From NCBI GenBank assembly GCA_006226425.1, contig SBGX01000013.1:62001-126000 (forward strand): a stretch of DNA of 64,000 nt. Direction: 5' to 3'. The notes beneath the pieces are model-generated. The model saw nothing but the letters and a program-made list of their open reading frames with translations. It was not told where the DNA came from and ran no database searches. Positions 1 to 64,000 of this stretch are shown piece after piece. The DNA comes from Bacteroidota bacterium (GTDB taxonomy: Bacteria; Bacteroidota; Bacteroidia; Flavobacteriales_D; Crocinitomicaceae). Made by a program: the position numbers and the translations under genes. Within the stretch, counting starts at the first letter, position 1. Every line of letters starts with the position of its first letter.

Positions 1-322
1 ACAACTTAACTCCCAATTCTTCCGGCAAATAGTCAAAAATCCACATATCGTGATTCCCAATAAAAAAGTGTACGGGAATCCCGGCATCTGTAAAGGAGGC
101 TATTTTTGCTTGTAAGCGTACAAAGCCTCTAGGAATGGCTTGTTTGTACTCAAACCAAAAGTCGAATACATCCCCCAGTAAATAAAGTTCCTGACAATCC
201 TCGCGAATACTGTCCATCCATTCACAGACCAATTTTTCCCGTTCCAAACTTCGTGTTCTATCCGGGGCTCCCAGGTGAAAATCCGAAGCAAAATAGATCT
301 TTTTTTCCGGGACTGTATTCAT
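1..322 (-). CDS. lpxH: UDP-2,3-diacylglucosamine diphosphatase LpxH (3' part outside window)
   Basis: Only the N-terminal ~107 residues are inside the window; the gene runs off the left edge. Translated from an ATG at 322-320 it shows the metallophosphatase signatures DFHLG near residue 14, GDVFDFW near residue 51 and GNHDMW near residue 91, in LpxH order. LpxH cleaves UDP-diacylglucosamine to lipid X in lipid A synthesis at the cytoplasmic face of the inner membrane. It lies 2 bases downstream of the TlpA-like gene at 325-1443 and is probably in the same transcript. The lipid A kinase lpxK sits a few genes upstream. LpxH rather than a generic phosphoesterase is favoured by the FDFWFEY stretch. 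Confidence 0.88.
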   Translation of the reverse strand, partial: MNTVPEKKIYFASDFHLGAPDRTRSLEREKLVCEWMDSIREDCQELYLLGDVFDFWFEYKQAIPRGFVRLQAKIASFTDAGIPVHFFIGNHDMWIFDYLPEELGVKL

Positions 323-324
323 TG

Positions 325-1443
325 TTAGTGACCGAACAATTGTTCCAGTTTTTGAGCCAGTTGTGCTCCTCTCAAATTAGTTTGGATAATTTTTCCTTCC
401 TGATCAATCAGGACTGTAAATGGAATCCCCGTTACCTGATAAAGTCTGGCTACCTCATTCGACCATTGTTTCAGGTCACTCACATGATTAGGCCATAACA
501 AACCGTCTTTAGCAATCGCAGCTTCCCATCGCTCTTTATCCCGATCCAGGGAAACACTCATCACCGTGAAACCATCATCTTTATAGCGTTGATATAATCT
601 TACCACATTGGGGTTCTCTGCCCGACAGGGACGACACCAACTGGCCCAAAAGTCCAGTAGTACCACTTTTCCTTTCAAATCGGAAAGTTTCATAGAAGTT
701 CCATCCGGTTTATTCTGTTGAAAATCAGGAGCAGGTTTTCCAGGTTCCAGAAAGCTCATTTTCTCTTTCCGGGCCTTTTGTTGTTCAAATTGTGCCTTCA
801 CATTCTGAATAGAAGGAGATTCGCCAAAACCGGCTACCAGATTTTCCACAACTTCTTCATAGACTTCAAACTCATTGTCTGGTTCAATCACAGAAAGCAT
901 GGGTAGCAACTGTGCTGATTTTTGATTTTCACTCAAAAAACGCTTGCGGTATGCCATGAAATCGTAAAATAAGGGATAGAAAGCCTCATTTACTTTCGTC
1001 TCTTCTCCTGGATGTGTTCTCAAATAACGATTAGCAGAATCTTTCTTGTAGTTATACACCTGCATGACCTGAACAAACTCGTTCAATTTCACCGATTCGT
1101 CCGAGTTGACGATATTATTGAAATTTCGGAGATTAGAACCGTCTCCGTGAATTTGAATATCAGAACCGTCCCGAATAATTAAGTTAATATGCGCATTCCC
1201 AGCTCTTAGAACATAATAGTCCGCGGCAGGAAGCTTTCCCTGCATCTTGTAATTTCCTTTGTCATCCGGGTAGGCTTTCAAATAATCCACATAACGATTC
1301 GAGACAATTTGAGACAGGCGCATGGTATCTCCCTGATAATTAAAAATATTTCCACTGATTTTCGCCTTAATTTCCTTTTGCGCCAACAACTGAAAACTGA
1401 AAGCCAAGAGTAGATTTAGGATGATGGTTTTGGTTAAATTCAT
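325..1443 (-). CDS. TlpA-like thiol-disulfide oxidoreductase, exported
   Basis: This 372-residue protein starts with a signal peptide ending near residue 21 (LLAQ). An N-terminal beta-rich region (about 25-110) resembles DUF4369, a middle helical region follows, and a C-terminal AhpC/TSA-thioredoxin domain (about 232-370) carries the redox motif WCRPC at 269-273 and the cis-Pro loop TGIPFTV. The family reduces or resolves disulfides in the periplasm; the substrate is unknown. It is a diverged paralogue of the next gene upstream (1460-2641), 16 bases away, and is probably co-transcribed with it and gatB. The active-site dipeptide RP differs from the AP of the paralogue, which suggests different redox potentials (inference). 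Confidence 0.85.
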   Translation of the reverse strand: MNLTKTIILNLLLAFSFQLLAQKEIKAKISGNIFNYQGDTMRLSQIVSNRYVDYLKAYPDDKGNYKMQGKLPAADYYVLRAGNAHINLIIRDGSDIQIHGDGSNLRNFNNIVNSDESVKLNEFVQVMQVYNYKKDSANRYLRTHPGEETKVNEAFYPLFYDFMAYRKRFLSENQKSAQLLPMLSVIEPDNEFEVYEEVVENLVAGFGESPSIQNVKAQFEQQKARKEKMSFLEPGKPAPDFQQNKPDGTSMKLSDLKGKVVLLDFWASWCRPCRAENPNVVRLYQRYKDDGFTVMSVSLDRDKERWEAAIAKDGLLWPNHVSDLKQWSNEVARLYQVTGIPFTVLIDQEGKIIQTNLRGAQLAQKLEQLFGH

Positions 1444-1459
1444 TGATTCTTTCTTGTAT

Positions 1460-2641
1460 TTATAGTAGTTCTAGCAATTTTCGTTCCAATTCAGCATCCC
1501 TAAAATTCGTTCCCACAATTTTGCCCTTACGATCTACCAAAACCGTGAATGGAATCGCATTGAATCCATATATTCTGGTCAATGGAGTTTTCCATTGCTG
1601 CAAATCCGAAACGTGGTTTGGCCACGCTAATTTGTCCGCTTCAATGGCTCTCATCCAGGATGCACGATCACTATCTAAAGATACACTAAAAACGGTAAAT
1701 CCTTTCGATTTATACTTATGATACAAACTTACAACATGCGGATTCGCTCTTCGACAAGGAGCACACCAGGAAGCCCAGAAATCTATCAACACTACTTTTC
1801 CCTTCAAATCTGATAGTTTCATTGTTTGTCCCTCGGGATTTGGCAAAACGATATCAGGGGCATCCTTTTCTCCCGAGATTAACAACTTGTAATCAACGTA
1901 TGCCTTTTCGATCTCCGCGACCTGCATCATCATGTTCTTGGTCATCGGTGAATCTTCATACTCTTTTTGATAGGCTTCGGATACTTTTTTTAGGGCCTCA
2001 AGATTAGAGGCTTCCCAATACTGAAATCCCATGGAAGGAGTCAAAGAAGTCATCAACACCAGGTTGGCAGGATTTGAAGGGTCTTTCAACATACTTTCCC
2101 GGGCAAAGTCATCCAGTGGTTTTCTCATTTCCAGGAAACGATTGATTTGTTGCTCCTCACTCAAACCTGCTTGTCTGGATAATTCCATTTGTTTCACGGC
2201 AAAATCATTGAATTTTGTCATGTAGCTGGTAAGTGCAGCTCCCCATTTCGTTCCACTAATGTTCGGCAAGCGTTCGAATTCTGCGTAACTGGTCTCCAGT
2301 TTCACTTTATCACCCGGAACCAAAGTCATGGGAACAATTTTGTTTCGACCTTCTCCCAATTGAAGCTGATACATACCCAAACCGCGTACCTTACAGGACA
2401 TCTTAAAGCTTCCATCCTCTTCAATACGGGTCTCTCCAAGTTTTAATTCCCCTTGATTTCCAGCCACTTCCAATCGGATGGATTGTCCTGCTGCACCATC
2501 TACCTTTCCACTTATCCAACAGTTAATTTCCTGCCCGGATTCTTCCTCCGTTGGGTCCATTTCCTGATGCTCGTCTCCTGTCTCGGTATTGCACGAAACA
2601 AAAGCCAAAACAAGCAGTCCGTATATCCAATTTTTCATCAT
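1460..2641 (-). CDS. TlpA-like thioredoxin-fold lipoprotein
   Basis: This 393-residue protein has a short signal with a probable lipidation cysteine at residue 17 (FVSC), then a Glu-rich linker, a DUF4369-like beta region (about 40-125), a helical middle and a C-terminal thioredoxin-fold domain with WCAPC at 292-296 and NAIPFTV as the cis-Pro loop. It is likely anchored to a membrane facing the periplasm. The ATG follows the gatB stop directly (TAA then ATG, same frame), so translation is probably coupled to gatB. It pairs with the paralogue downstream. The lipobox has Phe at -3, so lipidation is likely but not certain. Confidence 0.85.
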   Translation of the reverse strand: MMKNWIYGLLVLAFVSCNTETGDEHQEMDPTEEESGQEINCWISGKVDGAAGQSIRLEVAGNQGELKLGETRIEEDGSFKMSCKVRGLGMYQLQLGEGRNKIVPMTLVPGDKVKLETSYAEFERLPNISGTKWGAALTSYMTKFNDFAVKQMELSRQAGLSEEQQINRFLEMRKPLDDFARESMLKDPSNPANLVLMTSLTPSMGFQYWEASNLEALKKVSEAYQKEYEDSPMTKNMMMQVAEIEKAYVDYKLLISGEKDAPDIVLPNPEGQTMKLSDLKGKVVLIDFWASWCAPCRRANPHVVSLYHKYKSKGFTVFSVSLDSDRASWMRAIEADKLAWPNHVSDLQQWKTPLTRIYGFNAIPFTVLVDRKGKIVGTNFRDAELERKLLELL

Positions 2642-4102
2642 TTATTCTTCAAGCATTTTACGCAACAATTGATTGGCCTGCTTTGGATCAGCCTTTCCTT
2701 TAGAAACCTTCATTAACTGCCCCATCAAAAAGCCTAGCAATTGCTTCTCACCGGAGCGGTACCTCTCCGTTTCTCCCGGATTTGCCTCCAATACCTGTTG
2801 CACATAAGTTGTGAGCATTCCTTCATCAGATTCCTGGATCAAATTCAAGCGTTTGGCAATATCTAGTGGATTTTCCTCCTGCGAATGAAGCATTTCAGGA
2901 AAAATTCGTTGGCTTGCTACAGATTTTGAGACCTGTCCTGATTCACTCAATTCGATCAATGCAATCAATCTTTTCGGGCTCACTGGAAACTCTTCTATTC
3001 CAATACTTCGCTCATTCAAATAAGACTTCACGTCCCCCATCAACAGATTAGCTGCGGCCTTGTATTTGTCTGTCAGGCCGATCATTTCCTCGTAAAATAG
3101 GGCAATCCCTTTCTGATCTGTCAAATTAGTAGCATCATACTCTGAAAGTCCATAAGAAGCTGTGTACTTATCATACAATTCCTTTGGCAAGGCCGGCATT
3201 TCAGAACGCACCTGTTCTACTTGTTCTCTGCTTACTCGAAGTGGTTGCAAATCCGGTTCTGGAAAATAGCGATAATCATTCGCTGCTTCTTTGCTCCGCA
3301 TGGAGATTGTTTTTCCACTCACCGCGTCAAAAGATCTTGTTTCCTGGCTCAGCACCCCACCGGATTCAAGGACTTCAATTTGTCGTTCTATTTCATGTTC
3401 AATTGCTCGTTGGACATTTCGGATCGAGTTCATGTTCTTCACTTCGACCTTCGTACCAAAGGTATTCGATCCCTTTTTCATGACGGAGACATTCGCATCA
3501 CAGCGCATGGAACCTTCTTCCATGTTTCCGTCACAAATTTCCAGGTATCGTAGCAATTTACGCACCTCTGTCAAATATGCATAGGCTTCTTCCGAAGAAC
3601 GAATATCCGGTTCAGAAACGATTTCTAATAGTGGTACTCCTGCCCGGTTCAAATCAACAAGTGTATCATAGATATCCACATCGTGAATGCTTTTTCCTGC
3701 ATCTTCCTCCATGTGAATTCGGGTTATACCAATAGCCTTATAGGCTCCATTAGCCCCTTTGATTTCCACTTTTCCACCAGTACAAATCGGCGTTTTATCC
3801 TGGGTAATCTGATACCCTTTTGGCAAATCCGGATAGAAGTAATTCTTTCTCGCAAAATATTGCTGCTCAGCGATCTCACTTTGACAGGCCAAACCAAGTT
3901 TAATGGCGTACTCAATGGTACGTTTGTTCATTACTGGTAAGGTTCCTGGATGTCCCAATGAAACCACGCTGACCAAACTATTTGGTGCTGCGCCATATTC
4001 ATTCCGATCACTGGAATAGGCCTTTGAGTTGGTCAGCATTTGAGCGTGAACCTCCAATCCTACCACCACTTCATACTGTTCTCTTAGCTCAGACGCCAAC
4101 AT
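2642..4102 (-). CDS. gatB: Asp-tRNA(Asn)/Glu-tRNA(Gln) amidotransferase subunit B
   Basis: The 486-residue product matches GatB over its full length. It has EVHAQM near residue 17, the NYFYPDLPKGYQ segment at 87-98, the family signature DLNRAGVPLLEI at 150-161 and the C-terminal YqeY-like tail domain. GatB is the kinase/tRNA-binding subunit of GatCAB, which converts mischarged Glu-tRNA(Gln) or Asp-tRNA(Asn) to the correct amide. gatA and gatC are not in the window, as is usual when the genes are dispersed. The ATG at 4102 begins 30 bases after the end of the nucleoside phosphorylase gene. The stop abuts the start of the TlpA-like gene in the same frame. Confidence 0.97.
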   Translation of the reverse strand: MLASELREQYEVVVGLEVHAQMLTNSKAYSSDRNEYGAAPNSLVSVVSLGHPGTLPVMNKRTIEYAIKLGLACQSEIAEQQYFARKNYFYPDLPKGYQITQDKTPICTGGKVEIKGANGAYKAIGITRIHMEEDAGKSIHDVDIYDTLVDLNRAGVPLLEIVSEPDIRSSEEAYAYLTEVRKLLRYLEICDGNMEEGSMRCDANVSVMKKGSNTFGTKVEVKNMNSIRNVQRAIEHEIERQIEVLESGGVLSQETRSFDAVSGKTISMRSKEAANDYRYFPEPDLQPLRVSREQVEQVRSEMPALPKELYDKYTASYGLSEYDATNLTDQKGIALFYEEMIGLTDKYKAAANLLMGDVKSYLNERSIGIEEFPVSPKRLIALIELSESGQVSKSVASQRIFPEMLHSQEENPLDIAKRLNLIQESDEGMLTTYVQQVLEANPGETERYRSGEKQLLGFLMGQLMKVSKGKADPKQANQLLRKMLEE

Positions 4103-4132
4103 CTCTTTTCTATTTCAATAAGCAACGAGTTC

Positions 4133-4945
4133 CTACAGGCGCGAGATCAATTCTTTCATGATCAGGGTCATTTTTGGCTCCTGACGGTTAGCCACATCAA
4201 TCACATCCTGCAAACTTACTTTGTGAATTTTTCCTGGAACCCCTAAATCAGTGATAATCGAGATCGCAAAACAAGGAATTTCCATGTGTCTGGCAACGAT
4301 CACTTCCGGAACCGTTGACATTCCAACAGCATCGGCTCCAATCACACGAACATATTTGTATTCCGCTGGAGTTTCCAAGGTTGGTCCGGTCAAACCAGCA
4401 TATGTTCCAACAGCTACTTTAATGTTATTTTCATTGGCAATTTTCAAAGCCAGATCAATCATTCCTTTATCGTAAGGTTCACTCATGTCCGGGAAACGCG
4501 GTCCAAGATCATCAATATTCTTCCCAATCAGCGGATGCGCTGGAAAAAGGTTAATGTGATCATCCTGAATCATGATCTCCCCTACTTCATAGTCTGGATT
4601 CACTCCACCGGAAGCATTGGAAACAAACAATTTTTCAATTCCCAACAATTTCATGACACGTACCGGAAAAGTCACTTCCTGCATGTTATAACCTTCATAA
4701 AAGTGGAAACGACCTTGCATGGCAACCACCTGTTTTCCTCCCAGTTTCCCAAGAATAAGTTTCCCAGAGTGGCTTTTCACCGTTGAAACAGGAAAGTTTG
4801 GAATATTCTCATAAGGAATTTCGTCAACGACATCAATTTCGTTAACCAGACCACCAAGACCTGTTCCTAAAATGATACCAATAGTCGGCTCAATCGTTGT
4901 TTTGCCTTTAATATAGGCTACTGACTCATTAAATTTTTCTAGCAT
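4133..4945 (-). CDS. punA: Purine nucleoside phosphorylase (trimeric PNP family)
   Basis: This 270-residue enzyme has the PNP family-2 pattern: ILGTGLGGL near residue 25, the phosphate-binding HSGKL near 59, GRFHFYEGY, the NASGGVNP loop, GPTLETPAEY and the late VGMSTVPE segment. It phosphorolyses purine (deoxy)nucleosides to base plus (deoxy)ribose-1-phosphate in the cytoplasm. The start codon overlaps the last 7 bases of lpxK, so the two are almost certainly one transcript with coupled translation. The metabolic link to lpxK is not obvious. Confidence 0.95.
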   Translation of the reverse strand: MLEKFNESVAYIKGKTTIEPTIGIILGTGLGGLVNEIDVVDEIPYENIPNFPVSTVKSHSGKLILGKLGGKQVVAMQGRFHFYEGYNMQEVTFPVRVMKLLGIEKLFVSNASGGVNPDYEVGEIMIQDDHINLFPAHPLIGKNIDDLGPRFPDMSEPYDKGMIDLALKIANENNIKVAVGTYAGLTGPTLETPAEYKYVRVIGADAVGMSTVPEVIVARHMEIPCFAISIITDLGVPGKIHKVSLQDVIDVANRQEPKMTLIMKELISRL

Positions 4946-5958
4946 ACGTGTTTAATAATTTCTAAAAATTGTTTTGGACGGTCTAACTCAATATCCATCC
5001 GTTGATAGTACCAGGGGACCTTTGACATGACTTCCGAGAACTCCTTTCCAATCAATCTGACAAAGTCCTTTTCAGTCGTTACGATCACCTTGGCACCAGA
5101 CGCAAAAGTATCAAATTTTTTCAAAATTCTTTCTATGTCCGGCAAGCTAAAATCATGATGGTCCCGAAAACTCATTGTCACTACCATAAATTGCTTTGAC
5201 AACTCTGCTTCCAGAGGCCCAGGATCAGCGATTCCACTTACCAGCAAAGCAGCTGTCACTCCTTCCACTTGCGGGCCAGAAAAATGAATCAAATCACCAT
5301 ATCGAATTCTTGAAAAGAAGACCTTTTCTGCTTCTATGCCTGATTTTCGAATATAGTGTTCTTTGTCTTGTGATGTGAGTTCTTCCGGACACTTTGAAAA
5401 AACTAACAAGTCTGCTCTTCGAATTCCCTTGCGAAATTCCCTCAATCTGCCGGTTGGAACGACATAGTCCCTGAAGAAGGGCTTTGCATATTCGGAAAGA
5501 ACTAAGTTCAAACCAGCTTTTACTTTTCGGTGCTGAAAAGCATCATCCAAAATAATCAAATCCGTCTTCCCGGAATCGAGTATCTGCTCAACACCAAACT
5601 TTCGTTCTTCACACACATGCACTCCGATTTTGGGAGCAAAACGATTGAAATACATGAAAGGTTCATCTCCAACATCTTCTGCTCGATGTCCATCTTTCAA
5701 CTGCAAATACCCCCGGGTCTTTCGTCCGTAACCTCTACTCAGTATCTGAATCTGTAGGTCTTCCTCCAGCGAATCAACTAAATGACAGACCATTGGAGTT
5801 TTCCCCGTTCCACCCAGTGATAGATTTCCCACACAAATAGAAGGCACGGGAATTGCATACGACTTTTTGACTCCCGAATCATAAAGTTTATTCCGCAAGT
5901 CCATCACCAAACCGTAACAAAGCGAAAAGGGAAACAACAAATACTTTAGATAAATCAC
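4939..5958 (-). CDS. lpxK: Tetraacyldisaccharide 4'-kinase (lipid A synthesis)
   Basis: The 339-residue protein has an N-terminal hydrophobic membrane segment (about 3-19) and the LpxK P-loop GNLSLGGTGKTP at 44-55. DDAFQHRKV and VTTEKDFVRL further on are also LpxK hallmarks. It phosphorylates the 4' position of the lipid A precursor at the inner membrane. The best start is GTG at 5958-5956; no ATG in frame gives the membrane segment. It leads the lpxK-punA-gatB run. Upstream DNA to 6060 separates it from the divergent Nif3-like gene and must hold both promoters. Confidence 0.95.
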   Translation of the reverse strand: MIYLKYLLFPFSLCYGLVMDLRNKLYDSGVKKSYAIPVPSICVGNLSLGGTGKTPMVCHLVDSLEEDLQIQILSRGYGRKTRGYLQLKDGHRAEDVGDEPFMYFNRFAPKIGVHVCEERKFGVEQILDSGKTDLIILDDAFQHRKVKAGLNLVLSEYAKPFFRDYVVPTGRLREFRKGIRRADLLVFSKCPEELTSQDKEHYIRKSGIEAEKVFFSRIRYGDLIHFSGPQVEGVTAALLVSGIADPGPLEAELSKQFMVVTMSFRDHHDFSLPDIERILKKFDTFASGAKVIVTTEKDFVRLIGKEFSEVMSKVPWYYQRMDIELDRPKQFLEIIKHVC

Positions 5959-6060
5959 AGAAGCCAGATCAAATGTGATTCAAAATTAATTTTAATTCCG
6001 GAACCTTGTTCCATCCACTTTCTTTTATTTAATTTTAGCCTTTTCATCCCAATCACATTT

Positions 6061-7155
6061 ATGAAAATCAAAGAAATCACCCATTTCCTGGAAAATCGAT
6101 TCCCCCTTGGGAGTCAGGCTTCATTTGATAATTGTGGACTTCTTGTTGGTGATCCCGAACAGGAATGCTCCTCAGCACTCATTTCACTAGATTGTACAGA
6201 AGAGGTTGTTGATGAAGCGATTACACAGGGTCATCAAATGATCATCTCCCACCACCCCATTCTATTTAAAGGGCTCAAAAAACTGAACGGATCAAATTAT
6301 GTGGAGCGAGTCATCATCAAGGCGATTCAACACGGCATAGCCTTGTATGCTATTCACACCAATTTAGATCACTCTATTCAGGGGGTTAACCTGGAGATCG
6401 CCCGTAGGCTGGGAGTTCAAAATCCAGCTATTTTGAGCCCACAAGCCGAAACCCTCCATAAATTGGTTGTTTTTGTTCCGAAAACACACCTTAAAGAAGT
6501 TGAACAGGCGTTGTTTCAGGCTGGTGCGGGAAGAATTGGCAACTATGCCGAATGCAGTTTTTATTCGGAAGGAACAGGCAATTTTAAACCGACCGGAGCT
6601 GCAAGTCCCTTCGAAGGACAACTCAATGAACGGAGTTCTGTTGAGGAATTGCGTCTTGAGGTCCTCGTGGACAAATACAGAATTGGGGCCGTTCTGAAAG
6701 CTTTAAACAATACGCATCCATACGAAGAGGTAGCACATGAAATATATCCCATCCAAAACCTGAATCAGGAGGAAGGATCGGGAATGATTGGAGAATTAGC
6801 AGAAGAAATGGATGCTTTGGAATTTTTGAAAAGGATCAAGCAAGATTTTCACTGTGGGGTAATTCGACACACTGAACTCGTGAAAAAGAACGTTAAAAAG
6901 ATTGCTTTTTGTGGCGGTTCAGGGAGCTTTTTACTTGGACAGGCGAAAGCTCGGGGAGCAGATATCTATATCACCGGCGACTTCAAATATCATGAGTTTT
7001 TTGATGCAGAAAAGGATCTGATCATTGCCGATATTGGACACTATGAGAGCGAACAATTCACTTCCGATCTTATAAAGCATATTTTGTCGGAAAAATTTAC
7101 TAATTTTGCGCTTCATTTAAGTCGCATAAATACGAATCCGATAAAATATTTGTAA
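6061..7155 (+). CDS. Nif3-like dinuclear metal-centre protein (GTP cyclohydrolase I type 2 / YqfO family)
   Basis: The 364-residue product shows the NIF3 metal-binding pattern: SHHPILFKG with His64-His65, HTNLD near residue 100, and the C-terminal GDFKYHEFFDA and DIGHYESE segments. The middle (about 130-245) holds the CutA1/PII-like insertion typical of the YqfO subfamily, including THPYEEVAHEIYP. Members form hexameric toroids with a dinuclear metal site; the physiological reaction is uncertain despite the cyclohydrolase label. Its stop codon is followed immediately, in frame, by the ATG of the zinc-ribbon gene. A TAATTTTA element near 6031 may be its promoter -7 box. Confidence 0.93.
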   Translation: MKIKEITHFLENRFPLGSQASFDNCGLLVGDPEQECSSALISLDCTEEVVDEAITQGHQMIISHHPILFKGLKKLNGSNYVERVIIKAIQHGIALYAIHTNLDHSIQGVNLEIARRLGVQNPAILSPQAETLHKLVVFVPKTHLKEVEQALFQAGAGRIGNYAECSFYSEGTGNFKPTGAASPFEGQLNERSSVEELRLEVLVDKYRIGAVLKALNNTHPYEEVAHEIYPIQNLNQEEGSGMIGELAEEMDALEFLKRIKQDFHCGVIRHTELVKKNVKKIAFCGGSGSFLLGQAKARGADIYITGDFKYHEFFDAEKDLIIADIGHYESEQFTSDLIKHILSEKFTNFALHLSRINTNPIKYL

Positions 7156-7908
7156 ATGGCTAAAGCAGCAACAAAAAAGGAAAGCACGATCGCAGACAAA
7201 CTGGACGCTCTATACGAACTTCAACAAATTGATTCCGAAATCGATCGAATCAGAACAGTTCGGGGAGAACTTCCTTTGGAGGTTCAGGATTTGGAAGATG
7301 AGTTAGAGGGGTTGGAAACGCGCCTGAACAGATTGCAGGATGAAGCCAAAGAGCTTGAAACGGAAATTTCTGACAGAAAGAATGCCGTAAAGGATGCTGA
7401 AACCCTGATCACCAAGTATAAAGAACAACAAAATAACGTTCGAAACAATCGTGAGTTTGAATCCCTTGAAAAAGAGATTGAATTCCAAACACTGGAAATT
7501 AAACTTCACGAAAAGAAAAGTAAAGAAGCTAAATTCAATCTGACTGCTAAAAAGGAGTTGATTGACGAAGCAAAAGAGCGTTTCGATTTCCGAAAAGGAG
7601 ATTTGGATTTGAAAAAATCCGAATTGGATGAAATCGTCAATGAAACAAAGAAAGAAGAAGAAAGTCTTCTGAAAAAATCAGATGCAGCCAAAAAATCAAT
7701 TGATGATCGTTTGGTTACTGCTTATGATCGTCTACGTTCCAACGCGAAAAACGGACTGGCTGTAGTAACGGTTGACCGGGATTCATGTGGTGGATGTTTC
7801 AACAAAATTCCACCTCAAAGACAATTGGATATTCAGTCCAAGAAAAAAGTGATCGTTTGTGAACACTGTGGACGCATCCTTGTTCCATCAGAAGAAAGCG
7901 AAGATTAA
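7156..7908 (+). CDS. Coiled-coil protein with C4 zinc ribbon (DUF164 family)
   Basis: This 250-residue protein is almost entirely a long antiparallel coiled coil (about 15-185), followed by a zinc ribbon with CxxC pairs at 211/214 and 235/238. This is the architecture of the C4-type zinc-ribbon family usually encoded next to Nif3. The biochemical role is not firmly known; nucleic-acid or ribosome association has been suggested for relatives. It has no signal peptide and is cytoplasmic. Start follows the Nif3 stop with zero spacing, and a strong hairpin terminator follows the stop, so the pair forms a complete two-gene operon. Confidence 0.92.
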   Translation: MAKAATKKESTIADKLDALYELQQIDSEIDRIRTVRGELPLEVQDLEDELEGLETRLNRLQDEAKELETEISDRKNAVKDAETLITKYKEQQNNVRNNREFESLEKEIEFQTLEIKLHEKKSKEAKFNLTAKKELIDEAKERFDFRKGDLDLKKSELDEIVNETKKEEESLLKKSDAAKKSIDDRLVTAYDRLRSNAKNGLAVVTVDRDSCGGCFNKIPPQRQLDIQSKKKVIVCEHCGRILVPSEESED

Positions 7909-7919
7909 AAAATAAGTCA

Positions 7920-7943
7920 GCCCCTTCATCAAGGGGCTTTTTT
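7920..7943 (+). terminator. Intrinsic terminator of the Nif3/zinc-ribbon operon
   Basis: A perfect 7-bp stem (GCCCCTT / AAGGGGC) closes a 4-base loop (CATC) and is followed by six T residues. It lies 11 bases after the zinc-ribbon stop codon and 14 bases before the CoA-binding gene. Confidence 0.9.
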
Positions 7944-7957
7944 ATACCCTGTATTTT

Positions 7958-8314
7958 ATGAAAACCTTGGTTATCGGTGCCAGTGAAAAAATCAATCGCT
8001 ATTCCAATAAGGCGGTTCGGGCGTTAAATAAGCATGGTTTTGAAGTCATTGCTTTTGGTCCACGATTAGGGCAAATTGATCACACAGCTATCGAAAACAC
8101 CTGGAACCCGGACTGGGAGGTGGATACCGTCACTCTTTACATTAATCCACTTGTTCAGGAGAGCTACGAAGACAATATTCTGAAGTTGCAGCCCAGACGA
8201 GTTATTTTCAATCCGGGTACGGAGAATAGCGAATTCGAGGAAAAACTTGAACAAGCCGGAATTGAGACACTCGAGGCCTGCACACTGGTCATGCTCGCAA
8301 CCGGACAGTATTAA
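7958..8314 (+). CDS. CoA-binding domain protein (YccU-like, small Rossmann protein)
   Basis: This 118-residue protein is one Rossmann fold: TLVIGASEKINRYSNKAV at the start is the dinucleotide/CoA-binding loop, and LEACTLVML near the end is the family's conserved Cys-Thr segment. It is a stand-alone CoA_binding_2 domain of the YccU/YneT type, which binds CoA or a nucleotide with unknown physiological role. It is monocistronic or leads into bshC, 51 bases downstream, although bshC has its own promoter. CoA and bacillithiol are both low-molecular-weight thiols, but a functional link is only speculation. Confidence 0.85.
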   Translation: MKTLVIGASEKINRYSNKAVRALNKHGFEVIAFGPRLGQIDHTAIENTWNPDWEVDTVTLYINPLVQESYEDNILKLQPRRVIFNPGTENSEFEEKLEQAGIETLEACTLVMLATGQY

Positions 8315-8330
8315 ACAAGATGGTAATCGC

Positions 8331-8362
8331 TTTGTAGTTCGGAAAGAAGATTCTTATTTTTG
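8331..8362 (+). promoter_or_regulatory. Predicted promoter for bshC (TTTG-N20-TATTTTTG)
   Basis: TTTG at 8331-8334 and TATTTTTG at 8355-8362 are separated by 20 bases, matching the Bacteroidota -33 TTTG and -7 TAnnTTTG consensus. The -7 box ends 3 bases before the bshC ATG, so the transcript may be leaderless. Confidence 0.65.
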
Positions 8363-8365
8363 CTC

Positions 8366-9967
8366 ATGCAAATTCAAAAACTGGATCGACGAAAAACACC
8401 TTTTTTTTCCCAATTTGGAAATGATTTCCTCTATGCTCCAGAAAAAATCGAAGCACTTAAAGTCCCGGTTTATTCCTCGCAAAAAGTAGCTGCTCAATGT
8501 TCCGAAAAGAAAAAGGAATTCAGTACCACTCAAAGACAACGGATCCAGAACTACTTTCAAAGCCGATATCAGGGAATAGCCAATGAAGCCCAACAAGTAA
8601 ATATTACCGCCCTTTCCGATGAAAATTGTTTTACGGTAACAACAGGTCACCAGCTTAATCTGCTTGGAGGAACACTCTTTTCACTGTATAAAATCCTCCA
8701 TGTTATTAGGCTTTCTGAGGAATTGAATAAAAATCATCCTGATTGCCACTTCGTCCCTGTGTTTTGGATGGCTAGTGAGGATCATGACTTTGAAGAAATC
8801 AACGAGCTCCATCTCTTCCGAAAAACCTTGAAATGGAATACAGCACAAAGTGGCCCAGTAGGTCGCTTCAAAACTGAAAACTGGAAGGAATTCATTGACG
8901 AGGTTCGAAGTTTTTTTCAGAACCACCCGGACTCCGAAATTCATGCCTTGCTAGATTTATATGAAGACGGACGCAATCTGGGAGAAGTGAGTTGGAAACT
9001 AATTAACGACTTGTTTTCACGCTACGGTCTCCTCGTGCTGGATGCCGATCATCAAGAATTAAAGCATTCCTTCTCAGGAATCATGAAGCGCGAAATCGAA
9101 GAACGATTCTGTGAGCAGGCCGTTTTGAAGAGCAATGAAAAAATCGAAGCAGCAGGATACAAAACACAGGTGTTCGTTCGACCTATCAATTTATTTTGGA
9201 TGGGACCTCAAAAAAGAGAGCGAATTGTTCCGATAAGTACCCATGAGTTTGAGAGTACGGGAGGAAAAGTCTTTTCCAAAACCGAACTCCTGAACATTCT
9301 TGAAGAACATCCCGAAAATATTTCCCCCAATGCACTGCTGCGACCGATTTATCAGGAGACCATCCTTCCAAACATTGCCTATATAGGAGGGACAGGAGAA
9401 CTGGCCTATTGGATGCAACTTCCTCAGGTCTTTGAAGAATTGGGAATGACCATGCCTCTTTTAGCTGTCCGACAATCCATTCAATTGATTGATGAAAACA
9501 GTTCTAAAAAGATGGACAAACTGGACCTGTCTCTGGAAGATTTCATGTTGCCCTCAGAAGAATTGAAACAACTTTATCTGGGTCGCTTAAATCTTCAAGA
9601 AGCAGACCTTTCCGGACTAAAAATAGGTTTTGAAGAGCTCAAAAAGGAACTTTTGAATACTGTCCTGAAAGAGGCTCCTCAGTTAGATAAATATGCTCAG
9701 TCAGAAGTCACCAAACTGGACAAACAGTTGGAAGGAATCGAACAAAAACTGAACAAAGCCAATCGCCAACAATACGACCAATCCATTGCTCAGCTGCTCG
9801 ACCTCCAATCGCGATTATTTCCGAATAAAGGATTACAAGAGCGTTATGATCACTTTTTGAACTACACGCCGACAGGTAATTTCAGAGAGTTCATTCATAC
9901 ACTCTATCAACTTAGCGACCCTGACGAAAAAAACTTAATTATCAGTGATTTAAGTTCCGTATCTTAA
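8366..9967 (+). CDS. bshC: Bacillithiol biosynthesis cysteine-adding enzyme BshC
   Basis: The 533-residue product matches BshC along its length: TGHQLNLLGGTLFSLYKI near residue 97, FWMASEDHDFEEI near residue 137, RPIYQETILPNIAYIGGTGELAYW near residue 335, and a C-terminal coiled coil (about 440-490). BshC is assigned to ligating cysteine to GlcN-malate, the last step of bacillithiol synthesis. Its Rossmann-like core and coiled-coil arm are visible. I chose the ATG at 8366 rather than the TTG at 8360, which lies inside the -7 promoter box. bshA and bshB are not in the window. This implies bacillithiol is the main thiol of this organism. Confidence 0.96.
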   Translation: MQIQKLDRRKTPFFSQFGNDFLYAPEKIEALKVPVYSSQKVAAQCSEKKKEFSTTQRQRIQNYFQSRYQGIANEAQQVNITALSDENCFTVTTGHQLNLLGGTLFSLYKILHVIRLSEELNKNHPDCHFVPVFWMASEDHDFEEINELHLFRKTLKWNTAQSGPVGRFKTENWKEFIDEVRSFFQNHPDSEIHALLDLYEDGRNLGEVSWKLINDLFSRYGLLVLDADHQELKHSFSGIMKREIEERFCEQAVLKSNEKIEAAGYKTQVFVRPINLFWMGPQKRERIVPISTHEFESTGGKVFSKTELLNILEEHPENISPNALLRPIYQETILPNIAYIGGTGELAYWMQLPQVFEELGMTMPLLAVRQSIQLIDENSSKKMDKLDLSLEDFMLPSEELKQLYLGRLNLQEADLSGLKIGFEELKKELLNTVLKEAPQLDKYAQSEVTKLDKQLEGIEQKLNKANRQQYDQSIAQLLDLQSRLFPNKGLQERYDHFLNYTPTGNFREFIHTLYQLSDPDEKNLIISDLSSVS

Positions 9968-9989
9968 ATTAAATACACTATTATATTCC

Positions 9990-11312
9990 ATGCTTCGCAA
10001 AATCTTCTTTTCCTCCCTTTTTGTCCTTTTTTCAACGCTTTCATGGTCACAATCATTGACCTGGGAGGACATTCAAGGGGATTATCGAGGGTATCCCTGG
10101 GAACTCCTGAGAAGCCAAAGAACTTCTCAAAATTTTGTGCTCGCTGGCATTGACGAAAATAACATCTTCTTTCTTGCACATCCTTCTGGAGGAGCCTGGA
10201 TGGAAAAGCTGAGAATTCAGCTTCAAAAAGGGAAAGACTGGATGGAACAAGGGAATCATTTTTTTCGCTTCGAGGTGAAAGATCAAGCTAATTCTTCAAC
10301 GCCTATTCAATTTATCTCGGTCACCGTTATGAATCGCGAGTATCGGGAGAATTTTGCTTTTGACGGTGTGAATCTAACGATTCAATATACCAATGGAGAT
10401 TCAGAGTTCTATGACCTCTCTAAGTCAGGAGGAAATCCAGTCGTTCCAGAAGAAAACGTTCTCGATATAGTCGTACACGAAAACAAATCGGACAGCGTTG
10501 CGCAGGAACCTAAAAAAGAACTTACGACAGCTACCCCTATCGAATTCCCTGAATATAAGGGGAAGTATCGTGGCAATGACTTATTAACCTTAATGGGACG
10601 TCATCTAGATGATCCGGCGATTAGAGAATTCATGAAGCGCTATGAGATTAAAAATCAGACCCAACTCAATTCAAAAATGATCTTTTTTCAGGGGAATGAT
10701 TTTGAACTACTATTCTCTGAGAATTTGTTAATCAGTATGTTCCTCAGTAAGCACATCGAATGGCCCTACCGAATTGAATCCGGAGATCCAATTTCCAGCC
10801 TGATGAAGAAACCGGTCAGCTTCAAGAACGAACTGAAGTATTTCTACACCATTCAGCAACAGGTCGAAGTGCTCGTTTCTGTGGACTTAGAGCACCTTAC
10901 TGTGGATCGCATGCGTTTGGGTTGGGACAATGCCCCAAAAGTCTTAGATCGAGTGTCTGAGTCGGAAAAACATCAAGCTCAAAAACCCGAATCTGAATCC
11001 ATCGTCGCCTATCAAGCCGAAGAGTGGTTGGATTTAGGCATTCGGATCGCTTACCTAAGCAAAGAACGCCCTTACCCCGTGATCAGCAGCCTCCGAAAGC
11101 AATCAGGCCTGGATGCCGAAAGGCCTTTGCTCCTCTATCGAATTGCAGAGGAAGATGTGAATCACAAAAGCTTTGAAGAGATCAAAAAACTTTTTGACGC
11201 TGCCTTTCCAATGGTCGTCGAAGTACTCACAGAAGGGAGTAATGAATTACAACGCTACCGGGTTACTCAGGACGAGGACAAATCACTTCACTTCGAACGA
11301 ATCCTGGATTAG
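9990..11312 (+). CDS. Secreted protein of unknown function
   Basis: The 440-residue product begins with a clear signal peptide (cleavage near residue 20 after SWS). I do not recognise a named family. Two regions look related in part: DYRGYPWELL near residue 31, and KYRGNDLLTLMGRHLDDPAIREFMKRY near residue 190. The second resembles a motif (LLG..hDDPAv..F) common in uncharacterised bacterial and immunity-like proteins. The C-terminal part (about 380-440) has PVISSLRKQSGLDAERPLLLYRIAEEDVNHK. It begins 22 bases after bshC and converges on lon, sharing a 4-base TTAG stop overlap. No enzymatic residues can be proposed. Confidence 0.75.
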   Translation: MLRKIFFSSLFVLFSTLSWSQSLTWEDIQGDYRGYPWELLRSQRTSQNFVLAGIDENNIFFLAHPSGGAWMEKLRIQLQKGKDWMEQGNHFFRFEVKDQANSSTPIQFISVTVMNREYRENFAFDGVNLTIQYTNGDSEFYDLSKSGGNPVVPEENVLDIVVHENKSDSVAQEPKKELTTATPIEFPEYKGKYRGNDLLTLMGRHLDDPAIREFMKRYEIKNQTQLNSKMIFFQGNDFELLFSENLLISMFLSKHIEWPYRIESGDPISSLMKKPVSFKNELKYFYTIQQQVEVLVSVDLEHLTVDRMRLGWDNAPKVLDRVSESEKHQAQKPESESIVAYQAEEWLDLGIRIAYLSKERPYPVISSLRKQSGLDAERPLLLYRIAEEDVNHKSFEEIKKLFDAAFPMVVEVLTEGSNELQRYRVTQDEDKSLHFERILD

Positions 11313-13753
11313 AGCTGAATCGGGTCTTTCACCTTTTGTTTCATCAAAGCGATATCCAACACTTCTTTCATCGTACTCACATAGTGAAATTTCAAGCCTT
11401 TCAGGTATTCGGGGCGAATTTCCTCAATGTCTTTTCGGTTCTTTTCACACAAGATTATCTCTTTGATCGAAGCCCTTTTCGCGGCTAATACTTTCTCTTT
11501 GATCCCTCCGACCGGAAGTACTTCTCCACGCAGGGTGATTTCTCCGGTCATCGCCAGGTTTTTCTTCACCTTTCGCTGCGTGAATAAAGAAGCCAAAGAG
11601 GTCAGCATCGTAATTCCGGCACTCGGTCCATCCTTTGGTGTGGCGCCCTCTGGTACGTGAATATGCACATTGTGCTGATCAAAAACTTCCTGATCCAGTT
11701 CCAGTAAATTGCTGTGTGATTTCAAAAATTCCAGGGCTATAATCGCCGATTCTTTCATCACTTCCCCGAGGTTTCCGGTCAGGGTCAGTTTCCCCTTCCC
11801 TTTTGTCAGGGAAGACTCAATGAATAAAATATCTCCACCAACGCTCGTCCAGGCCAATCCAGTTACAACTCCGGCAATATCATTATTGATCGAGGTTGTT
11901 CGTTGATATCCCACTCCCAAAATTTTAGCGAGTTCCTGAGATTTAATTCTTGCCTGATAATCTTCCCCCATCGCAATTTGACGGGCACGATTTCGCACCA
12001 GTTTTGCCATCATTTTATCCAATCCCCGAACACCAGACTCATTCGTGTATTGTTCGACAACCTGTTCAATCAGCTTCTTATCAATGCTAAAATCCTTCTT
12101 ACTAATTCCGTGCTCTCGCAACTGTTTGGGAATTAAGTGATTCTTTGCAATCTCCACTTTTTCTTCCACGGTATAACCGTTCACCTCAATAATCTCCATT
12201 CGGTCACGAAGCGGCCCCTGAATAGTTGAAAGCGAATTTGCCGTAGCAATAAACAACACTTTGGAAAGATCGAATTCCGTTTCGATGTAGTTATCGTAGA
12301 ACTCCTTATTTTGCTCCGGGTCCATCACTTCAAGTAGAGCCGAAGAAGGATCCCCGTGATTACTTCTCCCCAACTTATCTATTTCATCCAATACAAATAC
12401 CGGATTTGCTTTTTCCGCCTTTTTGATATTTTGGATGATCCTTCCGGGCATAGCTCCGATATAGGTTTTTCGGTGTCCTCTTATTTCAGATTCATCGTGC
12501 AGACCTCCTAATGACATGCGTACATACTTTCTACCCAAGGCATCCGCAATGGACTTTCCAAGGGAAGTTTTCCCTACTCCCGGAGGGCCGTAAAAACACA
12601 AAATCGGAGACTTCATGTCTTTCTTCAGCTTCAGCACGGCCAGGTATTCCAAAATCCTTTTCTTCACATCTTCCAGGCCAAAATGATCCCGGTTTAAAAT
12701 ACGCTCGGCTCGTTTAAGGTCCAAATTATCCTTGGAATATTCCCCCCAGGGAATGTCCAACAACATGTCTAAATAATTCAACTGGACAGTATACTCCGCA
12801 CCTTGCGGATTCATTCGTTGCAACTTCGAAATTTCCTTATCGAAAAGCTTCTGGACTTTTTTATTCCACTTTTTCTTTTCCGCCCGGCGAAACATCTCCT
12901 CGACTTCTGCCATTTGTGGATTATCCCCCAGCTCTTCTTGAATCTGACGCATTTGCTGATTCAAAAAGTACTCTCGCTGCTGTCTGTCGATATCCCGCTT
13001 CACCTTCTTATTAATCTCCTGCTGCATCTCGATCATCTGAGCTTCCAGGTTCAGGTGCTCCAGAACCATTATGCAACGCTTCTTCATGTCCAGTTCTTCC
13101 AGCATCTTCTGTTTCTTGGACACATCCGCATTCATGTTGGAGGAAATAAAATTCACCAAAAAGCTTGGACTATCAATATTTCCAATCGCAAAAGAAGCTT
13201 CTGAAGGGATATTTGGACTCTCCCGAATGATCTCTAGAGCACGGTCCTTAATCGTTTTGAAAAGGGCCTTCATTTCCTGTGACTCCCGATCAAAGGGTGC
13301 ATCAGAATGATATTGCACCCGAGCTTTGAAATACGGCTCCTCTTGAAGCATTTCCTTCAATGCAAACTTTCGTTTCCCCTGAATAATTGCCGTGGTACTT
13401 CCATCCGGCATTCTCAGCATTCGAATGATCTGTGCAACGGTCCCCACCCCATGTAAATCTTCATATAAAGGCGCTTCTTCCTCCTGATCCTTTTGTGAAA
13501 CAACGCCAATGATTTTATTTCCACGATTGGCATCCTGAATCAATTTGATCGACTTATCTCTTCCCACAGTAATTGGGATCACGACCCCTGGAAACAAAAC
13601 ATTGTTTCGCAATGGAAGAATCGGCAATTCGGAATCAAATTCCTGTCGATTCATCTGATCTTCTTCCTCCTGTGTAATTAGCGGAATAAATTCAGCGTCT
13701 GTTTCTATATTGTCTGTAAATTCAAAAAATTCTCTATCAAATAGTTCGCTCAT
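11309..13753 (-). CDS. lon: ATP-dependent protease Lon (LonA type)
   Basis: The 814-residue protein has all LonA parts in order: an N-terminal LAN domain (about 41-235), a coiled coil, AAA+ module with Walker A GPPGVGKTS at 389-397 and Walker B FVLDEIDK at 453-460, sensor 1 at FIATAN, and the protease domain with catalytic Ser711 in KDGPSAG and Lys753. It degrades misfolded and regulatory proteins in the cytoplasm. The ATG at 13753 starts a monocistronic unit; the 219-base region up to prfC is shared by two divergent promoters. I saw no clear heat-shock element. Its stop codon overlaps that of the convergent secreted-protein gene. Confidence 0.98.
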   Translation of the reverse strand: MSELFDREFFEFTDNIETDAEFIPLITQEEEDQMNRQEFDSELPILPLRNNVLFPGVVIPITVGRDKSIKLIQDANRGNKIIGVVSQKDQEEEAPLYEDLHGVGTVAQIIRMLRMPDGSTTAIIQGKRKFALKEMLQEEPYFKARVQYHSDAPFDRESQEMKALFKTIKDRALEIIRESPNIPSEASFAIGNIDSPSFLVNFISSNMNADVSKKQKMLEELDMKKRCIMVLEHLNLEAQMIEMQQEINKKVKRDIDRQQREYFLNQQMRQIQEELGDNPQMAEVEEMFRRAEKKKWNKKVQKLFDKEISKLQRMNPQGAEYTVQLNYLDMLLDIPWGEYSKDNLDLKRAERILNRDHFGLEDVKKRILEYLAVLKLKKDMKSPILCFYGPPGVGKTSLGKSIADALGRKYVRMSLGGLHDESEIRGHRKTYIGAMPGRIIQNIKKAEKANPVFVLDEIDKLGRSNHGDPSSALLEVMDPEQNKEFYDNYIETEFDLSKVLFIATANSLSTIQGPLRDRMEIIEVNGYTVEEKVEIAKNHLIPKQLREHGISKKDFSIDKKLIEQVVEQYTNESGVRGLDKMMAKLVRNRARQIAMGEDYQARIKSQELAKILGVGYQRTTSINNDIAGVVTGLAWTSVGGDILFIESSLTKGKGKLTLTGNLGEVMKESAIIALEFLKSHSNLLELDQEVFDQHNVHIHVPEGATPKDGPSAGITMLTSLASLFTQRKVKKNLAMTGEITLRGEVLPVGGIKEKVLAAKRASIKEIILCEKNRKDIEEIRPEYLKGLKFHYVSTMKEVLDIALMKQKVKDPIQL

Positions 13754-13941
13754 ATCTTTCTGTCAGTTTGTCAGTCCATGTAAGACGTAAATTACCTTCG
13801 TCACGCCTCTTCTCTGGGAAATCTAACGGACCTACTACTTTCAAAAGCTATGCCAATCAACTATTATACTGAAAAACGGTCGATTTGACAGCTTTTTGCT
13901 GTTCTCATCTGCATTTTAGTCACAAAATGATCTAGAAGCTT

Positions 13942-13949
13942 TATCTTTG
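13942..13949 (+). promoter_or_regulatory. Predicted -7 promoter box for prfC (TATCTTTG)
   Basis: TATCTTTG fits the Bacteroidota -7 consensus TAnnTTTG and lies 23 bases upstream of the prfC ATG. No convincing -33 TTTG is seen at the usual distance. Confidence 0.5.
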
Positions 13950-13972
13950 CAGCCCTTAATTGTTTGCTTACT

Positions 13973-15562
13973 ATGAGTCATCAGTCATCCATCGAGAAAA
14001 GAAGAACTTTCGGAATCATCGCCCACCCGGATGCAGGAAAAACGACCCTGACGGAAAAATTATTGTTATTTGGTGGAGCGATCCAAACAGCTGGAGCCGT
14101 CAAGAACAATAAAATCAAAAAGAGCGCCACTTCCGACTTCATGGAAATTGAGAAACAAAGGGGAATCTCGGTAGCAACTTCTGTGATGGCCTTCAACTAC
14201 TCCGATAAGCAAATTAACATTTTGGATACGCCAGGACACAAGGATTTTGCGGAGGATACCTACCGAACGTTGACGGCAGTGGATAGTGTGATTCTGGTCA
14301 TTGACTGTGCCAATGGTGTTGAGTCCCAAACGGAAAAATTGATGGAAGTGTGTCGGATGAGAAACACACCGGTCATCATTTTCGTAAATAAGATGGACCG
14401 GGATGGAAAAGATGCCATCACTTTGCTGGATGAACTGGAAGAAAAGCTCGACATCCGTGTTCGTCCGCTTACCTGGCCCATTGGAATGGGAGATCGTTTT
14501 CAGGGTGTTTACAATATCTATGATCGCCAACTCAATCTTTTCCAGGCCAACAAAACGAAAATTTCAAAGGATATTATCTCTATTTCTGATGTTTCTTCTT
14601 CCGAACTGGATGAAATCATCGGAAATGAGGCGGCAGATGAATTGCGCGAAGAGCTGGAGATGATCGATGCGATCTACGACGATTTTGACCGGGAGACCTA
14701 TTTATCTGGAGAAGTAGCCCCCGTTTTTTTCGGATCTGCGGTTAACAACTTTGGAGTCCAAGAGCTATTGGATACCTTCATTGAGATCTCCCCTTCTCCT
14801 CGAGGACGCGAAACGGATCTACGATTCATTGAACCACAGGAAGACAAATTTTCAGGCTTCGTTTTCAAGATTCACGCAAACCTGGACCCTAAACACCGGG
14901 ACCGGATTGCCTTCCTGCGAATCGTTTCGGGAAAATTCGAGCGCAATAAATTCTATCAGCACATTCGACTGGATAAAAAACTAAAATTCCCAAACCCTAC
15001 ATCGTTCATGGCACAGGATAAAACGGTCATTGAAGAAGCTTTTCCAGGGGATGTGGTCGGACTGTACGATACCGGTAACTTCAAAATCGGAGACTCGCTG
15101 ACAGAAGGAGAAAAATTACAGTTTAAGGGAATCCCCAGTTTTTCCCCTGAAATTTTCCAGGAACTGGAGAATCTCGATCCAATGAAGTCCAAACAGCTAG
15201 ACAAGGGAATCAGACAATTAACGGACGAAGGAGTCGCCCAAATGTTCATTCAACAGCCAGGAAACCGGAAGATTGTGGGAACAGTCGGCCAACTTCAATT
15301 TGAGGTTATTGCCTACCGTCTGACGCATGAGTATGGTGCTGCCTGTCGCTTTGCTCCCAAAAATTATTTCAAAGCCTGTTGGATCACTACGGACAATCAG
15401 CAACAACTTGAACAATTTTTACAGGCTAAAACCGGGAATATTGCCAAGGATAAAGACGACAATTACGTATTCCTCGCCGAAACGCCTTTTCTACTTCAAA
15501 TGGCCGAACAGGATTATCCCGACCTGACTTTCCATAAAAATTCGGATTTTAAACTGGATTAA
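13973..15562 (+). CDS. prfC: Peptide chain release factor 3
   Basis: The 529-residue translational GTPase has G1 AHPDAGKTT near residue 17, switch segments [11 protein letters not shown]3 DTPGHKDF, G4 NKMDRDG and the RF3-specific C-terminal region ([16 protein letters not shown] and [10 protein letters not shown]). RF3 recycles RF1/RF2 from the ribosome after termination. The ATG at 13973 is preferred over the TTG at 13964: it yields [16 protein letters not shown], the usual family N-terminus. The stop overlaps that of the convergent gene at 15559 in a palindromic TTAA. Confidence 0.97.
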
Positions 15563-16002
15563 CCGACGGCTCCAACGAGGGCGTATTTGTTTTCGGATTG
15601 TACCTGATGAAGAATCCAGGATCGGTTCAGTACCCTTTTATCCCGAAGGATTATTTTGAAATTCACTTCGTAACTTCCGGTATCCGAGAGACGACGAGAG
15701 TCTATCAGAACAATCTTTTTAATTTGATTAAACGCTGGAACAACAAAAGATTCCGGAGCATTTAACATGGGGCCAGAAAAGAATTCATTCAAAAACTGTG
15801 AAGTATTTCCCTGTAATAAATCATCATGTTGTTCCGCCACATAAGCTCGGTCCATCACATTCATCACCTTTTGTTGGTCATGTTTTCGAACGGCTTTTGC
15901 AAAATTCACCAATACGCGTTTGGCATCCTGATCCATTTCCTGAGCCATCAGCACATTCACACCGATCAAAAGCAGAAAAAGTAAGCATCCTGATTTAACC
16001 AT
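15559..16002 (-). CDS. Small exported protein, NTF2-like size, unknown function
   Basis: From ATG at 16002 this is a 147-residue protein with a signal peptide (hydrophobic [13 protein letters not shown], cleavage before QEM). The mature part begins with a helix ([26 protein letters not shown]) and ends in beta strands ([24 protein letters not shown]), a layout reminiscent of NTF2/SnoaL-like proteins. That is only a structural impression. The start overlaps the end of miaE by 8 bases, so the two are co-translated. An upstream ATG at 16023 would add RRR-containing residues and is less signal-like. Confidence 0.7.
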
Positions 16003-16585
16003 GCATCGTCTCCTTTTTCCCATACTTCTTCATTAACTCCGCCTCAAAATCCAAGAAATCCTTCCAACGTGCATCCACATCAATTCCATGTCCGTATTTC
16101 CTGGCGTAATTCAAGAACACGGTATAATGTCTTGCTTCACTTTCCATCAATCCACGGTAAAACTCCTTTAAATCCTCGTCTTCCAACTCGGTGGACAGAA
16201 TTTTGAAGCGTTCACAACTTCTTGCTTCGATCATCGCTGCGAAAAGCATTTGATTCACAAAATGACTCTCCCGACTTCCTCCACCCTGCTCTTTTTTAAG
16301 ATATTCTCTCAAATCATTCACGTAGGGATCCTTTCGCTCAAAGCCCAATTTCAAACCTCGCTCTAACAGCTTTTCGTGCACCAGATGAAAATGTTCCATC
16401 TCTTCCTGACAAATAGCCGTCATATCTTTCACCAAATCCGTATGCTGAGGATACTGAACAATGATTGAAATGGCGTTGCTTGCCGCCTTTTGCTCACAAA
16501 AAGCATGATCAATCAATATTTCTTCCAGATTTCGTTCTACGATGTTCACCCATCTTGGGTCTGTCGGCAGTTTTAATCCAAGCAT
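15995..16585 (-). CDS. miaE: tRNA-(ms2io6A37) hydroxylase, MiaE family
   Basis: The 196-residue protein is a ferritin-like four-helix bundle with the di-iron residues expected for MiaE: EEILIDHAFCEQKAAS near residue 20, EEMEHFHLVHEKL near residue 66 and ESEARHYTVFLNYAR near residue 150 (ExxH pairs). MiaE hydroxylates the isopentenyl group of ms2i6A37 in tRNA using O2. It is followed by a small exported protein and preceded by a short gap to the gene at 16616-17470. The substrate-making enzymes MiaA and MiaB are not in this window. Confidence 0.93.
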   Translation of the reverse strand: MLGLKLPTDPRWVNIVERNLEEILIDHAFCEQKAASNAISIIVQYPQHTDLVKDMTAICQEEMEHFHLVHEKLLERGLKLGFERKDPYVNDLREYLKKEQGGGSRESHFVNQMLFAAMIEARSCERFKILSTELEDEDLKEFYRGLMESEARHYTVFLNYARKYGHGIDVDARWKDFLDFEAELMKKYGKKETMHG

Positions 16586-16615
16586 CTTTCAGTTCTTTCC
16601 CGCAAATTTAAGAAA

Positions 16616-17470
16616 TCAAATCTCAAATTCCCGACTGACCAGTTCCTGATCTCCGTTCATTAGCTTCACAAAATAGGTTCCGCGTTCCCAGCCTCTCACC
16701 TGTACATTAAAGCGATAGCGAACGTTTCCGGCTCTCAAAGGGGTTTCTTCATCCTTCGCTTTGACATTCCCTGCCGCATCTCTGATTTCCTGATGTACTT
16801 TCGCACCTTCCGGGCACTCAAATCGAATATCCCCATGCACCATCACTGTTTCTCTGTTGATGTTTCGATTTCGATCCAAACTCCGACGTTCCGGGGAACT
16901 ATACCAGGGGTTCTTCAAGCCTGTAATTTTGGACAACTCTTCCCTCAAAGCTAAAATGGCATCCTGATCCTTCCCATAAACACTGGAAATCGAACGACGA
17001 TCCGAAATTGTCCAAACGGCACTTTGCAGAACGTCGTTATCGTATTTTTTTCCTTTTAGAAATTTCGTCAGGGCTACCAATTCCTCGTTCGTCTTCTTTT
17101 CAGGCGTAAATGCTTTTCCCTCGCCCGGACATCTTTTACTGGCATTGAAACAGAAACCATTCAGAACCTTACTACTCCCTGAAGAGGGATTCAATTCCAC
17201 GATTAGGTCTTCCGTGGTCACCAAATTTTGTTCATCCGTTGCTTCAGCCCGAAAATAAGTTCCTGCCGGGATCAATATCCTGACTTTTTTTCTACTTAAA
17301 TTTTTGATCTTGGCCTTAATCGATTCTCCATCATAGTTCCCTGTAGCCAATCCCTGCCAGGAAATTACGTTTTGGGCAATGGCCTCGTGAAGATCCAGTT
17401 CCAGAATTTTACTTTCTCTCGAAACAGATGACAAAAGAAAGATGGTCAGAAGTAAAGCAACAACTCTCAT
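16616..17470 (-). CDS. Exported protein with thioester-domain-like C...Q pattern
   Basis: From the ATG at 17470 this is 284 residues with a short signal peptide (RVVALLLTIFLLSSVS). The N-terminal half (about 20-95) is beta-rich and contains PAGTYFRAE. The middle has GFCFNASKRCPGEG (Cys107, Cys114) followed by LQSAVWTISDRRSI (Gln149). This Cys plus Q-x-A-V-W pairing resembles thioester domains that form an internal Cys-Gln bond. The C-terminal region (about 195-284) is a beta-sandwich-like segment (VRYRFNVQVRGWERGTYFVKLMNG). A TTG two codons upstream is rejected as start. The role is unknown; surface attachment or a sensor role is speculation. Confidence 0.7.
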   Translation of the reverse strand: MRVVALLLTIFLLSSVSRESKILELDLHEAIAQNVISWQGLATGNYDGESIKAKIKNLSRKKVRILIPAGTYFRAEATDEQNLVTTEDLIVELNPSSGSSKVLNGFCFNASKRCPGEGKAFTPEKKTNEELVALTKFLKGKKYDNDVLQSAVWTISDRRSISSVYGKDQDAILALREELSKITGLKNPWYSSPERRSLDRNRNINRETVMVHGDIRFECPEGAKVHQEIRDAAGNVKAKDEETPLRAGNVRYRFNVQVRGWERGTYFVKLMNGDQELVSREFEI

Positions 17471-17522
17471 AAACAATGTAATTTGTAGTGGTATAATTTA
17501 CAAAAAAACATTCGTTACAAAC

Positions 17523-17552
17523 AAAAAAGTCCCAACATTGCTGCGGGACTTT
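17523..17552 (-). terminator. Intrinsic terminator of sodA
   Basis: An 8-bp inverted repeat (AAAGTCCC / GGGACTTT, 17526-17533 and 17545-17552) with an 11-base loop ends in a run of T on the minus strand. It lies about 20 bases past the sodA stop. Confidence 0.85.
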
Positions 17553-17570
17553 CTTAAGTAATTTTTCAGC

Positions 17571-18170
17571 TTACTTACAAGCCTGGTATTTATTCGCTAC
17601 CACATTCCAGTCGATCACATTGAAAAAAGCTCCAATATAATCCGGACGCCGGTTTTGATAGTTCAGGTAATATGCATGTTCCCATACGTCCAGTCCAAGA
17701 ATAGGTGTTCCCTGACATCCTTCTCCCATTAACGGATTATCTTGATTCGCTGTAGAACAAACACACAGTTTTCCTTCACAAACACACAGCCAGGCCCAAC
17801 CTGAACCAAAGCGTGTTGCAGCAGCCTTTGAAAACTCTTCCTTAAAAGCATCAAAGGAACCGAAAGCGGCATCAATTGCAGCTGCCAAATCTCCGGAAGG
17901 ATTTCCTCCTCCGTTTGGCGACATGACTTCCCAAAACAAAGAATGGTTCCAGTAACCTCCTCCGTTATTTCTCACTGCCGGTTTATCCATACAGTTCGCC
18001 AAAATGACTTCAATGGATTTTCCTTCCAGGTCAGTTCCGGCAATGGCGGCGTTCAAATTATTCGTATATCCCTGATGGTGTTTGGTATGATGGATTTCCA
18101 TCGTTCTGGCATCGATATGTGGCTCCAGGGCATCGTAGGCATAAGCCAACTTAGGTAGTTCAAATGACAT
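17571..18170 (-). CDS. sodA: Superoxide dismutase, Mn-type signature
   Basis: From the ATG at 18170 this is 199 residues; the upstream ATG at 18206 adds a non-conserved extension and is ignored. Metal ligands are visible in [19 protein letters not shown] and [18 protein letters not shown] and STANQDNP (the Gln) are Mn-type markers. The protein detoxifies superoxide in the cytoplasm. An unusual stretch [13 protein letters not shown] has four cysteines where enterobacterial enzymes have mostly Val/Ala; related Bacteroidota enzymes have two or three. It is monocistronic, with promoter box TAATTTTG on the minus strand at 18194-18201 and its own terminator. Confidence 0.96.
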
Positions 18171-18193
18171 AATTATGTTTTTTTGTGTTTTCC

Positions 18194-18201
18194 CAAAATT
18201 A
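18194..18201 (-). promoter_or_regulatory. Predicted -7 promoter box for sodA (TAATTTTG)
   Basis: On the minus strand TAATTTTG matches TAnnTTTG and lies 23 bases upstream of the sodA ATG. It nearly abuts the divergent box at 18214-18221. Confidence 0.5.
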
Positions 18202-18213
18202 ACCATTTAAATT

Positions 18214-18221
18214 TATTTTTG
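18214..18221 (+). promoter_or_regulatory. Predicted -7 promoter box for the PP-loop gene (TATTTTTG)
   Basis: TATTTTTG fits TAnnTTTG, 43 bases before the ATG at 18265, leaving a leader of about 35-40 bases. The divergent sodA box starts 12 bases away, so the two promoters share one compact control region. Confidence 0.45.
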
Positions 18222-18264
18222 CCTCATCGAAACAGACATTTTCAGCATACGAATCCGTACATAA

Positions 18265-18981
18265 ATGATACAAGAATCAACCGAAAGAGAACAGATTTTT
18301 TTGAACTGGAGCAGTGGAAAGGATGCAGCTTATAGTCTCTATTTACTTCAACAAAACCTGGCGTATGAGGTTGTTCATCTATTAACCACTGTAAACGAAG
18401 ACCTGGATCGGGTCACGATGCATGGCTTGCGAAGCGAACTACTCGAAAAGCAACTCCAACAGATTGGACTTCCATATAGTCTGATCAAATTACCCAGGGA
18501 TGTCCAGATGGAAGACTATGAACGTCTCATGCAGGGTCAGCTCATTCAACTAAAAGGCAAAGGCCTGCAATGTGCTGCTTTTGGAGATATTTTCCTGGAA
18601 GACCTAAGAAAGTACCGGGAACAAAAGCTTGAGTCAATGGGATTCAGGTCCCTTTTCCCTTTATGGAAGAAAGCCTCTAAGGATTTGTATACTGGAATGT
18701 TTTCAAGTGGATTCAAAGCAATTGTCGTGTGCGTCAACAATAATGTACTCGATGATTCCTTTTGCGGCCGGATATACGATCAACAATTCATTGAAGACCT
18801 CCCGGAAGGGGTCGATCCATTAGGTGAAAATGGAGAATTTCATACCTTCTGTTTTGATGGTCCGATTTTTAAGTCTCCAGTCATCTTCAAAAAGGGAGAA
18901 CTTGTTCACAAATCCTATCCAAATCCCTCCAAGGACGCTGAAGAAATCCGTTTCTGTTTTTGTGATCTGATTCCCGCCTAA
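18265..18981 (+). CDS. Dph6-type ATP-pyrophosphatase (diphthine-ammonia ligase family)
   Basis: The 238-residue protein has a PP-loop ATPase motif in NWSSGKDAAYSL near residue 12 and the Dph6/MJ0570 features EVVHLLTTVNEDLDRVTMHG, GDIFLEDLRKYRE and PLGENGEFHTFCFDGP. In eukaryotes and archaea Dph6 amidates diphthine on EF2; bacteria lack diphthamide, so the substrate here must differ. It is cytoplasmic with no signal. It is convergent to the next gene with a single-base gap. The family call is solid; the reaction is unknown. Confidence 0.88.
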   Translation: MIQESTEREQIFLNWSSGKDAAYSLYLLQQNLAYEVVHLLTTVNEDLDRVTMHGLRSELLEKQLQQIGLPYSLIKLPRDVQMEDYERLMQGQLIQLKGKGLQCAAFGDIFLEDLRKYREQKLESMGFRSLFPLWKKASKDLYTGMFSSGFKAIVVCVNNNVLDDSFCGRIYDQQFIEDLPEGVDPLGENGEFHTFCFDGPIFKSPVIFKKGELVHKSYPNPSKDAEEIRFCFCDLIPA

Positions 18982-18982
18982 A

Positions 18983-19522
18983 CTAACGTCGGTCGTAACG
19001 TTCAACGGTCGTAATATCATCCAGACTATGATAGATAAAGCTGACGAGGTGAAGCATTTGATCCCTCCCTTTTCGCTGTCCCATATTCGATGTTATGAAA
19101 GCAGACAAGAAAAGAACCGTTCCGATTGGTAGGCACCACAACCAGGGGCTATGCCCGCTCTGTTGATACTCCACCAAACCAAAAATCCCTCCGAAAACCG
19201 TAATAATTGCCAATGCAGCGTAAATCATGATGAACATGGCCCATACCGACTGACGGGGTCCGATGACGCATGAAACAACCGTAAAATCAACAAACTCTTC
19301 CTTTTCGATTCGGACAGTCATCTCTGGCGACCAGTAATGGCTTAACCAGCTAGGCGTTTTTACAAAGAGCAATTGATCGGATCGATAACCGCTTACAGAA
19401 GTATCCTGAATCATCAATTTGGAAACATACTCCAAAGCATCTTCCGCTTCACAATCAATCTTGAGTGAAAAGCGAGGTCTTATCTCCCCCAAAGCATGAT
19501 GATCCAGTCGATTAAACGGCAT
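18983..19522 (-). CDS. Small membrane protein, two transmembrane helices
   Basis: The 179-residue product has a soluble N-terminal domain (about 1-95) rich in acidic residues and two hydrophobic segments, about 95-120 (WAMFIMIYAALAIITVFGG) and 130-150 (WLWCLPIGTVLFLSAF). The C-terminal ~30 residues are cytoplasmic-type. I do not recognise a family. Similar small proteins with START-like N-termini and two helices occur in Bacteroidota, but this cannot be confirmed here. It sits alone between the PP-loop gene and the divergent SGNH gene, 41 bases away. Confidence 0.65.
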   Translation of the reverse strand: MPFNRLDHHALGEIRPRFSLKIDCEAEDALEYVSKLMIQDTSVSGYRSDQLLFVKTPSWLSHYWSPEMTVRIEKEEFVDFTVVSCVIGPRQSVWAMFIMIYAALAIITVFGGIFGLVEYQQSGHSPWLWCLPIGTVLFLSAFITSNMGQRKGRDQMLHLVSFIYHSLDDITTVERYDRR

Positions 19523-19563
19523 GGAATAAAGATAAAAATAAATTCTTTATTTTGTATCGATTT

Positions 19564-20844
19564 ATGTGGCTCAAACGATTTATATCTGCTTCTCTGACAC
19601 TCATGCTTTTCATGCCTGTCGGAAAAGTCTTTTCGCAAAAACGAATTCTTTTTCTTGGAAACAGCTATACTGCTCAAAATAATCTTCCACTTCTCACTTA
19701 TGAATTCGCCCTGTCTGCAGGAGATACGATCTATTATGAATCGAATGCACCAGGAGGCTCTACCCTCGAAGGACATACGACCAATGCCGGAACCCTGGCC
19801 AGAATTGAGAAAGGCGGATGGGACTATGTCGTTTTACAAGAACAAAGTCAACTTCCCTCTTTTCCTGATTTCCAGGTAGAACAGGACGTCTATCCCTATG
19901 CCCAAAAACTCGATAGCCTTATTCAGGCATCTAATGATGTCTGCACAGAAACCATTTTCTACATGACCTGGGGAAGAAAAAATGGAGATCAATCCAATTG
20001 TTCTAACTGGCCCCCCATTTGCACTTTCGAAGGCATGAATGAATTACTTAGAGAACGCTACATACAAATGGCAAAAGACAATGAAGCGCTCATCTCCCCG
20101 GTAGGTGCGTTGTGGCATTTTATTAGAAAGAAGCACCCGGAATTGGAACTTTATATTGCTGATGGAAGTCACCCCTCCCTCCTGGGTTCTTACGCTGCGG
20201 CTTGCTCTTTTTACACCGTTATTTTCGGTAAGGACCCCAATATTAGTACCTATCTTCCTCAAGGATTGAGTCAGGTAGATGCCGATAAGATTAAAGTAGC
20301 TGCCAGACAGGTTGTGTATGACAGCCTATCCTACTGGCGAGCTTATGCCTCGGGTCCTAGTGCTCAGTTTCAAATCACGCCGGTGACCGTGAATCAATTT
20401 CTCTTCAGTTCCGAATACGATTCCACCAGTACCTATCATTGGACTTTTGGAGACGGCATGGAAGCTGGAATTCCCTCTCCCATACATTCCTATGCGGAAA
20501 AAGGGACTTACACCGTGCACTTGACTGTTGAAAGATGTGGAATTCAGGATAGTATGAGTCGGGAAGTCCAGGTAAACGGTCTGGCTGAACTCCAGGAAAA
20601 TGGTCTGGGTATCCGAATTTACCCAAATCCAATGACTCATCATGTCGTCTGCGTTGAGCAAGAAAACGTTGACTTTACTCAGGCTGAAATTTGGAGTCTA
20701 GACGGAAAATTGATTCTCAGCTCTTCTCTGAGCAGCCAAAAACAATTCATTGATCTAAGCCAATTTTCCGGAAAGCTCTTTTTGCTTCGCCTCAAATCCA
20801 GGCACAAGAAGGAACAACGGACATTCCTGATCAGAAGACCCTAG
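19564..20844 (+). CDS. Secreted SGNH-like protein with PKD domain and T9SS sorting domain
   Basis: The 426-residue product (ATG at 19564; the TTG at 19552 is rejected) has a signal peptide ending near VFSQ. It then has an SGNH-type domain (about 26-240) with FLGNSYTAQNN as block I, GGSTLEGHT, VVLQEQSQLP and the terminal DGSHPS block holding the catalytic Asp-His. A PKD domain (about 255-340, YHWTFGDGMEAG) and a type A T9SS C-terminal domain (about 350-426, IYPNPMTH) follow. It is probably an esterase-type hydrolase on the cell surface or released. GNS replaces the classical GDS, as in DUF4886-like members. The substrate is unknown. Confidence 0.85.
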   Translation: MWLKRFISASLTLMLFMPVGKVFSQKRILFLGNSYTAQNNLPLLTYEFALSAGDTIYYESNAPGGSTLEGHTTNAGTLARIEKGGWDYVVLQEQSQLPSFPDFQVEQDVYPYAQKLDSLIQASNDVCTETIFYMTWGRKNGDQSNCSNWPPICTFEGMNELLRERYIQMAKDNEALISPVGALWHFIRKKHPELELYIADGSHPSLLGSYAAACSFYTVIFGKDPNISTYLPQGLSQVDADKIKVAARQVVYDSLSYWRAYASGPSAQFQITPVTVNQFLFSSEYDSTSTYHWTFGDGMEAGIPSPIHSYAEKGTYTVHLTVERCGIQDSMSREVQVNGLAELQENGLGIRIYPNPMTHHVVCVEQENVDFTQAEIWSLDGKLILSSSLSSQKQFIDLSQFSGKLFLLRLKSRHKKEQRTFLIRRP

Positions 20845-20863
20845 TTTGGCCTCTTTTTTGTAT

Positions 20864-20871
20864 TATATTTG
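20864..20871 (+). promoter_or_regulatory. Predicted -7 promoter box for the response regulator (TATATTTG)
   Basis: TATATTTG matches TAnnTTTG, 28 bases before the ATG. A TTTG at 20845-20848 lies 15 bases upstream, slightly closer than the usual 17-23. Confidence 0.5.
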
Positions 20872-20899
20872 CTCGAATAAGAAGAATTAAGCACACTAT

Positions 20900-22069
20900 A
20901 TGAATAAGATTCTGGTCATAGACGATGAACGAAGTATCCGAAGAGCACTTCGCGAAATTTTTGAATTTGAGAACTACGAGGTTCACGAAGCCGAAAATGG
21001 TAAGTTGGGACTGGAACAGATTAAGTCAAATTCTTTTGACCTGATTTTCTGTGACATCAAGATGCCTGAAATGGATGGACTGGAGTTGTTGCAAGAAGTT
21101 CAAAAACAGAAAATTGACACTCCTATGATCATGATCAGTGGTCACGGAAACATTGAAACGGCAGTTGATTCCATTAAAAAAGGGGCTTTTGATTTCATCG
21201 AGAAACCCCTGGATTTGAATCGTATTTTAGTCACACTTCGAAACGCGAATGACCGGGTTCAGCTTGTTGAAGAGAAGAAAGTGCTAAAAAATACGGTTCG
21301 CAAATTTAAGGGCTCGTCCATCATTGGTGAAAGTCCTGAAATTGTTAAGATCAAAGAAATGATCGAAAAGGTGGCGCCTTCTGATGCTCGTGTATTGATT
21401 ACTGGTGCCAATGGATCGGGAAAGGAACTCGTTGCCCGTTCGCTACACGACAATTCGAATCGAAGTAAAAGTCAATTCATTGAAGTCAATTGTGCGGCAA
21501 TCCCCTCTGAACTTATTGAAAGTGAGTTGTTTGGACACATGAAAGGTGCCTTCACCTCTGCCGTAAAAGACAAAAAAGGGAAATTTGAGCTTGCCTCTGG
21601 TGGAACGCTTTTCCTGGATGAGATCGGTGATATGAGTCCCTCTGCCCAGGCAAAGGTGCTTCGAGCCTTACAAGAAAACGTTATCCAGCGCGTTGGAGGA
21701 GAAAAAGATATTAAGGTCGACTGTCGAATTGTGGCAGCGACCAATAAAGATTTAAGGGCAGAAATTGAAGCCGGCAGATTCCGGGAAGATTTATTCCACC
21801 GTCTGGCGGTCATTCCAATCCACGTTCCTTCCCTCAATGAGCGAAGAGAAGACATCCCGATGCTAGCCGAACATTTCCTTACCATGGTTTGCTCAGAGCA
21901 AGGAATTGCACGAAAACAGTTTCATGAAGACGCGTTGAAGGAACTACAATCCATTGATTGGACTGGTAACATTCGCGAATTACGTAATGTGGTGGAACGT
22001 TTGGTGATTCTTTGCGAAAATGAAATTTCTGGAGCGGAGGTTCGCACCTACGCCAATCCCAAAAATTAG
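20900..22069 (+). CDS. Sigma-54-type response regulator lacking a DNA-binding domain
   Basis: The 389-residue protein has a receiver domain (1-120) with phospho-acceptor Asp52 in CDIKMPEMDG, then a sigma-54 interaction AAA+ domain with Walker A GANGSGKE at 169-176, Walker B GGTLFLDEI at 234-242 and the R-finger region. The sigma-54 contact loop reads GAFTSA (216-221) rather than GAFTGA. It ends just after the AAA+ lid (NIRELRNVVERLVILC) with no Fis-type helix-turn-helix. Similar ~385-residue regulators are widespread in Flavobacteriia. It probably responds to an orphan histidine kinase. No partner kinase is adjacent. Confidence 0.9.
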   Translation: MNKILVIDDERSIRRALREIFEFENYEVHEAENGKLGLEQIKSNSFDLIFCDIKMPEMDGLELLQEVQKQKIDTPMIMISGHGNIETAVDSIKKGAFDFIEKPLDLNRILVTLRNANDRVQLVEEKKVLKNTVRKFKGSSIIGESPEIVKIKEMIEKVAPSDARVLITGANGSGKELVARSLHDNSNRSKSQFIEVNCAAIPSELIESELFGHMKGAFTSAVKDKKGKFELASGGTLFLDEIGDMSPSAQAKVLRALQENVIQRVGGEKDIKVDCRIVAATNKDLRAEIEAGRFREDLFHRLAVIPIHVPSLNERREDIPMLAEHFLTMVCSEQGIARKQFHEDALKELQSIDWTGNIRELRNVVERLVILCENEISGAEVRTYANPKN

Positions 22070-23349
22070 CACATCTCAACGATTTTTTTTGCCAGATTTT
22101 CTGAAGAGTAATCTTGCAGGTTTTTGGCTTCAATATACAGTGAATCGGTCTGAAATTGTTGGGCATATTCAAGCAATACTTCTTTTGCCCTTTCGACGTC
22201 TTCAAAATCGACAAAAGCCCCGGAAGAAGTATGAGTCATTGCTTTATCCAAATCACTCCCCTTTGATCCGATGGCCAAAATCGGTCGTTTTGCTCCCAGG
22301 TACTCAAAAAACTTTCCCGTCAGAATTCCCTGCACATTCCCTGTCTGATTTGCTACCAGAAGCAACAAGGGTGTTGAACGCTGCAGAGCAATGCTTTCCT
22401 GGTGTGTCACCAACTCAGTATATTCCAATAACTCCATGAGACCATGTTGCTGAATCGAATCAAATACGACATGATCAACGGGACCATAAAGTTTAATTCG
22501 AACTTCTGACATCATCAGTTTTCCCTCATGGATCAGTTCCTGAAGTGCTTTCCACAAAACTACCGGGTTTCTGGAGGAAGGCATGGAGCCGAAATGCGTG
22601 ATACTAAATAAATTTCCCAGATTTTGTTTACGCGAATCAAAGTCCGGAAAAATGAACCCATTCGTCACCACCTGAACTGATCGCTGACCAATTTCTTCCA
22701 GTCCACTTGCACAGGATTCACTAACGGTGATTACTTCATCCGCTTCCTTCAAACAGGCCAATTCCAATGCTTTCTGTTTTCGATCAGCTCGCTCCCCTAT
22801 TTTAAGCTCTTCATAAAAATCGATATCTGTCCAGGGATCCCTAAAATCCGCGATCCACCTGATCCCGGTTTTTCGCTTTAACTTTAAGGCTATCACATGC
22901 AAGCTATGAGGTGGTCCTGTCGATATAATACATTGAATCTCGGGATGCTTTTTGAGGTAGCCTTTTAAGAAGCGATAGCTCGGATTGATCCAAAATCTTC
23001 GCGCATCCGGAACGAACAAATTTCCTCGAATCCAAATAATCAGGTCCTGAAAGAATGAACTTTTCTTTTTCTTGGTTAGTCCTCCCCCCACATTCGGATT
23101 ATTCTTTTTTCCCAGATATTTATGTGGCTCAAAAACAGTCCTCCTGACTTCCTTCACTTCTGGGACCACTTCATCTTGTAACTTTTCGTCACGAATGGGC
23201 CATGCGGCATCCTTCGGACAGTAAACATGGAGTTTTGCACCGTATGCATGAAAAAATTTTGAAAAACGAAGCCAGCGATGCACTCCAGGTCCTCCTCCCG
23301 GAGGCCAGTAATAGGTGATCAATAGTACTTCTTTCTGTTTTTCCCCCAT
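22066..23349 (-). CDS. Glycosyltransferase, GT4-type fold
   Basis: The 427-residue product has a two-Rossmann GT-B layout. The N-terminal domain contains TYYWPPGGGPGVHRWLRF near residue 14 and IISTGPPHSLHVI near residue 140; the C-terminal domain contains THFGSMPSSRNP and the donor-binding segment TGKFFEYLGAKRPILAIG near residue 360. It is cytoplasmic and membrane-peripheral, probably acting in polysaccharide or glycolipid assembly. It lies one base downstream of alaS, so co-transcription is likely. Its stop overlaps the stop of the response regulator in a 4-base TTAG. Donor and acceptor sugars cannot be told. Confidence 0.88.
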   Translation of the reverse strand: MGEKQKEVLLITYYWPPGGGPGVHRWLRFSKFFHAYGAKLHVYCPKDAAWPIRDEKLQDEVVPEVKEVRRTVFEPHKYLGKKNNPNVGGGLTKKKKSSFFQDLIIWIRGNLFVPDARRFWINPSYRFLKGYLKKHPEIQCIISTGPPHSLHVIALKLKRKTGIRWIADFRDPWTDIDFYEELKIGERADRKQKALELACLKEADEVITVSESCASGLEEIGQRSVQVVTNGFIFPDFDSRKQNLGNLFSITHFGSMPSSRNPVVLWKALQELIHEGKLMMSEVRIKLYGPVDHVVFDSIQQHGLMELLEYTELVTHQESIALQRSTPLLLLVANQTGNVQGILTGKFFEYLGAKRPILAIGSKGSDLDKAMTHTSSGAFVDFEDVERAKEVLLEYAQQFQTDSLYIEAKNLQDYSSENLAKKIVEMC

Positions 23350-23350
23350 C

Positions 23351-25966
23351 CTAACCGATCATCGCTTGAAATTCAGAAATTGCCTGATCCAAACCTGCCG
23401 GATTCTTTCCTCCCGCCGTAGCGAAGAAATCCTGTCCGCCACCGCCACCTTGAATATGCTTCGCCAACTCCCGTACCATTTGTCCGGCATTCCACTGTTT
23501 TTCCTTCACCAATTGATCACTGAACATGATGCTGAGACTGCATTTCCCATCCGCTTCTCCTCCGAGAATCGCTGCCAAGGAATTGTGTTCACCTTTCAAT
23601 TGAAACAAAATATCTTTGATGGCACCGGCCTCCAATGGTACCTTAGCAGCCAAAATTTGAAATCCATTTAATTCTCTGATTTGGCTCTTTAATTCGGATT
23701 TCACAGCCAGTGCTTTTTCTTTCTCGAACTGTTCGATCTTCTTCTGGAATTCAGCGTTTTTCTTCAACAAATCCTCTACTGATTGTTGTATATTCTTCGG
23801 ATGCTTCAGCAGCTCACCCAAACTCTCCAGTTCCTCATCTCGTTTGATAAAATACTGTTCCGCTCCTTCTCCTGTGATTAGTTCTATTCTTCGAATCCCT
23901 GCCGCAACGGCCGATTCTCCGGTGATTTTAATCAAACCGATTTCTCCAGTACTTTTCACGTGCGTTCCTCCACACAATTCTTTGGACGCCCCAAATTGAA
24001 TCATTCGAACTTCGTCTCCATACTTCTCACCAAACAACATCATGGCTCCTTTTTCCTGTGCCTCTTCCATGCTCAACTTACGGAACTCTTCCAATGGCCA
24101 ATTTGCCCGAATTTGTTGCTTCATCTCCCGCTCTACCTCCTGCAATTCTTCCGGAGTCAGCTTTGCAAAATGGGAGAAATCGAAACGTAGGTAATCTGGT
24201 CCGACATAAGAACCTTTCTGTTCCACATGGGTACCCAGTACTTTTCTTAAGGCTGCGTGAAGTAAGTGAGTCGCACTGTGATTAGAGGCTGTCTTTCTTC
24301 TTTTGCTCTCATTCACGCGTGCATTCCACACCCCTTCCAAATTTTTCGGAATTTCCGAACACAAATGGATCAATAAATTATTCTCTTTCCGAGTATCAAT
24401 GATCTGGATTTTCCCCTGAGGCCCTTCCAAGACCCCGGTATCTCCTATTTGACCTCCACCTTCCGGGTAGAAAGGGGTTTTATCCAGTACTAGTTGGAAA
24501 AACACCTTTTTCTTCTGCTCTACTTTGCGATATCTTCTGATTTGGGCTTCTGTTTCCAGCGAATCGTAGCCGACAAACTCAGGTGCTGGTCCTTCCTCCA
24601 AGATGATCCAGTCCTCTATCTCCATATTTCCTGCCGCTCTGGAGCGATCCTTCTGTTTCTGCAATTCCTGATTGAAGCCCTCTTCATCCACTTCCATCTC
24701 ATTCTCACGAGCGATCAGGGAAGTCAGGTCAAGGGGAAATCCGTAAGTATCATACAACTCAAACACCTGTACACCAGGAAGTTTTTTCTCTCCTTTTTTA
24801 AGTGTCTCAGCGATCAAGTTATCCATTCGCTTCAGTCCCTGCTCCAGCGTTCTGAAAAAGGCCAATTCTTCTTCCCGGATAACTTTCTCAATAATTTCTT
24901 TTTGCTGCTTCAACTCCGGGTAGGCTTCTCCCATGATCTCGATCAACTTAAGAGACAAATCCGCCAAAAATGGTTCTTTCAAATCCAGTGTCTGGTATCC
25001 ATAGCGAACGGCTCTTCTTAAAATTCTTCTAATCACGTACCCGGCTCCGTTATTTGAGGGGAGCTGTCCATCAGCGATCGAAAAGGCAATGGCGCGAACG
25101 TGATCAGCAATCACGCGCATCGCAATATCATCAACCTCGTTCTGTCCGTATTTTTTTCCAGATTGTTTCTCAATTACCTGAATCAAATCCTGAAACAGAT
25201 CAATATCATAATTCGATGTCTTTCCCTGCAGAGCCATCGCCAGACGTTCCAGTCCCATCCCGGTATCAACATGCTTTTCCGGCAGACTTTCCAAACTTCC
25301 ATCAGCTTTGCGGTTAAACTGCATAAAGACATTGTTCCAGATTTCGATGACTTGTGGATGATCCTGATTTACCAGACTCTTTCCATCTACTTCCTGACGT
25401 TCTTCTTCGGATCGAATATCAATATGAATCTCGGAACAGGGTCCACATGGTCCCACATCTCCCATTTCCCAAAAATTATCCTTTTTCGAAGCAAAAATGA
25501 TCCGCTCTTCTGGAAGCAATTGTTTCCAGAGATCAAAGCTTTCCTGATCCTGTGGGACTCCATCTTTTTCGTCCCCCTCAAAAACAGTTACATACAAACG
25601 ATCTTTGGGAATTTGATAAACTTCTGTTAAGAGTTCCCAGGCCCAGGTGATTGCTTCTTTCTTGAAATAATCTCCAAAAGACCAGTTTCCAAGCATCTCA
25701 AACATCGTGTGGTGATAGGTGTCCACCCCAACTTCTTCCAGGTCATTATGTTTCCCGGAAACACGTAGACATTTCTGTGAATTGGCTATCCTTCTTTGAG
25801 TCGGAACCGAATTTCCCAGGAAATAATCCTTGAATTGATTCATTCCGGCATTCGTAAACATCAAAGTCGGATCATTCTTGATCACCATCGGGGCCGATGC
25901 GACGATCTCATGGTTCTTTCCTTCAAAAAAATCAAAAAAACGCTGACGTATCTCATTTAGCTTCAT
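23351..25966 (-). CDS. alaS: Alanyl-tRNA synthetase
   Basis: The 871-residue enzyme shows the catalytic core (MFTNAGMNQFKDYFLG, GCGPCSEIH-like motif), the editing domain with SNHSATHLLHAALR and CGGTHVKSTGEIG, and the C-terminal DHHA1/C-Ala domain ending in GGGGGQDFFATAGG. Length agrees with the family. It charges tRNA-Ala and clears mischarged Ser/Gly. The ATG at 25966 is preceded on the minus strand by a TAAATTTG promoter box (25989-25996). No T-box or other leader structure is seen. It is followed by a glycosyltransferase one base away. Confidence 0.98.
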   Translation of the reverse strand: MKLNEIRQRFFDFFEGKNHEIVASAPMVIKNDPTLMFTNAGMNQFKDYFLGNSVPTQRRIANSQKCLRVSGKHNDLEEVGVDTYHHTMFEMLGNWSFGDYFKKEAITWAWELLTEVYQIPKDRLYVTVFEGDEKDGVPQDQESFDLWKQLLPEERIIFASKKDNFWEMGDVGPCGPCSEIHIDIRSEEERQEVDGKSLVNQDHPQVIEIWNNVFMQFNRKADGSLESLPEKHVDTGMGLERLAMALQGKTSNYDIDLFQDLIQVIEKQSGKKYGQNEVDDIAMRVIADHVRAIAFSIADGQLPSNNGAGYVIRRILRRAVRYGYQTLDLKEPFLADLSLKLIEIMGEAYPELKQQKEIIEKVIREEELAFFRTLEQGLKRMDNLIAETLKKGEKKLPGVQVFELYDTYGFPLDLTSLIARENEMEVDEEGFNQELQKQKDRSRAAGNMEIEDWIILEEGPAPEFVGYDSLETEAQIRRYRKVEQKKKVFFQLVLDKTPFYPEGGGQIGDTGVLEGPQGKIQIIDTRKENNLLIHLCSEIPKNLEGVWNARVNESKRRKTASNHSATHLLHAALRKVLGTHVEQKGSYVGPDYLRFDFSHFAKLTPEELQEVEREMKQQIRANWPLEEFRKLSMEEAQEKGAMMLFGEKYGDEVRMIQFGASKELCGGTHVKSTGEIGLIKITGESAVAAGIRRIELITGEGAEQYFIKRDEELESLGELLKHPKNIQQSVEDLLKKNAEFQKKIEQFEKEKALAVKSELKSQIRELNGFQILAAKVPLEAGAIKDILFQLKGEHNSLAAILGGEADGKCSLSIMFSDQLVKEKQWNAGQMVRELAKHIQGGGGGQDFFATAGGKNPAGLDQAISEFQAMIG

Positions 25967-25988
25967 AGATGCCTGTTTTTCAAGGCAA

Positions 25989-25996
25989 CAAATTTA
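25989..25996 (-). promoter_or_regulatory. Predicted -7 promoter box for alaS (TAAATTTG)
   Basis: On the minus strand TAAATTTG matches TAnnTTTG and ends 22 bases upstream of the alaS ATG. Confidence 0.5.
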
Positions 25997-26059
25997 GTCC
26001 TTTTCCGCTAATTATCTGAATTATTCCGGAAAGCCCTCCTCCCCCTGATCCTTTTTTTC

Positions 26060-26067
26060 TAATTTTG
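26060..26067 (+). promoter_or_regulatory. Predicted -7 promoter box for the CapA-like gene (TAATTTTG)
   Basis: TAATTTTG matches TAnnTTTG, 26 bases before the ATG at 26094; no clear -33 element. Confidence 0.5.
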
Positions 26068-26093
26068 CTCTTAATGTATTGATTCTTACCCCT

Positions 26094-27197
26094 ATGAAGA
26101 AAAGACTTGCTCCCTTTATTTTACTTTTAACAGTCGCCACCTTTATCATTCTTTTGTTTTACCCGGAACAGGTTTATTCCAAAGCCCGGGCAATCGAGAA
26201 AACATACTTTTCAGAATCTCCAAAGGATTCCACCATTAAACTGGTTGCAGTCGGGGATATCATGATGGGAACCAATTTCCCTAGCAGCAGTCATTTACCT
26301 CCTCAAGGAAGTAAACTTCTTCAGCCATTGGAACAACAGCTTCGTTCGGCTGATATCACTTTCGGAAACCTGGAAGGAACGGTTCTAAATGCTGGTGGAG
26401 AGGTCAAAAAATGTAGTAATCCAAGTAAGTGTTATGCCTTCAGACAGCCTGAATATTTTGTGGATCAACTGAAAGATGCAGGATTTGATTTTTTATCTCT
26501 CGCCAATAATCACATGGGAGATTTTGGGAACACCGGGAGAACAAATACCCAACAAGTGCTGAAAAAGAAGGGCTTGCATTATGCCGGACTGGAAAGTTGT
26601 CCCTGGGATACCATGACGAAAAACGGTATTAAATACGGTTTCACCGCCTTTGCTCCCAACTCCGGTTGCCTTCGGATCAATGATTACTCCAAGGCACAGG
26701 AAATCGTCCGAAAACTGAATGCCATGTGCGACATCGTGATCGTTTCATTCCATGGAGGTGCCGAGGGTTCTTCCAAAACGCATATTACTAAGAAAACAGA
26801 AATCTTTCTCGGTGAGAATCGCGGAAACGTGTATGAATTTGCCAGAAAAGTCATTGATGCGGGAGCGGATGTGGTACTTGGTCACGGTCCACATGTTACC
26901 AGAGCGATCGATTATTATAAAGGAAGGTTCATCACCTACTCCATGGGGAATTTCTGTACTTATTCGCGCTTTAATCTCCGTGGAATCAGTGGTATGGCTC
27001 CCCTTTTTGAATTGAATCTGGCCAAAGACGGTCAGTTTATTTCAGGAAAAATTGTCTCGACCAAGCAGCTTGGAGAAGGTGGTCCTGTTCCTGACCCGGA
27101 AATGGGAGCTTTGAAACAAATCCGAACGCTTTGTAAGCAGGACCTTCCTGAATTAAAGGTTCAAATCGACGACAGCGGAGTGTTCCGTTTCAATTAA
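26094..27197 (+). CDS. CapA family protein (poly-gamma-glutamate capsule-type metallophosphatase fold)
   Basis: The 367-residue product (ATG at 26094, not the TTG at 26079) has an N-terminal membrane anchor or signal (about 6-25). A CapA/PGA_cap domain follows: VGDIMMGTNFP near residue 58, FGNLEGTV, SLANNHMGDFG, VSFHGGAEG and GHGPHVTRAIDYY, the metal-site series of the calcineurin-like CapA fold. CapA proteins serve in poly-gamma-glutamate export or amide-ligase tethering in Gram-positives; in Bacteroidota the role is undefined. It is monocistronic, divergent from alaS, with its own promoter box and no capsule genes around. Confidence 0.88.
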   Translation: MKKRLAPFILLLTVATFIILLFYPEQVYSKARAIEKTYFSESPKDSTIKLVAVGDIMMGTNFPSSSHLPPQGSKLLQPLEQQLRSADITFGNLEGTVLNAGGEVKKCSNPSKCYAFRQPEYFVDQLKDAGFDFLSLANNHMGDFGNTGRTNTQQVLKKKGLHYAGLESCPWDTMTKNGIKYGFTAFAPNSGCLRINDYSKAQEIVRKLNAMCDIVIVSFHGGAEGSSKTHITKKTEIFLGENRGNVYEFARKVIDAGADVVLGHGPHVTRAIDYYKGRFITYSMGNFCTYSRFNLRGISGMAPLFELNLAKDGQFISGKIVSTKQLGEGGPVPDPEMGALKQIRTLCKQDLPELKVQIDDSGVFRFN

Positions 27198-27216
27198 ACT
27201 TCTTCTTGATTCGGCA

Positions 27217-27247
27217 TTGCCGACTTGCTCTTAATTTGTTACATTTG
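27217..27247 (+). promoter_or_regulatory. Predicted promoter for thiolase (TTG-N20-TACATTTG)
   Basis: TTG at 27217-27219 and TACATTTG at 27240-27247 are separated by 20 bases, matching the Bacteroidota -33/-7 arrangement. The ATG is 22 bases further on. Confidence 0.6.
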
Positions 27248-27269
27248 TGCAGCAAAATCAAACTGAATT

Positions 27270-28448
27270 ATGAGTAAAGAAGTATATATCGTTTCTGCCG
27301 TCAGAACACCGATGGGGGCATTTTTAGGAGGTCTTCAATCCGTAGCGGCCACAAAACTGGGAGCTACAGCTATTCAGGGAGCACTCGAAAGAGGAAATGT
27401 TTCCGCTAATTTGGTGGATGAAGTATTCATGGGAAATGTGCTTCAGGCTGGTGTTGGTCAAGCGCCGGCAAGACAAGCCGCTTTGGGTGCCGGAATTAGT
27501 GCTGATGTTCCATGTACAACTGTCAATAAGGTATGTGCATCCGGAATGAAATCCATCATGTTGGGAGCCCAAACTATTTTGGCTGGTGACAATGAGATTG
27601 TCGTGGCTGGAGGAATGGAAAACATGAGTCAAACGCCTCATTATGTTCAGGGACGTAACGGAACCAAGTTTGGAAACATCCAAATGATCGATGGAATCAC
27701 CAATGATGGTTTGCTAGATGTTTACAATAAGGTTCCTATGGGGAATTGTGCTGAGACTTGTGCCAAAGAGCATAAAATCAGCCGGGAAGAGCAAGATCAA
27801 TTTGCCATTACAAGCTATACACGTGCAGCAGAAGCATGGAAAGCTGGAAAATTTAAAGATGAAATAGTTCCTGTAAGTGTTCCACAGCGCAAAGGAGACC
27901 CTATCATTATTGATGAAGACGAAGAATACAAGAATGTCAAATTGGATAAGATTCCTAATCTGCGTCCGGCATTTGATAAAGAAGGAACAATCACCGCGGC
28001 CAATGCATCCACACTAAATGATGGTGCTTCGGCTGTTATTTTGGCTTCTGCGGAGGCTGTTCAGAAGCATGGTTTGAAACCAATTGCTAAAATTGTGAGT
28101 TACGCTGATGCAGCACAAGATCCAGAGTGGTTTACAACCGCTCCTTCCAAAGCTGTTCCTAAGGCCCTTGAAAAAGTAGGCATGAACGTCGATCAAATTG
28201 ACTTCTGGGAATTGAATCAGGCCTTCTCAGTAGTTGGGATCGCGAACACCAAAATTTTGGGTCTGAATCCGGAAAAAGTAGATGTTAACGGTGGTGCTGT
28301 GGCACTTGGTCACCCGCTTGGAAACTCAGGTTCCCGAATCATTGTCACATTGATCAATGTCCTGAAACAAAACGGCGGAAAATTCGGTGGAGCCGGAATT
28401 TGCAACGGTGGTGGTGGTGCTTCCGCTATGATCATTGAAAGTATCTAA
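27270..28448 (+). CDS. Acetyl-CoA C-acetyltransferase (thiolase)
   Basis: The 392-residue thiolase has the nucleophile Cys89 in NKVCASGMKS, the GHPLGNSGSR box with the catalytic His (about residue 349) and the C-terminal CNGGGGA with the second catalytic Cys. It condenses or cleaves acetoacetyl-CoA (or longer 3-ketoacyl-CoA) in the cytoplasm. The sequence looks like the AtoB/PhaA biosynthetic group rather than the FadA trifunctional partner, and no fadB-type gene is adjacent. It is a single-gene unit with promoter and hairpin terminator. Confidence 0.95.
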   Translation: MSKEVYIVSAVRTPMGAFLGGLQSVAATKLGATAIQGALERGNVSANLVDEVFMGNVLQAGVGQAPARQAALGAGISADVPCTTVNKVCASGMKSIMLGAQTILAGDNEIVVAGGMENMSQTPHYVQGRNGTKFGNIQMIDGITNDGLLDVYNKVPMGNCAETCAKEHKISREEQDQFAITSYTRAAEAWKAGKFKDEIVPVSVPQRKGDPIIIDEDEEYKNVKLDKIPNLRPAFDKEGTITAANASTLNDGASAVILASAEAVQKHGLKPIAKIVSYADAAQDPEWFTTAPSKAVPKALEKVGMNVDQIDFWELNQAFSVVGIANTKILGLNPEKVDVNGGAVALGHPLGNSGSRIIVTLINVLKQNGGKFGGAGICNGGGGASAMIIESI

Positions 28449-28469
28449 GAATAATAAGAAAAAAGAAAA

Positions 28470-28495
28470 GGGTGTTCGATTGAGCACCCTTTTTT
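28470..28495 (+). terminator. Intrinsic terminator after thiolase
   Basis: An 8-bp stem (GGGTGTTC / GAGCACCC, one G-T wobble) with a 4-base loop (GATT) is followed by six T. The flanking A-rich and T-rich tracts could also let it act on the convergent MFS gene. It is the only convergent junction in the window with spacer DNA. Confidence 0.88.
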
Positions 28496-28526
28496 ATTTT
28501 CATAATAAATAATCCCCGTTATCCCG

Positions 28527-29765
28527 TTATTCAACGTAGTTTAGATCCTTGTTGTGCGTTTCCGGAATGGTCATGGTCGAATAAAAGCCTAATGCGAAAC
28601 TAACTGCACCAACCAATACTGCTGCTCCTATAACCCCTAAGGAAAATTTGGTCCCATCAAAACACAAGATCATCGGAACCAGCATTCCACGGACAAAATT
28701 CGGAATGGTCGTGGCAGCCGTTGAACGAATATTTGTTCCGAACTGCTCTGCGCCCACGGTCACAAACATGGCCCAGTAACCAGTTCCTAAACCTAGCCAG
28801 ACACAATAAAAATAGTATGTCGAGGCTGTCTTGTATGGATAAAACAACATCAGTATCACTCCAACCAGCGTAAAACTCATCATCAACATGATCGCTTTCT
28901 TGCGCGATTGCAACCAGTGACTGATCAGACCACTGACAAAATCCCCTGCCGAGATTCCAATATAGGCCCACATAATAGCCATTCCCGGTTTGATTGGAGC
29001 GTCCAAGCCCATCGCTTCTCCAAACTGATTTCCGAAAAGTGCTAAAATTCCGATGCTGAACCAGGTCGGCAATCCAATCGCTATGCACTTAATGTAACGG
29101 ACAAAACGATCCCAGTTATTAAAAAACATCAGCAGACTTCCTCGTTTGACTCCTTCCTGATGCTCCAGATTTTTATACATTCCGGACTCAAAAACTCCGA
29201 CGCGTAAAAAGAGCAGACAAAGTCCCATTACTCCTCCCACCCAATACGCCACGGTCCAGTCGCTCGATAACTCCACCGTAAAGTTCGCAACTACCGCTCC
29301 AAGTAAGCCGAAACCGGCCACCAACGAGGTTCCGATCGCGCGCAACTCTTTTGGAAGCGACTCTGATACCAGGGTAATTCCAGCTCCCAGCTCACCTGCC
29401 AATCCAATTCCTGCAATGAAACGAAGGAGCATGTATGCATTTCCGGTATCCATAAAATGGATGTGTGGCAGAAATCCACAGGCTATGTTCGCCAGTGAAT
29501 AGAGAATGATTGAGCCGAAGAGTACCGAAAGTCGTCCTTTTTTGTCTCCCAGAACGCCCCATAAAATTCCACCAAGTAAAAGACCGATCATCTGCCAGTT
29601 CTGAATGGTCGCCCCAATTTCATCCGGGTTGAGTCCCAAAGAATTCAAACTCGGAATTCGAACAATCCCAAACAACAACAGATCATAAATGTCAACGAAA
29701 TAGCCTAAAGCTGCAATAATTACTGGCCAACTCAATAAATGCTTCCACTTTTCTTTTCCGGTCAT
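28527..29765 (-). CDS. MFS transporter (metabolite:H+ symporter-like)
   Basis: From the ATG at 29765 this is 412 residues with twelve predicted membrane helices. The first helix has GYFVDIYDLLLFGIV and the loop 2-3 has the MFS signature A (GVLGDKKGRLSVLFG). The FIAGIGLAGELGAGITLVSES segment in helix 4 is typical of the sugar/aromatic-acid/sialate proton symporters. It sits in the inner membrane. The substrate is unknown. A TTG three codons upstream is rejected as start. It stands alone, convergent to thiolase across the terminator. Confidence 0.88.
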   Translation of the reverse strand: MTGKEKWKHLLSWPVIIAALGYFVDIYDLLLFGIVRIPSLNSLGLNPDEIGATIQNWQMIGLLLGGILWGVLGDKKGRLSVLFGSIILYSLANIACGFLPHIHFMDTGNAYMLLRFIAGIGLAGELGAGITLVSESLPKELRAIGTSLVAGFGLLGAVVANFTVELSSDWTVAYWVGGVMGLCLLFLRVGVFESGMYKNLEHQEGVKRGSLLMFFNNWDRFVRYIKCIAIGLPTWFSIGILALFGNQFGEAMGLDAPIKPGMAIMWAYIGISAGDFVSGLISHWLQSRKKAIMLMMSFTLVGVILMLFYPYKTASTYYFYCVWLGLGTGYWAMFVTVGAEQFGTNIRSTAATTIPNFVRGMLVPMILCFDGTKFSLGVIGAAVLVGAVSFALGFYSTMTIPETHNKDLNYVE

Positions 29766-29834
29766 CACATACAAATTATGCCGTGAAAATAAAGATTCTG
29801 AATGAAATCATACAGACTGCGGAGCATTCACTCC

Positions 29835-30896
29835 TTACTCCGCTCCTCGAAGTAGTGTCAGAAAGCCCTGATACTTTATTGCATCTCCCGACTTGAGCAA
29901 ATAATAATAAACTCCGTCCTTCAACTCATCCCCATTCCATTTGTTCTGATAATCGGATTCGCGAAAGACTTCCTGTCCCCAACGATTGAGAATGATGAGT
30001 TCATTGTTTTCCAGATACTTAATATTCTTGATTTCAAAATAATCGTTCGTCCCGTCCCCATTGGGCGTGATCACATTGGGAATTCTTACATTGTAATCTT
30101 CTTCTATTTTCTCCAAAAAAATGGCTGAATCATACGAATCATCTCCGATGTCACTAATGACAATTTTCAAATGATACATTTCTCCAGGCGTTACCGCAGC
30201 ACTGGTTTGAATGGGTACTGTATAACCATCATACCGCAATAAATTCCCCGGGATTGTTTCATTGTCGACATAGTACTGACTATTGATTGAATCATTTACG
30301 TTATCAATGGAAACCGTATCCTTATTCGGTAGCACTGCTATGTTCACCGCTTGATTCGAATAAATCCCACTATATCCCGGACCACTCAGAAAAAGTGCAA
30401 ATGCATCATTCCAGCCGCTAAAAACAAATTCCGGATACTCTTCGGAGGCAAATACAAACTTGAATTTCAATATATCTGAATTCGGAACAAAATCGAACTC
30501 AAGTACCGCGGCATCATATGAATCATCCTGTGCCAGCAAGGCAATATCCAAATCACCATCGGCAAAATTGCTGAACGAGGCTGCGTCAAAGTCATTTGGC
30601 CCCTGGGGTCCATAACCTCCAAAATCCGATGAATCATACACAACCGTTCCGGTTGAGAGGACAATTCCCCGCTGAATTCCCAAACTTTCGTTTCCTGTAA
30701 CCTGAAAAGATCCTATGGCATTACTATACCCCTTATAAGTGATATTGGACAGCTCCATTTTTTCCGCGGAAAACTCTGTTTTTACCATTTCCTCAACAGA
30801 AGCTGGAATCTGCGTTATTAATTGCGCATACCCCGGTACACCTAACAATACAAGTAATGCAAATGACAATAAACTTGTCAAAAGGGGACATTTCAT
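29835..30896 (-). CDS. Secreted choice-of-anchor L protein with gliding-type (type B) T9SS domain
   Basis: From the ATG at 30896 this is 353 residues with a signal peptide ending at GYAQ. The body (about 40-245) is a choice-of-anchor L-type domain (GIVLSTGTV, FEFVPNSDILKFKFVFASEEYPEF). The last ~90 residues are a gliding-motility-type C-terminal domain: IPNVITPNGDGTNDYFEI, LIILNRWGQEVF, WNGDELKDGVYYYLL. The protein should be exported through T9SS and attached to the surface. The upstream ATG at 30932 only lengthens a poor N-terminus. Function: probable adhesin or surface component. Confidence 0.9.
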   Translation of the reverse strand: MKCPLLTSLLSFALLVLLGVPGYAQLITQIPASVEEMVKTEFSAEKMELSNITYKGYSNAIGSFQVTGNESLGIQRGIVLSTGTVVYDSSDFGGYGPQGPNDFDAASFSNFADGDLDIALLAQDDSYDAAVLEFDFVPNSDILKFKFVFASEEYPEFVFSGWNDAFALFLSGPGYSGIYSNQAVNIAVLPNKDTVSIDNVNDSINSQYYVDNETIPGNLLRYDGYTVPIQTSAAVTPGEMYHLKIVISDIGDDSYDSAIFLEKIEEDYNVRIPNVITPNGDGTNDYFEIKNIKYLENNELIILNRWGQEVFRESDYQNKWNGDELKDGVYYYLLKSGDAIKYQGFLTLLRGAE

Positions 30897-30920
30897 CGTG
30901 CAGTAATTTAAGTCGTTGTT

Positions 30921-30928
30921 CAAAAATA
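30921..30928 (-). promoter_or_regulatory. Predicted -7 promoter box for the choice-of-anchor L gene (TATTTTTG)
   Basis: On the minus strand TATTTTTG fits TAnnTTTG, 24 bases upstream of the ATG at 30896. This placement supports that start over the ATG at 30932, which would lie upstream of the box. Confidence 0.55.
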
Positions 30929-30993
30929 ACAAACTAAATCGATTTCACGATGTATTTGGGATGTAAAAAATTTACTCTCTTGATTTCAAAGAG

Positions 30994-31932
30994 TCAATCA
31001 TTTTTTTCGTAACCGGCGGTAAAAATTCCTCCCGTATGCAGAAAACAAACCTTACTTCCAACGTACTCTTCTCTCTTCAACTCCTCCATCATTCTGTAAA
31101 ATGCTTTAACTGTGTAAATTCGGTCCAAAGGGAGCTCATTTTTTTCCAGCATATATTGACCAAAAGAATCCAATTCAGTGCTTGTTTTTGCGTAGCCTCC
31201 GAAATGAGCATCTGAATAAGTCGACAAAGACTTCCGAGTATTTTCAAAAAATTCTGCGTCTATTCTTGCATTTTCAAACAGAGATTTCAAATGTTCAATC
31301 GTTTGAAAAGACTTGATTACTGGTATCACATGCAAACGTGTCCCTTCCGGAATTCCAGCCAGTAAACCCGCCGCTGTTGTTGCCGTTCCAGCCGCTACAA
31401 ATAAGTGATCCGGAACGGGATCCAGTTCTCTCCAAATTTCCTGACAACCGATCATCCCGTAATAGCTGGCACCTCCTTCTGGCACCAAAAAACTCTCCGG
31501 AAACTGACTTTTCAAGTCACGCTGATAATCCCAGTCATTTCTCATCCTGTATTCCTCTCTGGACACAAAATGCAATTTCATCCCCAACTCATGACAACGC
31601 TTTAATGTCTCATTTGAATCCTGCTTCAACTCCTCTCCCCGAACCACTCCGATAGATTTTATATTCAAACGTTGACAGGCCGAAGCTGTTGCCAACAAAT
31701 GATTGGAATATGCTCCCCCAAAAGTCAGAATGGAACCACTTTTCATCTGACTCGCCTGAAGCAAATGATACTTCAATTTACGCCATTTATTCCCCGAAAC
31801 TTCCGGATGGATCAGATCATCGCGCTTGACAAATAATTCGATTCCTCGCCCCTCCAGTTCTTTCAAGTGAAACCGCTGTAAAAGGGATTTTCCCGAATCA
31901 AATGCCGTTATGATTTGTGATTCTGTTATCAT
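30994..31932 (-). CDS. PLP-dependent ACC deaminase / D-cysteine desulfhydrase-like protein
   Basis: The 312-residue protein has the fold-type II PLP lysine in SGNKWRKLKYHL near residue 49, FGGAYSNHLLATASACQ, PEGGASYYGMIG and a phosphate-binding loop in AAGTATTAAGLLAG. This matches the ACC deaminase/D-cysteine desulfhydrase superfamily. True ACC deaminase activity cannot be assumed; D-cysteine or other amino acids may be the substrate. It is cytoplasmic and divergent from the small Cys-rich gene, 22 bases away. Confidence 0.88.
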   Translation of the reverse strand: MITESQIITAFDSGKSLLQRFHLKELEGRGIELFVKRDDLIHPEVSGNKWRKLKYHLLQASQMKSGSILTFGGAYSNHLLATASACQRLNIKSIGVVRGEELKQDSNETLKRCHELGMKLHFVSREEYRMRNDWDYQRDLKSQFPESFLVPEGGASYYGMIGCQEIWRELDPVPDHLFVAAGTATTAAGLLAGIPEGTRLHVIPVIKSFQTIEHLKSLFENARIDAEFFENTRKSLSTYSDAHFGGYAKTSTELDSFGQYMLEKNELPLDRIYTVKAFYRMMEELKREEYVGSKVCFLHTGGIFTAGYEKND

Positions 31933-31942
31933 CTAAAAAGCT

Positions 31943-31950
31943 TAATTTTG
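31943..31950 (+). promoter_or_regulatory. Predicted -7 promoter box (TAATTTTG)
   Basis: TAATTTTG matches TAnnTTTG and ends 4 bases before the ATG at 31955, implying a leaderless or nearly leaderless transcript for the small Cys-rich gene. Confidence 0.5.
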
Positions 31951-31954
31951 TCCC

Positions 31955-32149
31955 ATGTCAGACGACTTTTCATCTTTCTCAAAACGTTCTCAACTAGAGC
32001 CGGAAGATTTTTACTACAGTCCGGAAGGATACCTGATTTTCACCGAAGCGTATCACTTGAAACGGGGATACTGCTGTCAAAGTGGATGCAAGCACTGTCC
32101 TTATGGCTTTAACGCCTCCCGCGGTCGAGTTGAAAAGAAGGATCAGTAA
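31955..32149 (+). CDS. Small Cys-rich protein (DUF5522-like)
   Basis: This 64-residue protein has a C-terminal cluster GYCCQSGCKHCPYGF with four cysteines, which could bind zinc or an iron-sulfur cluster. The middle segment DFYYSPEGYLIFTEAYHLKRGYCC is the conserved core of a small Bacteroidota family with no known function (DUF5522). It has no signal peptide. Its last 7 bases overlap the convergent acyltransferase gene. The ATG is 4 bases after a promoter box. Confidence 0.85.
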   Translation: MSDDFSSFSKRSQLEPEDFYYSPEGYLIFTEAYHLKRGYCCQSGCKHCPYGFNASRGRVEKKDQ

Positions 32150-32685
32150 ATTCCTTTTTCGGGAAACTTCCCCTTGTAGTTTTTCAAAATATCCTTGATC
32201 TTCTGGATGTCCTCATCGGCCTTGCCAGTCGGTTCAAAAAGCGAATGAAATCCTCCTATTTTCTTTTCATAATCCATGTAGGCTACATAAATGGGTACTT
32301 TGGCATTTAGGGCGATATAGTAAAATCCCTTCTTCCAATTTGGATTGTAACTTCGGGTTCCCTCTGGTGTAAAAACCATGAACATGCTGTCATTTTCCTC
32401 AAAAAAACTAACCGCCTGATCTGTAAAGTTATTATTCGCCTTGCGGTCAATCGGAATTCCACCCATTGCTTTGAGAATCCAGCCCATTGGGGGGAAGAAG
32501 AGTTCTTTCTTAATTAGAAAACGTGCTTTTACGCCATAATGAATGAAGGCAATTTTTCCAATCACAAAGTCCCAGTTCGAAGTGTGTGGCCCCACCACGA
32601 TCACCGCTTTTTTCACACCACTCGGTGCCCTTTCATCAATTTTCCAACCAAAAAGTTTGAGCAGCCAATACATGAATTTCCCCAT
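32143..32685 (-). CDS. PlsC-like lysophospholipid acyltransferase
   Basis: The 180-residue protein has the acyltransferase motif HTSNWDF (HX4D) near residue 34, GGIPIDRK and FTPEGTRS, in PlsC order. At 180 residues it is shorter than E. coli PlsC and lacks an N-terminal membrane hairpin. It probably acylates a lysophospholipid or related lipid at the inner membrane. It converges with the small Cys-rich gene (7-base overlap) and diverges from the gene at 32727. Confidence 0.88.
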   Translation of the reverse strand: MGKFMYWLLKLFGWKIDERAPSGVKKAVIVVGPHTSNWDFVIGKIAFIHYGVKARFLIKKELFFPPMGWILKAMGGIPIDRKANNNFTDQAVSFFEENDSMFMVFTPEGTRSYNPNWKKGFYYIALNAKVPIYVAYMDYEKKIGGFHSLFEPTGKADEDIQKIKDILKNYKGKFPEKGIY

Positions 32686-32726
32686 GTTGCAAAGTTATTT
32701 AATCTTAACGTATTATATTTACGGAA

Positions 32727-34094
32727 ATGAAAGTTATTTCCTTTCTCGGGAGAGTGTTCCCAATCATTTTGGCCCTACTACTCATCTGGTGCTCTGCATT
32801 GGTCTATACGATCATTCGTAGCGGCTATGATCAGCAGGTGAACTCTTATGTTCCGTCCAACGCGAACATGATCTTCAAATTTAACTCCAAGGATTTCTTC
32901 AAAGAATCGGTTCACAGTCTCCTTTTTAACTCCAAGGATCAGCAATTGTTGGACTCATTTCGTAGTTTCCTGGAAAAAAGAAGAAAAGGAACCGGAAAAA
33001 GCACGGATTACGGGATTAATTTCCTGGCCGATGTAACCGTCTTTGGAGAAAGCTTTCAATCGGGACAATGCTACGTCGTTCTTTTCCAGTTGATCGAACC
33101 TAAGAAGTTTGAAAAAAACATGCCTCACCAGTTGAGCAAGAACCAAAGCATGGCCCTGCACGGGAATATTGGTGCCATGGTCACCTACTTTGGAGATCAA
33201 ATGCCCGATAAACAAAGGCTTACCAAATACGCCGAGAATCTGTTTAAAAACAAGAATGAGCAACAATTTCATTTTTCGGATGAAGAGTTGTTCCATACCA
33301 CTTTGAGCAATTATCAGGTCAATGATGAATTACAAATTAATCATGGCGATATTACTTCATCCATCGATGAAAATGAATTCCTGATCAAAGGGGAACTGGG
33401 ATTAAAATTCAAGGCGCGGAAGAAAAGAAGATGGTCACTCATTCCGGCACTTTCAGATAATCCTTTGCACATTGAGAACTCCATCTTCTCCAAGGTAATG
33501 CAGGATAGCATACAGGCTTACATGGAAAAAATGGGCATTTCCTCCCCCCCGATCAATCATGTCTCTGTGAATTACTATGGAGTCAAACTACAGTTCACTG
33601 AAAAAACGGAAAACGGAATCATTGTTACTCCGATGTTCGACCTGATCGTCACCTTCGACAAAAAATACGAACTGGATCAAATTTTTAAGAATTCTAAACA
33701 GATTGAAAAGTTTGGATTTGAACGAATCAACAATGCGATCATCGCAGGAAATGTCAAGTACAAAATCCGTGAAATTGACTCCACCACCCTATTCATTGGG
33801 AATAACAATGAGATGATCATTAAGCGTAACAAGAATGATTTATTTAAGATCAGTGGAGATATTTCCAAATTGACCCGTTTTGAAGGAGGCGGTTTTTTCC
33901 TAAATGCCATGCTCAGCGCCTATCCTCCATACAAGGCATCTAAAGATCTTTTTGAAAGCATTGAGCGCGTGCGCCTGACGATTAAACCGGAGAATAAGAA
34001 AATTATCATTGACGGGCGGATTCAGTTTCATGAAGATCGCTACTTATTCAATGATATCCTGAAGTTCTACCTCAATATGAAGGGAGAATATTAA
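32727..34094 (+). CDS. Membrane-anchored protein of unknown function
   Basis: The 455-residue product has one N-terminal membrane helix (about 8-28, FPIILALLLIWCSALVYTII) and a long soluble region on the periplasmic side. The soluble region is mixed alpha/beta with repeated short strands (DVTVFGESFQSGQCYVVLFQL, GNIGAMVTYFGDQMPDKQ). I see no catalytic motif or known family. A TATATTTA element lies near 32715, close to the ATG. It converges on the BtuF-like gene with a 4-base TTAA stop overlap. Confidence 0.7.
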   Translation: MKVISFLGRVFPIILALLLIWCSALVYTIIRSGYDQQVNSYVPSNANMIFKFNSKDFFKESVHSLLFNSKDQQLLDSFRSFLEKRRKGTGKSTDYGINFLADVTVFGESFQSGQCYVVLFQLIEPKKFEKNMPHQLSKNQSMALHGNIGAMVTYFGDQMPDKQRLTKYAENLFKNKNEQQFHFSDEELFHTTLSNYQVNDELQINHGDITSSIDENEFLIKGELGLKFKARKKRRWSLIPALSDNPLHIENSIFSKVMQDSIQAYMEKMGISSPPINHVSVNYYGVKLQFTEKTENGIIVTPMFDLIVTFDKKYELDQIFKNSKQIEKFGFERINNAIIAGNVKYKIREIDSTTLFIGNNNEMIIKRNKNDLFKISGDISKLTRFEGGGFFLNAMLSAYPPYKASKDLFESIERVRLTIKPENKKIIIDGRIQFHEDRYLFNDILKFYLNMKGEY

Positions 34095-34888
34095 TTCTTT
34101 AGTTCGCTTTTAAGTCGTCTGAAATAATCAGCGGTTTTCATCAAACGCGAACCATACCAGGAGAACATCTCTCCATCAACCAAATGAATGCTGGCTTTGG
34201 GAAAAAATTGTTTCATTTCTTCCAGGTCTTTTTCACCGAATGGATAAGGTTCTGTACTTAGGAAGACATAATCAGGCTCGCATGCCCCTTCTTCGATGAC
34301 AGGATAGCGGTTTTTTCCTTCCAGCACATTTTCGAAACCAGCCCTTTGAATCATTTCATGGATAAAGGTTCCTTCTCCTGCCGCCATCATCGGCTTGTTC
34401 CAAATCAAATAGAGTACGGATGGCATTCTCCCTTCTCCCAAATCTCCCAAACTTAATCCTTCGAAGGCACTGCGAATCTTACTAACCAAATGATCTGCCA
34501 TGGATTTCCGATCCAGAATCTCTCCGAGGCAAGTCATCATTTGCAAGGCGTCTTCCAGTGAAACAATGTCACTCATCCAAAGTGGGAATTCCTTTTCCAG
34601 CAATTCGATCTCTTCCTGCGTATTCTCCTCTTTGTTTCCAATGATTAAATCGGGATTCAGGGCTCTGATTTTTTCGAAATCCAGCTTTTTCGTTCCTCCC
34701 ACTCGTGTTTTGGAGCGATACCAACTTTCTGGATGGATGCAGAATTTTGTGATACCTACCACTTCCTCTTCCAAGCCCAAATCGTACAAAAATTCAGTTT
34801 GCGAAGGAACGATGGACACAACCCGTTTTACAGGTCCTTTCAGGGAAACTTCTCTCCCCATTTGGTCCTGGATTCGTCTTTCGGACAT
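34091..34888 (-). CDS. BtuF/TroA-like substrate-binding fold protein without signal peptide
   Basis: The 265-residue protein has a helical-backbone metal-receptor fold: RRIQDQMGREVSLKGPVKRVVSIVPSQ at the start, LYDLGLEEEVVGIT, NPDLIIGNKEEN and MMAAGEGTFIHEMIQRAGFEN. The fold belongs to vitamin B12/siderophore-binding proteins. No signal peptide is present: residue 1 opens directly into the domain, and its ATG abuts the upstream stop, so no exported start fits. It may be cytoplasmic. It is translationally coupled to the CBS-type gene by an in-frame TAA-ATG junction. Confidence 0.85.
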   Translation of the reverse strand: MSERRIQDQMGREVSLKGPVKRVVSIVPSQTEFLYDLGLEEEVVGITKFCIHPESWYRSKTRVGGTKKLDFEKIRALNPDLIIGNKEENTQEEIELLEKEFPLWMSDIVSLEDALQMMTCLGEILDRKSMADHLVSKIRSAFEGLSLGDLGEGRMPSVLYLIWNKPMMAAGEGTFIHEMIQRAGFENVLEGKNRYPVIEEGACEPDYVFLSTEPYPFGEKDLEEMKQFFPKASIHLVDGEMFSWYGSRLMKTADYFRRLKSELKN

Positions 34889-36250
34889 TTACGAGATCGC
34901 CGTGATGATATCCTGCTTGGTAATGATGTGATACTTTTCATCTCCCATATCCACCAACACTGCCGGAGTATCTTTATTGATCAACTTGGAAACTTCATCA
35001 ATACTCGCTGTTGGTTTTACAATCGGGAATGGCTTTTGCATCACTCCAGAAATAGGGGTATTCAAGGCATCCGGCTGATCTATCAACAATTGATAAGTAT
35101 GTGAATCATCCAAAGAACCTACGAATTTGCCATCCTTCATGACTGGAATCTGTGAAATGGAGTACTTGCGCATTTTGGCAATGGCATGAGACACCAATTC
35201 TTCTGCAAACACTGAAATCAGCGGTTTATCCTGATGTTGCTCCACCAAATCGACTGCATTTTTCTTGTCCTCAACCAGGAATCCTCTTTCGCGCATCCAG
35301 TCATCGTTGAAAATTTTCCCAACGTATCGAGAACCATGATCATGGAAAAGAACGACGACCACATCATCTTCTTTCAATTCATCTTTCAACTGCAGAATTC
35401 CCTTGATAGCAGCACCAGCTGAATTCCCAACAAAAATCCCTTCTTCGCGGGCCAATTTACGCGTGTAAACCGCCGCATCTTTATCGGTGACCTTCTCGAA
35501 CAGGTCGATAATATCAAAATCTACGTTTTTCGGTAAAATGTCCTCTCCAATCCCTTCGGTAATGTATGGATAGATCTCATTTTCGTCAAAAATCCCGGTT
35601 TCTTTATACTTCTTAAACACCGATCCGTAGGTATCAATTCCCCAAATTTTCACATTTGGATTCTGCTCCTTCAAATATTTTCCAACTCCAGAAATGGTTC
35701 CTCCGGTTCCAACTCCAACAACAAAATGAGTTATTTTCCCCTCCGTTTGCTCCCAAATCTCTGGCCCGGTACTTTCGTAATGTGCTAGTCTGTTTGAGAG
35801 ATTATCGTATTGGTTTACGTACCAGGAGTTTGGAGTTTCTTCTGCCAAACGTCTGGAAACCGAGTAGTATGATCTTGGATCTTCCGGATCTACTGCTGTC
35901 GGACAAACGACAACTTCTGCCCCAACGGCACGGAGAATATCCATTTTCTCTTTAGATTGCTTGTCATTCAGTACACAAATCAACTTATACCCTTTAATGA
36001 TACAGGCAAGTGCCAATCCCATCCCGGTGTTTCCTGAAGTTCCCTCAATAATCGTTCCTCCTGGTTTAATCAAACCTGCTGCTTCCGCATCTTCGATCAT
36101 TTTTAGTGCCATTCTGTCTTTCACAGAGTTTCCCGGATTCGTCGTTTCTACTTTTGCCAGAATGGTTGCTTTTACATCTTTAGTCAGTTTATTCAATTTA
36201 ACCAAAGGTGTATTTCCAATTGTTTCAAGGATGTTATTGTAAATTTTCAT
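34889..36250 (-). CDS. Cystathionine beta-synthase type PLP enzyme with CBS pair
   Basis: The 453-residue protein has a fold-II PLP domain (about 1-330): NPGNSVKDRMALKMI with the PLP lysine near residue 44, EGTSGNTGMGLALA, and VGVGTGGTISGVG. A tandem CBS pair (about 335-453) follows: VSHAIAKMRKYSISQIPVM and KPTASIDEVSKL. It condenses serine or an activated serine with homocysteine or sulfide (CBS or cysteine synthase). Without a heme motif, regulation probably comes through the CBS pair. Start is ATG at 36250; promoter box TACCTTTG at 36271-36278 on the minus strand. Confidence 0.93.
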   Translation of the reverse strand: MKIYNNILETIGNTPLVKLNKLTKDVKATILAKVETTNPGNSVKDRMALKMIEDAEAAGLIKPGGTIIEGTSGNTGMGLALACIIKGYKLICVLNDKQSKEKMDILRAVGAEVVVCPTAVDPEDPRSYYSVSRRLAEETPNSWYVNQYDNLSNRLAHYESTGPEIWEQTEGKITHFVVGVGTGGTISGVGKYLKEQNPNVKIWGIDTYGSVFKKYKETGIFDENEIYPYITEGIGEDILPKNVDFDIIDLFEKVTDKDAAVYTRKLAREEGIFVGNSAGAAIKGILQLKDELKEDDVVVVLFHDHGSRYVGKIFNDDWMRERGFLVEDKKNAVDLVEQHQDKPLISVFAEELVSHAIAKMRKYSISQIPVMKDGKFVGSLDDSHTYQLLIDQPDALNTPISGVMQKPFPIVKPTASIDEVSKLINKDTPAVLVDMGDEKYHIITKQDIITAIS

Positions 36251-36270
36251 GCCTGTTGTTTTGTGCAGTA

Positions 36271-36278
36271 CAAAGGTA
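36271..36278 (-). promoter_or_regulatory. Predicted -7 promoter box for the CBS-type gene (TACCTTTG)
   Basis: On the minus strand TACCTTTG matches TAnnTTTG, 20 bases upstream of the ATG at 36250. Confidence 0.5.
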
Positions 36279-36384
36279 TAAGCTTTCCGCTAATAGTCAG
36301 GCCTAATTTCATCCTTTTTAGCCAAATATTCGCTTTTGACTTTTTATCGACTCCCCGACCTAACTTTATCACTATACGTTTCCG

Positions 36385-36392
36385 TATATTTG
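36385..36392 (+). promoter_or_regulatory. Predicted -7 promoter box for the alpha/beta hydrolase gene (TATATTTG)
   Basis: TATATTTG matches TAnnTTTG, 24 bases before the ATG at 36417. This supports that start over the ATG at 36336, which lies upstream of the box. Confidence 0.5.
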
Positions 36393-36416
36393 TGTCTACC
36401 CTTTGAATTCGCTGAC

Positions 36417-37829
36417 ATGAAAAAACTTTCCTTTCTTCTCTTTTTAATCGTCACACCACTCTTTTATGCGCAGGATATTGTTGGCGACTGGTATGGTGCG
36501 ATCAACGTGAGTGGCATCGAACTTCCACTTGTTTTTCACATTAGCCGAACGGACAGTAGCTATTCCAGTACCATGGACAGTCCGAAGCAACAGGTGAGTG
36601 GAATTCCGATGAGCAGTACGTCTTTTAATGGCTACGTCCTCACAATCAAACACAAAGAATCAGGTATTTTCCTCGAGGCCAAAATAGGAGAGGATGATTT
36701 TCCGGGAGGATTCAAGGGCTACTTCGAGCAAAATGGGATGTCTTTTCCTATCTTACTTGCGGATGACCCGGAACTTGCAAAAGCTCCAATCCCCAATCGG
36801 CCTCAAACACCCAAGGCACCTTTTCCTTATGAAGTAAGAGAAATCACTTTTCAAAACAAAAAAGCCAGAATTCAACTTTCCGGAACCTTGACCCTACCGG
36901 AAGGAAAAGGCCAAAAATTTCCAGCGGTGATTCTAATCACCGGAAGTGGTCCGCAGAATCGGAATAGCGAAATTTTTGACCACAAGTCCTTTTGGCTGAT
37001 CGCAGATTATTTCACCCGTCGAGGAATTGCCGTACTGCGCTACGATGAACGAGGCGTTGGGGAATCAGAAGGTGAGTTCCAAAAAGCCACCAGCCGTGAC
37101 TTCGCAAATGACGTCCAGGCAGCATTCGATTTTCTTCGAAAACAAAAAGGAATTGATAAACATAAAATTGGACTGATCGGACATAGTGAGGGAGGACTAA
37201 TTGCTCCTATTGTTGCTTCCGAGGATAAGCGGATAGCTTTCATTATCCTAATGGCAGGACCCGGAATCCGATCGGACCTCCTGCTACTCCAGCAACAAAA
37301 TGACATCGCCGAAATTAATGGGGTGAGCTTGGAAGAACGTGAAAGCATGGGACAGCTTAACCGGGGAATCATGGATCTGATCCTGGCCAATCCTGAAAAA
37401 AATGACCTCTCAAAAGAGATGAGTGAATTTGCCGGCAACTTTTATGACCAGCTGCCCGAAGAACAAAAAGAAAAAGAATACGGTAAAGATCGCTTTGTCA
37501 AGACCCTGACGACCGCCTATAACACCCCCTGGATGCTCTACTTCATTCGTCACAATCCGGAGCCTTATCTGAAAGCCTTAAAATGTGATGTCCTCGCACT
37601 GAATGGCACCAAGGATCTTCAGGTAGCGGCCTATGAAAATCTACATGCAATCGATATTGCCTTGCAAGACATCCCCGAAATTGACTATGAAATTGTCTAT
37701 TTAAAGGACCTCAATCACCTGTTTCAACATTGCGAAACCGGAGCTATTTCCGAGTACGCCAAAATTGAAGAAACCCTTGCTCCTGAAATCCTCGAAAAAA
37801 TGGAACAATGGATCAAAAGCCGCAAGTGA
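36417..37829 (+). CDS. Exported alpha/beta hydrolase
   Basis: From the ATG at 36417 this is 470 residues with a signal peptide ending near FYAQ. The N-terminal ~110 residues are a lipocalin-like beta domain (DIVGDWYGAINVSGIELPLVFHIS), common in Bacteroidota serine hydrolases. The C-terminal hydrolase domain has ILITGSGPQNRN, the oxyanion region, the nucleophile in IGHSEGGLIAP, DVLALNGTKDLQV with the likely Asp, and LKDLNHLFQ with the likely His. It is an exported esterase or peptidase-like enzyme. The substrate is unknown. dnaX follows 66 bases downstream with its own promoter. Confidence 0.88.
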   Translation: MKKLSFLLFLIVTPLFYAQDIVGDWYGAINVSGIELPLVFHISRTDSSYSSTMDSPKQQVSGIPMSSTSFNGYVLTIKHKESGIFLEAKIGEDDFPGGFKGYFEQNGMSFPILLADDPELAKAPIPNRPQTPKAPFPYEVREITFQNKKARIQLSGTLTLPEGKGQKFPAVILITGSGPQNRNSEIFDHKSFWLIADYFTRRGIAVLRYDERGVGESEGEFQKATSRDFANDVQAAFDFLRKQKGIDKHKIGLIGHSEGGLIAPIVASEDKRIAFIILMAGPGIRSDLLLLQQQNDIAEINGVSLEERESMGQLNRGIMDLILANPEKNDLSKEMSEFAGNFYDQLPEEQKEKEYGKDRFVKTLTTAYNTPWMLYFIRHNPEPYLKALKCDVLALNGTKDLQVAAYENLHAIDIALQDIPEIDYEIVYLKDLNHLFQHCETGAISEYAKIEETLAPEILEKMEQWIKSRK

Positions 37830-37882
37830 ACCTACTTTTCTAAAGTTTTCAACAATCGGAAGCTTCTGGCTTTTTTTTGATG

Positions 37883-37890
37883 TAAATTTG
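37883..37890 (+). promoter_or_regulatory. Predicted -7 promoter box for dnaX (TAAATTTG)
   Basis: TAAATTTG matches TAnnTTTG and ends 5 bases before the dnaX ATG, implying a leaderless or near-leaderless transcript. Confidence 0.5.
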
Positions 37891-37895
37891 TCCCT

Positions 37896-39011
37896 ATGAG
37901 TGATTTTGTCGTTTCGGCCCGAAAATACCGCCCCCAGACTTTTGATACCGTCGTGGGACAAAAGGCCATTACCGCAACGCTCAAAAATGCGATCAAACAG
38001 GACCACCTGGCACAAGCCTTCCTTTTTTGTGGATCACGTGGGGTGGGGAAAACAACGACCGCCAGGATTCTAGCGAAAACAATTAACTGTTTCAACCGAA
38101 CGGAACAAATTGAGGCTTGCGATAACTGTGACTCCTGTAACTCATTTAATGAAGGTGCTTCACTCAATGTGTATGAACTGGATGCCGCTTCAAATAATAG
38201 CGTTGAAGATATCCGGAACCTGATTGATCAGGTGCGCATTGCTCCGCAGCTTGGAACGCACAAAGTATATATCATCGATGAGGTTCACATGCTCTCCACA
38301 GCAGCTTTCAACGCCTTTTTGAAAACCCTGGAAGAACCTCCTGCACACGCCATTTTTATCTTGGCCACCACGGAGAAACATAAGATCATACCAACCATTT
38401 TGTCGCGCTGTCAGATTTTTGATTTCAACCGAATCAAGGTCAAGGACATTGCCGAACATCTGGCGTATATTGCCACCAAGGAAGGAATAGATGCGGAAGC
38501 AGAAGGACTTCATCTGATCGCTCAAAAAGCAGATGGAGCATTGCGAGACGCTCTATCCATCTTTGATCAGATTGTCAGTTTTGCCGGCAATCAGTTGAGT
38601 TATCAATCAGTGATTGAAAACCTGAATATCCTCGACTATGATTACTATTTCCGAATAGCTGATCAGACGCAAAAAGAAGATATTCCAGCTTGTCTGCTTC
38701 TCTTCAATGACATCATTGAAAAAGGCTTTGATGGGCATCAGTTTCTGGTAGGTTTGGCAGAACACTATCGGAATCTATTAGTTTGCAAGGATCCTCGAAC
38801 GGCTGCACTGCTTGAAGTAGGTGAAAGCGTTCAAAATAAATATGTGGAACAAGCCGGTCTGATTGATGCACAAATCATTCTCCGTTCACTGGGCATTCTC
38901 AGTAAAGCGGATGTAGAATACAAGGCCTCTAAAAATCATCGCCTGCTCGTTGAGTTAGCACTCATGCAACTTTGTTCCCTCAAGCAGGAGCAGGAAAAAA
39001 AAAAGGCCTGA
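37896..39011 (+). CDS. dnaX: DNA polymerase III clamp-loader subunit DnaX, zero-frame (gamma-like) product
   Basis: The zero frame encodes 371 residues: AAA+ domain with Walker A CGSRGVGKT at 45-53, a zinc module with Cys65, Cys75, Cys78 and Cys81, DEVHML Walker B, sensor 1 ILATTEKHKIIPTILSRCQ, and domain III to about residue 365. The reading frame stops at TGA 39009-39011, right after an A10 run, so this product matches clamp-loader domains I-III, like E. coli gamma. A -1 shift at the A run (see 38995-39005) joins the downstream frame to give ~581 residues (tau). The clamp loader loads the beta sliding clamp at the fork. Confidence 0.95.
   Translation: MSDFVVSARKYRPQTFDTVVGQKAITATLKNAIKQDHLAQAFLFCGSRGVGKTTTARILAKTINCFNRTEQIEACDNCDSCNSFNEGASLNVYELDAASNNSVEDIRNLIDQVRIAPQLGTHKVYIIDEVHMLSTAAFNAFLKTLEEPPAHAIFILATTEKHKIIPTILSRCQIFDFNRIKVKDIAEHLAYIATKEGIDAEAEGLHLIAQKADGALRDALSIFDQIVSFAGNQLSYQSVIENLNILDYDYYFRIADQTQKEDIPACLLLFNDIIEKGFDGHQFLVGLAEHYRNLLVCKDPRTAALLEVGESVQNKYVEQAGLIDAQIILRSLGILSKADVEYKASKNHRLLVELALMQLCSLKQEQEKKKA
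38986..39011 (+). promoter_or_regulatory. Putative dnaX -1 frameshift signal (AGGAG, A10 slip site, TGA)
   Basis: Ten A residues at 38995-39004 contain the E. coli-type heptamer A AAA AAG (38999-39005) in the correct zero frame. A Shine-Dalgarno-like AGGAG (38986-38990) lies 8 bases upstream, matching the place of the E. coli dnaX stimulator. The zero-frame TGA follows two codons later. Transcriptional slippage on A10 could give the same output, as could a one-base assembly error. Confidence 0.6.
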
Positions 39012-39640
39012 CGGAAGCGACTGAGCTCATTCCCTTTACAGGACAATCACTTCGCAAGAGTAAATCCGGAAACGGAACGATTACTAAAAAGACCGAAGTT
39101 GACCAGAGTCAACACGAACGGTACAGCCTGACAAATAAGGTGATTCCGAAAACGGTTTCCAGTGTTGTCGGGAATCTTCAAACCGGTAATTTCTCCATTA
39201 AGCAAAGTCTGACTCAGGCCAAACAAAAGCAAGACGAGATTCCTGTTGATTACAGCAATCGTCCGGCAACGTCATTCAATCAAGATCAATTGATCATGGT
39301 TTGGAAGCAGCTTGCTTTCCGAATGAAGGATGAAGGGTTAGAGACCATGTATCTTGCACTAAGCAAACGTGATCCCAAACTTCTGGATCAACACATTATT
39401 GCTCAGGAACTGGACAATCAGATACAGGTTGATATGCTTCAGAACAAATTAAGTGACATGCTGGAATTTGTTCGGGAAAAACTGAATAACTGGTCTGTCA
39501 CCATCCAATTTAGTGTCATTGCTGACAGTGATGAAGACAAAAAACTGTTGACTGGAAAAGATCGTTTTGAAGAGCTCGCCCGAAAAAACAGTAACCTCTA
39601 TTCATTGCAACGGACCTTCAACCTGGATGTCGACTATTAA
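39005..39640 (+). CDS. dnaX: DnaX tau-specific C-terminal part, -1 frame
   Basis: After a -1 shift at the A10 run, 211 further codons stay open (GLTEATEL onwards) and end at 39640. They carry a Gln/Lys-rich linker (about 60 residues), then a compact C-terminal domain with DQLIMVWKQLAFRMKDEGLETMYLAL and a KLSDMLEFVREKLNN segment typical of Bacteroidota tau proteins. This domain should bind the polymerase and helicase. It has no good independent start; a TTG at 38972 lies upstream inside the gamma frame. The stop overlaps that of the convergent gene in a TTAA. Confidence 0.85.
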   Translation, partial: GLTEATELIPFTGQSLRKSKSGNGTITKKTEVDQSQHERYSLTNKVIPKTVSSVVGNLQTGNFSIKQSLTQAKQKQDEIPVDYSNRPATSFNQDQLIMVWKQLAFRMKDEGLETMYLALSKRDPKLLDQHIIAQELDNQIQVDMLQNKLSDMLEFVREKLNNWSVTIQFSVIADSDEDKKLLTGKDRFEELARKNSNLYSLQRTFNLDVDY

Positions 39641-41721
39641 AATTTGAGACGGAACTGTACGGTGATATCCGTTTTCCGGTTTCCTGAAATCAATTCTTTT
39701 CCTGAGCCCACAGACTGTCGATCAGCGTACAAAAAGGTTCCATACCTTACCCAAAGATCGCATCTCCGTAAGAATTTGTACCGCAACGTAATATACGCCC
39801 GACTTCCCTGATAGTAATATGCTGGCACTGAAAACACGTAAAGAGCATTGTTCTCAAAACTATAGATTCGGGTATCGTAGGAATCCGTATCAAAAAGGGC
39901 GTAGCGCAAAGCCAGTCTGATTGGACTACTCTTAGGTTCGATCAAAACATCTTGGGTAAACAACACTCCTTGCTCTGACATCGCGCTTGGCCGATCGATT
40001 GTCACATATTCGATGCGACTTTTAATTTGAACGGCCTCAGTCAGCTTATGTGCAAAATTCAGGCGGTAATTTCGTTGTGTTAAAGCTTCAATTGGTGTGA
40101 TTGATTCATCATCTACTCCTCCCCGGATATTTTTCTCTTTGACCTGCTGTCGGAACCGTCCATAGATTTCAGTTCCCCTGGCTGGCTTATAACTCAATTG
40201 GAACAGGTACTCATTTCCATGTGCCGGTTGATTGACCTGATACTTTAACCAGGGTTGACTAAAAAAGTCGATATAGGTATTGATTGTCCAACGTGAGTTC
40301 AAACGAGTTTGCAACCCGGCATAAAAACCCGATTCATTTTGCGTGACGCTTGATTCTGCAAAGCCATTATTGTAAAAGGTCTGATAGCCCTTTCCATAAT
40401 TCCGATAAAGTAAACTAAGTGTCGCCCGGCTGTCTAATGCCACAATTACCCCCTGCAAAGCGGCAATATCTCCGGAAGAATTTACCCTGGAAAGCTCCCC
40501 AAAGAAGTTGAAATTCCTCCAAACATAGCTATAATCTCCACTTACACTGAACAATTGTTTCCCCCTGAAATCAAACTGATTATATGGCTGTAGGGATTTG
40601 GAATAATCCTGGTTATAGCCCTGGTAAATCCCCGCTACGCCTCCCTGAAAACTTCCCTTTCGGTATCTCCAGTTGAGCCCCGCGATCCGCTCAGTAAGCG
40701 CATCTCTTTTTGCCAGCTCGGAAGTCGTTCGGTGAAAACCTGAAAGGTCAATGCTCGAAACAAATTCCAATTCTTCTAACAGGGTATCTTCAATAATGGC
40801 CGCATCCACCTTTTTTTGTGAGGCAAACAGTGTCAATTCAAATCCCTTGTATCCCAGATCAACCGCTGCCCCTCTCAAAAAGCGGTTTTCATCAACAGAA
40901 GTGTATGGTTTCAAGGCACGAGCATTCTTCTTAATATTTGTTACATCGGCCGTTTTTCCGAAGGCATAACCCGACCAAAAATTCAAACCCTGTCCTATCT
41001 GAACCTGATAATCTCCTAAAGCAACTGCTTTCAGATACTTTCCTCCAGCATAATATGCATGTGCCGAATAAAAATCGAAGCCACTCTTCGCCTGACTTCC
41101 TTTGAAAAATTCTTCCCCCGGATCTTTTTCGGCTGTAACACCAATACTTAAGTTATTCCGATAGGAAAAACGCGCTCTTGAATAATAACGATCGGCATTA
41201 CCCCGATAATATTTGCTATCCAATAATTTCAGAGAGTCAGCCACCGATTCGTAGCCTGGACGACTTTCGGGAGTTCGCTGATACCTTAAATAGAATTCTG
41301 TTTTTCCAAACTTTAGGGCCTCCTTCAAACTGACATGAAGCTGATCCAGGCGATCATCTACCCTGATAAAGGGACGAAGCATTTCAATCGTCTCCAGATC
41401 CCAATATCTCAGCGCCTGAAGTTCATAGATACTGATCAACTTTCCGAATTGTTTCCGATGTAACTTTAAATCATTGATTTGGATCTCGGTCAGTAAACCA
41501 AGATCTTCCAAAGCGTCCAAATTTTCATCATTCAGGTTGATCGGATGATCAAAATAATAATTCAACTGCTCCAGTAAATTGGTCAGGTCCAATTGCTCAG
41601 TTTCCAATTGTTCGGAAATAAACTCGATTCGCTGCTGCACAATACGGCTCTTATCCTGAGCCAGTGCAATATTCACAAGAAAGCAAGATCCGAAGGCTAT
41701 GAGCAACAAATACCTATTCAT
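39637..41721 (-). CDS. Outer-membrane beta-barrel protein with N-terminal HhH-like region
   Basis: The 694-residue product has a signal peptide ending near ALAQ. A helical region (about 25-135) with repeated helix-hairpin-helix-like elements follows (INLNDENLDALEDLGLLTEIQINDLKLHRKQFGKL). The remainder is beta-strand-rich, with alternating aromatic strands typical of an outer-membrane barrel and a terminal strand ending in Phe (DITVQFRLKF). HhH modules in such proteins are usually described only by annotation; a role in DNA binding is unproven. It follows the PorV-like gene with an 8-base overlap. Confidence 0.78.
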   Translation of the reverse strand: MNRYLLLIAFGSCFLVNIALAQDKSRIVQQRIEFISEQLETEQLDLTNLLEQLNYYFDHPINLNDENLDALEDLGLLTEIQINDLKLHRKQFGKLISIYELQALRYWDLETIEMLRPFIRVDDRLDQLHVSLKEALKFGKTEFYLRYQRTPESRPGYESVADSLKLLDSKYYRGNADRYYSRARFSYRNNLSIGVTAEKDPGEEFFKGSQAKSGFDFYSAHAYYAGGKYLKAVALGDYQVQIGQGLNFWSGYAFGKTADVTNIKKNARALKPYTSVDENRFLRGAAVDLGYKGFELTLFASQKKVDAAIIEDTLLEELEFVSSIDLSGFHRTTSELAKRDALTERIAGLNWRYRKGSFQGGVAGIYQGYNQDYSKSLQPYNQFDFRGKQLFSVSGDYSYVWRNFNFFGELSRVNSSGDIAALQGVIVALDSRATLSLLYRNYGKGYQTFYNNGFAESSVTQNESGFYAGLQTRLNSRWTINTYIDFFSQPWLKYQVNQPAHGNEYLFQLSYKPARGTEIYGRFRQQVKEKNIRGGVDDESITPIEALTQRNYRLNFAHKLTEAVQIKSRIEYVTIDRPSAMSEQGVLFTQDVLIEPKSSPIRLALRYALFDTDSYDTRIYSFENNALYVFSVPAYYYQGSRAYITLRYKFLRRCDLWVRYGTFLYADRQSVGSGKELISGNRKTDITVQFRLKF

Positions 41722-42547
41722 GCTCTACTGTTTCTTTACCAAGCTGCCAGGTTAGGCCTGCATGCGGAGACCAGCCCAATAATTGATTCCAGGCTGAACC
41801 GAAATCAAGTCGCAATTGTTTCCCAAATTTAAAGCCCATCCCGAAACTCAATTCCATCGGATTCCCGACGGCTGCCAATCTCAGGAAGAACTTCTCTCCA
41901 GCCCCATATTCCAGAGCTCCTTTTGGCCTAATCTTCGATTCTACTTCTTTTTCTGCTTCTGCCAGTAACATTAGCTTCTTGGAGACCTGGTAGCGTAAAC
42001 CTGCTCGCATGTAGGTTGCCAGGCGATCATCCTGAAAGTCGCTGAATCGTGCCCGGTTCAGATTAAAAATTGAAAAGCCAAAATGGAGATTTTCGTTTAG
42101 TTTTGCCAGAAGCCCCAACTCAGCTGTCACAGTTCCTTTTTTTCCATAATCCCGGATATTCACGCCTTGATAGTTGACCTGAACACCCGCAGACAGCAAC
42201 TCTCCCAGTTTCAGACTGTATCCCAAGCCAAGCCTGTTCGTCCGATACAACTGATGTCCGTAGAACTGTGCCCCCAGGGAAAGCATTCCTTTTCCCACCT
42301 GTTGACCTATTACCAGACCTTGAGTCTGTAAATCCTTGAGCAAAAATCTATTTTCATATGATACCCCTACATGGGTTCCTTTCAAGCCTGCCATCGCAGC
42401 CGGGTTATGGTGATAAGCCCAGACATCTTCTAAAGCAACCGTAGCATTCCCAAGGGACATCGATCGGGCTCCAACCGGAAGCCAGCCCTGTGCAAAACTG
42501 AAGGCTGGTATGACCAGAATCACCCATACATATTTTGTAAAGCGCAT
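41714..42547 (-). CDS. PorV/PorQ-like outer-membrane protein
   Basis: The 277-residue protein has a signal peptide (AFSFAQ) and a conserved N-terminal block GARSMSLGNATVALEDVWAYHHNPAAMAG near residue 26, as in PorV/PorQ-like and related FadL-type proteins. Successive beta strands follow, ending in LTWQLGKETVEHE. PorV shuttles T9SS cargo to the attachment complex; this protein is only a member of the wider group. The start overlaps nothing upstream; the stop overlaps the next gene by 8 bases. Confidence 0.75.
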   Translation of the reverse strand: MRFTKYVWVILVIPAFSFAQGWLPVGARSMSLGNATVALEDVWAYHHNPAAMAGLKGTHVGVSYENRFLLKDLQTQGLVIGQQVGKGMLSLGAQFYGHQLYRTNRLGLGYSLKLGELLSAGVQVNYQGVNIRDYGKKGTVTAELGLLAKLNENLHFGFSIFNLNRARFSDFQDDRLATYMRAGLRYQVSKKLMLLAEAEKEVESKIRPKGALEYGAGEKFFLRLAAVGNPMELSFGMGFKFGKQLRLDFGSAWNQLLGWSPHAGLTWQLGKETVEHE

Positions 42548-42563
42548 TAGGATAAATATACAC

Positions 42564-43010
42564 TTATTTTAATAACCTGACCAGTCCAGGAGCGACATTT
42601 TTGTTCATATAAATCTTCTTCGGCACGAAAAACCAGTGGAGTCCTTCGTCTTCTGAAATGGCTACTAAAGCCCCCTTCTTCTCCCCTTCTCCTTCCATCA
42701 AATAATGCACCTCAAGGCGTCGTCCTTTCTTTTTGACCTGGTTGACAACAGGGGTTCCATACAAATTCCAGGAACCGATTTTATCATTGGAAAAAAAATC
42801 ACGGAAATAGGCATCTCCTTTTTGCTGAGCATATCGAACGACTTTGGGATGGGTCATGGCCACCACGGATATAATTGATTCTGTGCGTACAGCCCGCAAA
42901 TACAACCCGCTTTGACGGTTCAATTCCTGTTCCTGACTCGCCGATAGTTCACATGCGAGGACCAATAAGCTCGAAAGAAGTAAAAATATGAACGTCCGTC
43001 TGATCATCAT
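42564..43010 (-). CDS. Small exported or lipoprotein-type protein, unknown function
   Basis: The 148-residue protein has a hydrophobic leader (TFIFLLLSSLLVLAC) ending in a likely lipobox cysteine at residue 20 (VLAC). The mature part has a helical start (SASQEQELNRQSGLYLRAVRTE) and a beta-rich C-terminal half (GSWNLYGTPVVNQVKKKGRRLEVHYLMEGEG). No family is recognised. It lies 16 bases upstream of the PorV-like gene in the same direction, so the three minus-strand genes probably form one unit. Two adjacent ATG codons offer starts. Confidence 0.7.
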   Translation of the reverse strand: MMIRRTFIFLLLSSLLVLACELSASQEQELNRQSGLYLRAVRTESIISVVAMTHPKVVRYAQQKGDAYFRDFFSNDKIGSWNLYGTPVVNQVKKKGRRLEVHYLMEGEGEKKGALVAISEDEGLHWFFVPKKIYMNKNVAPGLVRLLK

Positions 43011-43089
43011 CCAACTAATTTAGCATTTTTAGTCTGGAACATAGTATTTGGCACAAATATTGCAAACTATTCTCTTTAAGATTGATCCT

Positions 43090-44808
43090 ATGAATACTGC
43101 ACTTCGCCTACTCATCCTGTGCCTGCTTTCTGGTCCGGTACTTGCTGATTTACCCTACATGCCCTTAAAAATGCGTGTGATTCCCTTAAAACGAGTGGTT
43201 TTGGAGGGTGAACGCATTGCTTTCAAAATCCAAATTATCAATCAGGATAAACACCGCGCCTATCCCATTCTGGATCCTAGCAAGCAGGACACTGGTAAAA
43301 AATTGATCTATTTCAATCTATACAGCGGGCATGATGTGCAAAGTAAACTTATCGAAACCGAAAGTCGTGAAATGTCCAACCGAATGGTCCACAGCGATCC
43401 CCGTTACCCAGAGGTCAAATGGTTGCAGGTGGGGGACACTTTTGAGTTTGAGGTAGCCTTCAATGGCACATTCATGAAGGCCAACGAACACCATTCCTTT
43501 GAATACCTGCTCAAAGCTGGTAAATACAAATTTCAGGCAATCTATGATCCTCAGGGGACCGTTTCTGGAGACACCCTTTATAATTTTATGATGTCCACAC
43601 ATGATTCCCAGCATCCTGAAAAATTAAACTTCATGAGTCCCGGACTTGTTTATTTTCCAGTAGCTATTACGATTCTCAAAAATCCGAAAACTGATTTTGC
43701 GATTGGGAACGAGTCGATCCAAACCCAACAAGTAAATGACAGTACTTTTGAATATCTGAATCATCTGGGAGAGAAGATCAGTCGGGAAAGCTATCCCCGG
43801 GAATTATTACCTCCAAGTTTACTTCATAAGCAACAGCCTTTTTCAATTCAAGTATTCTCCAAAACGAAAACTTGCTCACCGTCGTGCAAATTCTGCTATG
43901 CAGTCAGACATGGGGAGGATGATTTTTTAGAGTATCAACTTAGGAAATTCATCCGCAAGCACAAATACGAAAAGCAAGCCTATAGTAAGCTCGTTGAATG
44001 GTTGGACAGTCATTCATGCGTTGCTTTTGCCATGCCTTTCGGAGAAATGCTTTCCAGTTTACCAAGCTCCGGAAGCATCGATCTAGGAATCAGTCATGGT
44101 TCACTCGTTGAACTGAGAAGAATTCACGTCCAACTGGGAAAAGTGGGCAAAATTCCCTACTATTCATTTAAGAATAAATCCATGCAGCGCTCAACCAGAG
44201 TGGATTACATGAAATTATTGAGCGTCGGACAAATCAAATTTCCTCTTCCCGAGAAGAAACAACTTATGGAGCAACATCTTGCTCAGGACAAAACTACTCC
44301 GGAGCAAAGTCATTATGCTCCTGGACTAGAATATTTCTATGCCATTCGGGAACGGGGAGCTCCTTACGGAAGTTTCCATGCTGCCTTTTGGGATCTGGAA
44401 AATCAACCTGATCGTTTTTTAAAAAATATCGCTTCTATTCACGATGGAGTTGCCAATAGTTTTCGTTTAGCACTTGCTAGCGGTTCCTGGAAAAAAACCG
44501 TCATCCTGGATTCCATTCGCAAGCAAAAGCAGATAGAGGCCCTTCCCTACTTAATTATGCTGGCTGAATACCATAGTCAATCCAATCGGACTTCGCTCGA
44601 TGAATTATCGGAAGATTATATCCTTGCTCTAAAACGCTGTGTTGAGAGTTTGATTGGTCAGACATCATATGTCTCTGGCAACAGTTCTGAAAACACCGTA
44701 TTGGAATCCATTCGGAAAGAGCTTCCTGGCTGGAAGTCATCTTATTATTTCAATGATCAGATTCTCGAATTTATACGTGTTGTGCTAATTGCGGAGGGAA
44801 AGCGTTAA
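43090..44808 (+). CDS. Large exported protein with an isolated CxxxCxxC motif
   Basis: From the ATG at 43090 this is 572 residues with a signal peptide ending at PVLA. The N-terminal part (about 20-200) is beta-rich and resembles BsuPI/Ig-like inhibitor folds (VVLEGERIAFKIQIIN). The middle has TCSPSCKFCYAV with Cys262, Cys266 and Cys269, the spacing of a radical-SAM cysteine motif, but no other radical-SAM elements are visible and the protein is exported. The C-terminal part is helical. The stop abuts the convergent stop at 44809. A 14-residue upstream extension is rejected. Confidence 0.7.
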   Translation: MNTALRLLILCLLSGPVLADLPYMPLKMRVIPLKRVVLEGERIAFKIQIINQDKHRAYPILDPSKQDTGKKLIYFNLYSGHDVQSKLIETESREMSNRMVHSDPRYPEVKWLQVGDTFEFEVAFNGTFMKANEHHSFEYLLKAGKYKFQAIYDPQGTVSGDTLYNFMMSTHDSQHPEKLNFMSPGLVYFPVAITILKNPKTDFAIGNESIQTQQVNDSTFEYLNHLGEKISRESYPRELLPPSLLHKQQPFSIQVFSKTKTCSPSCKFCYAVRHGEDDFLEYQLRKFIRKHKYEKQAYSKLVEWLDSHSCVAFAMPFGEMLSSLPSSGSIDLGISHGSLVELRRIHVQLGKVGKIPYYSFKNKSMQRSTRVDYMKLLSVGQIKFPLPEKKQLMEQHLAQDKTTPEQSHYAPGLEYFYAIRERGAPYGSFHAAFWDLENQPDRFLKNIASIHDGVANSFRLALASGSWKKTVILDSIRKQKQIEALPYLIMLAEYHSQSNRTSLDELSEDYILALKRCVESLIGQTSYVSGNSSENTVLESIRKELPGWKSSYYFNDQILEFIRVVLIAEGKR

Positions 44809-45258
44809 CTATACTGTTTCGTAGAATTCTTCCACCGTAACGGCAAATTTATCCGAAAGGTCGCCTAATCTAGTGAGCATTGGATTTAGAAAACGTGCAC
44901 CCGATTTGGATTTCAAATCTCGAAAGGGAATCAATTCAAACTGCTGTCCTTCTTCCACCCACACCTTTGTCCGGTCAAAAAAATCAACGTTTAGTTCGTT
45001 TCCTAATTCCTTGACGAAATGAACAGAAGTATCGATAGAACATCCAGAAGCATCCCCTTGAGAGCCATCCACCGCCAGGGCAATGAAACAATCGCTGATC
45101 ACTTCTCCTGCAGCTTTCAAATCTTTTCCATGTGCCGCCCAGCCTTCAGCAAACTCTTCCAAACGCTCATTCAACCAGGTTTTCTCAGTCTGATCAAATT
45201 TGCGATTTGATTGATACAACCACAATCGTGACTCCGTACTTAACTCATTCAACTTCAT
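44809..45258 (-). CDS. Conserved small protein often labelled ABC transporter ATPase, without ATPase motifs
   Basis: The 149-residue protein has conserved blocks WLYQSNRKF near residue 13, GWAAHGKDLKA near 39 and DASGCSIDTSVHF near 69. A Bacteroidota family with these blocks is sometimes annotated ABC transporter ATPase, but no Walker A, Walker B or signature motif is present. It is cytoplasmic and closes the seven-gene minus-strand operon (50615-44809). It starts 4 bases after the secreted protein gene. Function unknown. Confidence 0.8.
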   Translation of the reverse strand: MKLNELSTESRLWLYQSNRKFDQTEKTWLNERLEEFAEGWAAHGKDLKAAGEVISDCFIALAVDGSQGDASGCSIDTSVHFVKELGNELNVDFFDRTKVWVEEGQQFELIPFRDLKSKSGARFLNPMLTRLGDLSDKFAVTVEEFYETV

Positions 45259-45262
45259 ATCC

Positions 45263-45751
45263 TTACCAACCCCAATCTGTTAATATAATTTGCTTACCCG
45301 GAAGAATTTCCTGAAACGTCGGTTGAAAATGCTTCCAAAATCGCTTTGCATTGACCCGATATCCTCTTTTATAATATCGGGAAGAATAAGGCGCAAAACC
45401 ATCACTTTTCTTTAGGAAAAGTCCTTCTCCCAATCTAATCACAATGACTTTCGTATCCGGGCAATTGGCATATACTTTTAAATCCTTGAAATCCAATTCC
45501 AATTGCTCTATAATCAATGCTTTCTTCTGATCTTCCCATTCCGGATCGACGGGAGCAACTTCTACCAAAACGATCTCCTCCTTTCTCCCATTTGCATTTC
45601 GGTCATCACATCCCAAATCATCGTAGCTGTGTTGAATGGTTTTCATGTCGTCCACCTTTTCATATCTTACATAGCGAAAGGTGGTTTTTGCATTCTGGGC
45701 AAAAGAAAATGAAATCCCCGACAATAAAATGATCAACAAAAACAATCTCAT
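45263..45751 (-). CDS. Small exported protein, unknown function
   Basis: The 162-residue protein has a signal peptide ending near FSFAQ and a mature part rich in Asp, Glu and Lys. Segments such as DDLGCDDRNANGRKEEIVLVEVAP and ANCPDTKVIVIRLGEG suggest an alpha/beta fold with two cysteines that could pair. No family is recognised. Position in the operon is between the CCG Fe-S protein (18 bases upstream) and the ABC-ATPase-labelled protein (4 bases downstream). Basic residues cluster near the C-terminus. Confidence 0.72.
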   Translation of the reverse strand: MRLFLLIILLSGISFSFAQNAKTTFRYVRYEKVDDMKTIQHSYDDLGCDDRNANGRKEEIVLVEVAPVDPEWEDQKKALIIEQLELDFKDLKVYANCPDTKVIVIRLGEGLFLKKSDGFAPYSSRYYKRGYRVNAKRFWKHFQPTFQEILPGKQIILTDWGW

Positions 45752-45769
45752 GGAAAAATGATTTGAGAG

Positions 45770-46564
45770 CTACAAATCGGCTGCCTCAGAAATCAATTCG
45801 GCGACATCCATGACTTTGATTTCAGCCTCCTTATTGAAATTCTTCACTCCGTCTGTCATCATCGTATTGCAAAAAGGACATCCTGTGGCAATGATTCCAG
45901 CTCCTGTCTCCAGAGCATCTTCAGTTCGTTCCACATTCACCTCTTTATCTCCTTTCTCTGCCTCCTTGAACATTTGTGCCCCTCCAGCACCACAACAAAG
46001 TCCGTTGGTTCGACAGCGTTTCATTTCAACCAATTCAGCATCCAATTTTTCCATCGCTGCCCGTGGAGCTTCATAAACGTCGTTCGCACGTCCAAGGTAG
46101 CAAGGATCATGGAATGTAATCTTTTTCCCTTTAAAACTCTCCCCTCCTTTCAGAGCTAATTTCCCCGTGTTAATGAGATCCTGAATCAATTGGGTGTGGT
46201 GAATCACTTCATAATTTCCTCCCAACTCAGGATACTCATTTTTCAAGGTATTAAAGCAGTGCGGACAGGCTGTAACTATCTTCTTGATCTCATAAGCGTT
46301 CAACACCTCAATATTCATCATTGCCTGCATCTGGAAAGTAAATTCATTCCCGGCTCTTTTAGCAGGATCTCCGGTACAACTTTCCTCTGTTCCCAATACG
46401 GCAAATTTCACGTCACAGGCATTCAGGATTTTTACCACCGCCTTGGTGATCTTCTTTGCCCGATCATCAAAGCTTCCCGAACAACCTACCCAAAACAATA
46501 CTTCGGGAGTTTCTCCCTGTGCCATCATTTCGGCCATTGTTGGAACTTTCAATGTGGTACTCAT
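45770..46564 (-). CDS. Fe-S oxidoreductase, CCG domain (HdrB/GlpC-like)
   Basis: The 264-residue protein carries Cys-rich CCG domains: FWVGCSGSFDDR near residue 25, CPHCFNTL near 100, CYLGRAN and GLCCGAGGAQMFKE near 200, and GCPFCNTMM. CCG domains hold noncubane 4Fe-4S clusters in heterodisulfide reductase subunit B and relatives. With the membrane Fe-S protein two genes upstream it probably forms one redox complex. A HAD gene sits between them. The electron partners cannot be told. Confidence 0.88.
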   Translation of the reverse strand: MSTTLKVPTMAEMMAQGETPEVLFWVGCSGSFDDRAKKITKAVVKILNACDVKFAVLGTEESCTGDPAKRAGNEFTFQMQAMMNIEVLNAYEIKKIVTACPHCFNTLKNEYPELGGNYEVIHHTQLIQDLINTGKLALKGGESFKGKKITFHDPCYLGRANDVYEAPRAAMEKLDAELVEMKRCRTNGLCCGAGGAQMFKEAEKGDKEVNVERTEDALETGAGIIATGCPFCNTMMTDGVKNFNKEAEIKVMDVAELISEAADL

Positions 46565-46569
46565 AGTCT

Positions 46570-46986
46570 CTATTTTTGAAATACTTCGATCTTAACTTCT
46601 CGTTCTACTAACTCCGTAAAACGTCCTTTATACCTAGTCGCCCGAACCATGTGATTATCTATCCAGTGGTAGTTTCCTCCTCTTGGTTTCCCCAACAATA
46701 ATCCATGATACTTGAAACCATGTTTTTTAAGCCACTTTTCAGTGACTTCACGATGTTCCTCTGTTCTAGAGGTAAAGAAGGTAATGATATGTCCTTCGTC
46801 ATACCAACGATTCAAGGTCTCTAGTGCTTCAGGATAAAGTTCCGCAGTCAACATTCGCTCTGGTTCCTCATTTGGGATATCATCGCAAATTGTCCCGTCA
46901 ATATCGATTAAATAATTCTTCACATCATCCGGTAATACCGGGCTAATGTTATGATCTCCTTCTCGAACACTTTTCAATTCCATCAC
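46570..46986 (-). CDS. Small HAD-superfamily phosphatase-like protein
   Basis: The 138-residue protein has the HAD motif I YLIDIDGTICDD near residue 28 (two Asp), motif II in FFTSRTEE near 70 (Thr/Ser) and Lys in LGKPRGG near 100, then IDNHMVRATRYKG. The compact form without a cap fits small polynucleotide or sugar phosphatases (some relatives are mislabelled phosphoheptose isomerase). It is cytoplasmic. It sits between the two Fe-S proteins, spaced by 3 and 5 bases. Confidence 0.82.
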   Translation of the reverse strand: MMELKSVREGDHNISPVLPDDVKNYLIDIDGTICDDIPNEEPERMLTAELYPEALETLNRWYDEGHIITFFTSRTEEHREVTEKWLKKHGFKYHGLLLGKPRGGNYHWIDNHMVRATRYKGRFTELVEREVKIEVFQK

Positions 46987-46989
46987 TTC

Positions 46990-48318
46990 CTAATTTTCAT
47001 CTTTCCAGTTCAAGCGGTCAGCCGCGGCGAATTGCCAGGGCGCACCGTTGTTCTCTATATTTGTCAGCATCCCGGCCAATTCTGCCGGAACTTTTGACTC
47101 TTCCATCACCAGGTACCTTCTCAAATCCACAATAATTGAAAGTGGATCAATATTCACCGGACATTCCTGCACACAAGCATTGCAAGAGGTACAGGCCCAA
47201 ATTTCTTCTTCTGAGATGTAGTCAAACAAACTTTTACCATCCTCATGCTCCTTGCCATGCTTACGCTTGTTTTCCCCAACTTCTACCAAACGATCACGAG
47301 TATCCATCATGATCTTTCGTGGAGAAAGCAATTTCCCAGTCTGATTGGCCGGACAGGAAGATGTACAACGTCCACACTCCGTACAGGTGTAGGCATCTAA
47401 CAAATTTTTCCAGGTCAAATCCGTCACGTCCTTCGCCCCAAATCGTTGAGGTTCAGCATCCTCTCCTTCCGCCGGTGCTGCATAGGGATCAGCATTCGGA
47501 TCCATCATCAATTTGACCTCTTTGGTCACTGATTCCATATTGGTAAAACGTCCCTTTTTCTCCAGATTTGAATAAAACGTATTCGGAAAGGCCAGCACGA
47601 TATGAAAATGCTTCGAATAAGGCAGGTAGTTCAAAAATCCAAGCACAATCGCCAGGTGTCCCCACCAACCAATTCGCTCGATTACATGTAGACTCTCAAT
47701 TCCCATATCTCCAAATAACACAGGTCCCAACCACGATGAAATTGCAAATCCAAAACTGCCTTGCCCTTCTGCATGAGATTGCCCGGCATTATACAATACT
47801 TCATCTGCTCCATTCATCATAAAAATGAAACAAATCAAGGTGATTTCAGCAAACAAAATCAGGTTCGCGTCCAATTTCGGCCAACCATTCATTTCTGATT
47901 TCACCAAACGTGGCACTTTGAGCAAATTCCTTCTGGAAAGAAAAATAACCGTCGCGATGAAAGCAAGTACAGAAAGAATCTCGATGAAGCTGATCATAAA
48001 GGTGTAGAAACCTCCTAAGGATTCATGGAACAACCTGTGACCACCTGAAAGTCCATCTGCCAGAATTTCAATCAATTCGATCTGCGTAATGACAAAGGCT
48101 GCATAGATACAAAGATGCAAAAGCGCCGGAATTGGCCTTGTAAACATTTTCTTCTGTCCGAAGGCTACCAGAATCATCGTTTTCCAACGGTCTGACTTTC
48201 GATCACTTCGATCGATTTCCCGTCCGAGCAAGATGTTATTTCGAACCTTCATTACATTCCAGCCAAAAAAACCGATTCCAACGAGCCACAGAAGGGCAAA
48301 TACAACAATTCCTATCAT
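46990..48318 (-). CDS. Membrane Fe-S protein with two 4Fe-4S clusters
   Basis: The 442-residue protein has several N-terminal membrane helices (about 1-25, 60-85, 105-130, 150-175, 220-240) and a C-terminal ferredoxin part with CTECGRCTSSCP near residue 315 and CTSCNACVQECP near 385, two 4Fe-4S binding motifs. This layout matches the HdrC/NarI-GlpC-type membrane electron carriers of Bacteroidota. It probably passes electrons from quinones to the CCG protein. It starts 4 bases after the MlaD-like gene. Confidence 0.88.
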   Translation of the reverse strand: MIGIVVFALLWLVGIGFFGWNVMKVRNNILLGREIDRSDRKSDRWKTMILVAFGQKKMFTRPIPALLHLCIYAAFVITQIELIEILADGLSGGHRLFHESLGGFYTFMISFIEILSVLAFIATVIFLSRRNLLKVPRLVKSEMNGWPKLDANLILFAEITLICFIFMMNGADEVLYNAGQSHAEGQGSFGFAISSWLGPVLFGDMGIESLHVIERIGWWGHLAIVLGFLNYLPYSKHFHIVLAFPNTFYSNLEKKGRFTNMESVTKEVKLMMDPNADPYAAPAEGEDAEPQRFGAKDVTDLTWKNLLDAYTCTECGRCTSSCPANQTGKLLSPRKIMMDTRDRLVEVGENKRKHGKEHEDGKSLFDYISEEEIWACTSCNACVQECPVNIDPLSIIVDLRRYLVMEESKVPAELAGMLTNIENNGAPWQFAAADRLNWKDEN

Positions 48319-48322
48319 CTGA

Positions 48323-49357
48323 TTAATGTATGGTATCTATTACTTTTCTTAGTTTTCGCTCCTCATCCGGAGTAAGACTCACCCCTTTGTTTTTCGATCC
48401 TAGCACCGAGAAGTGAATATAACGTTCTGGATGGAGTTTCAAATCTGCAACCAGATCCTGAAGTGCTTTATTCGTTTCAACCACCTCATTATACAATTGC
48501 TCATCATGAATCAACTTGCTCAAACTTCCCTTTCCACTATTTGCTTCTGCCAGGATCGCGTTCAAGGACTTAATCGTCTCCTTGGCATCTTCCACCACTG
48601 TTTTGAAATCAGCAGTGACCATATCATCTGTAATCTTTTGAGCATTTCCTATAATCCTTCGGACTTCTTCATTGCTTTCACGAAGATTGTCTGTAATGGC
48701 ATCTACATTGTAAAAAATGCTTTTGAGGTGTGCTTTCTCGGTAGCCATCAGATCATCCACTTCTTCAGCAACATGTCCCAGTCGCTTGATAGCAATTTTC
48801 ACTTCCTTCATACTCTGCTCCAATTCCGAAGTAGCTGTCGTATCCCAAAAGGACGAAAGTGAAGTGATTGCCCGATCCACATTACTCATCAAACTCTGAA
48901 GATTCTTTGTAATCGGATCAGCATATGCCTGTACCTGCTGCATCATGTCCTTAGACACCGTTCCGTACAAACTGGCTCCAGATTTATAGTACCCTTTGGA
49001 GTGATCCCCATCCAGAGTCAGAAGAATCCCTTTGCTGAACAAGTCGATCGACCCAATTTGAATGGTTGAACCCTTCGTAATTTTGATTCCTTCCTCGTGA
49101 ATGTTAAAAGCTATTTTAACGCGCTTCTCGGGTGGATTTTCAGGGACATACTCCACTGACAATATTTTACCTACCGGAACCCCACTCAGTACCACCGAGT
49201 TGGCCGGGGCAATTCCACCGGAATTTGGAAAGTATCCGTAGTAGACATCATCTCCTCCGAAAAAGCTATTGCCTTTCAGAAAATTGACTCCAGCTACCAA
49301 TAATGCTACCGAAAGGATCGCTATGATACCAACTTTTAACTCCTTCGAATACTTCAT
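48323..49357 (-). CDS. MlaD-like MCE-domain protein
   Basis: From the ATG at 49357 this is 344 residues with one N-terminal membrane helix (about 10-28) and an MCE domain (about 35-115; YFPNSGGIAPANSVVLSGVPVGKI). A long helical region follows (about 130-330). MCE proteins bridge the periplasm and move phospholipids between membranes. The permease and ATPase genes (mlaE, mlaF) are not adjacent. The ATG 30 bases downstream of 49387 is preferred because the helix then starts near residue 8. It lies between amidase and the Fe-S genes in one transcript. Confidence 0.88.
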   Translation of the reverse strand: MKYSKELKVGIIAILSVALLVAGVNFLKGNSFFGGDDVYYGYFPNSGGIAPANSVVLSGVPVGKILSVEYVPENPPEKRVKIAFNIHEEGIKITKGSTIQIGSIDLFSKGILLTLDGDHSKGYYKSGASLYGTVSKDMMQQVQAYADPITKNLQSLMSNVDRAITSLSSFWDTTATSELEQSMKEVKIAIKRLGHVAEEVDDLMATEKAHLKSIFYNVDAITDNLRESNEEVRRIIGNAQKITDDMVTADFKTVVEDAKETIKSLNAILAEANSGKGSLSKLIHDEQLYNEVVETNKALQDLVADLKLHPERYIHFSVLGSKNKGVSLTPDEERKLRKVIDTIH

Positions 49358-49457
49358 GTTTGTGCTTTTAAATTCCAGGAAACACACTCACTGCTTTCCG
49401 GCTCTCAAAAATACATATTTCCACCCAAAAACAAAGGATTATGGGCGTTAATTCCCA

Positions 49458-50615
49458 TTAGTTTTTAACAATTTTCAAGGCTTGATCTAGCGGAATCCGC
49501 TCGCCATTCTGAAAGGCAATCACGAAGGCATGATCAAAACCTTTCTGACGCAATTCGTTTTTCAGCTGGTTCGCCCCGCCAAAATCATCTCTGAACTTCC
49601 CGACTGCATACTTATAAAGTCCATTCTGCTGATACTCAAACACTTCGAGGCTTTGGAAACGAGAAGCTGTTAAAGGAATTTTCTTGGACGAAGTCTCTAT
49701 CTGCACGGCAAAACGTACTCCTTCTTCTTTCACTTCCTTTTCTTTCTCTGAAGGATCTACCCGTTTGACAACTTCTTTCTCTTTTTCTTCCTTTTTTTCC
49801 GGATCTCCTAGCTGCTCCTGAATCCCTTCCAACTCGTTCTTGTACTTTTTGAAGGCTTTAAACATTGCATTGGCCATCACCGTCTGATTCGCATCTTTCA
49901 TTAAGAAATTTTCATCCGATGTATTCGTCAAAAATCCCGTTTCAATCAATACGGAAGGCATGGTGGTTTTGTAAAGCACCAAAAATCCGGCTTGCTTTAC
50001 TCCCCGGTCATAGCGACCAATGCCTTTAAATTCCCCCTGTAACTTCGATGCAAAATTGATGGAATGATCCAAATAAACTGCCAATTGCAATTGCTTTGCT
50101 ATGATGGCATCTGGTGAAAGATCAAAATTCTTATACTTTTCTCCCTTATCATCTTCTAGATAAATGGAACTATTTTCCCGCTCCATGATTTTTTGCTGGG
50201 CTGCGGTCCGATGCAATCCGAGAACATACGTTTCTGTTCCTTTGGCAGCGGTAGAGCCTGCTGCATTCGCATGAATACAGATAAATAAATCTGCCTTGTT
50301 ACGGTTGGCAAATCGGGCGCGTTCGTCCAATTCAACAAATACATCTTTGTCCCGGGTATAAATCACATTCAGATCAGGATACTCTTTCTTGATCTTTTTC
50401 CCCAGCTTCAGGGCCATGGCCAGACATACCTTCTTTTCGTTCACGGATGCCCCATGACAACCCGGATCCTTCCCCCCGTGCCCAGCATCAATACAAACGG
50501 TCTTAATGGCTTTTTCATCCTGCGACCAGGAAAAAACAGGCACTACAATCATCACAAAGAACCAAAGTAAACGACTTTGCGTACAATATTTTGCCAGATG
50601 CTGCATTTTATTCAT
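49458..50615 (-). CDS. N-acetylmuramoyl-L-alanine amidase (Amidase_3)
   Basis: From ATG at 50615 this is 385 residues; ATGs at 50660, 50648 and 50606 are also in frame. Signal-peptide-like WFFVMIVVPVFSWSQ precedes an Amidase_3 domain: IDAGHGGKDPGCHG (Zn His), the downstream Glu, CIHANAA (Zn His) and VLIETGFLTN (catalytic Glu). A Lys/Glu-rich linker and a C-terminal SPOR-like tail follow. It cleaves peptides from glycan strands in cell-wall turnover or division. The 50660 start would overlap the divergent lptD start by 14 bases. It leads the operon down to 44809. Confidence 0.92.
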   Translation of the reverse strand: MNKMQHLAKYCTQSRLLWFFVMIVVPVFSWSQDEKAIKTVCIDAGHGGKDPGCHGASVNEKKVCLAMALKLGKKIKKEYPDLNVIYTRDKDVFVELDERARFANRNKADLFICIHANAAGSTAAKGTETYVLGLHRTAAQQKIMERENSSIYLEDDKGEKYKNFDLSPDAIIAKQLQLAVYLDHSINFASKLQGEFKGIGRYDRGVKQAGFLVLYKTTMPSVLIETGFLTNTSDENFLMKDANQTVMANAMFKAFKKYKNELEGIQEQLGDPEKKEEKEKEVVKRVDPSEKEKEVKEEGVRFAVQIETSSKKIPLTASRFQSLEVFEYQQNGLYKYAVGKFRDDFGGANQLKNELRQKGFDHAFVIAFQNGERIPLDQALKIVKN

Positions 50616-50637
50616 CTGTGGGAGTCGGGTTATTTTA

Positions 50638-50645
50638 TAGCTTTG
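50638..50645 (+). promoter_or_regulatory. Predicted -7 promoter box for lptD (TAGCTTTG)
   Basis: TAGCTTTG fits TAnnTTTG and ends one base before the annotated ATG, so transcription would begin at or just after it. A downstream TTG at 50698 followed by a KKR-hydrophobic signal segment is an alternative start. Confidence 0.4.
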
Positions 50646-50646
50646 C

Positions 50647-53223
50647 ATGCTGAAATTCATACCTCAAAGCGATTTTAAACAAAATTACACGCTTAAGTTG
50701 GTCAAAAAACGTTCCAAATACGAACTTATCTTCTGCACATTGTTAATAATGTGCGTTCCTTTCTCCCTTAGGGCCCAGAAAGACACCATCTATCGCGTTG
50801 ATGATTCCTTTGAAGATATTGTTCGCACCAAGGCTCGCGACTCTTTTTATAATGATTTTAAGAACAAACAGTTACATCTTTATGGTGAAGCAGAACTTGA
50901 ATATCCTGGAATTAAACTACAGGCAGACTATTTAATGGTCGATTTTGAAAAGAAAGAAGTTCTGGCCAGCTACCTGACCAATGAGCAGGGCGAACGAACA
51001 GGAATCCCCGTTTTTACGGATGGATCCGAAAAGGTAGAAGCAGCTAAAATCAGGTACAATTTCAAAAGTAAAAAGGGATATATCCTGGAAATGAAGGTTA
51101 AACAGGATGAAAATTTTCTGTATATGGATGCCGCCAAGCGACAGGCCAACGAAGAACTCCACTTCAGAAAGGGAAGATTCACTCACTGCGACCTGGAAGA
51201 ACCTCACTACCACTTTCAGTTGAGCAAGGCTATTCTCGTGCCTCAAAAGCGAATTGTTTCAGGACCAATGAATCTCTGGATTAAAGGAGTCCCCACACCA
51301 CTTGGACTTCCATTTATGTTCATTCCGCAACAAAAAGAACGAAAACACCGGCACGGAGTGCTTTTCCCACAATACTCCCTCCAATCTCCCTATGGAATGG
51401 GAGTTCAAAATCTTGGCTACTATTTTCCGATCAACGACAGCCTTCAAACTTCATTCTACGTCAATCTCTACAGTCGTGGAAGCTGGGGAGTTAGTAACAA
51501 TACGCAATACAAAATCAATTACAAATTTGAAGGGGATCTCCAGGCTTCTTTCCAGCAATTCCGGACTGGTTTTCCGGACTCCAGTAAACTCAACAAATTG
51601 AGTCTGCGATGGAATCACAGACAAAACCAAAAGGCGAATCCCTACTGGAACTTCAGTTCGTCGATTAATTTCAACTCGGACAACACCACCAAAACAAGTC
51701 TTGAAGTCGTGAACCAGGATTATTTTAAGAACACCCTCACTTCCGATGTGAACATTACGCGACGTTTTCCAGGAAAACCATATGTCGCCGGTATGAAAAT
51801 CAGTGCCAGACAGAACAGCATCTCGCAAAACATTGCCTTAACCAGTCCATACCTTAGTTTTAATGTCGCGCGCTTCAGTCCCTTCTCCAAACTCAAGAAA
51901 AAAGGTCAGGTGGGAACACGATGGTACGAAAAGATCATGATGACCTACAACGCCGAAGCACAAAACAGAGCTTCATTCGGGGACAGTATTTTAAAACAAC
52001 AACGCTATGACATTCTGAGATCTTCTATGCTGAATGGGATTCGACAGGACTTGCGCATTCAAAGCAACATCGGTCTATTTGGGAACACCTGGAAATTTAA
52101 TCCCTCCCTTGACTACGGAAATGCCGTTAATTTCCTTCAAATCCGGAAAAGCTACGATGCACTTAATAATACGACTCAAATCGACAGCCTGCAACAAGTT
52201 GGGATTTCAAACAAACTTTCCTTCAACGCCCAACTCAGCACGGTTCTATATAGTTACTACCGAATCATTGGGAAAAACAAACCTTTGCTTAGACACATTC
52301 TCACCCCGAGCTTTAGTTACCGCTTTGCCCCGAATTTGAATACGATTATTGAGGACAGCGTAGGAACAAATCAGGAACTCATTAGCTACTCTCCATTTGA
52401 GCGAAGTCTTTACCCTGAAAGCAGTAGTCAAAACACCTCTGTGCTTTCATTTGGTTTCAATAATACCCTAGAATTAAAACACAAGTCGAAGAAGGATACC
52501 GTCACAGGCTTTAATAAAGTGCGACTCATCGATGGTTTCTCGATTTCCGGAAACTATGACTTTAACAAGGATAGTATGCGGCTTTCCAATATTAGTACCA
52601 GCTTGAGAATAAGTCCCCTCAAAGCCATAAATATTGTTTCCAGTGCGAGTTTTAGCCCCTATGACTGGAACGACTCTACACAGCAGTCCATTAATCAATA
52701 TGCCTGGAAAAACCGGGGACAATTGGCACGACTACTCAACGCAAATATTAACACCACCCTTGTTTTGACCTCCCGGGCAGGAAGGAAAAAGCTGGAACAG
52801 AATCAGGATAAACTGAGAAACAATTGGAATGCTGACTATCAATACTTTGCCCTGCATCCAGAACAGTACATCGATTTTGAAATTCCCTGGAAGATTAATT
52901 TCACACATATTTTTGATATCCGACGAAATATTAGCAGCATAGTTGGAGTCGATAAGTTTCAATTCACAAACACCCTGCAAACCCAGGCCGATTTTTCCCT
53001 TACAAAGAGATGGAAGATGATTTGGAATGTTTACCTTGACTTGGAACGACAAAAGGTCATTAACGGTAGACTGACACTGACCAGGGACATGCATTGCTGG
53101 TTCCTCTCCGTGGATTGGACGCCAATTGGTTTGAATAAGAGTTTCCTCCTTCGTTTCAATGCAACATCGAACCTTTTCAAAGATGCCAAAATTGAACTCA
53201 AGAAGCCACCGGAACTTATCTAA
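50647..53223 (+). CDS. lptD: LPS-assembly protein LptD-like outer-membrane protein
   Basis: The 858-residue protein has a signal region (residues ~18-43, ELIFCTLLIMCVPFSLRAQ), an N-terminal OstA-like beta-jellyroll (about 45-200; LYGEAELEYPGIKLQADYLMVDF) and a large C-terminal barrel of alternating aromatic strands. This is the Bacteroidota LptD architecture that inserts LPS in the outer leaflet. The start codon sits one base after a promoter box; a TTG at 50698 would make a cleaner signal peptide. It is divergent from the amidase gene. lpxH and lpxK in this window belong to the same pathway. Confidence 0.85.
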   Translation: MLKFIPQSDFKQNYTLKLVKKRSKYELIFCTLLIMCVPFSLRAQKDTIYRVDDSFEDIVRTKARDSFYNDFKNKQLHLYGEAELEYPGIKLQADYLMVDFEKKEVLASYLTNEQGERTGIPVFTDGSEKVEAAKIRYNFKSKKGYILEMKVKQDENFLYMDAAKRQANEELHFRKGRFTHCDLEEPHYHFQLSKAILVPQKRIVSGPMNLWIKGVPTPLGLPFMFIPQQKERKHRHGVLFPQYSLQSPYGMGVQNLGYYFPINDSLQTSFYVNLYSRGSWGVSNNTQYKINYKFEGDLQASFQQFRTGFPDSSKLNKLSLRWNHRQNQKANPYWNFSSSINFNSDNTTKTSLEVVNQDYFKNTLTSDVNITRRFPGKPYVAGMKISARQNSISQNIALTSPYLSFNVARFSPFSKLKKKGQVGTRWYEKIMMTYNAEAQNRASFGDSILKQQRYDILRSSMLNGIRQDLRIQSNIGLFGNTWKFNPSLDYGNAVNFLQIRKSYDALNNTTQIDSLQQVGISNKLSFNAQLSTVLYSYYRIIGKNKPLLRHILTPSFSYRFAPNLNTIIEDSVGTNQELISYSPFERSLYPESSSQNTSVLSFGFNNTLELKHKSKKDTVTGFNKVRLIDGFSISGNYDFNKDSMRLSNISTSLRISPLKAINIVSSASFSPYDWNDSTQQSINQYAWKNRGQLARLLNANINTTLVLTSRAGRKKLEQNQDKLRNNWNADYQYFALHPEQYIDFEIPWKINFTHIFDIRRNISSIVGVDKFQFTNTLQTQADFSLTKRWKMIWNVYLDLERQKVINGRLTLTRDMHCWFLSVDWTPIGLNKSFLLRFNATSNLFKDAKIELKKPPELI
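50680..50687 (-). promoter_or_regulatory. Predicted -7 promoter box for the amidase operon (TAATTTTG)
   Basis: On the minus strand TAATTTTG matches TAnnTTTG. It lies inside the start of the divergent lptD reading frame, 19 bases upstream of the farthest amidase ATG (50660) and 64 bases upstream of the preferred one. The two units would overlap at their 5' ends. Confidence 0.4.
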
Positions 53224-53446
53224 ACAGCTAAAAAAGAGCTAACTAAACAAACATCAATCGACCTCTTCCTTGTGCAAGCATAAGAATATTCAATCAAAAG
53301 GGTAAAATATTCATTCTATCCATTGATTTGAACAATTCGACGAAAAATCCATTGATTATCAGTTTACTATTCTTATATTTAATGAAACCAAACACAATCA
53401 TTCGGAATTAAACCACCCGTTTGATTTTCGTGCTAAAACATGGCTT

Positions 53447-54439
53447 ATGAAAAATTTTACCACTCCTATCGTAACCATCGTTCTTACATTTTTACTGTCT
53501 TTTGCAGCTCAGGCAACAGTCAAAACTGCAACTGACGGAAACTGGAATGCTCCGGGGACCTGGAGTCCTAGTGGCGTTCCGGTGTGTGGCGATACCATCG
53601 TCATCCCTGCTGGTGTCACAGTCCATATTCCTGCTAATGTTAATTTGAATGATCCTTCCAACCCTCTTTGTCCAGCAACCTTTATGCAGGTTTACGGTGC
53701 AATTACGTTTGCCAGCGGTCGAAAGATTCGATTAGTTGCAGGCGGATGTATCACTGTTGAACTAGGAGGTGAAATACACCCTAGCTCAGTTGGTGGAGGT
53801 TCATCTGAATTGATTGAAATTGATAAAGTGGATTGGTGGCAAGCTTCCGACGGAGTTCTTGTGGGAACAGATCCAGGTGGTACTCAATTAGGTTGTGGAG
53901 TACTTCTGCCTGTGGAATTAATCTCCTACTCCATCGAAACGATTGACAATCAGGTTCAAATTGAATTTACGACTGGTTCGGAGCGTGATGTTTCCGAATA
54001 CATTCTGGAAAGCTCACGCGATGGAAGCTTCTGGCAGGAAGTTGCCCGACAACCCGGAGCGGGAAATAGTTCTACTCCTTTAGACTATAAATTTACCGAT
54101 GAGAATCCCTTCAATGGAGTTTCATACTACCGTTTAAGCTTCATCAATTTCAATGGGGATATTGTGGAAATGGAAATCATGAGCAATGAGTTCTACTCAC
54201 TGAATTACCTGATCTATCCAATTCCGGTGAACAAAACGATGTTCCTGGAAGGAGACGATCTGGCAAGTGCTCAGGTTTCGGTCGTCAACAGTGTTGGAGA
54301 ACAAATTGAAGTGGACCGAACGCTTGTTTATGATAAATACAGTTTTAATTTTGAACACATAAAAAGTGGGGTCTATTTTGTAGTTATTGAAAACAACAAC
54401 GTCAAAAAAACGGAGCGTGTTGTTGTTGTTCACAAGTAA
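53447..54439 (+). CDS. Exported G8-like protein with T9SS sorting domain
   Basis: The 330-residue protein has a signal peptide (SFAAQA) and a G8/pectate-lyase-like beta region (about 24-135; GNWNAPGTWSPSGVPVCGDTIVIPAG). A fibronectin-like segment (about 160-245) and a C-terminal T9SS type A domain (about 250-330; IYPIPVNKTMFLEG ending in VVVVHK) follow. The mature protein should go through T9SS to the surface. The 224-base upstream region is AT-rich and contains a TATATTTA-like element near 53377. Function: adhesion or carbohydrate binding is a guess. Confidence 0.85.
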   Translation: MKNFTTPIVTIVLTFLLSFAAQATVKTATDGNWNAPGTWSPSGVPVCGDTIVIPAGVTVHIPANVNLNDPSNPLCPATFMQVYGAITFASGRKIRLVAGGCITVELGGEIHPSSVGGGSSELIEIDKVDWWQASDGVLVGTDPGGTQLGCGVLLPVELISYSIETIDNQVQIEFTTGSERDVSEYILESSRDGSFWQEVARQPGAGNSSTPLDYKFTDENPFNGVSYYRLSFINFNGDIVEMEIMSNEFYSLNYLIYPIPVNKTMFLEGDDLASAQVSVVNSVGEQIEVDRTLVYDKYSFNFEHIKSGVYFVVIENNNVKKTERVVVVHK

Positions 54440-54479
54440 TTCATCAAACCATATATAGCACTCTGCAAAACGTATTGAT

Positions 54480-55631
54480 ATGCGAACATTGTGGAGTGTT
54501 ATTTTTTTAGGGCTCAGCCTTCTTTCTCTTCGCTGCTACTCGCAATCAGATGAACAGCCATTAAGCTCTTTCAAACAAAGAGAAGCTTTACGAAATCAAT
54601 TCAGTGCATTCCTTGCTTCCGAAGGACTTCCCGCCCAACTTTCGGGGAGCAAATTTTTAGACTATCATTCTGGAATTAAAAAAGCCTATCTTTTCAATGG
54701 TAGTTTCCGCTTTCCTTTTACGCTGGAATTGCGAAAAAGAAATTCCTCAGGAAACCATCCATTCATGCATGTGCTCCAGTTCACTCCTGAAATTCATGTA
54801 CGTATTTTTCAGAATGATCCGGAATACCAGGATCGCTCCAAACCGGTCAGAACTCCAAGCTACATCCCCTCCATCAGCTATTATTTGAGCCACCAAAACT
54901 GGTGGAAACAACCTGGGCCAAAGAAATATCTGGGGATTCGGGCCCTCCACCATTCGAATGGAGAAGATGGTTGGGAATTTAGTTATCCGGACAGTACGGT
55001 CAATATTTATGACGGTAGTTTTAGCGAAAGTCTCTTCTTTCAGTTTTTTGCTGGTGCATGGCTCTATCAGGAACAGTCAGCGAGTTCGCGAAAAAACAAA
55101 TTACTTCATCCAGAGAAGATTAACAAAGAATACCTGTTCCTGAATCAAATTGAACAGCAAAGAGATCAATTCTTCTTTTCTGCCGGATATGAATGGCACC
55201 CCCGGGTTTTTGCCAATGAAAAGTTCTATGACACCCAACTCTATGGTGGGAACCGAATTTTCTGCTCGCTAAACCTCCGAAGGAGCTTCCTTCACCAATC
55301 CTATGTCAAATCATCAGAAAACTGGAAAGCAACGGATGGATACTGGCTGGAAGGTCAACGTTTGAACCTCTCCGTTCAATATATCACCGATTTGAGTTAT
55401 CGTTCAGGCAGTCAGATTGACAACCAAAAAATTGCTCTTGCAGACGCCAGTAAGCGGCTGAATGTCACCCTCAATTTTTACCAGCAACTCTTACAGAACA
55501 GGTTTTTGGCCGCCTTTGCCCAATTAGGGTATCACGGTTCAGATCCTTATAACATCTATTTTCAGCAATCCCAGTTTGTGGCACGGATCGGTCTGGCTTT
55601 CGGCTTCCTGGAATATGAATCAGCGCACTAA
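54480..55631 (+). CDS. Outer-membrane protein with OmpLA-like HxSNG motif
   Basis: The 383-residue protein has a signal peptide (residues 1-22) and a barrel-like strand pattern. ALHHSNGEDGWEF places His157-x-Ser159-Asn-Gly like the catalytic His142-x-Ser144-Asn-Gly of outer-membrane phospholipase A. The strand FFQFFAGAWLYQE follows at the place of the OmpLA barrel strands, but the third catalytic Asn is not clear. The protein is probably in the outer membrane. Its 3' end overlaps the convergent T9SS gene by 12 bases. Confidence 0.7.
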   Translation: MRTLWSVIFLGLSLLSLRCYSQSDEQPLSSFKQREALRNQFSAFLASEGLPAQLSGSKFLDYHSGIKKAYLFNGSFRFPFTLELRKRNSSGNHPFMHVLQFTPEIHVRIFQNDPEYQDRSKPVRTPSYIPSISYYLSHQNWWKQPGPKKYLGIRALHHSNGEDGWEFSYPDSTVNIYDGSFSESLFFQFFAGAWLYQEQSASSRKNKLLHPEKINKEYLFLNQIEQQRDQFFFSAGYEWHPRVFANEKFYDTQLYGGNRIFCSLNLRRSFLHQSYVKSSENWKATDGYWLEGQRLNLSVQYITDLSYRSGSQIDNQKIALADASKRLNVTLNFYQQLLQNRFLAAFAQLGYHGSDPYNIYFQQSQFVARIGLAFGFLEYESAH

Positions 55632-56210
55632 AAAAGTTCCAGGAATGGGTGTTCCCATTTCAGAACTTAACTTGAAATGATAAACCCCAGACTCAAAATC
55701 CCGGGCGTTCAGGTTGAAAAAATTCTCTTTCCCTTCCAGCTCCATCACTTTTCTTCCATCAGCATGAAAGATTTCCATGCGCACCAAACTGCCGTTGTTG
55801 TTTCTGAAGTGAATCTGAGAATTTTCTTCCAGGGGATTTCCTTTCAACACATAAGGCTGACCTCCAAGATCTACAAAATCAATTGAAACCGTATCACTCA
55901 AACCATTCCCTCCAAATTCCAGACGATAATAGTTCTTTGCATTCGGGAAGGGTGATTCATCCAGGTAATCATAACGAAGTGCTACTTCCAGGCTTCCACA
56001 AACCCCATCAATGGTCCCAATTCTTTCAAACTTCAAATCACTTGTTGCTCGCTCAATGTGAATTCCGTTACACAAGCTTCCTTTCTTAATTTCCCAGGCC
56101 AGAAATACCGATTCATCATACTGATAGGCAACCAGGTAATTGACCTCCACATTCTGCGTCCTTCCAAAGAAGGAAAACATCAACACTAAGCAACATATTA
56201 TTTTCTCCAT
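55620..56210 (-). CDS. T9SS type A sorting-domain protein, small
   Basis: The 196-residue protein has a signal peptide (MFSFFGRTQ), a fibronectin-like segment (about 20-115; VAYQYDESVFLAWEIKKGSLCNGIHIERATSD) and a C-terminal T9SS domain (about 120-196; NPLEENSQIHFRNNNG, ESGVYHFKLSS, TFLVR). It should be exported through T9SS. Its ATG overlaps the stop of the DUF4249 gene by one base (TAATG), so it closes the three-gene TonB operon. The cargo domain is too small for an enzyme; it may be a binding partner of the receptor. Confidence 0.8.
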   Translation of the reverse strand: MEKIICCLVLMFSFFGRTQNVEVNYLVAYQYDESVFLAWEIKKGSLCNGIHIERATSDLKFERIGTIDGVCGSLEVALRYDYLDESPFPNAKNYYRLEFGGNGLSDTVSIDFVDLGGQPYVLKGNPLEENSQIHFRNNNGSLVRMEIFHADGRKVMELEGKENFFNLNARDFESGVYHFKLSSEMGTPIPGTFLVR

Positions 56211-57070
56211 TATTTCCTGATCGATGAACGATTAAAAGTGCAGAAAACACCATATCCTCCCGAAATATTATTGAAAACCTTGACGGGTTCGGCAAAGAAG
56301 TCCACCCCCATTGAACTTTTATACAAAGACAAATGATATTTATAAGCTTCTTCATTCAGTGAAAGCAATTCGTATTGATATACTGGTGTTCCCTGGTAGG
56401 TGCCAAATTCAATCACAAGTTCTTTTTGTTCACCGTCAAACAACTCATCAGTCATCAACGCTACATTGAAAAAGGATTTCCCTCCATTTTCTCCGCCATC
56501 CCCACCGTTGGAAATAGAAGCATCTCCAGCTTCAAACCATTGGTCGTACAGAGCGTTTTGTTGCTGATCAAACTGATATAGACGAATCATGTAAAAGTTC
56601 TTCCCTGCCGGGTCATTCCATTTCATCACCGCCTTTTTCTTCAATGTGAATTGATCCGTGTATGAGCTGGTATCTACTTCGATTAAGTTGACGCTTGATG
56701 CAGAAACCATGGACGACTCAGCACTTCCAAAAACGGGATGCTGTGCCTGAATTTTGTACGAATTGGATGCCTTCACCTGATGATTGAAGTCATAGCGATT
56801 TTCAAAAGTTCCTTTGTTTAATGTAAAACTATTGCCCGTGCTTAGATCCGTCAATGTGATCACTGCTCCGGAATCGATTCTTGTTTCTTTCTGATCATCT
56901 AAAAAGAAAACACTACGTTCCAGATAAACGGATGCCGTCGAGTCATTCTCCATGACCGCATTGATCACTAGTTTTGGGTCTTCTTCATCTCCCTTATATT
57001 CTATCTCTTTCTCGCAAGCTAAAAGTGCCAATGAAGCAGTCAATAGAAACAATTTGTTATTTATCTTCAT
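56210..57070 (-). CDS. DUF4249 lipoprotein
   Basis: From the ATG at 57070 this is 286 residues with a lipobox LLAC (cysteine ~19). The DUF4249 pattern is visible: KLVINAVMENDSTASVYLERSVFF near the N-terminus, GAVITLTDLSTGNSF, SNSYKIQAQHPVFGSAESS and a C-terminal RSSIRK. DUF4249 proteins accompany TonB-dependent receptors and are likely surface lipoproteins. The start overlaps the receptor stop by 14 bases (coupled translation). The ATG at 57115 is rejected for lack of lipobox spacing. Confidence 0.88.
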   Translation of the reverse strand: MKINNKLFLLTASLALLACEKEIEYKGDEEDPKLVINAVMENDSTASVYLERSVFFLDDQKETRIDSGAVITLTDLSTGNSFTLNKGTFENRYDFNHQVKASNSYKIQAQHPVFGSAESSMVSASSVNLIEVDTSSYTDQFTLKKKAVMKWNDPAGKNFYMIRLYQFDQQQNALYDQWFEAGDASISNGGDGGENGGKSFFNVALMTDELFDGEQKELVIEFGTYQGTPVYQYELLSLNEEAYKYHLSLYKSSMGVDFFAEPVKVFNNISGGYGVFCTFNRSSIRK

Positions 57071-59450
57071 CACTCGTTTTCTTATTTTTTTGTTCTTTGA
57101 TCTTCTGAAAATCAAACTTAAACTTCCAGCTAATGGATGGAATCATTGGAAACAAAGAAGCCTGAAACAAAGCCAATTCATTTTGATCATTGTATCCCGT
57201 ATAAATCATAAATGCATTCTGTCTGTTGTAGACATTGTAGATCGAGAATGAAAGAGTAGCCATCCCCCATTTTTTTTCTTTCGTACGGTTGACACCTACA
57301 TCCATTCGGTGATAATGTGGCATCCGGTAATTATTCAATTGATCAAAATAATTGATCGGGCTATATTGTGTCATCAGTCCTGGAGCTGCTGAGTAGTTTT
57401 GTGCTCCCAGGGTAATTGCGTTTCCTGTTCCGTAAACGAATACCATTCCCACATCCCATTTCTCATCAATTTTATAGGTCAGGGCGATGCTCAAATCATT
57501 TCTTCGGTCATAACGGTAAAAGAATTTTTTTCCTCCATTCAGATTATCAAATTGTCTTTCTGTCCAACTCAAGGTATAACCCAACCAACCTGTCAACTTT
57601 CCTTTGCGCTTTTCGAAAAAGACTTCCCCTCCATAAGACCATCCCTGACCTGCCTCAACCTTATTTTGCCAGTCCTCATTGATGGCAATGAAATCTACCC
57701 CTTCCTTGTACTGAATTACATTGTCCATCTTCTTATAATAGGATTCCACTACCAAATTATAGCTCTTCGAAAATTCGTAGTTGTAGCCCAAACTGGCCTG
57801 ATGTGCAATCACCGGTTTGATTTTACTTGTGGCAGGCACCCATAAATCAGTCGGGAGCCCAATCCCGGTATTTGAAAGCAAATGAAGATACTGAGCCATG
57901 CGACTTAGACCCAGCTTCAAACTGGATCGTTCATTCAGGATATAATTGGCATTGACTCTGGGTTGCAAACTTCCATATTCCTTTCCCTTTGTAAAAAAAG
58001 CTGTATAATTTATTCCATAATTTACTTTCAGACGATCTGTAATTTTGTGATCATCCTCCAGGTAAAAACTCAACTCATGCGAAAACTGTCGATCACTGCC
58101 CAAAGTCGTATCCAGTTGCGTGGTAGCATCTTCCAACACAGCATAATTAATCCCCGGAGTGAAGGTGTGATAGATATCACCTACCCCAAAACGAATCTGG
58201 TGCTTCGGATTTGGAAAAAAAGTAAAGTCTGATTTGACCGTCCAGTCATCGATCCCGGAATAATAACCGAAACTAACATACTCCGTGTACTTGTTCCCAT
58301 TGGCTTCCGTTATATTCGTGTTATCCTCCAAACCAATATTGAAACGGTACCTGGAATAAGTAGCTGTTGTATTCATAAAAATTCGGGGACCAATGCGGTA
58401 ATTCCAACGAAGGGCACCGATTGAATTCCCCCATTTCAGTGCAGCCTCCGTTCGGCTATCATAAATATTCCCTTCAGTATCCTTATAAGTGTATTTATCG
58501 AGCACAAATGCTTTGTCCAAACCAAAGTAGCCACTGAGATAAAGATGGTGCTTGTTATTAATCTTATGATGAATCTTTGCATTAAAATCGTGAAAGAAAT
58601 AACCTCCGTCGCCATCCTGAATAAAGGGACGAACCAATAAATCCAGATAAGTTCTTCTGGCACTGATTGCAAAGGCCGTTTTTCCCTTTTGAATAGGCCC
58701 TTCAACCAAAATCCGACTGGAAATCACTCCAATAGAGCCTTCTACATTGTAATTATTTACGTTCCCCTCTTTCATTCGCATATCCAGTACGGAAGATGCC
58801 CGCCCCGCATAACGCGCCGGGAAACCACCTTTAATCAATGTCACCTTGGAAAGAGCATCTGAATTAAAAACTGAGAAGAAACCGAAGAGATGAGAAGCAT
58901 TATATACCGGAACTCCATCCAACAATACCAGGTTCTGATCCGGACCTCCTCCCCTGACATACAGGCCGCTGGAAGATTCTCCTCCTGATTGAACTCCCGG
59001 AAGCAGCTGCAAGACCCGAAACACGTCCTTCTCTCCCAACAACAAAGGGAGTCTATCCACCTTATCGAGTTGCAATTCAATTTTTCCAACATCCGTATTC
59101 TCGACACTTCGATTAGCTCCTTCCGAAGTCACTGTCACTTCACCCAATTCCTGAATCCCCTTCAATTTGATTTCCATATCTTTTGTTCCGAGCGGACAGG
59201 AAATAAATTTTGTCTGCATCCCATAGTAACTCACCCTGAGGTAAGCTGCTTTTAAAGGAATTGTCAAACTAAAAAAACCGTATTCATTGCTCGCTACCCC
59301 TTGTTTGGAAACCGTATCATAAATCTTGGCACCAATCAACTTTTCACCTGTTTTAACATCACTTACGTAGCCAGATATCGTCCATTTCTGTTGCGCAAAA
59401 ACAACACTAATTCCAATGGTAAAAAAACAGGCAAACAAATACTTTAACAT
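57057..59450 (-). CDS. TonB-dependent outer-membrane receptor with carboxypeptidase-like N-domain
   Basis: The 797-residue protein has a signal peptide (VVFAQ), a carboxypeptidase-D regulatory-like beta domain (about 23-105; ISGYVSDVKTGEKLIGAKI), a plug domain (about 120-235; GLYVRGGGPDQNLVLLDGVPVYNASH) and a barrel. No SusD gene is adjacent, but DUF4249 and T9SS proteins are, which suggests an alternative receptor-lipoprotein pair. The substrate is unknown. A 225-base upstream region separates it from the divergent rho gene. Confidence 0.93.
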   Translation of the reverse strand: MLKYLFACFFTIGISVVFAQQKWTISGYVSDVKTGEKLIGAKIYDTVSKQGVASNEYGFFSLTIPLKAAYLRVSYYGMQTKFISCPLGTKDMEIKLKGIQELGEVTVTSEGANRSVENTDVGKIELQLDKVDRLPLLLGEKDVFRVLQLLPGVQSGGESSSGLYVRGGGPDQNLVLLDGVPVYNASHLFGFFSVFNSDALSKVTLIKGGFPARYAGRASSVLDMRMKEGNVNNYNVEGSIGVISSRILVEGPIQKGKTAFAISARRTYLDLLVRPFIQDGDGGYFFHDFNAKIHHKINNKHHLYLSGYFGLDKAFVLDKYTYKDTEGNIYDSRTEAALKWGNSIGALRWNYRIGPRIFMNTTATYSRYRFNIGLEDNTNITEANGNKYTEYVSFGYYSGIDDWTVKSDFTFFPNPKHQIRFGVGDIYHTFTPGINYAVLEDATTQLDTTLGSDRQFSHELSFYLEDDHKITDRLKVNYGINYTAFFTKGKEYGSLQPRVNANYILNERSSLKLGLSRMAQYLHLLSNTGIGLPTDLWVPATSKIKPVIAHQASLGYNYEFSKSYNLVVESYYKKMDNVIQYKEGVDFIAINEDWQNKVEAGQGWSYGGEVFFEKRKGKLTGWLGYTLSWTERQFDNLNGGKKFFYRYDRRNDLSIALTYKIDEKWDVGMVFVYGTGNAITLGAQNYSAAPGLMTQYSPINYFDQLNNYRMPHYHRMDVGVNRTKEKKWGMATLSFSIYNVYNRQNAFMIYTGYNDQNELALFQASLFPMIPSISWKFKFDFQKIKEQKNKKTSDEDK

Positions 59451-59675
59451 GATTAGCTTCTTAATACAAGCTAAGTTAACGATTCTCGAACAATATTATT
59501 ATATGTTGCTTCACTCTTTATTTTTTGAGAAGACAAGTTCAATTTTCATTTCTTTATTTAATCTTGGTTATTATTAAAAAAAATGTGTATTATTGCACGG
59601 TGAAACGGTTCCGTTTCTAGCTACAAACCGATTTAGCAAACTTGTTCCTTTACTCAAATTTATTCTTTACATTTT

Positions 59676-61319
59676 ATGAATCTGGAAGATTTAGAATCCA
59701 AGAAAATTAGTGATTTACGTCAAATTGCAAGTGCTGCGGGCCTCAAAGGCGTCCAGGGACTAAAAAAAGTAGAATTGATTGATGCCCTAAAAAATTTATC
59801 CTCTGAAGCGAATGGCGCTGAGAAAGAAGGAGAAGACTCCGGGGAAGATCAACAAAATGCTGGCCGAGAAAAAAGAAAAAGAATTCGGAAGGTCGTTTCA
59901 AATGAAACTGCATCAGATGAAGCTCCCCAAACAACACTGTTTTCAGAAGCAGACAAAGAAAAAGAAGAGGAAAAGAAACAGGACACAAATAATCACGAAG
60001 ACCAGCCTCCTAAACCCGTCAAAAAGAACGCTCCGAAAGTGAAGAAAGATCAGCCGGAAAGTCAATCAACTGATGAAATGGACGAAGAACAACGCAAGAG
60101 ATATGAGCAAAGTCTTCGCGATAAGGAACAACACCGAAAAAATCTACTGGCTCAACAAAAAAAGAATGAATCCAAGCAGGAAGAAGAATCTTTCTACGAA
60201 CTTTCTGGAATTGTTTCTGCCGAAGGGGTATTGGAGGTGATGCAGGATGGATACGGTTTCTTGAGATCTTCGGATTATAACTACCTCCCTTCACCTGATG
60301 ACGTGTACGTTTCACAAAGCCAGATTAAACTATTCGGTTTAAAGACCGGAGATACAGTATATGGAACAATTCGTCCTCCAAGAGAAGGTGAAAAGTTTTT
60401 CCCCCTGGTCAAAGTTGACTCCATCAACGGAAGGGCTCCATCCTATATCAGGGATCGGGTTCCTTTTCAGTATCTAACACCACTGTTCCCGAATGAGAAA
60501 TTCAAACTAACAGGACACCGCGACGAAAGTATGTCCACCCGAATCATGGACCTATTTGCTCCAATCGGAAAAGGACAACGTGGTATGATTGTGGCACAAC
60601 CTAAGACAGGTAAAACCATGTTGTTAAAGGATGTTGCCAACGCCATTGCCGCCAATCATCCGGAAACTTACCTGATCGTTCTCTTGATTGATGAACGACC
60701 AGAAGAGGTAACCGATATGGCTCGAAGTGTTCGTGCTGAAGTAATTGCATCAACTTTCGATGAGCCTGCTGAACGACACGTAAAAGTGGCCAACATCGTT
60801 TTGGAAAAAGCGAAACGAATGGTTGAATGCGGTCACGATGTCTGTATTCTACTTGACTCTATTACACGTTTGGCCCGGGCATATAACACCGTCTCACCTG
60901 CATCAGGAAAAGTTCTTTCTGGAGGGGTTGATGCAAACGCCTTACACAAACCGAAAAGATTCTTTGGGTCTGCCCGTAAGATCGAAAACGGAGGTTCCTT
61001 ATCTATTCTGGCGACAGCCCTTACGGAGACCGGATCAAAAATGGACGAGGTTATTTTCGAAGAATTTAAAGGAACCGGTAACATGGAACTTCAACTGGAT
61101 CGAAAAATCTCCAACAGAAGAATCTTCCCGGCCATTGATATCATTGCTTCCAGTACGCGTCGTGACGACCTACTTGTGTCCAAAGACGTATTGCAAAGAG
61201 TCTATTTATTGCGCAGACACATTGCGGATATGACTCCGGTTGAAGCGATGGAATTCCTGAAAGCACAAATGGAACATACGCTTTCCAATGAAGAATTCCT
61301 TGTCTCAATGAATAAGTAA
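59676..61319 (+). CDS. rho: Transcription termination factor Rho with long charged insertion
   Basis: The 547-residue protein has a SAP-like Rho_N segment (1-40), a charged, low-complexity region (about 42-172, rich in Glu, Lys and Gln), an RNA-binding cold-shock-like domain (about 175-260), and a RecA-type ATPase with Walker A QPKTGKT near 308-314, LLIDERPEE and [11 protein letters not shown]. The insertion makes it about 130 residues longer than E. coli Rho. Such disordered insertions occur in Bacteroidota Rho. It terminates untranslated transcripts. A TACATTTT element just before the ATG may be its promoter. Confidence 0.96.
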
Positions 61320-61321
61320 GC

Positions 61322-61885
61322 ATGCGGATTACCATCAAAATAGCCTTAGGGTGCGCGCTTATTTGGATCGTTGCAAAAGTTGCTTATCACCTCTTTTTCC
61401 CAAATACCGGGATGTTGCAGCCAATGATTCTACTCAACATGCTCCTATTACTATCATCAGTAAGTTTCGGGCTCTTCTATCATAAAAAGCAAGAAGGATA
61501 TACTGCCGGAAATGCATTGAGTGATATTAAAGCAGCCATGACCAGTGGAGTGGTTTATGCCGTCATCGTATCTGTTTTTGCATTGCTTTACTATAGTTAC
61601 ATCAATCCGGAATTCACAGAACATCAAATTTCGGAGATGGAAACGGCTATTCAGCTTGAACTGGATAAACCGGAAGGACTGAAGCAAATCAGGTCTCAGA
61701 ACGAAGAATTTGAAGTACTGACCAAGGAACAGATTTATGAGGAACTCACCAAAGGACTAAAGTCCGTTTATTCGGCACAATCCACCTTTGTTCTAATGTT
61801 GCTCGGACTGGTGTTGCTTTCAACCATTTACTCCCTGTTAGTCACGATTATCTTCCGAAAGATCCTGTTCCGTAAGTTGGGCTAA
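61322..61885 (+). CDS. DUF4199 membrane protein
   Basis: The 187-residue protein has four hydrophobic segments (about 3-20, 27-50, 70-92 and 150-175), matching the DUF4199 family of small inner-membrane proteins. The loop between helices 3 and 4 is acidic (about 95-145). The start is 3 bases after the rho stop, so it is co-transcribed. The last 16 codons overlap, on the other strand, the 3' end of a glycosyltransferase gene. Function unknown. Confidence 0.85.
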   Translation: MRITIKIALGCALIWIVAKVAYHLFFPNTGMLQPMILLNMLLLLSSVSFGLFYHKKQEGYTAGNALSDIKAAMTSGVVYAVIVSVFALLYYSYINPEFTEHQISEMETAIQLELDKPEGLKQIRSQNEEFEVLTKEQIYEELTKGLKSVYSAQSTFVLMLLGLVLLSTIYSLLVTIIFRKILFRKLG

Positions 61886-63124
61886 TTGTTGCTTGGTTTC
61901 AATGTATTTGGACAAATACCTGGTACTCAATTGTCGTTGCTGACAAAGGATAGCCCCCAGATAGTTTTTTCGGCGATGTTCTTCCAAACTTTGAAAAGTT
62001 TTTTCAAGCTGATCAAGAAAAATACCTGAATAATCGGTCTTTATAAAGCGATCTTCCAATAGGGGAACTATTCTACGATTGGCTTCCCCCCATTTTTCAG
62101 ATGAATTGTATAATTCAATGGCACTTTGAACAAACTCATCCGGTTCATTTGACACGACACCAGGCCAATCAAAAGCTCCCTGAATTCCTTCCGCACCAAT
62201 ACTTGTTGTCACACTCGGTAAGCCCTGCTCCATCGCCCTCAGCAACTTCCCCTTCAGGCCTGCACCAAAATTCAACGGCGCTAACATCACCCTGCTCTCT
62301 TGCATGACTTCTTCCAGATTTTCCACATAACCATGCACTAAAAACCCTTCTGACTCATTGTGGAATGCCTTTGCTTTTTGGTCAGCGTATGAACCATAAA
62401 TGTGAATTTTCGCTTCCGGAAGTTCCCTCCTGATTTTGGACCAGATATTTTCTTTCAGCATTCGGACGGCATCCCGATTTGGTGGGTGTCGAAAACTTCC
62501 GACAAAGACAAAGTCCTTCCGCTCCGAAAATTTAGTTTTTTGAATCGTACTTAGGTCCAATTGCACCTGAATCGGCAAATAAGACAACAAAAACTCAGGA
62601 AAATCAAATGTCGTCCGAAGAAATTTCATCTCCTCGTCCGAAATAATGAGATTCAAATCCGAACGCCATAAACTGGCCAGTTCCCTTTTCATTGTTGGAT
62701 GATCAAGGACCCTTTCATTCCAATTCATCCCTTTTCTGTACGCTTCCTCTCGACTCAGACGTAAGCCATGCAAATCCTCTGTATCCACTATTCTAAGCGC
62801 ATTTGGACAGCATTCCATCACCCTCCACGAAAATTGTTCTTCCAGGTAAAAACGATCAAAAATGACGACTTCCGGGTCTAGTTCCTTTAAAAAAATGTCA
62901 AAGGCAGAATCATTGACTTTCAACACTTCACAGCGGACCTTCAGGTGTTCCAGCGAATCACTTTGGATACTTTTCTCTGATGTAGATGCAAATACAACAT
63001 CCCAGGATCGGGATGCAAACAATTCAATTAGTTGCATCATTCTGACCCCTGCCGCAGAAGAATTCGACTCCGGAAAAACAGCTCCCAGAATCAATAATCG
63101 CTTGCCCGAGTCTGTTCCACTCAT
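61838..63124 (-). CDS. Glycosyltransferase, GT4-type
   Basis: From the ATG at 63124 this is 428 residues; the ATGA overlap with the upstream gene's stop supports this start over 63169. GT-B features are visible: RLLILGAVFPESNSSAAGVRMMQ at the N-terminus, DFVFVGSFRHPPNRDAVRML near residue 200 and the donor site APLNFGAGLKGKLLRAMEQGLPSVTTSIGAEGI near 280. The C-terminal helix (about 390-428) is charged. The 3' end overlaps the DUF4199 gene by 48 bases. It may act on a surface polysaccharide. Confidence 0.85.
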   Translation of the reverse strand: MSGTDSGKRLLILGAVFPESNSSAAGVRMMQLIELFASRSWDVVFASTSEKSIQSDSLEHLKVRCEVLKVNDSAFDIFLKELDPEVVIFDRFYLEEQFSWRVMECCPNALRIVDTEDLHGLRLSREEAYRKGMNWNERVLDHPTMKRELASLWRSDLNLIISDEEMKFLRTTFDFPEFLLSYLPIQVQLDLSTIQKTKFSERKDFVFVGSFRHPPNRDAVRMLKENIWSKIRRELPEAKIHIYGSYADQKAKAFHNESEGFLVHGYVENLEEVMQESRVMLAPLNFGAGLKGKLLRAMEQGLPSVTTSIGAEGIQGAFDWPGVVSNEPDEFVQSAIELYNSSEKWGEANRRIVPLLEDRFIKTDYSGIFLDQLEKTFQSLEEHRRKNYLGAILCQQRQLSTRYLSKYIETKQQLAQLTEQDLSEDNRD

Positions 63125-64000
63125 TGTTTTTGAAACTTCTTTTGAACGGTTTTTCCTGATGTTTTGCACAGAAGGAGATAATATCCGGTCTGCAATTCAG
63201 ATAGGTCTAGTTCCTTTTCCTGACCATTCAAAACACCTACCCGACAAAGACGTCCCTGTAAATCTCTAATTTCATACGAAGCAACTCCGTCAATATCAAA
63301 GTCTAAATGAAGTCGATCCTCAACCGGATTGGGGTAAATCCCATTTTTCCGTTGAATTTCCATCAATGAAGCCGCCTGATCCTGAAGTGAATACGACGAC
63401 AAGAAGTTCCAGATTTCCACGCTGGCGTCGATATCCTGATTCGTCACCAGACCACCCAAGGGAATACTACTTCCCGGCCAGGTATGTCCTCCACCTATAA
63501 CCCGATACAACTCTACCCGGACTTCTCCGTTCCCATTTCGATACCTCACTCTTTCGACCTTCGACAAATCGGTCAGCACAACATCGGGCAACATGGTTGT
63601 TTCCGGACTTGCCGTACACTGATTTACCTCCGCCCACTTGGTGATCACATCTTCAACCGAACGAAAATTCTGAAGTGAATTCCCTCCGTAAGGAACGGTT
63701 GCATCATTGATTCCATGAATATGCATCACTGGCACTTGACGCGTAGGATTGCAAACCGCATAATGCAGGGAAACCATACTTCCTGCGACTGATGCAATGG
63801 CCGCAAAACGTTGACTAAAGAAACAGGCGAGGTCGTGACTCATGAACGATCCATTACTCATCCCAGTCGAATATATTCGCGTTGTATCTATAGCATAACT
63901 GGCAATCAACTCATCTGCCAATTTGTTTACAAATAAATAATCCCTGTTCTCCGGATTATAGGCCGTGAAGTTATCCCAACCCGTTCCATTGCCAATGTCC
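63121..64000 (-). CDS. Exported PHB-depolymerase-like esterase with T9SS domain (5' end outside window)
   Basis: The reading frame enters from the right edge and is open for 293 residues; the N-terminus lies beyond 64000. Nucleophile GMSNGSF (GxSxG), the Asp region PVMHIHGINDATVPYGG and GGGHTWPGS (His) follow in the order of LpqC/PHB depolymerase-type esterases. The C-terminal ~80 residues are a T9SS type A domain (NGIYPNPVEDRLHLDF). An exported polymer- or ester-degrading enzyme is likely. A TTG at 63921 is an internal codon, not a start. The stop overlaps the glycosyltransferase start in ATGA. Confidence 0.88.
   Translation of the reverse strand, partial: DIGNGTGWDNFTAYNPENRDYLFVNKLADELIASYAIDTTRIYSTGMSNGSFMSHDLACFFSQRFAAIASVAGSMVSLHYAVCNPTRQVPVMHIHGINDATVPYGGNSLQNFRSVEDVITKWAEVNQCTASPETTMLPDVVLTDLSKVERVRYRNGNGEVRVELYRVIGGGHTWPGSSIPLGGLVTNQDIDASVEIWNFLSSYSLQDQAASLMEIQRKNGIYPNPVEDRLHLDFDIDGVASYEIRDLQGRLCRVGVLNGQEKELDLSELQTGYYLLLCKTSGKTVQKKFQKQ

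Follow-up and report, generated by a model that had tools for sequence, protein, structure and literature searches.

The window, that is, the whole stretch of 64,000 nucleotides analyzed here, contains on its minus strand a gene encoding an exported protein of 284 amino acids (Table 1). Its reading frame starts with an ATG at position 17470, with an alternative TTG start two codons upstream, and it is a single-copy gene in the source genome (3.4 Mb, 36 contigs). The first-pass annotation of this DNA, which likened the product to the thioester domains (TEDs) of Gram-positive adhesins, had noted a signal peptide, a motif with Cys107 and Cys114, and Gln149, situated 42 residues after Cys107. All of these are confirmed in the 284-residue frame, the two cysteines lying within GFCFNASKRCPGEG and Gln149 within LQSAVWTISDRRSI. 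The protein was rightly described as exported and uncharacterized: its family has no Pfam or NCBIfam model above the cut-off.

The gene of an Fe/Mn superoxide dismutase is located directly upstream on the same strand, and a homolog of this gene is found upstream, again on the same strand, in eight of 14 related loci. A stem-loop followed by a T-run, likely a terminator, lies between the two genes (the minus-strand fold has −18.2 kcal/mol, z −3.7). The idea of a common operon is weakened by this hairpin.

The C-terminal domain shares an Ig-like sandwich and a GxY motif near the end with the T9SS type A sorting domain (TIGR04183/PF18962). Assignment of the protein to the T9SS cargo is unsupported, with a TIGR04183 score of 14.9 bits against the cut-off of 23, and it is absent from the 134 T9SS sorting domains of the genome. 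One of these 134 belongs to a 430-residue protein encoded elsewhere in the window (E 2.3e-5).

Table 1. Features of the locus, with positions in the window
Feature	Position	Strand	Basis
CDS, 284-residue exported protein with a putatively permuted TED-like core	16616..17470	−	Reading frame, homologs, AlphaFold2 model
Signal peptide, about residues 1-19, without lipobox	17414..17470	−	Hydrophobic N-terminus MRVVALLLTIFLLSSVSRES; low N-terminal pLDDT
Gln segment, residues 67-87, IPAGTYFRAEATDEQNLVTTE; predicted bonding-Gln hairpin in permuted position	17210..17272	−	hhalign match with the Bacteroidota TED segment that holds the motif-assigned bonding Gln
Gln81, predicted thioester partner	17228..17230	−	106/106 homologs; flanks coevolve with Cys107 flanks
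Cys motif GFCFNASKRCP, residues 105-115	17126..17158	−	Likeness to SfbI and Cpa TED motifs
Cys107, predicted thioester Cys, strand 105-108	17150..17152	−	105/106 homologs
QxxPhiW motif LQSAVWTISD (Gln149, Trp153), second helix of three-helix bundle	17000..17029	−	106/106 homologs; helix 145-157; TED alpha2 profile match
C-terminal Ig-like beta-sandwich, residues 194-283, conserved GxY	16622..16891	−	AlphaFold2 strands; sub-threshold likeness to T9SS type A sorting domain
Likely terminator, stem-loop and T-run between the dismutase and family genes	17528..17551	−	Fold of 17505-17566
Fe/Mn superoxide dismutase gene	17571..18206	−	
430-residue protein with T9SS sorting domain	19552..20844		Sorting-domain match

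Distribution and conservation of the family

Homologs with 22-36% identity were found in 22 of 59 related genomes and, more broadly, in 72 of 240 genomes of the same taxonomic family. Among 299 genomes of the order, about 80 contain full-length homologs, not counting the remaining matches, which are short and cover the C-terminal domain only. A phylum-wide sample of 393 genomes yielded four with a homolog, the source genome included. The distribution is thus patchy, and family copies that have in-frame stops or are split into fragments (G093:C160, G100:C20, and G197:C10) are consistent with patchy loss.

Conservation was analyzed in 106 homologs, whose mean pairwise identity in the core is 26% (5th percentile, 15%). 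Gln81, Gln149, and Trp153 are invariant, and Cys107 is retained in 105 homologs; next come Gly264 and Tyr266 of the C-terminal domain (both about 98%) and Gly70. The same four residues are retained in distant members elsewhere in the phylum (L067, L072, L073, and L074), and the order Gln-Cys-QxxPhiW holds in all aligned full-length members. The Cys...Gln pattern pointed out in the first-pass annotation is therefore beyond chance, given the retention of Cys107 and Gln149 at such low identity; the invariant Gln81, preceding the Cys, had been missed there. Since these four residues stand out among 106 homologs, the thioester idea is well supported.

Other roles of Cys107 were considered. A disulfide was rejected, as Cys107 is the sole cysteine of the mature region in 17 homologs and no position carries a second cysteine in more than 28% of the family; Cys114 itself is kept in 22 of 106 homologs. 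A protease or transglutaminase was rejected as well, since the 106 homologs share no invariant His, Asp, or Glu. It is very improbable that the family descends from true TEDs but has become inactive, acting today as a module for structure or recognition. Such a loss would agree with the only exception to the Cys, a paralog in genome G277 (L113) that has Phe instead of Cys107, keeps both Gln residues and the Trp, and coexists with an intact family copy, and also with the stop-broken copies in G093 and G100. However, the near-invariance of Cys107 at 26% mean identity indicates active selection on the chemistry.

Predicted structure

The AlphaFold2 model, built with 15 sequences, has a mean pLDDT of 91.2 and a pTM of 0.83 for the full protein, and a pLDDT of 91.3 for the core alone, which comprises about 170 residues. 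It consists of strands up to residue 124, helices 129-138, 145-157, and 169-183, and the C-terminal sandwich. Cys107 is placed within its strand and Gln81 where strand 82-85 begins, while Gln149 and Trp153 share the second helix, a position that, as expected, would suit a structural role for Gln149. Foldseek, which aligns sequentially and is poor at detecting permutation, found no significant TED match for the full model, where BaTIE ranked 24th and its superposition was meaningless, and listed no TED among the top 50 for the core. The matches obtained were Ig-like scaffolds and the beta-domains of transglutaminases and glycosidases, with poor superposition, and this outcome lends the TED reading no help.

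Comparison with thioester domains

In the experimental papers of 2015 and 2018, TEDs are features of Gram-positive surface proteins (PMC4450167, PMC6194298). Their bond is formed between a Cys in the motif [YFL]C-Phi-zeta and a Gln in Phi-Q-zeta-Phi-Phi; in the solved structures strand C carries the Cys and strand Q the Gln, and the motif TQxxPhiW is located on helix alpha2 beside the bond, where its Gln and Trp form hydrogen bonds with the Cys backbone, although the bond forms without them (PMC6194298, PMC4450167).

Counterparts of all three motifs are present in the family. The window protein has FCFN at the Cys, and F, Y, or L precedes the Cys in about 81% of the 106 homologs, while Phi after the Cys is not general. 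The surrounding GFCFNASKRCP resembles AYCFNLTKYFP and AYCFNLTKHFP of the SfbI and Cpa TEDs, and the shorter pattern [FY]C.[NEQ] is shared with the Gram-positive TIE adhesins at large (SfbI 5A0L, Cpa 4C0Z, class II BaTIE 6FWV, and pLS20 TIE). The alpha2 motif corresponds to Q-x-A-[VI]-W-x-x-[ST]-D, likewise on helix 2 of three in Gram-positive TEDs, its Gln and Trp being invariant and the preceding Thr rarely kept. The Q-polar-Phi-Phi strand is represented by Q81-[TDN]-[LIF]-[IVL], with E or D before Gln81, for which a bonding role is predicted. Secretion is also shared, and class II TEDs similarly have an Ig-like domain after the helices.

The arrangement of these motifs is different. Gram-positive TEDs have the order Cys-QxxPhiW-Gln, with the bonding Gln C-terminal to the Cys and the helices, whereas in the window protein Gln81 precedes Cys107 and the order is Gln-Cys-QxxPhiW. 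The spacing is short, with only 26 residues between Gln81 and Cys107 and only 42 from Cys107 to QxxPhiW, and the host is Gram-negative. In contrast to the TIE adhesins, the protein comprises just a signal peptide, the core, and one Ig-like domain, with no sortase anchor and no isopeptide or ester stalk.

No TED profile (PF08341/PF20610) matched the window protein or 23 family members above the cut-off in the native order; NF012162 gave E 0.028 and 14 of the 40 bits required. With its rearranged motif order and TED profile scores that all stay below the cut-offs, the protein is not a canonical TED and is not filed as a TED member. The TED resemblance proposed in the first-pass annotation is real. 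In a profile search of PDB, the main matches were the TEDs 4C0Z and 5A0L, both weak, aside from designed armadillo repeats matched by chance through the QxAVW helix alone. Rotation of the profile into the TED order changed the values from 0.0098 to 0.0061 for 4C0Z and from 0.096 to 0.21 for 5A0L, and since the native-order control scored nearly alike, this test is uninformative on permutation. Comparison by hhalign with class II TEDs from plasmids of Gram-positive bacteria gave no significant match, tblastn of the domain against plasmid records gave none, and no precedent for a permuted TED or a Bacteroidota TED was found in the open-access literature.

The alpha2-macroglobulin and complement proteins would share the internal Cys-Gln thioester chemistry, if it is confirmed here. 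However, they are large multidomain proteins with near-adjacent bonding residues in the motif C-x-E-Q, which is absent from the window protein, where the candidate Gln residues are 26 or 42 positions away from the Cys.

Thioester domains of Bacteroidota and the Gln81 segment

TEDs of the canonical order (PF08341) were identified in 22 of 297 sampled Bacteroidota genomes (e.g., L171-L178 and L179-L195), mostly in reading frames of about 1,000-2,000 codons; none was found in the genome of the window. Their layout is FYCIDLxH, AAVQxAIWHFSD, an Ig-like insert, and IPQGTRYVHxxxPxxxQKLVLATP, the bonding Gln in the last segment being assigned by motif, not by experiment. These TEDs and the family, which belong to the same phylum, have in common [FY]C, Q.AIW..SD, and the segment IP.GT.[FY]...Q.LV, and differ in the Ig insert before the Gln segment and in the canonical order.

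The family segment IPAGTYF...EQNLV aligns with IPQGTRYVH...QKLVLATP so that Gln81 falls on the bonding Gln. Segment against segment, hhalign gives a P value of 4.7e-5, which becomes 4e-4 when the whole core is used; for the alpha2 segment and its equivalent in the Bacteroidota TEDs, P is about 5e-6 (5e-6 to 6e-6), and the cross pairings of the two segments give 0.22 and 0.036. None of 60 column shuffles reached the score of the Gln segment or of the alpha2 segment, while shuffles of five-column blocks, which leave motifs intact, came close to the Gln-segment score, as expected.

Thus the most likely counterpart of the TED bonding Gln, judging from the aligned segments, is Gln81, upstream of the Cys. 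By sequence layout, one cut and one rejoining, that is, a circular permutation, interconverts the canonical order and that of the family, and the Gln-Cys-QxxPhiW order therefore suggests a circularly permuted TED. The window protein is probably such a variant. As canonical TEDs also occur in Bacteroidota, both topologies are apparently present in this phylum.

We consider it unlikely that no thioester exists, the Cys, two Gln, and Trp forming a ligand-binding, metal-binding, or redox-sensing site and the likeness to TEDs reflecting convergence of short motifs. The exclusively Ig-like scaffolds found by Foldseek could be taken in this sense, as could the superoxide dismutase gene adjoining in nine of 15 loci (the window included) and the chance match of QxAVWAIS alone to designed armadillo proteins. 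On the other hand, separate motifs match TEDs, the bonding-Gln segment with the backing of column shuffles; metal or disulfide chemistry would lack a conserved His, Asp, Glu, or second Cys; and the terminator-like hairpin stands between the dismutase gene and the family gene.

Probable thioester partner

The first-pass annotation had proposed a bond between Cys107 and Gln149, with which Gln81 would be structural. This is probably wrong, and we regard it as quite unlikely. In its favor, Gln149 is invariant and Cys107 almost so, and covariation of single positions (108 with 156, and 106 with 137) indicates that the Cys strand touches the helices. However, the QxxPhiW Gln of TEDs is a dispensable second-shell residue (PMC6194298, PMC4450167), and since the TQxxPhiW Gln has this structural role on alpha2, Gln149 is to be equated with it. 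The TED bonding-Gln segment is matched by the segment of Gln81 and not by that of Gln149, and a Cys107-Gln149 bond would leave the invariance of Gln81 unexplained. Coevolution points the same way: the flanks of Gln81 and Cys107 reach the 99.1 and 99.75 percentiles of pairs of residue windows by two methods, whereas those of Gln149 and Cys107 are at the 4 and 68 percentiles and show no coevolution. As the alignment is shallow (106 sequences, Neff 73), coevolution is support rather than proof.

Proposed function

We suggest, with reasonable confidence, that the window protein is an exported, single-domain, circularly permuted relative of TEDs, in which Cys107 and Gln81 form a thioester, Gln149 and Trp153 are structural, and amines are acylated. 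Observed in its favor are the conservation, the identity and order of the motifs, the secondary structure, and the strand coevolution. Most likely the protein works like a TED, its predicted Cys107-Gln81 thioester being held by Gln149 and Trp153 and acylating amines; what we infer is that the family is homologous to TEDs through permutation, that the bond forms, that Gln81 is the partner, and that the protein is adhesive. The chain would run from the Gln hairpin through the Cys strand and the three-helix bundle with QxxPhiW to the Ig-like C-terminal domain. After export, the Cys107 thiol would react with the amide in the side chain of Gln81, located on the adjoining strand, releasing ammonia and leaving the internal thioester, while Gln149 and Trp153 on helix 2 would fix the Cys loop and take no part in bonding. 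The stored thioester could then acylate an amine of a surface or partner, be it a lysine, a polyamine, or an amino sugar, resulting in covalent attachment.

The chances are about even that the family is the founding group of a compact permuted TED with a real Cys107-Gln81 thioester, present in Gram-negative bacteria and reused in secreted (with an Ig-like tail), membrane-anchored, lipoprotein, and apparently cytosolic HEAT-repeat contexts. If so, covalent attachment chemistry would extend beyond the Gram-positive cell wall to Gram-negative envelopes, and TED chemistry would tolerate circular permutation. A compact permuted TED in Bacteroidota would supply amine-reactive protein ligation with a small natural scaffold and would put to the test which elements of the TED fold the thioester requires in order to form.

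Other proteins with the core

The core was also found in other protein contexts. In L023 and L115, a C-terminal membrane helix takes the place of the beta-sandwich, and in L067 and L074 the core follows a lipoprotein-like N-terminus and lacks the sandwich. L198:94-2334 (minus strand) encodes a HEAT-like repeat protein of 746 residues without a signal peptide, which has the Gln-Cys-QxxPhiW module at its end. This architecture suggests an intracellular use of the module, and since L198 lacks a signal peptide, at least one member must have a role other than surface adhesion.
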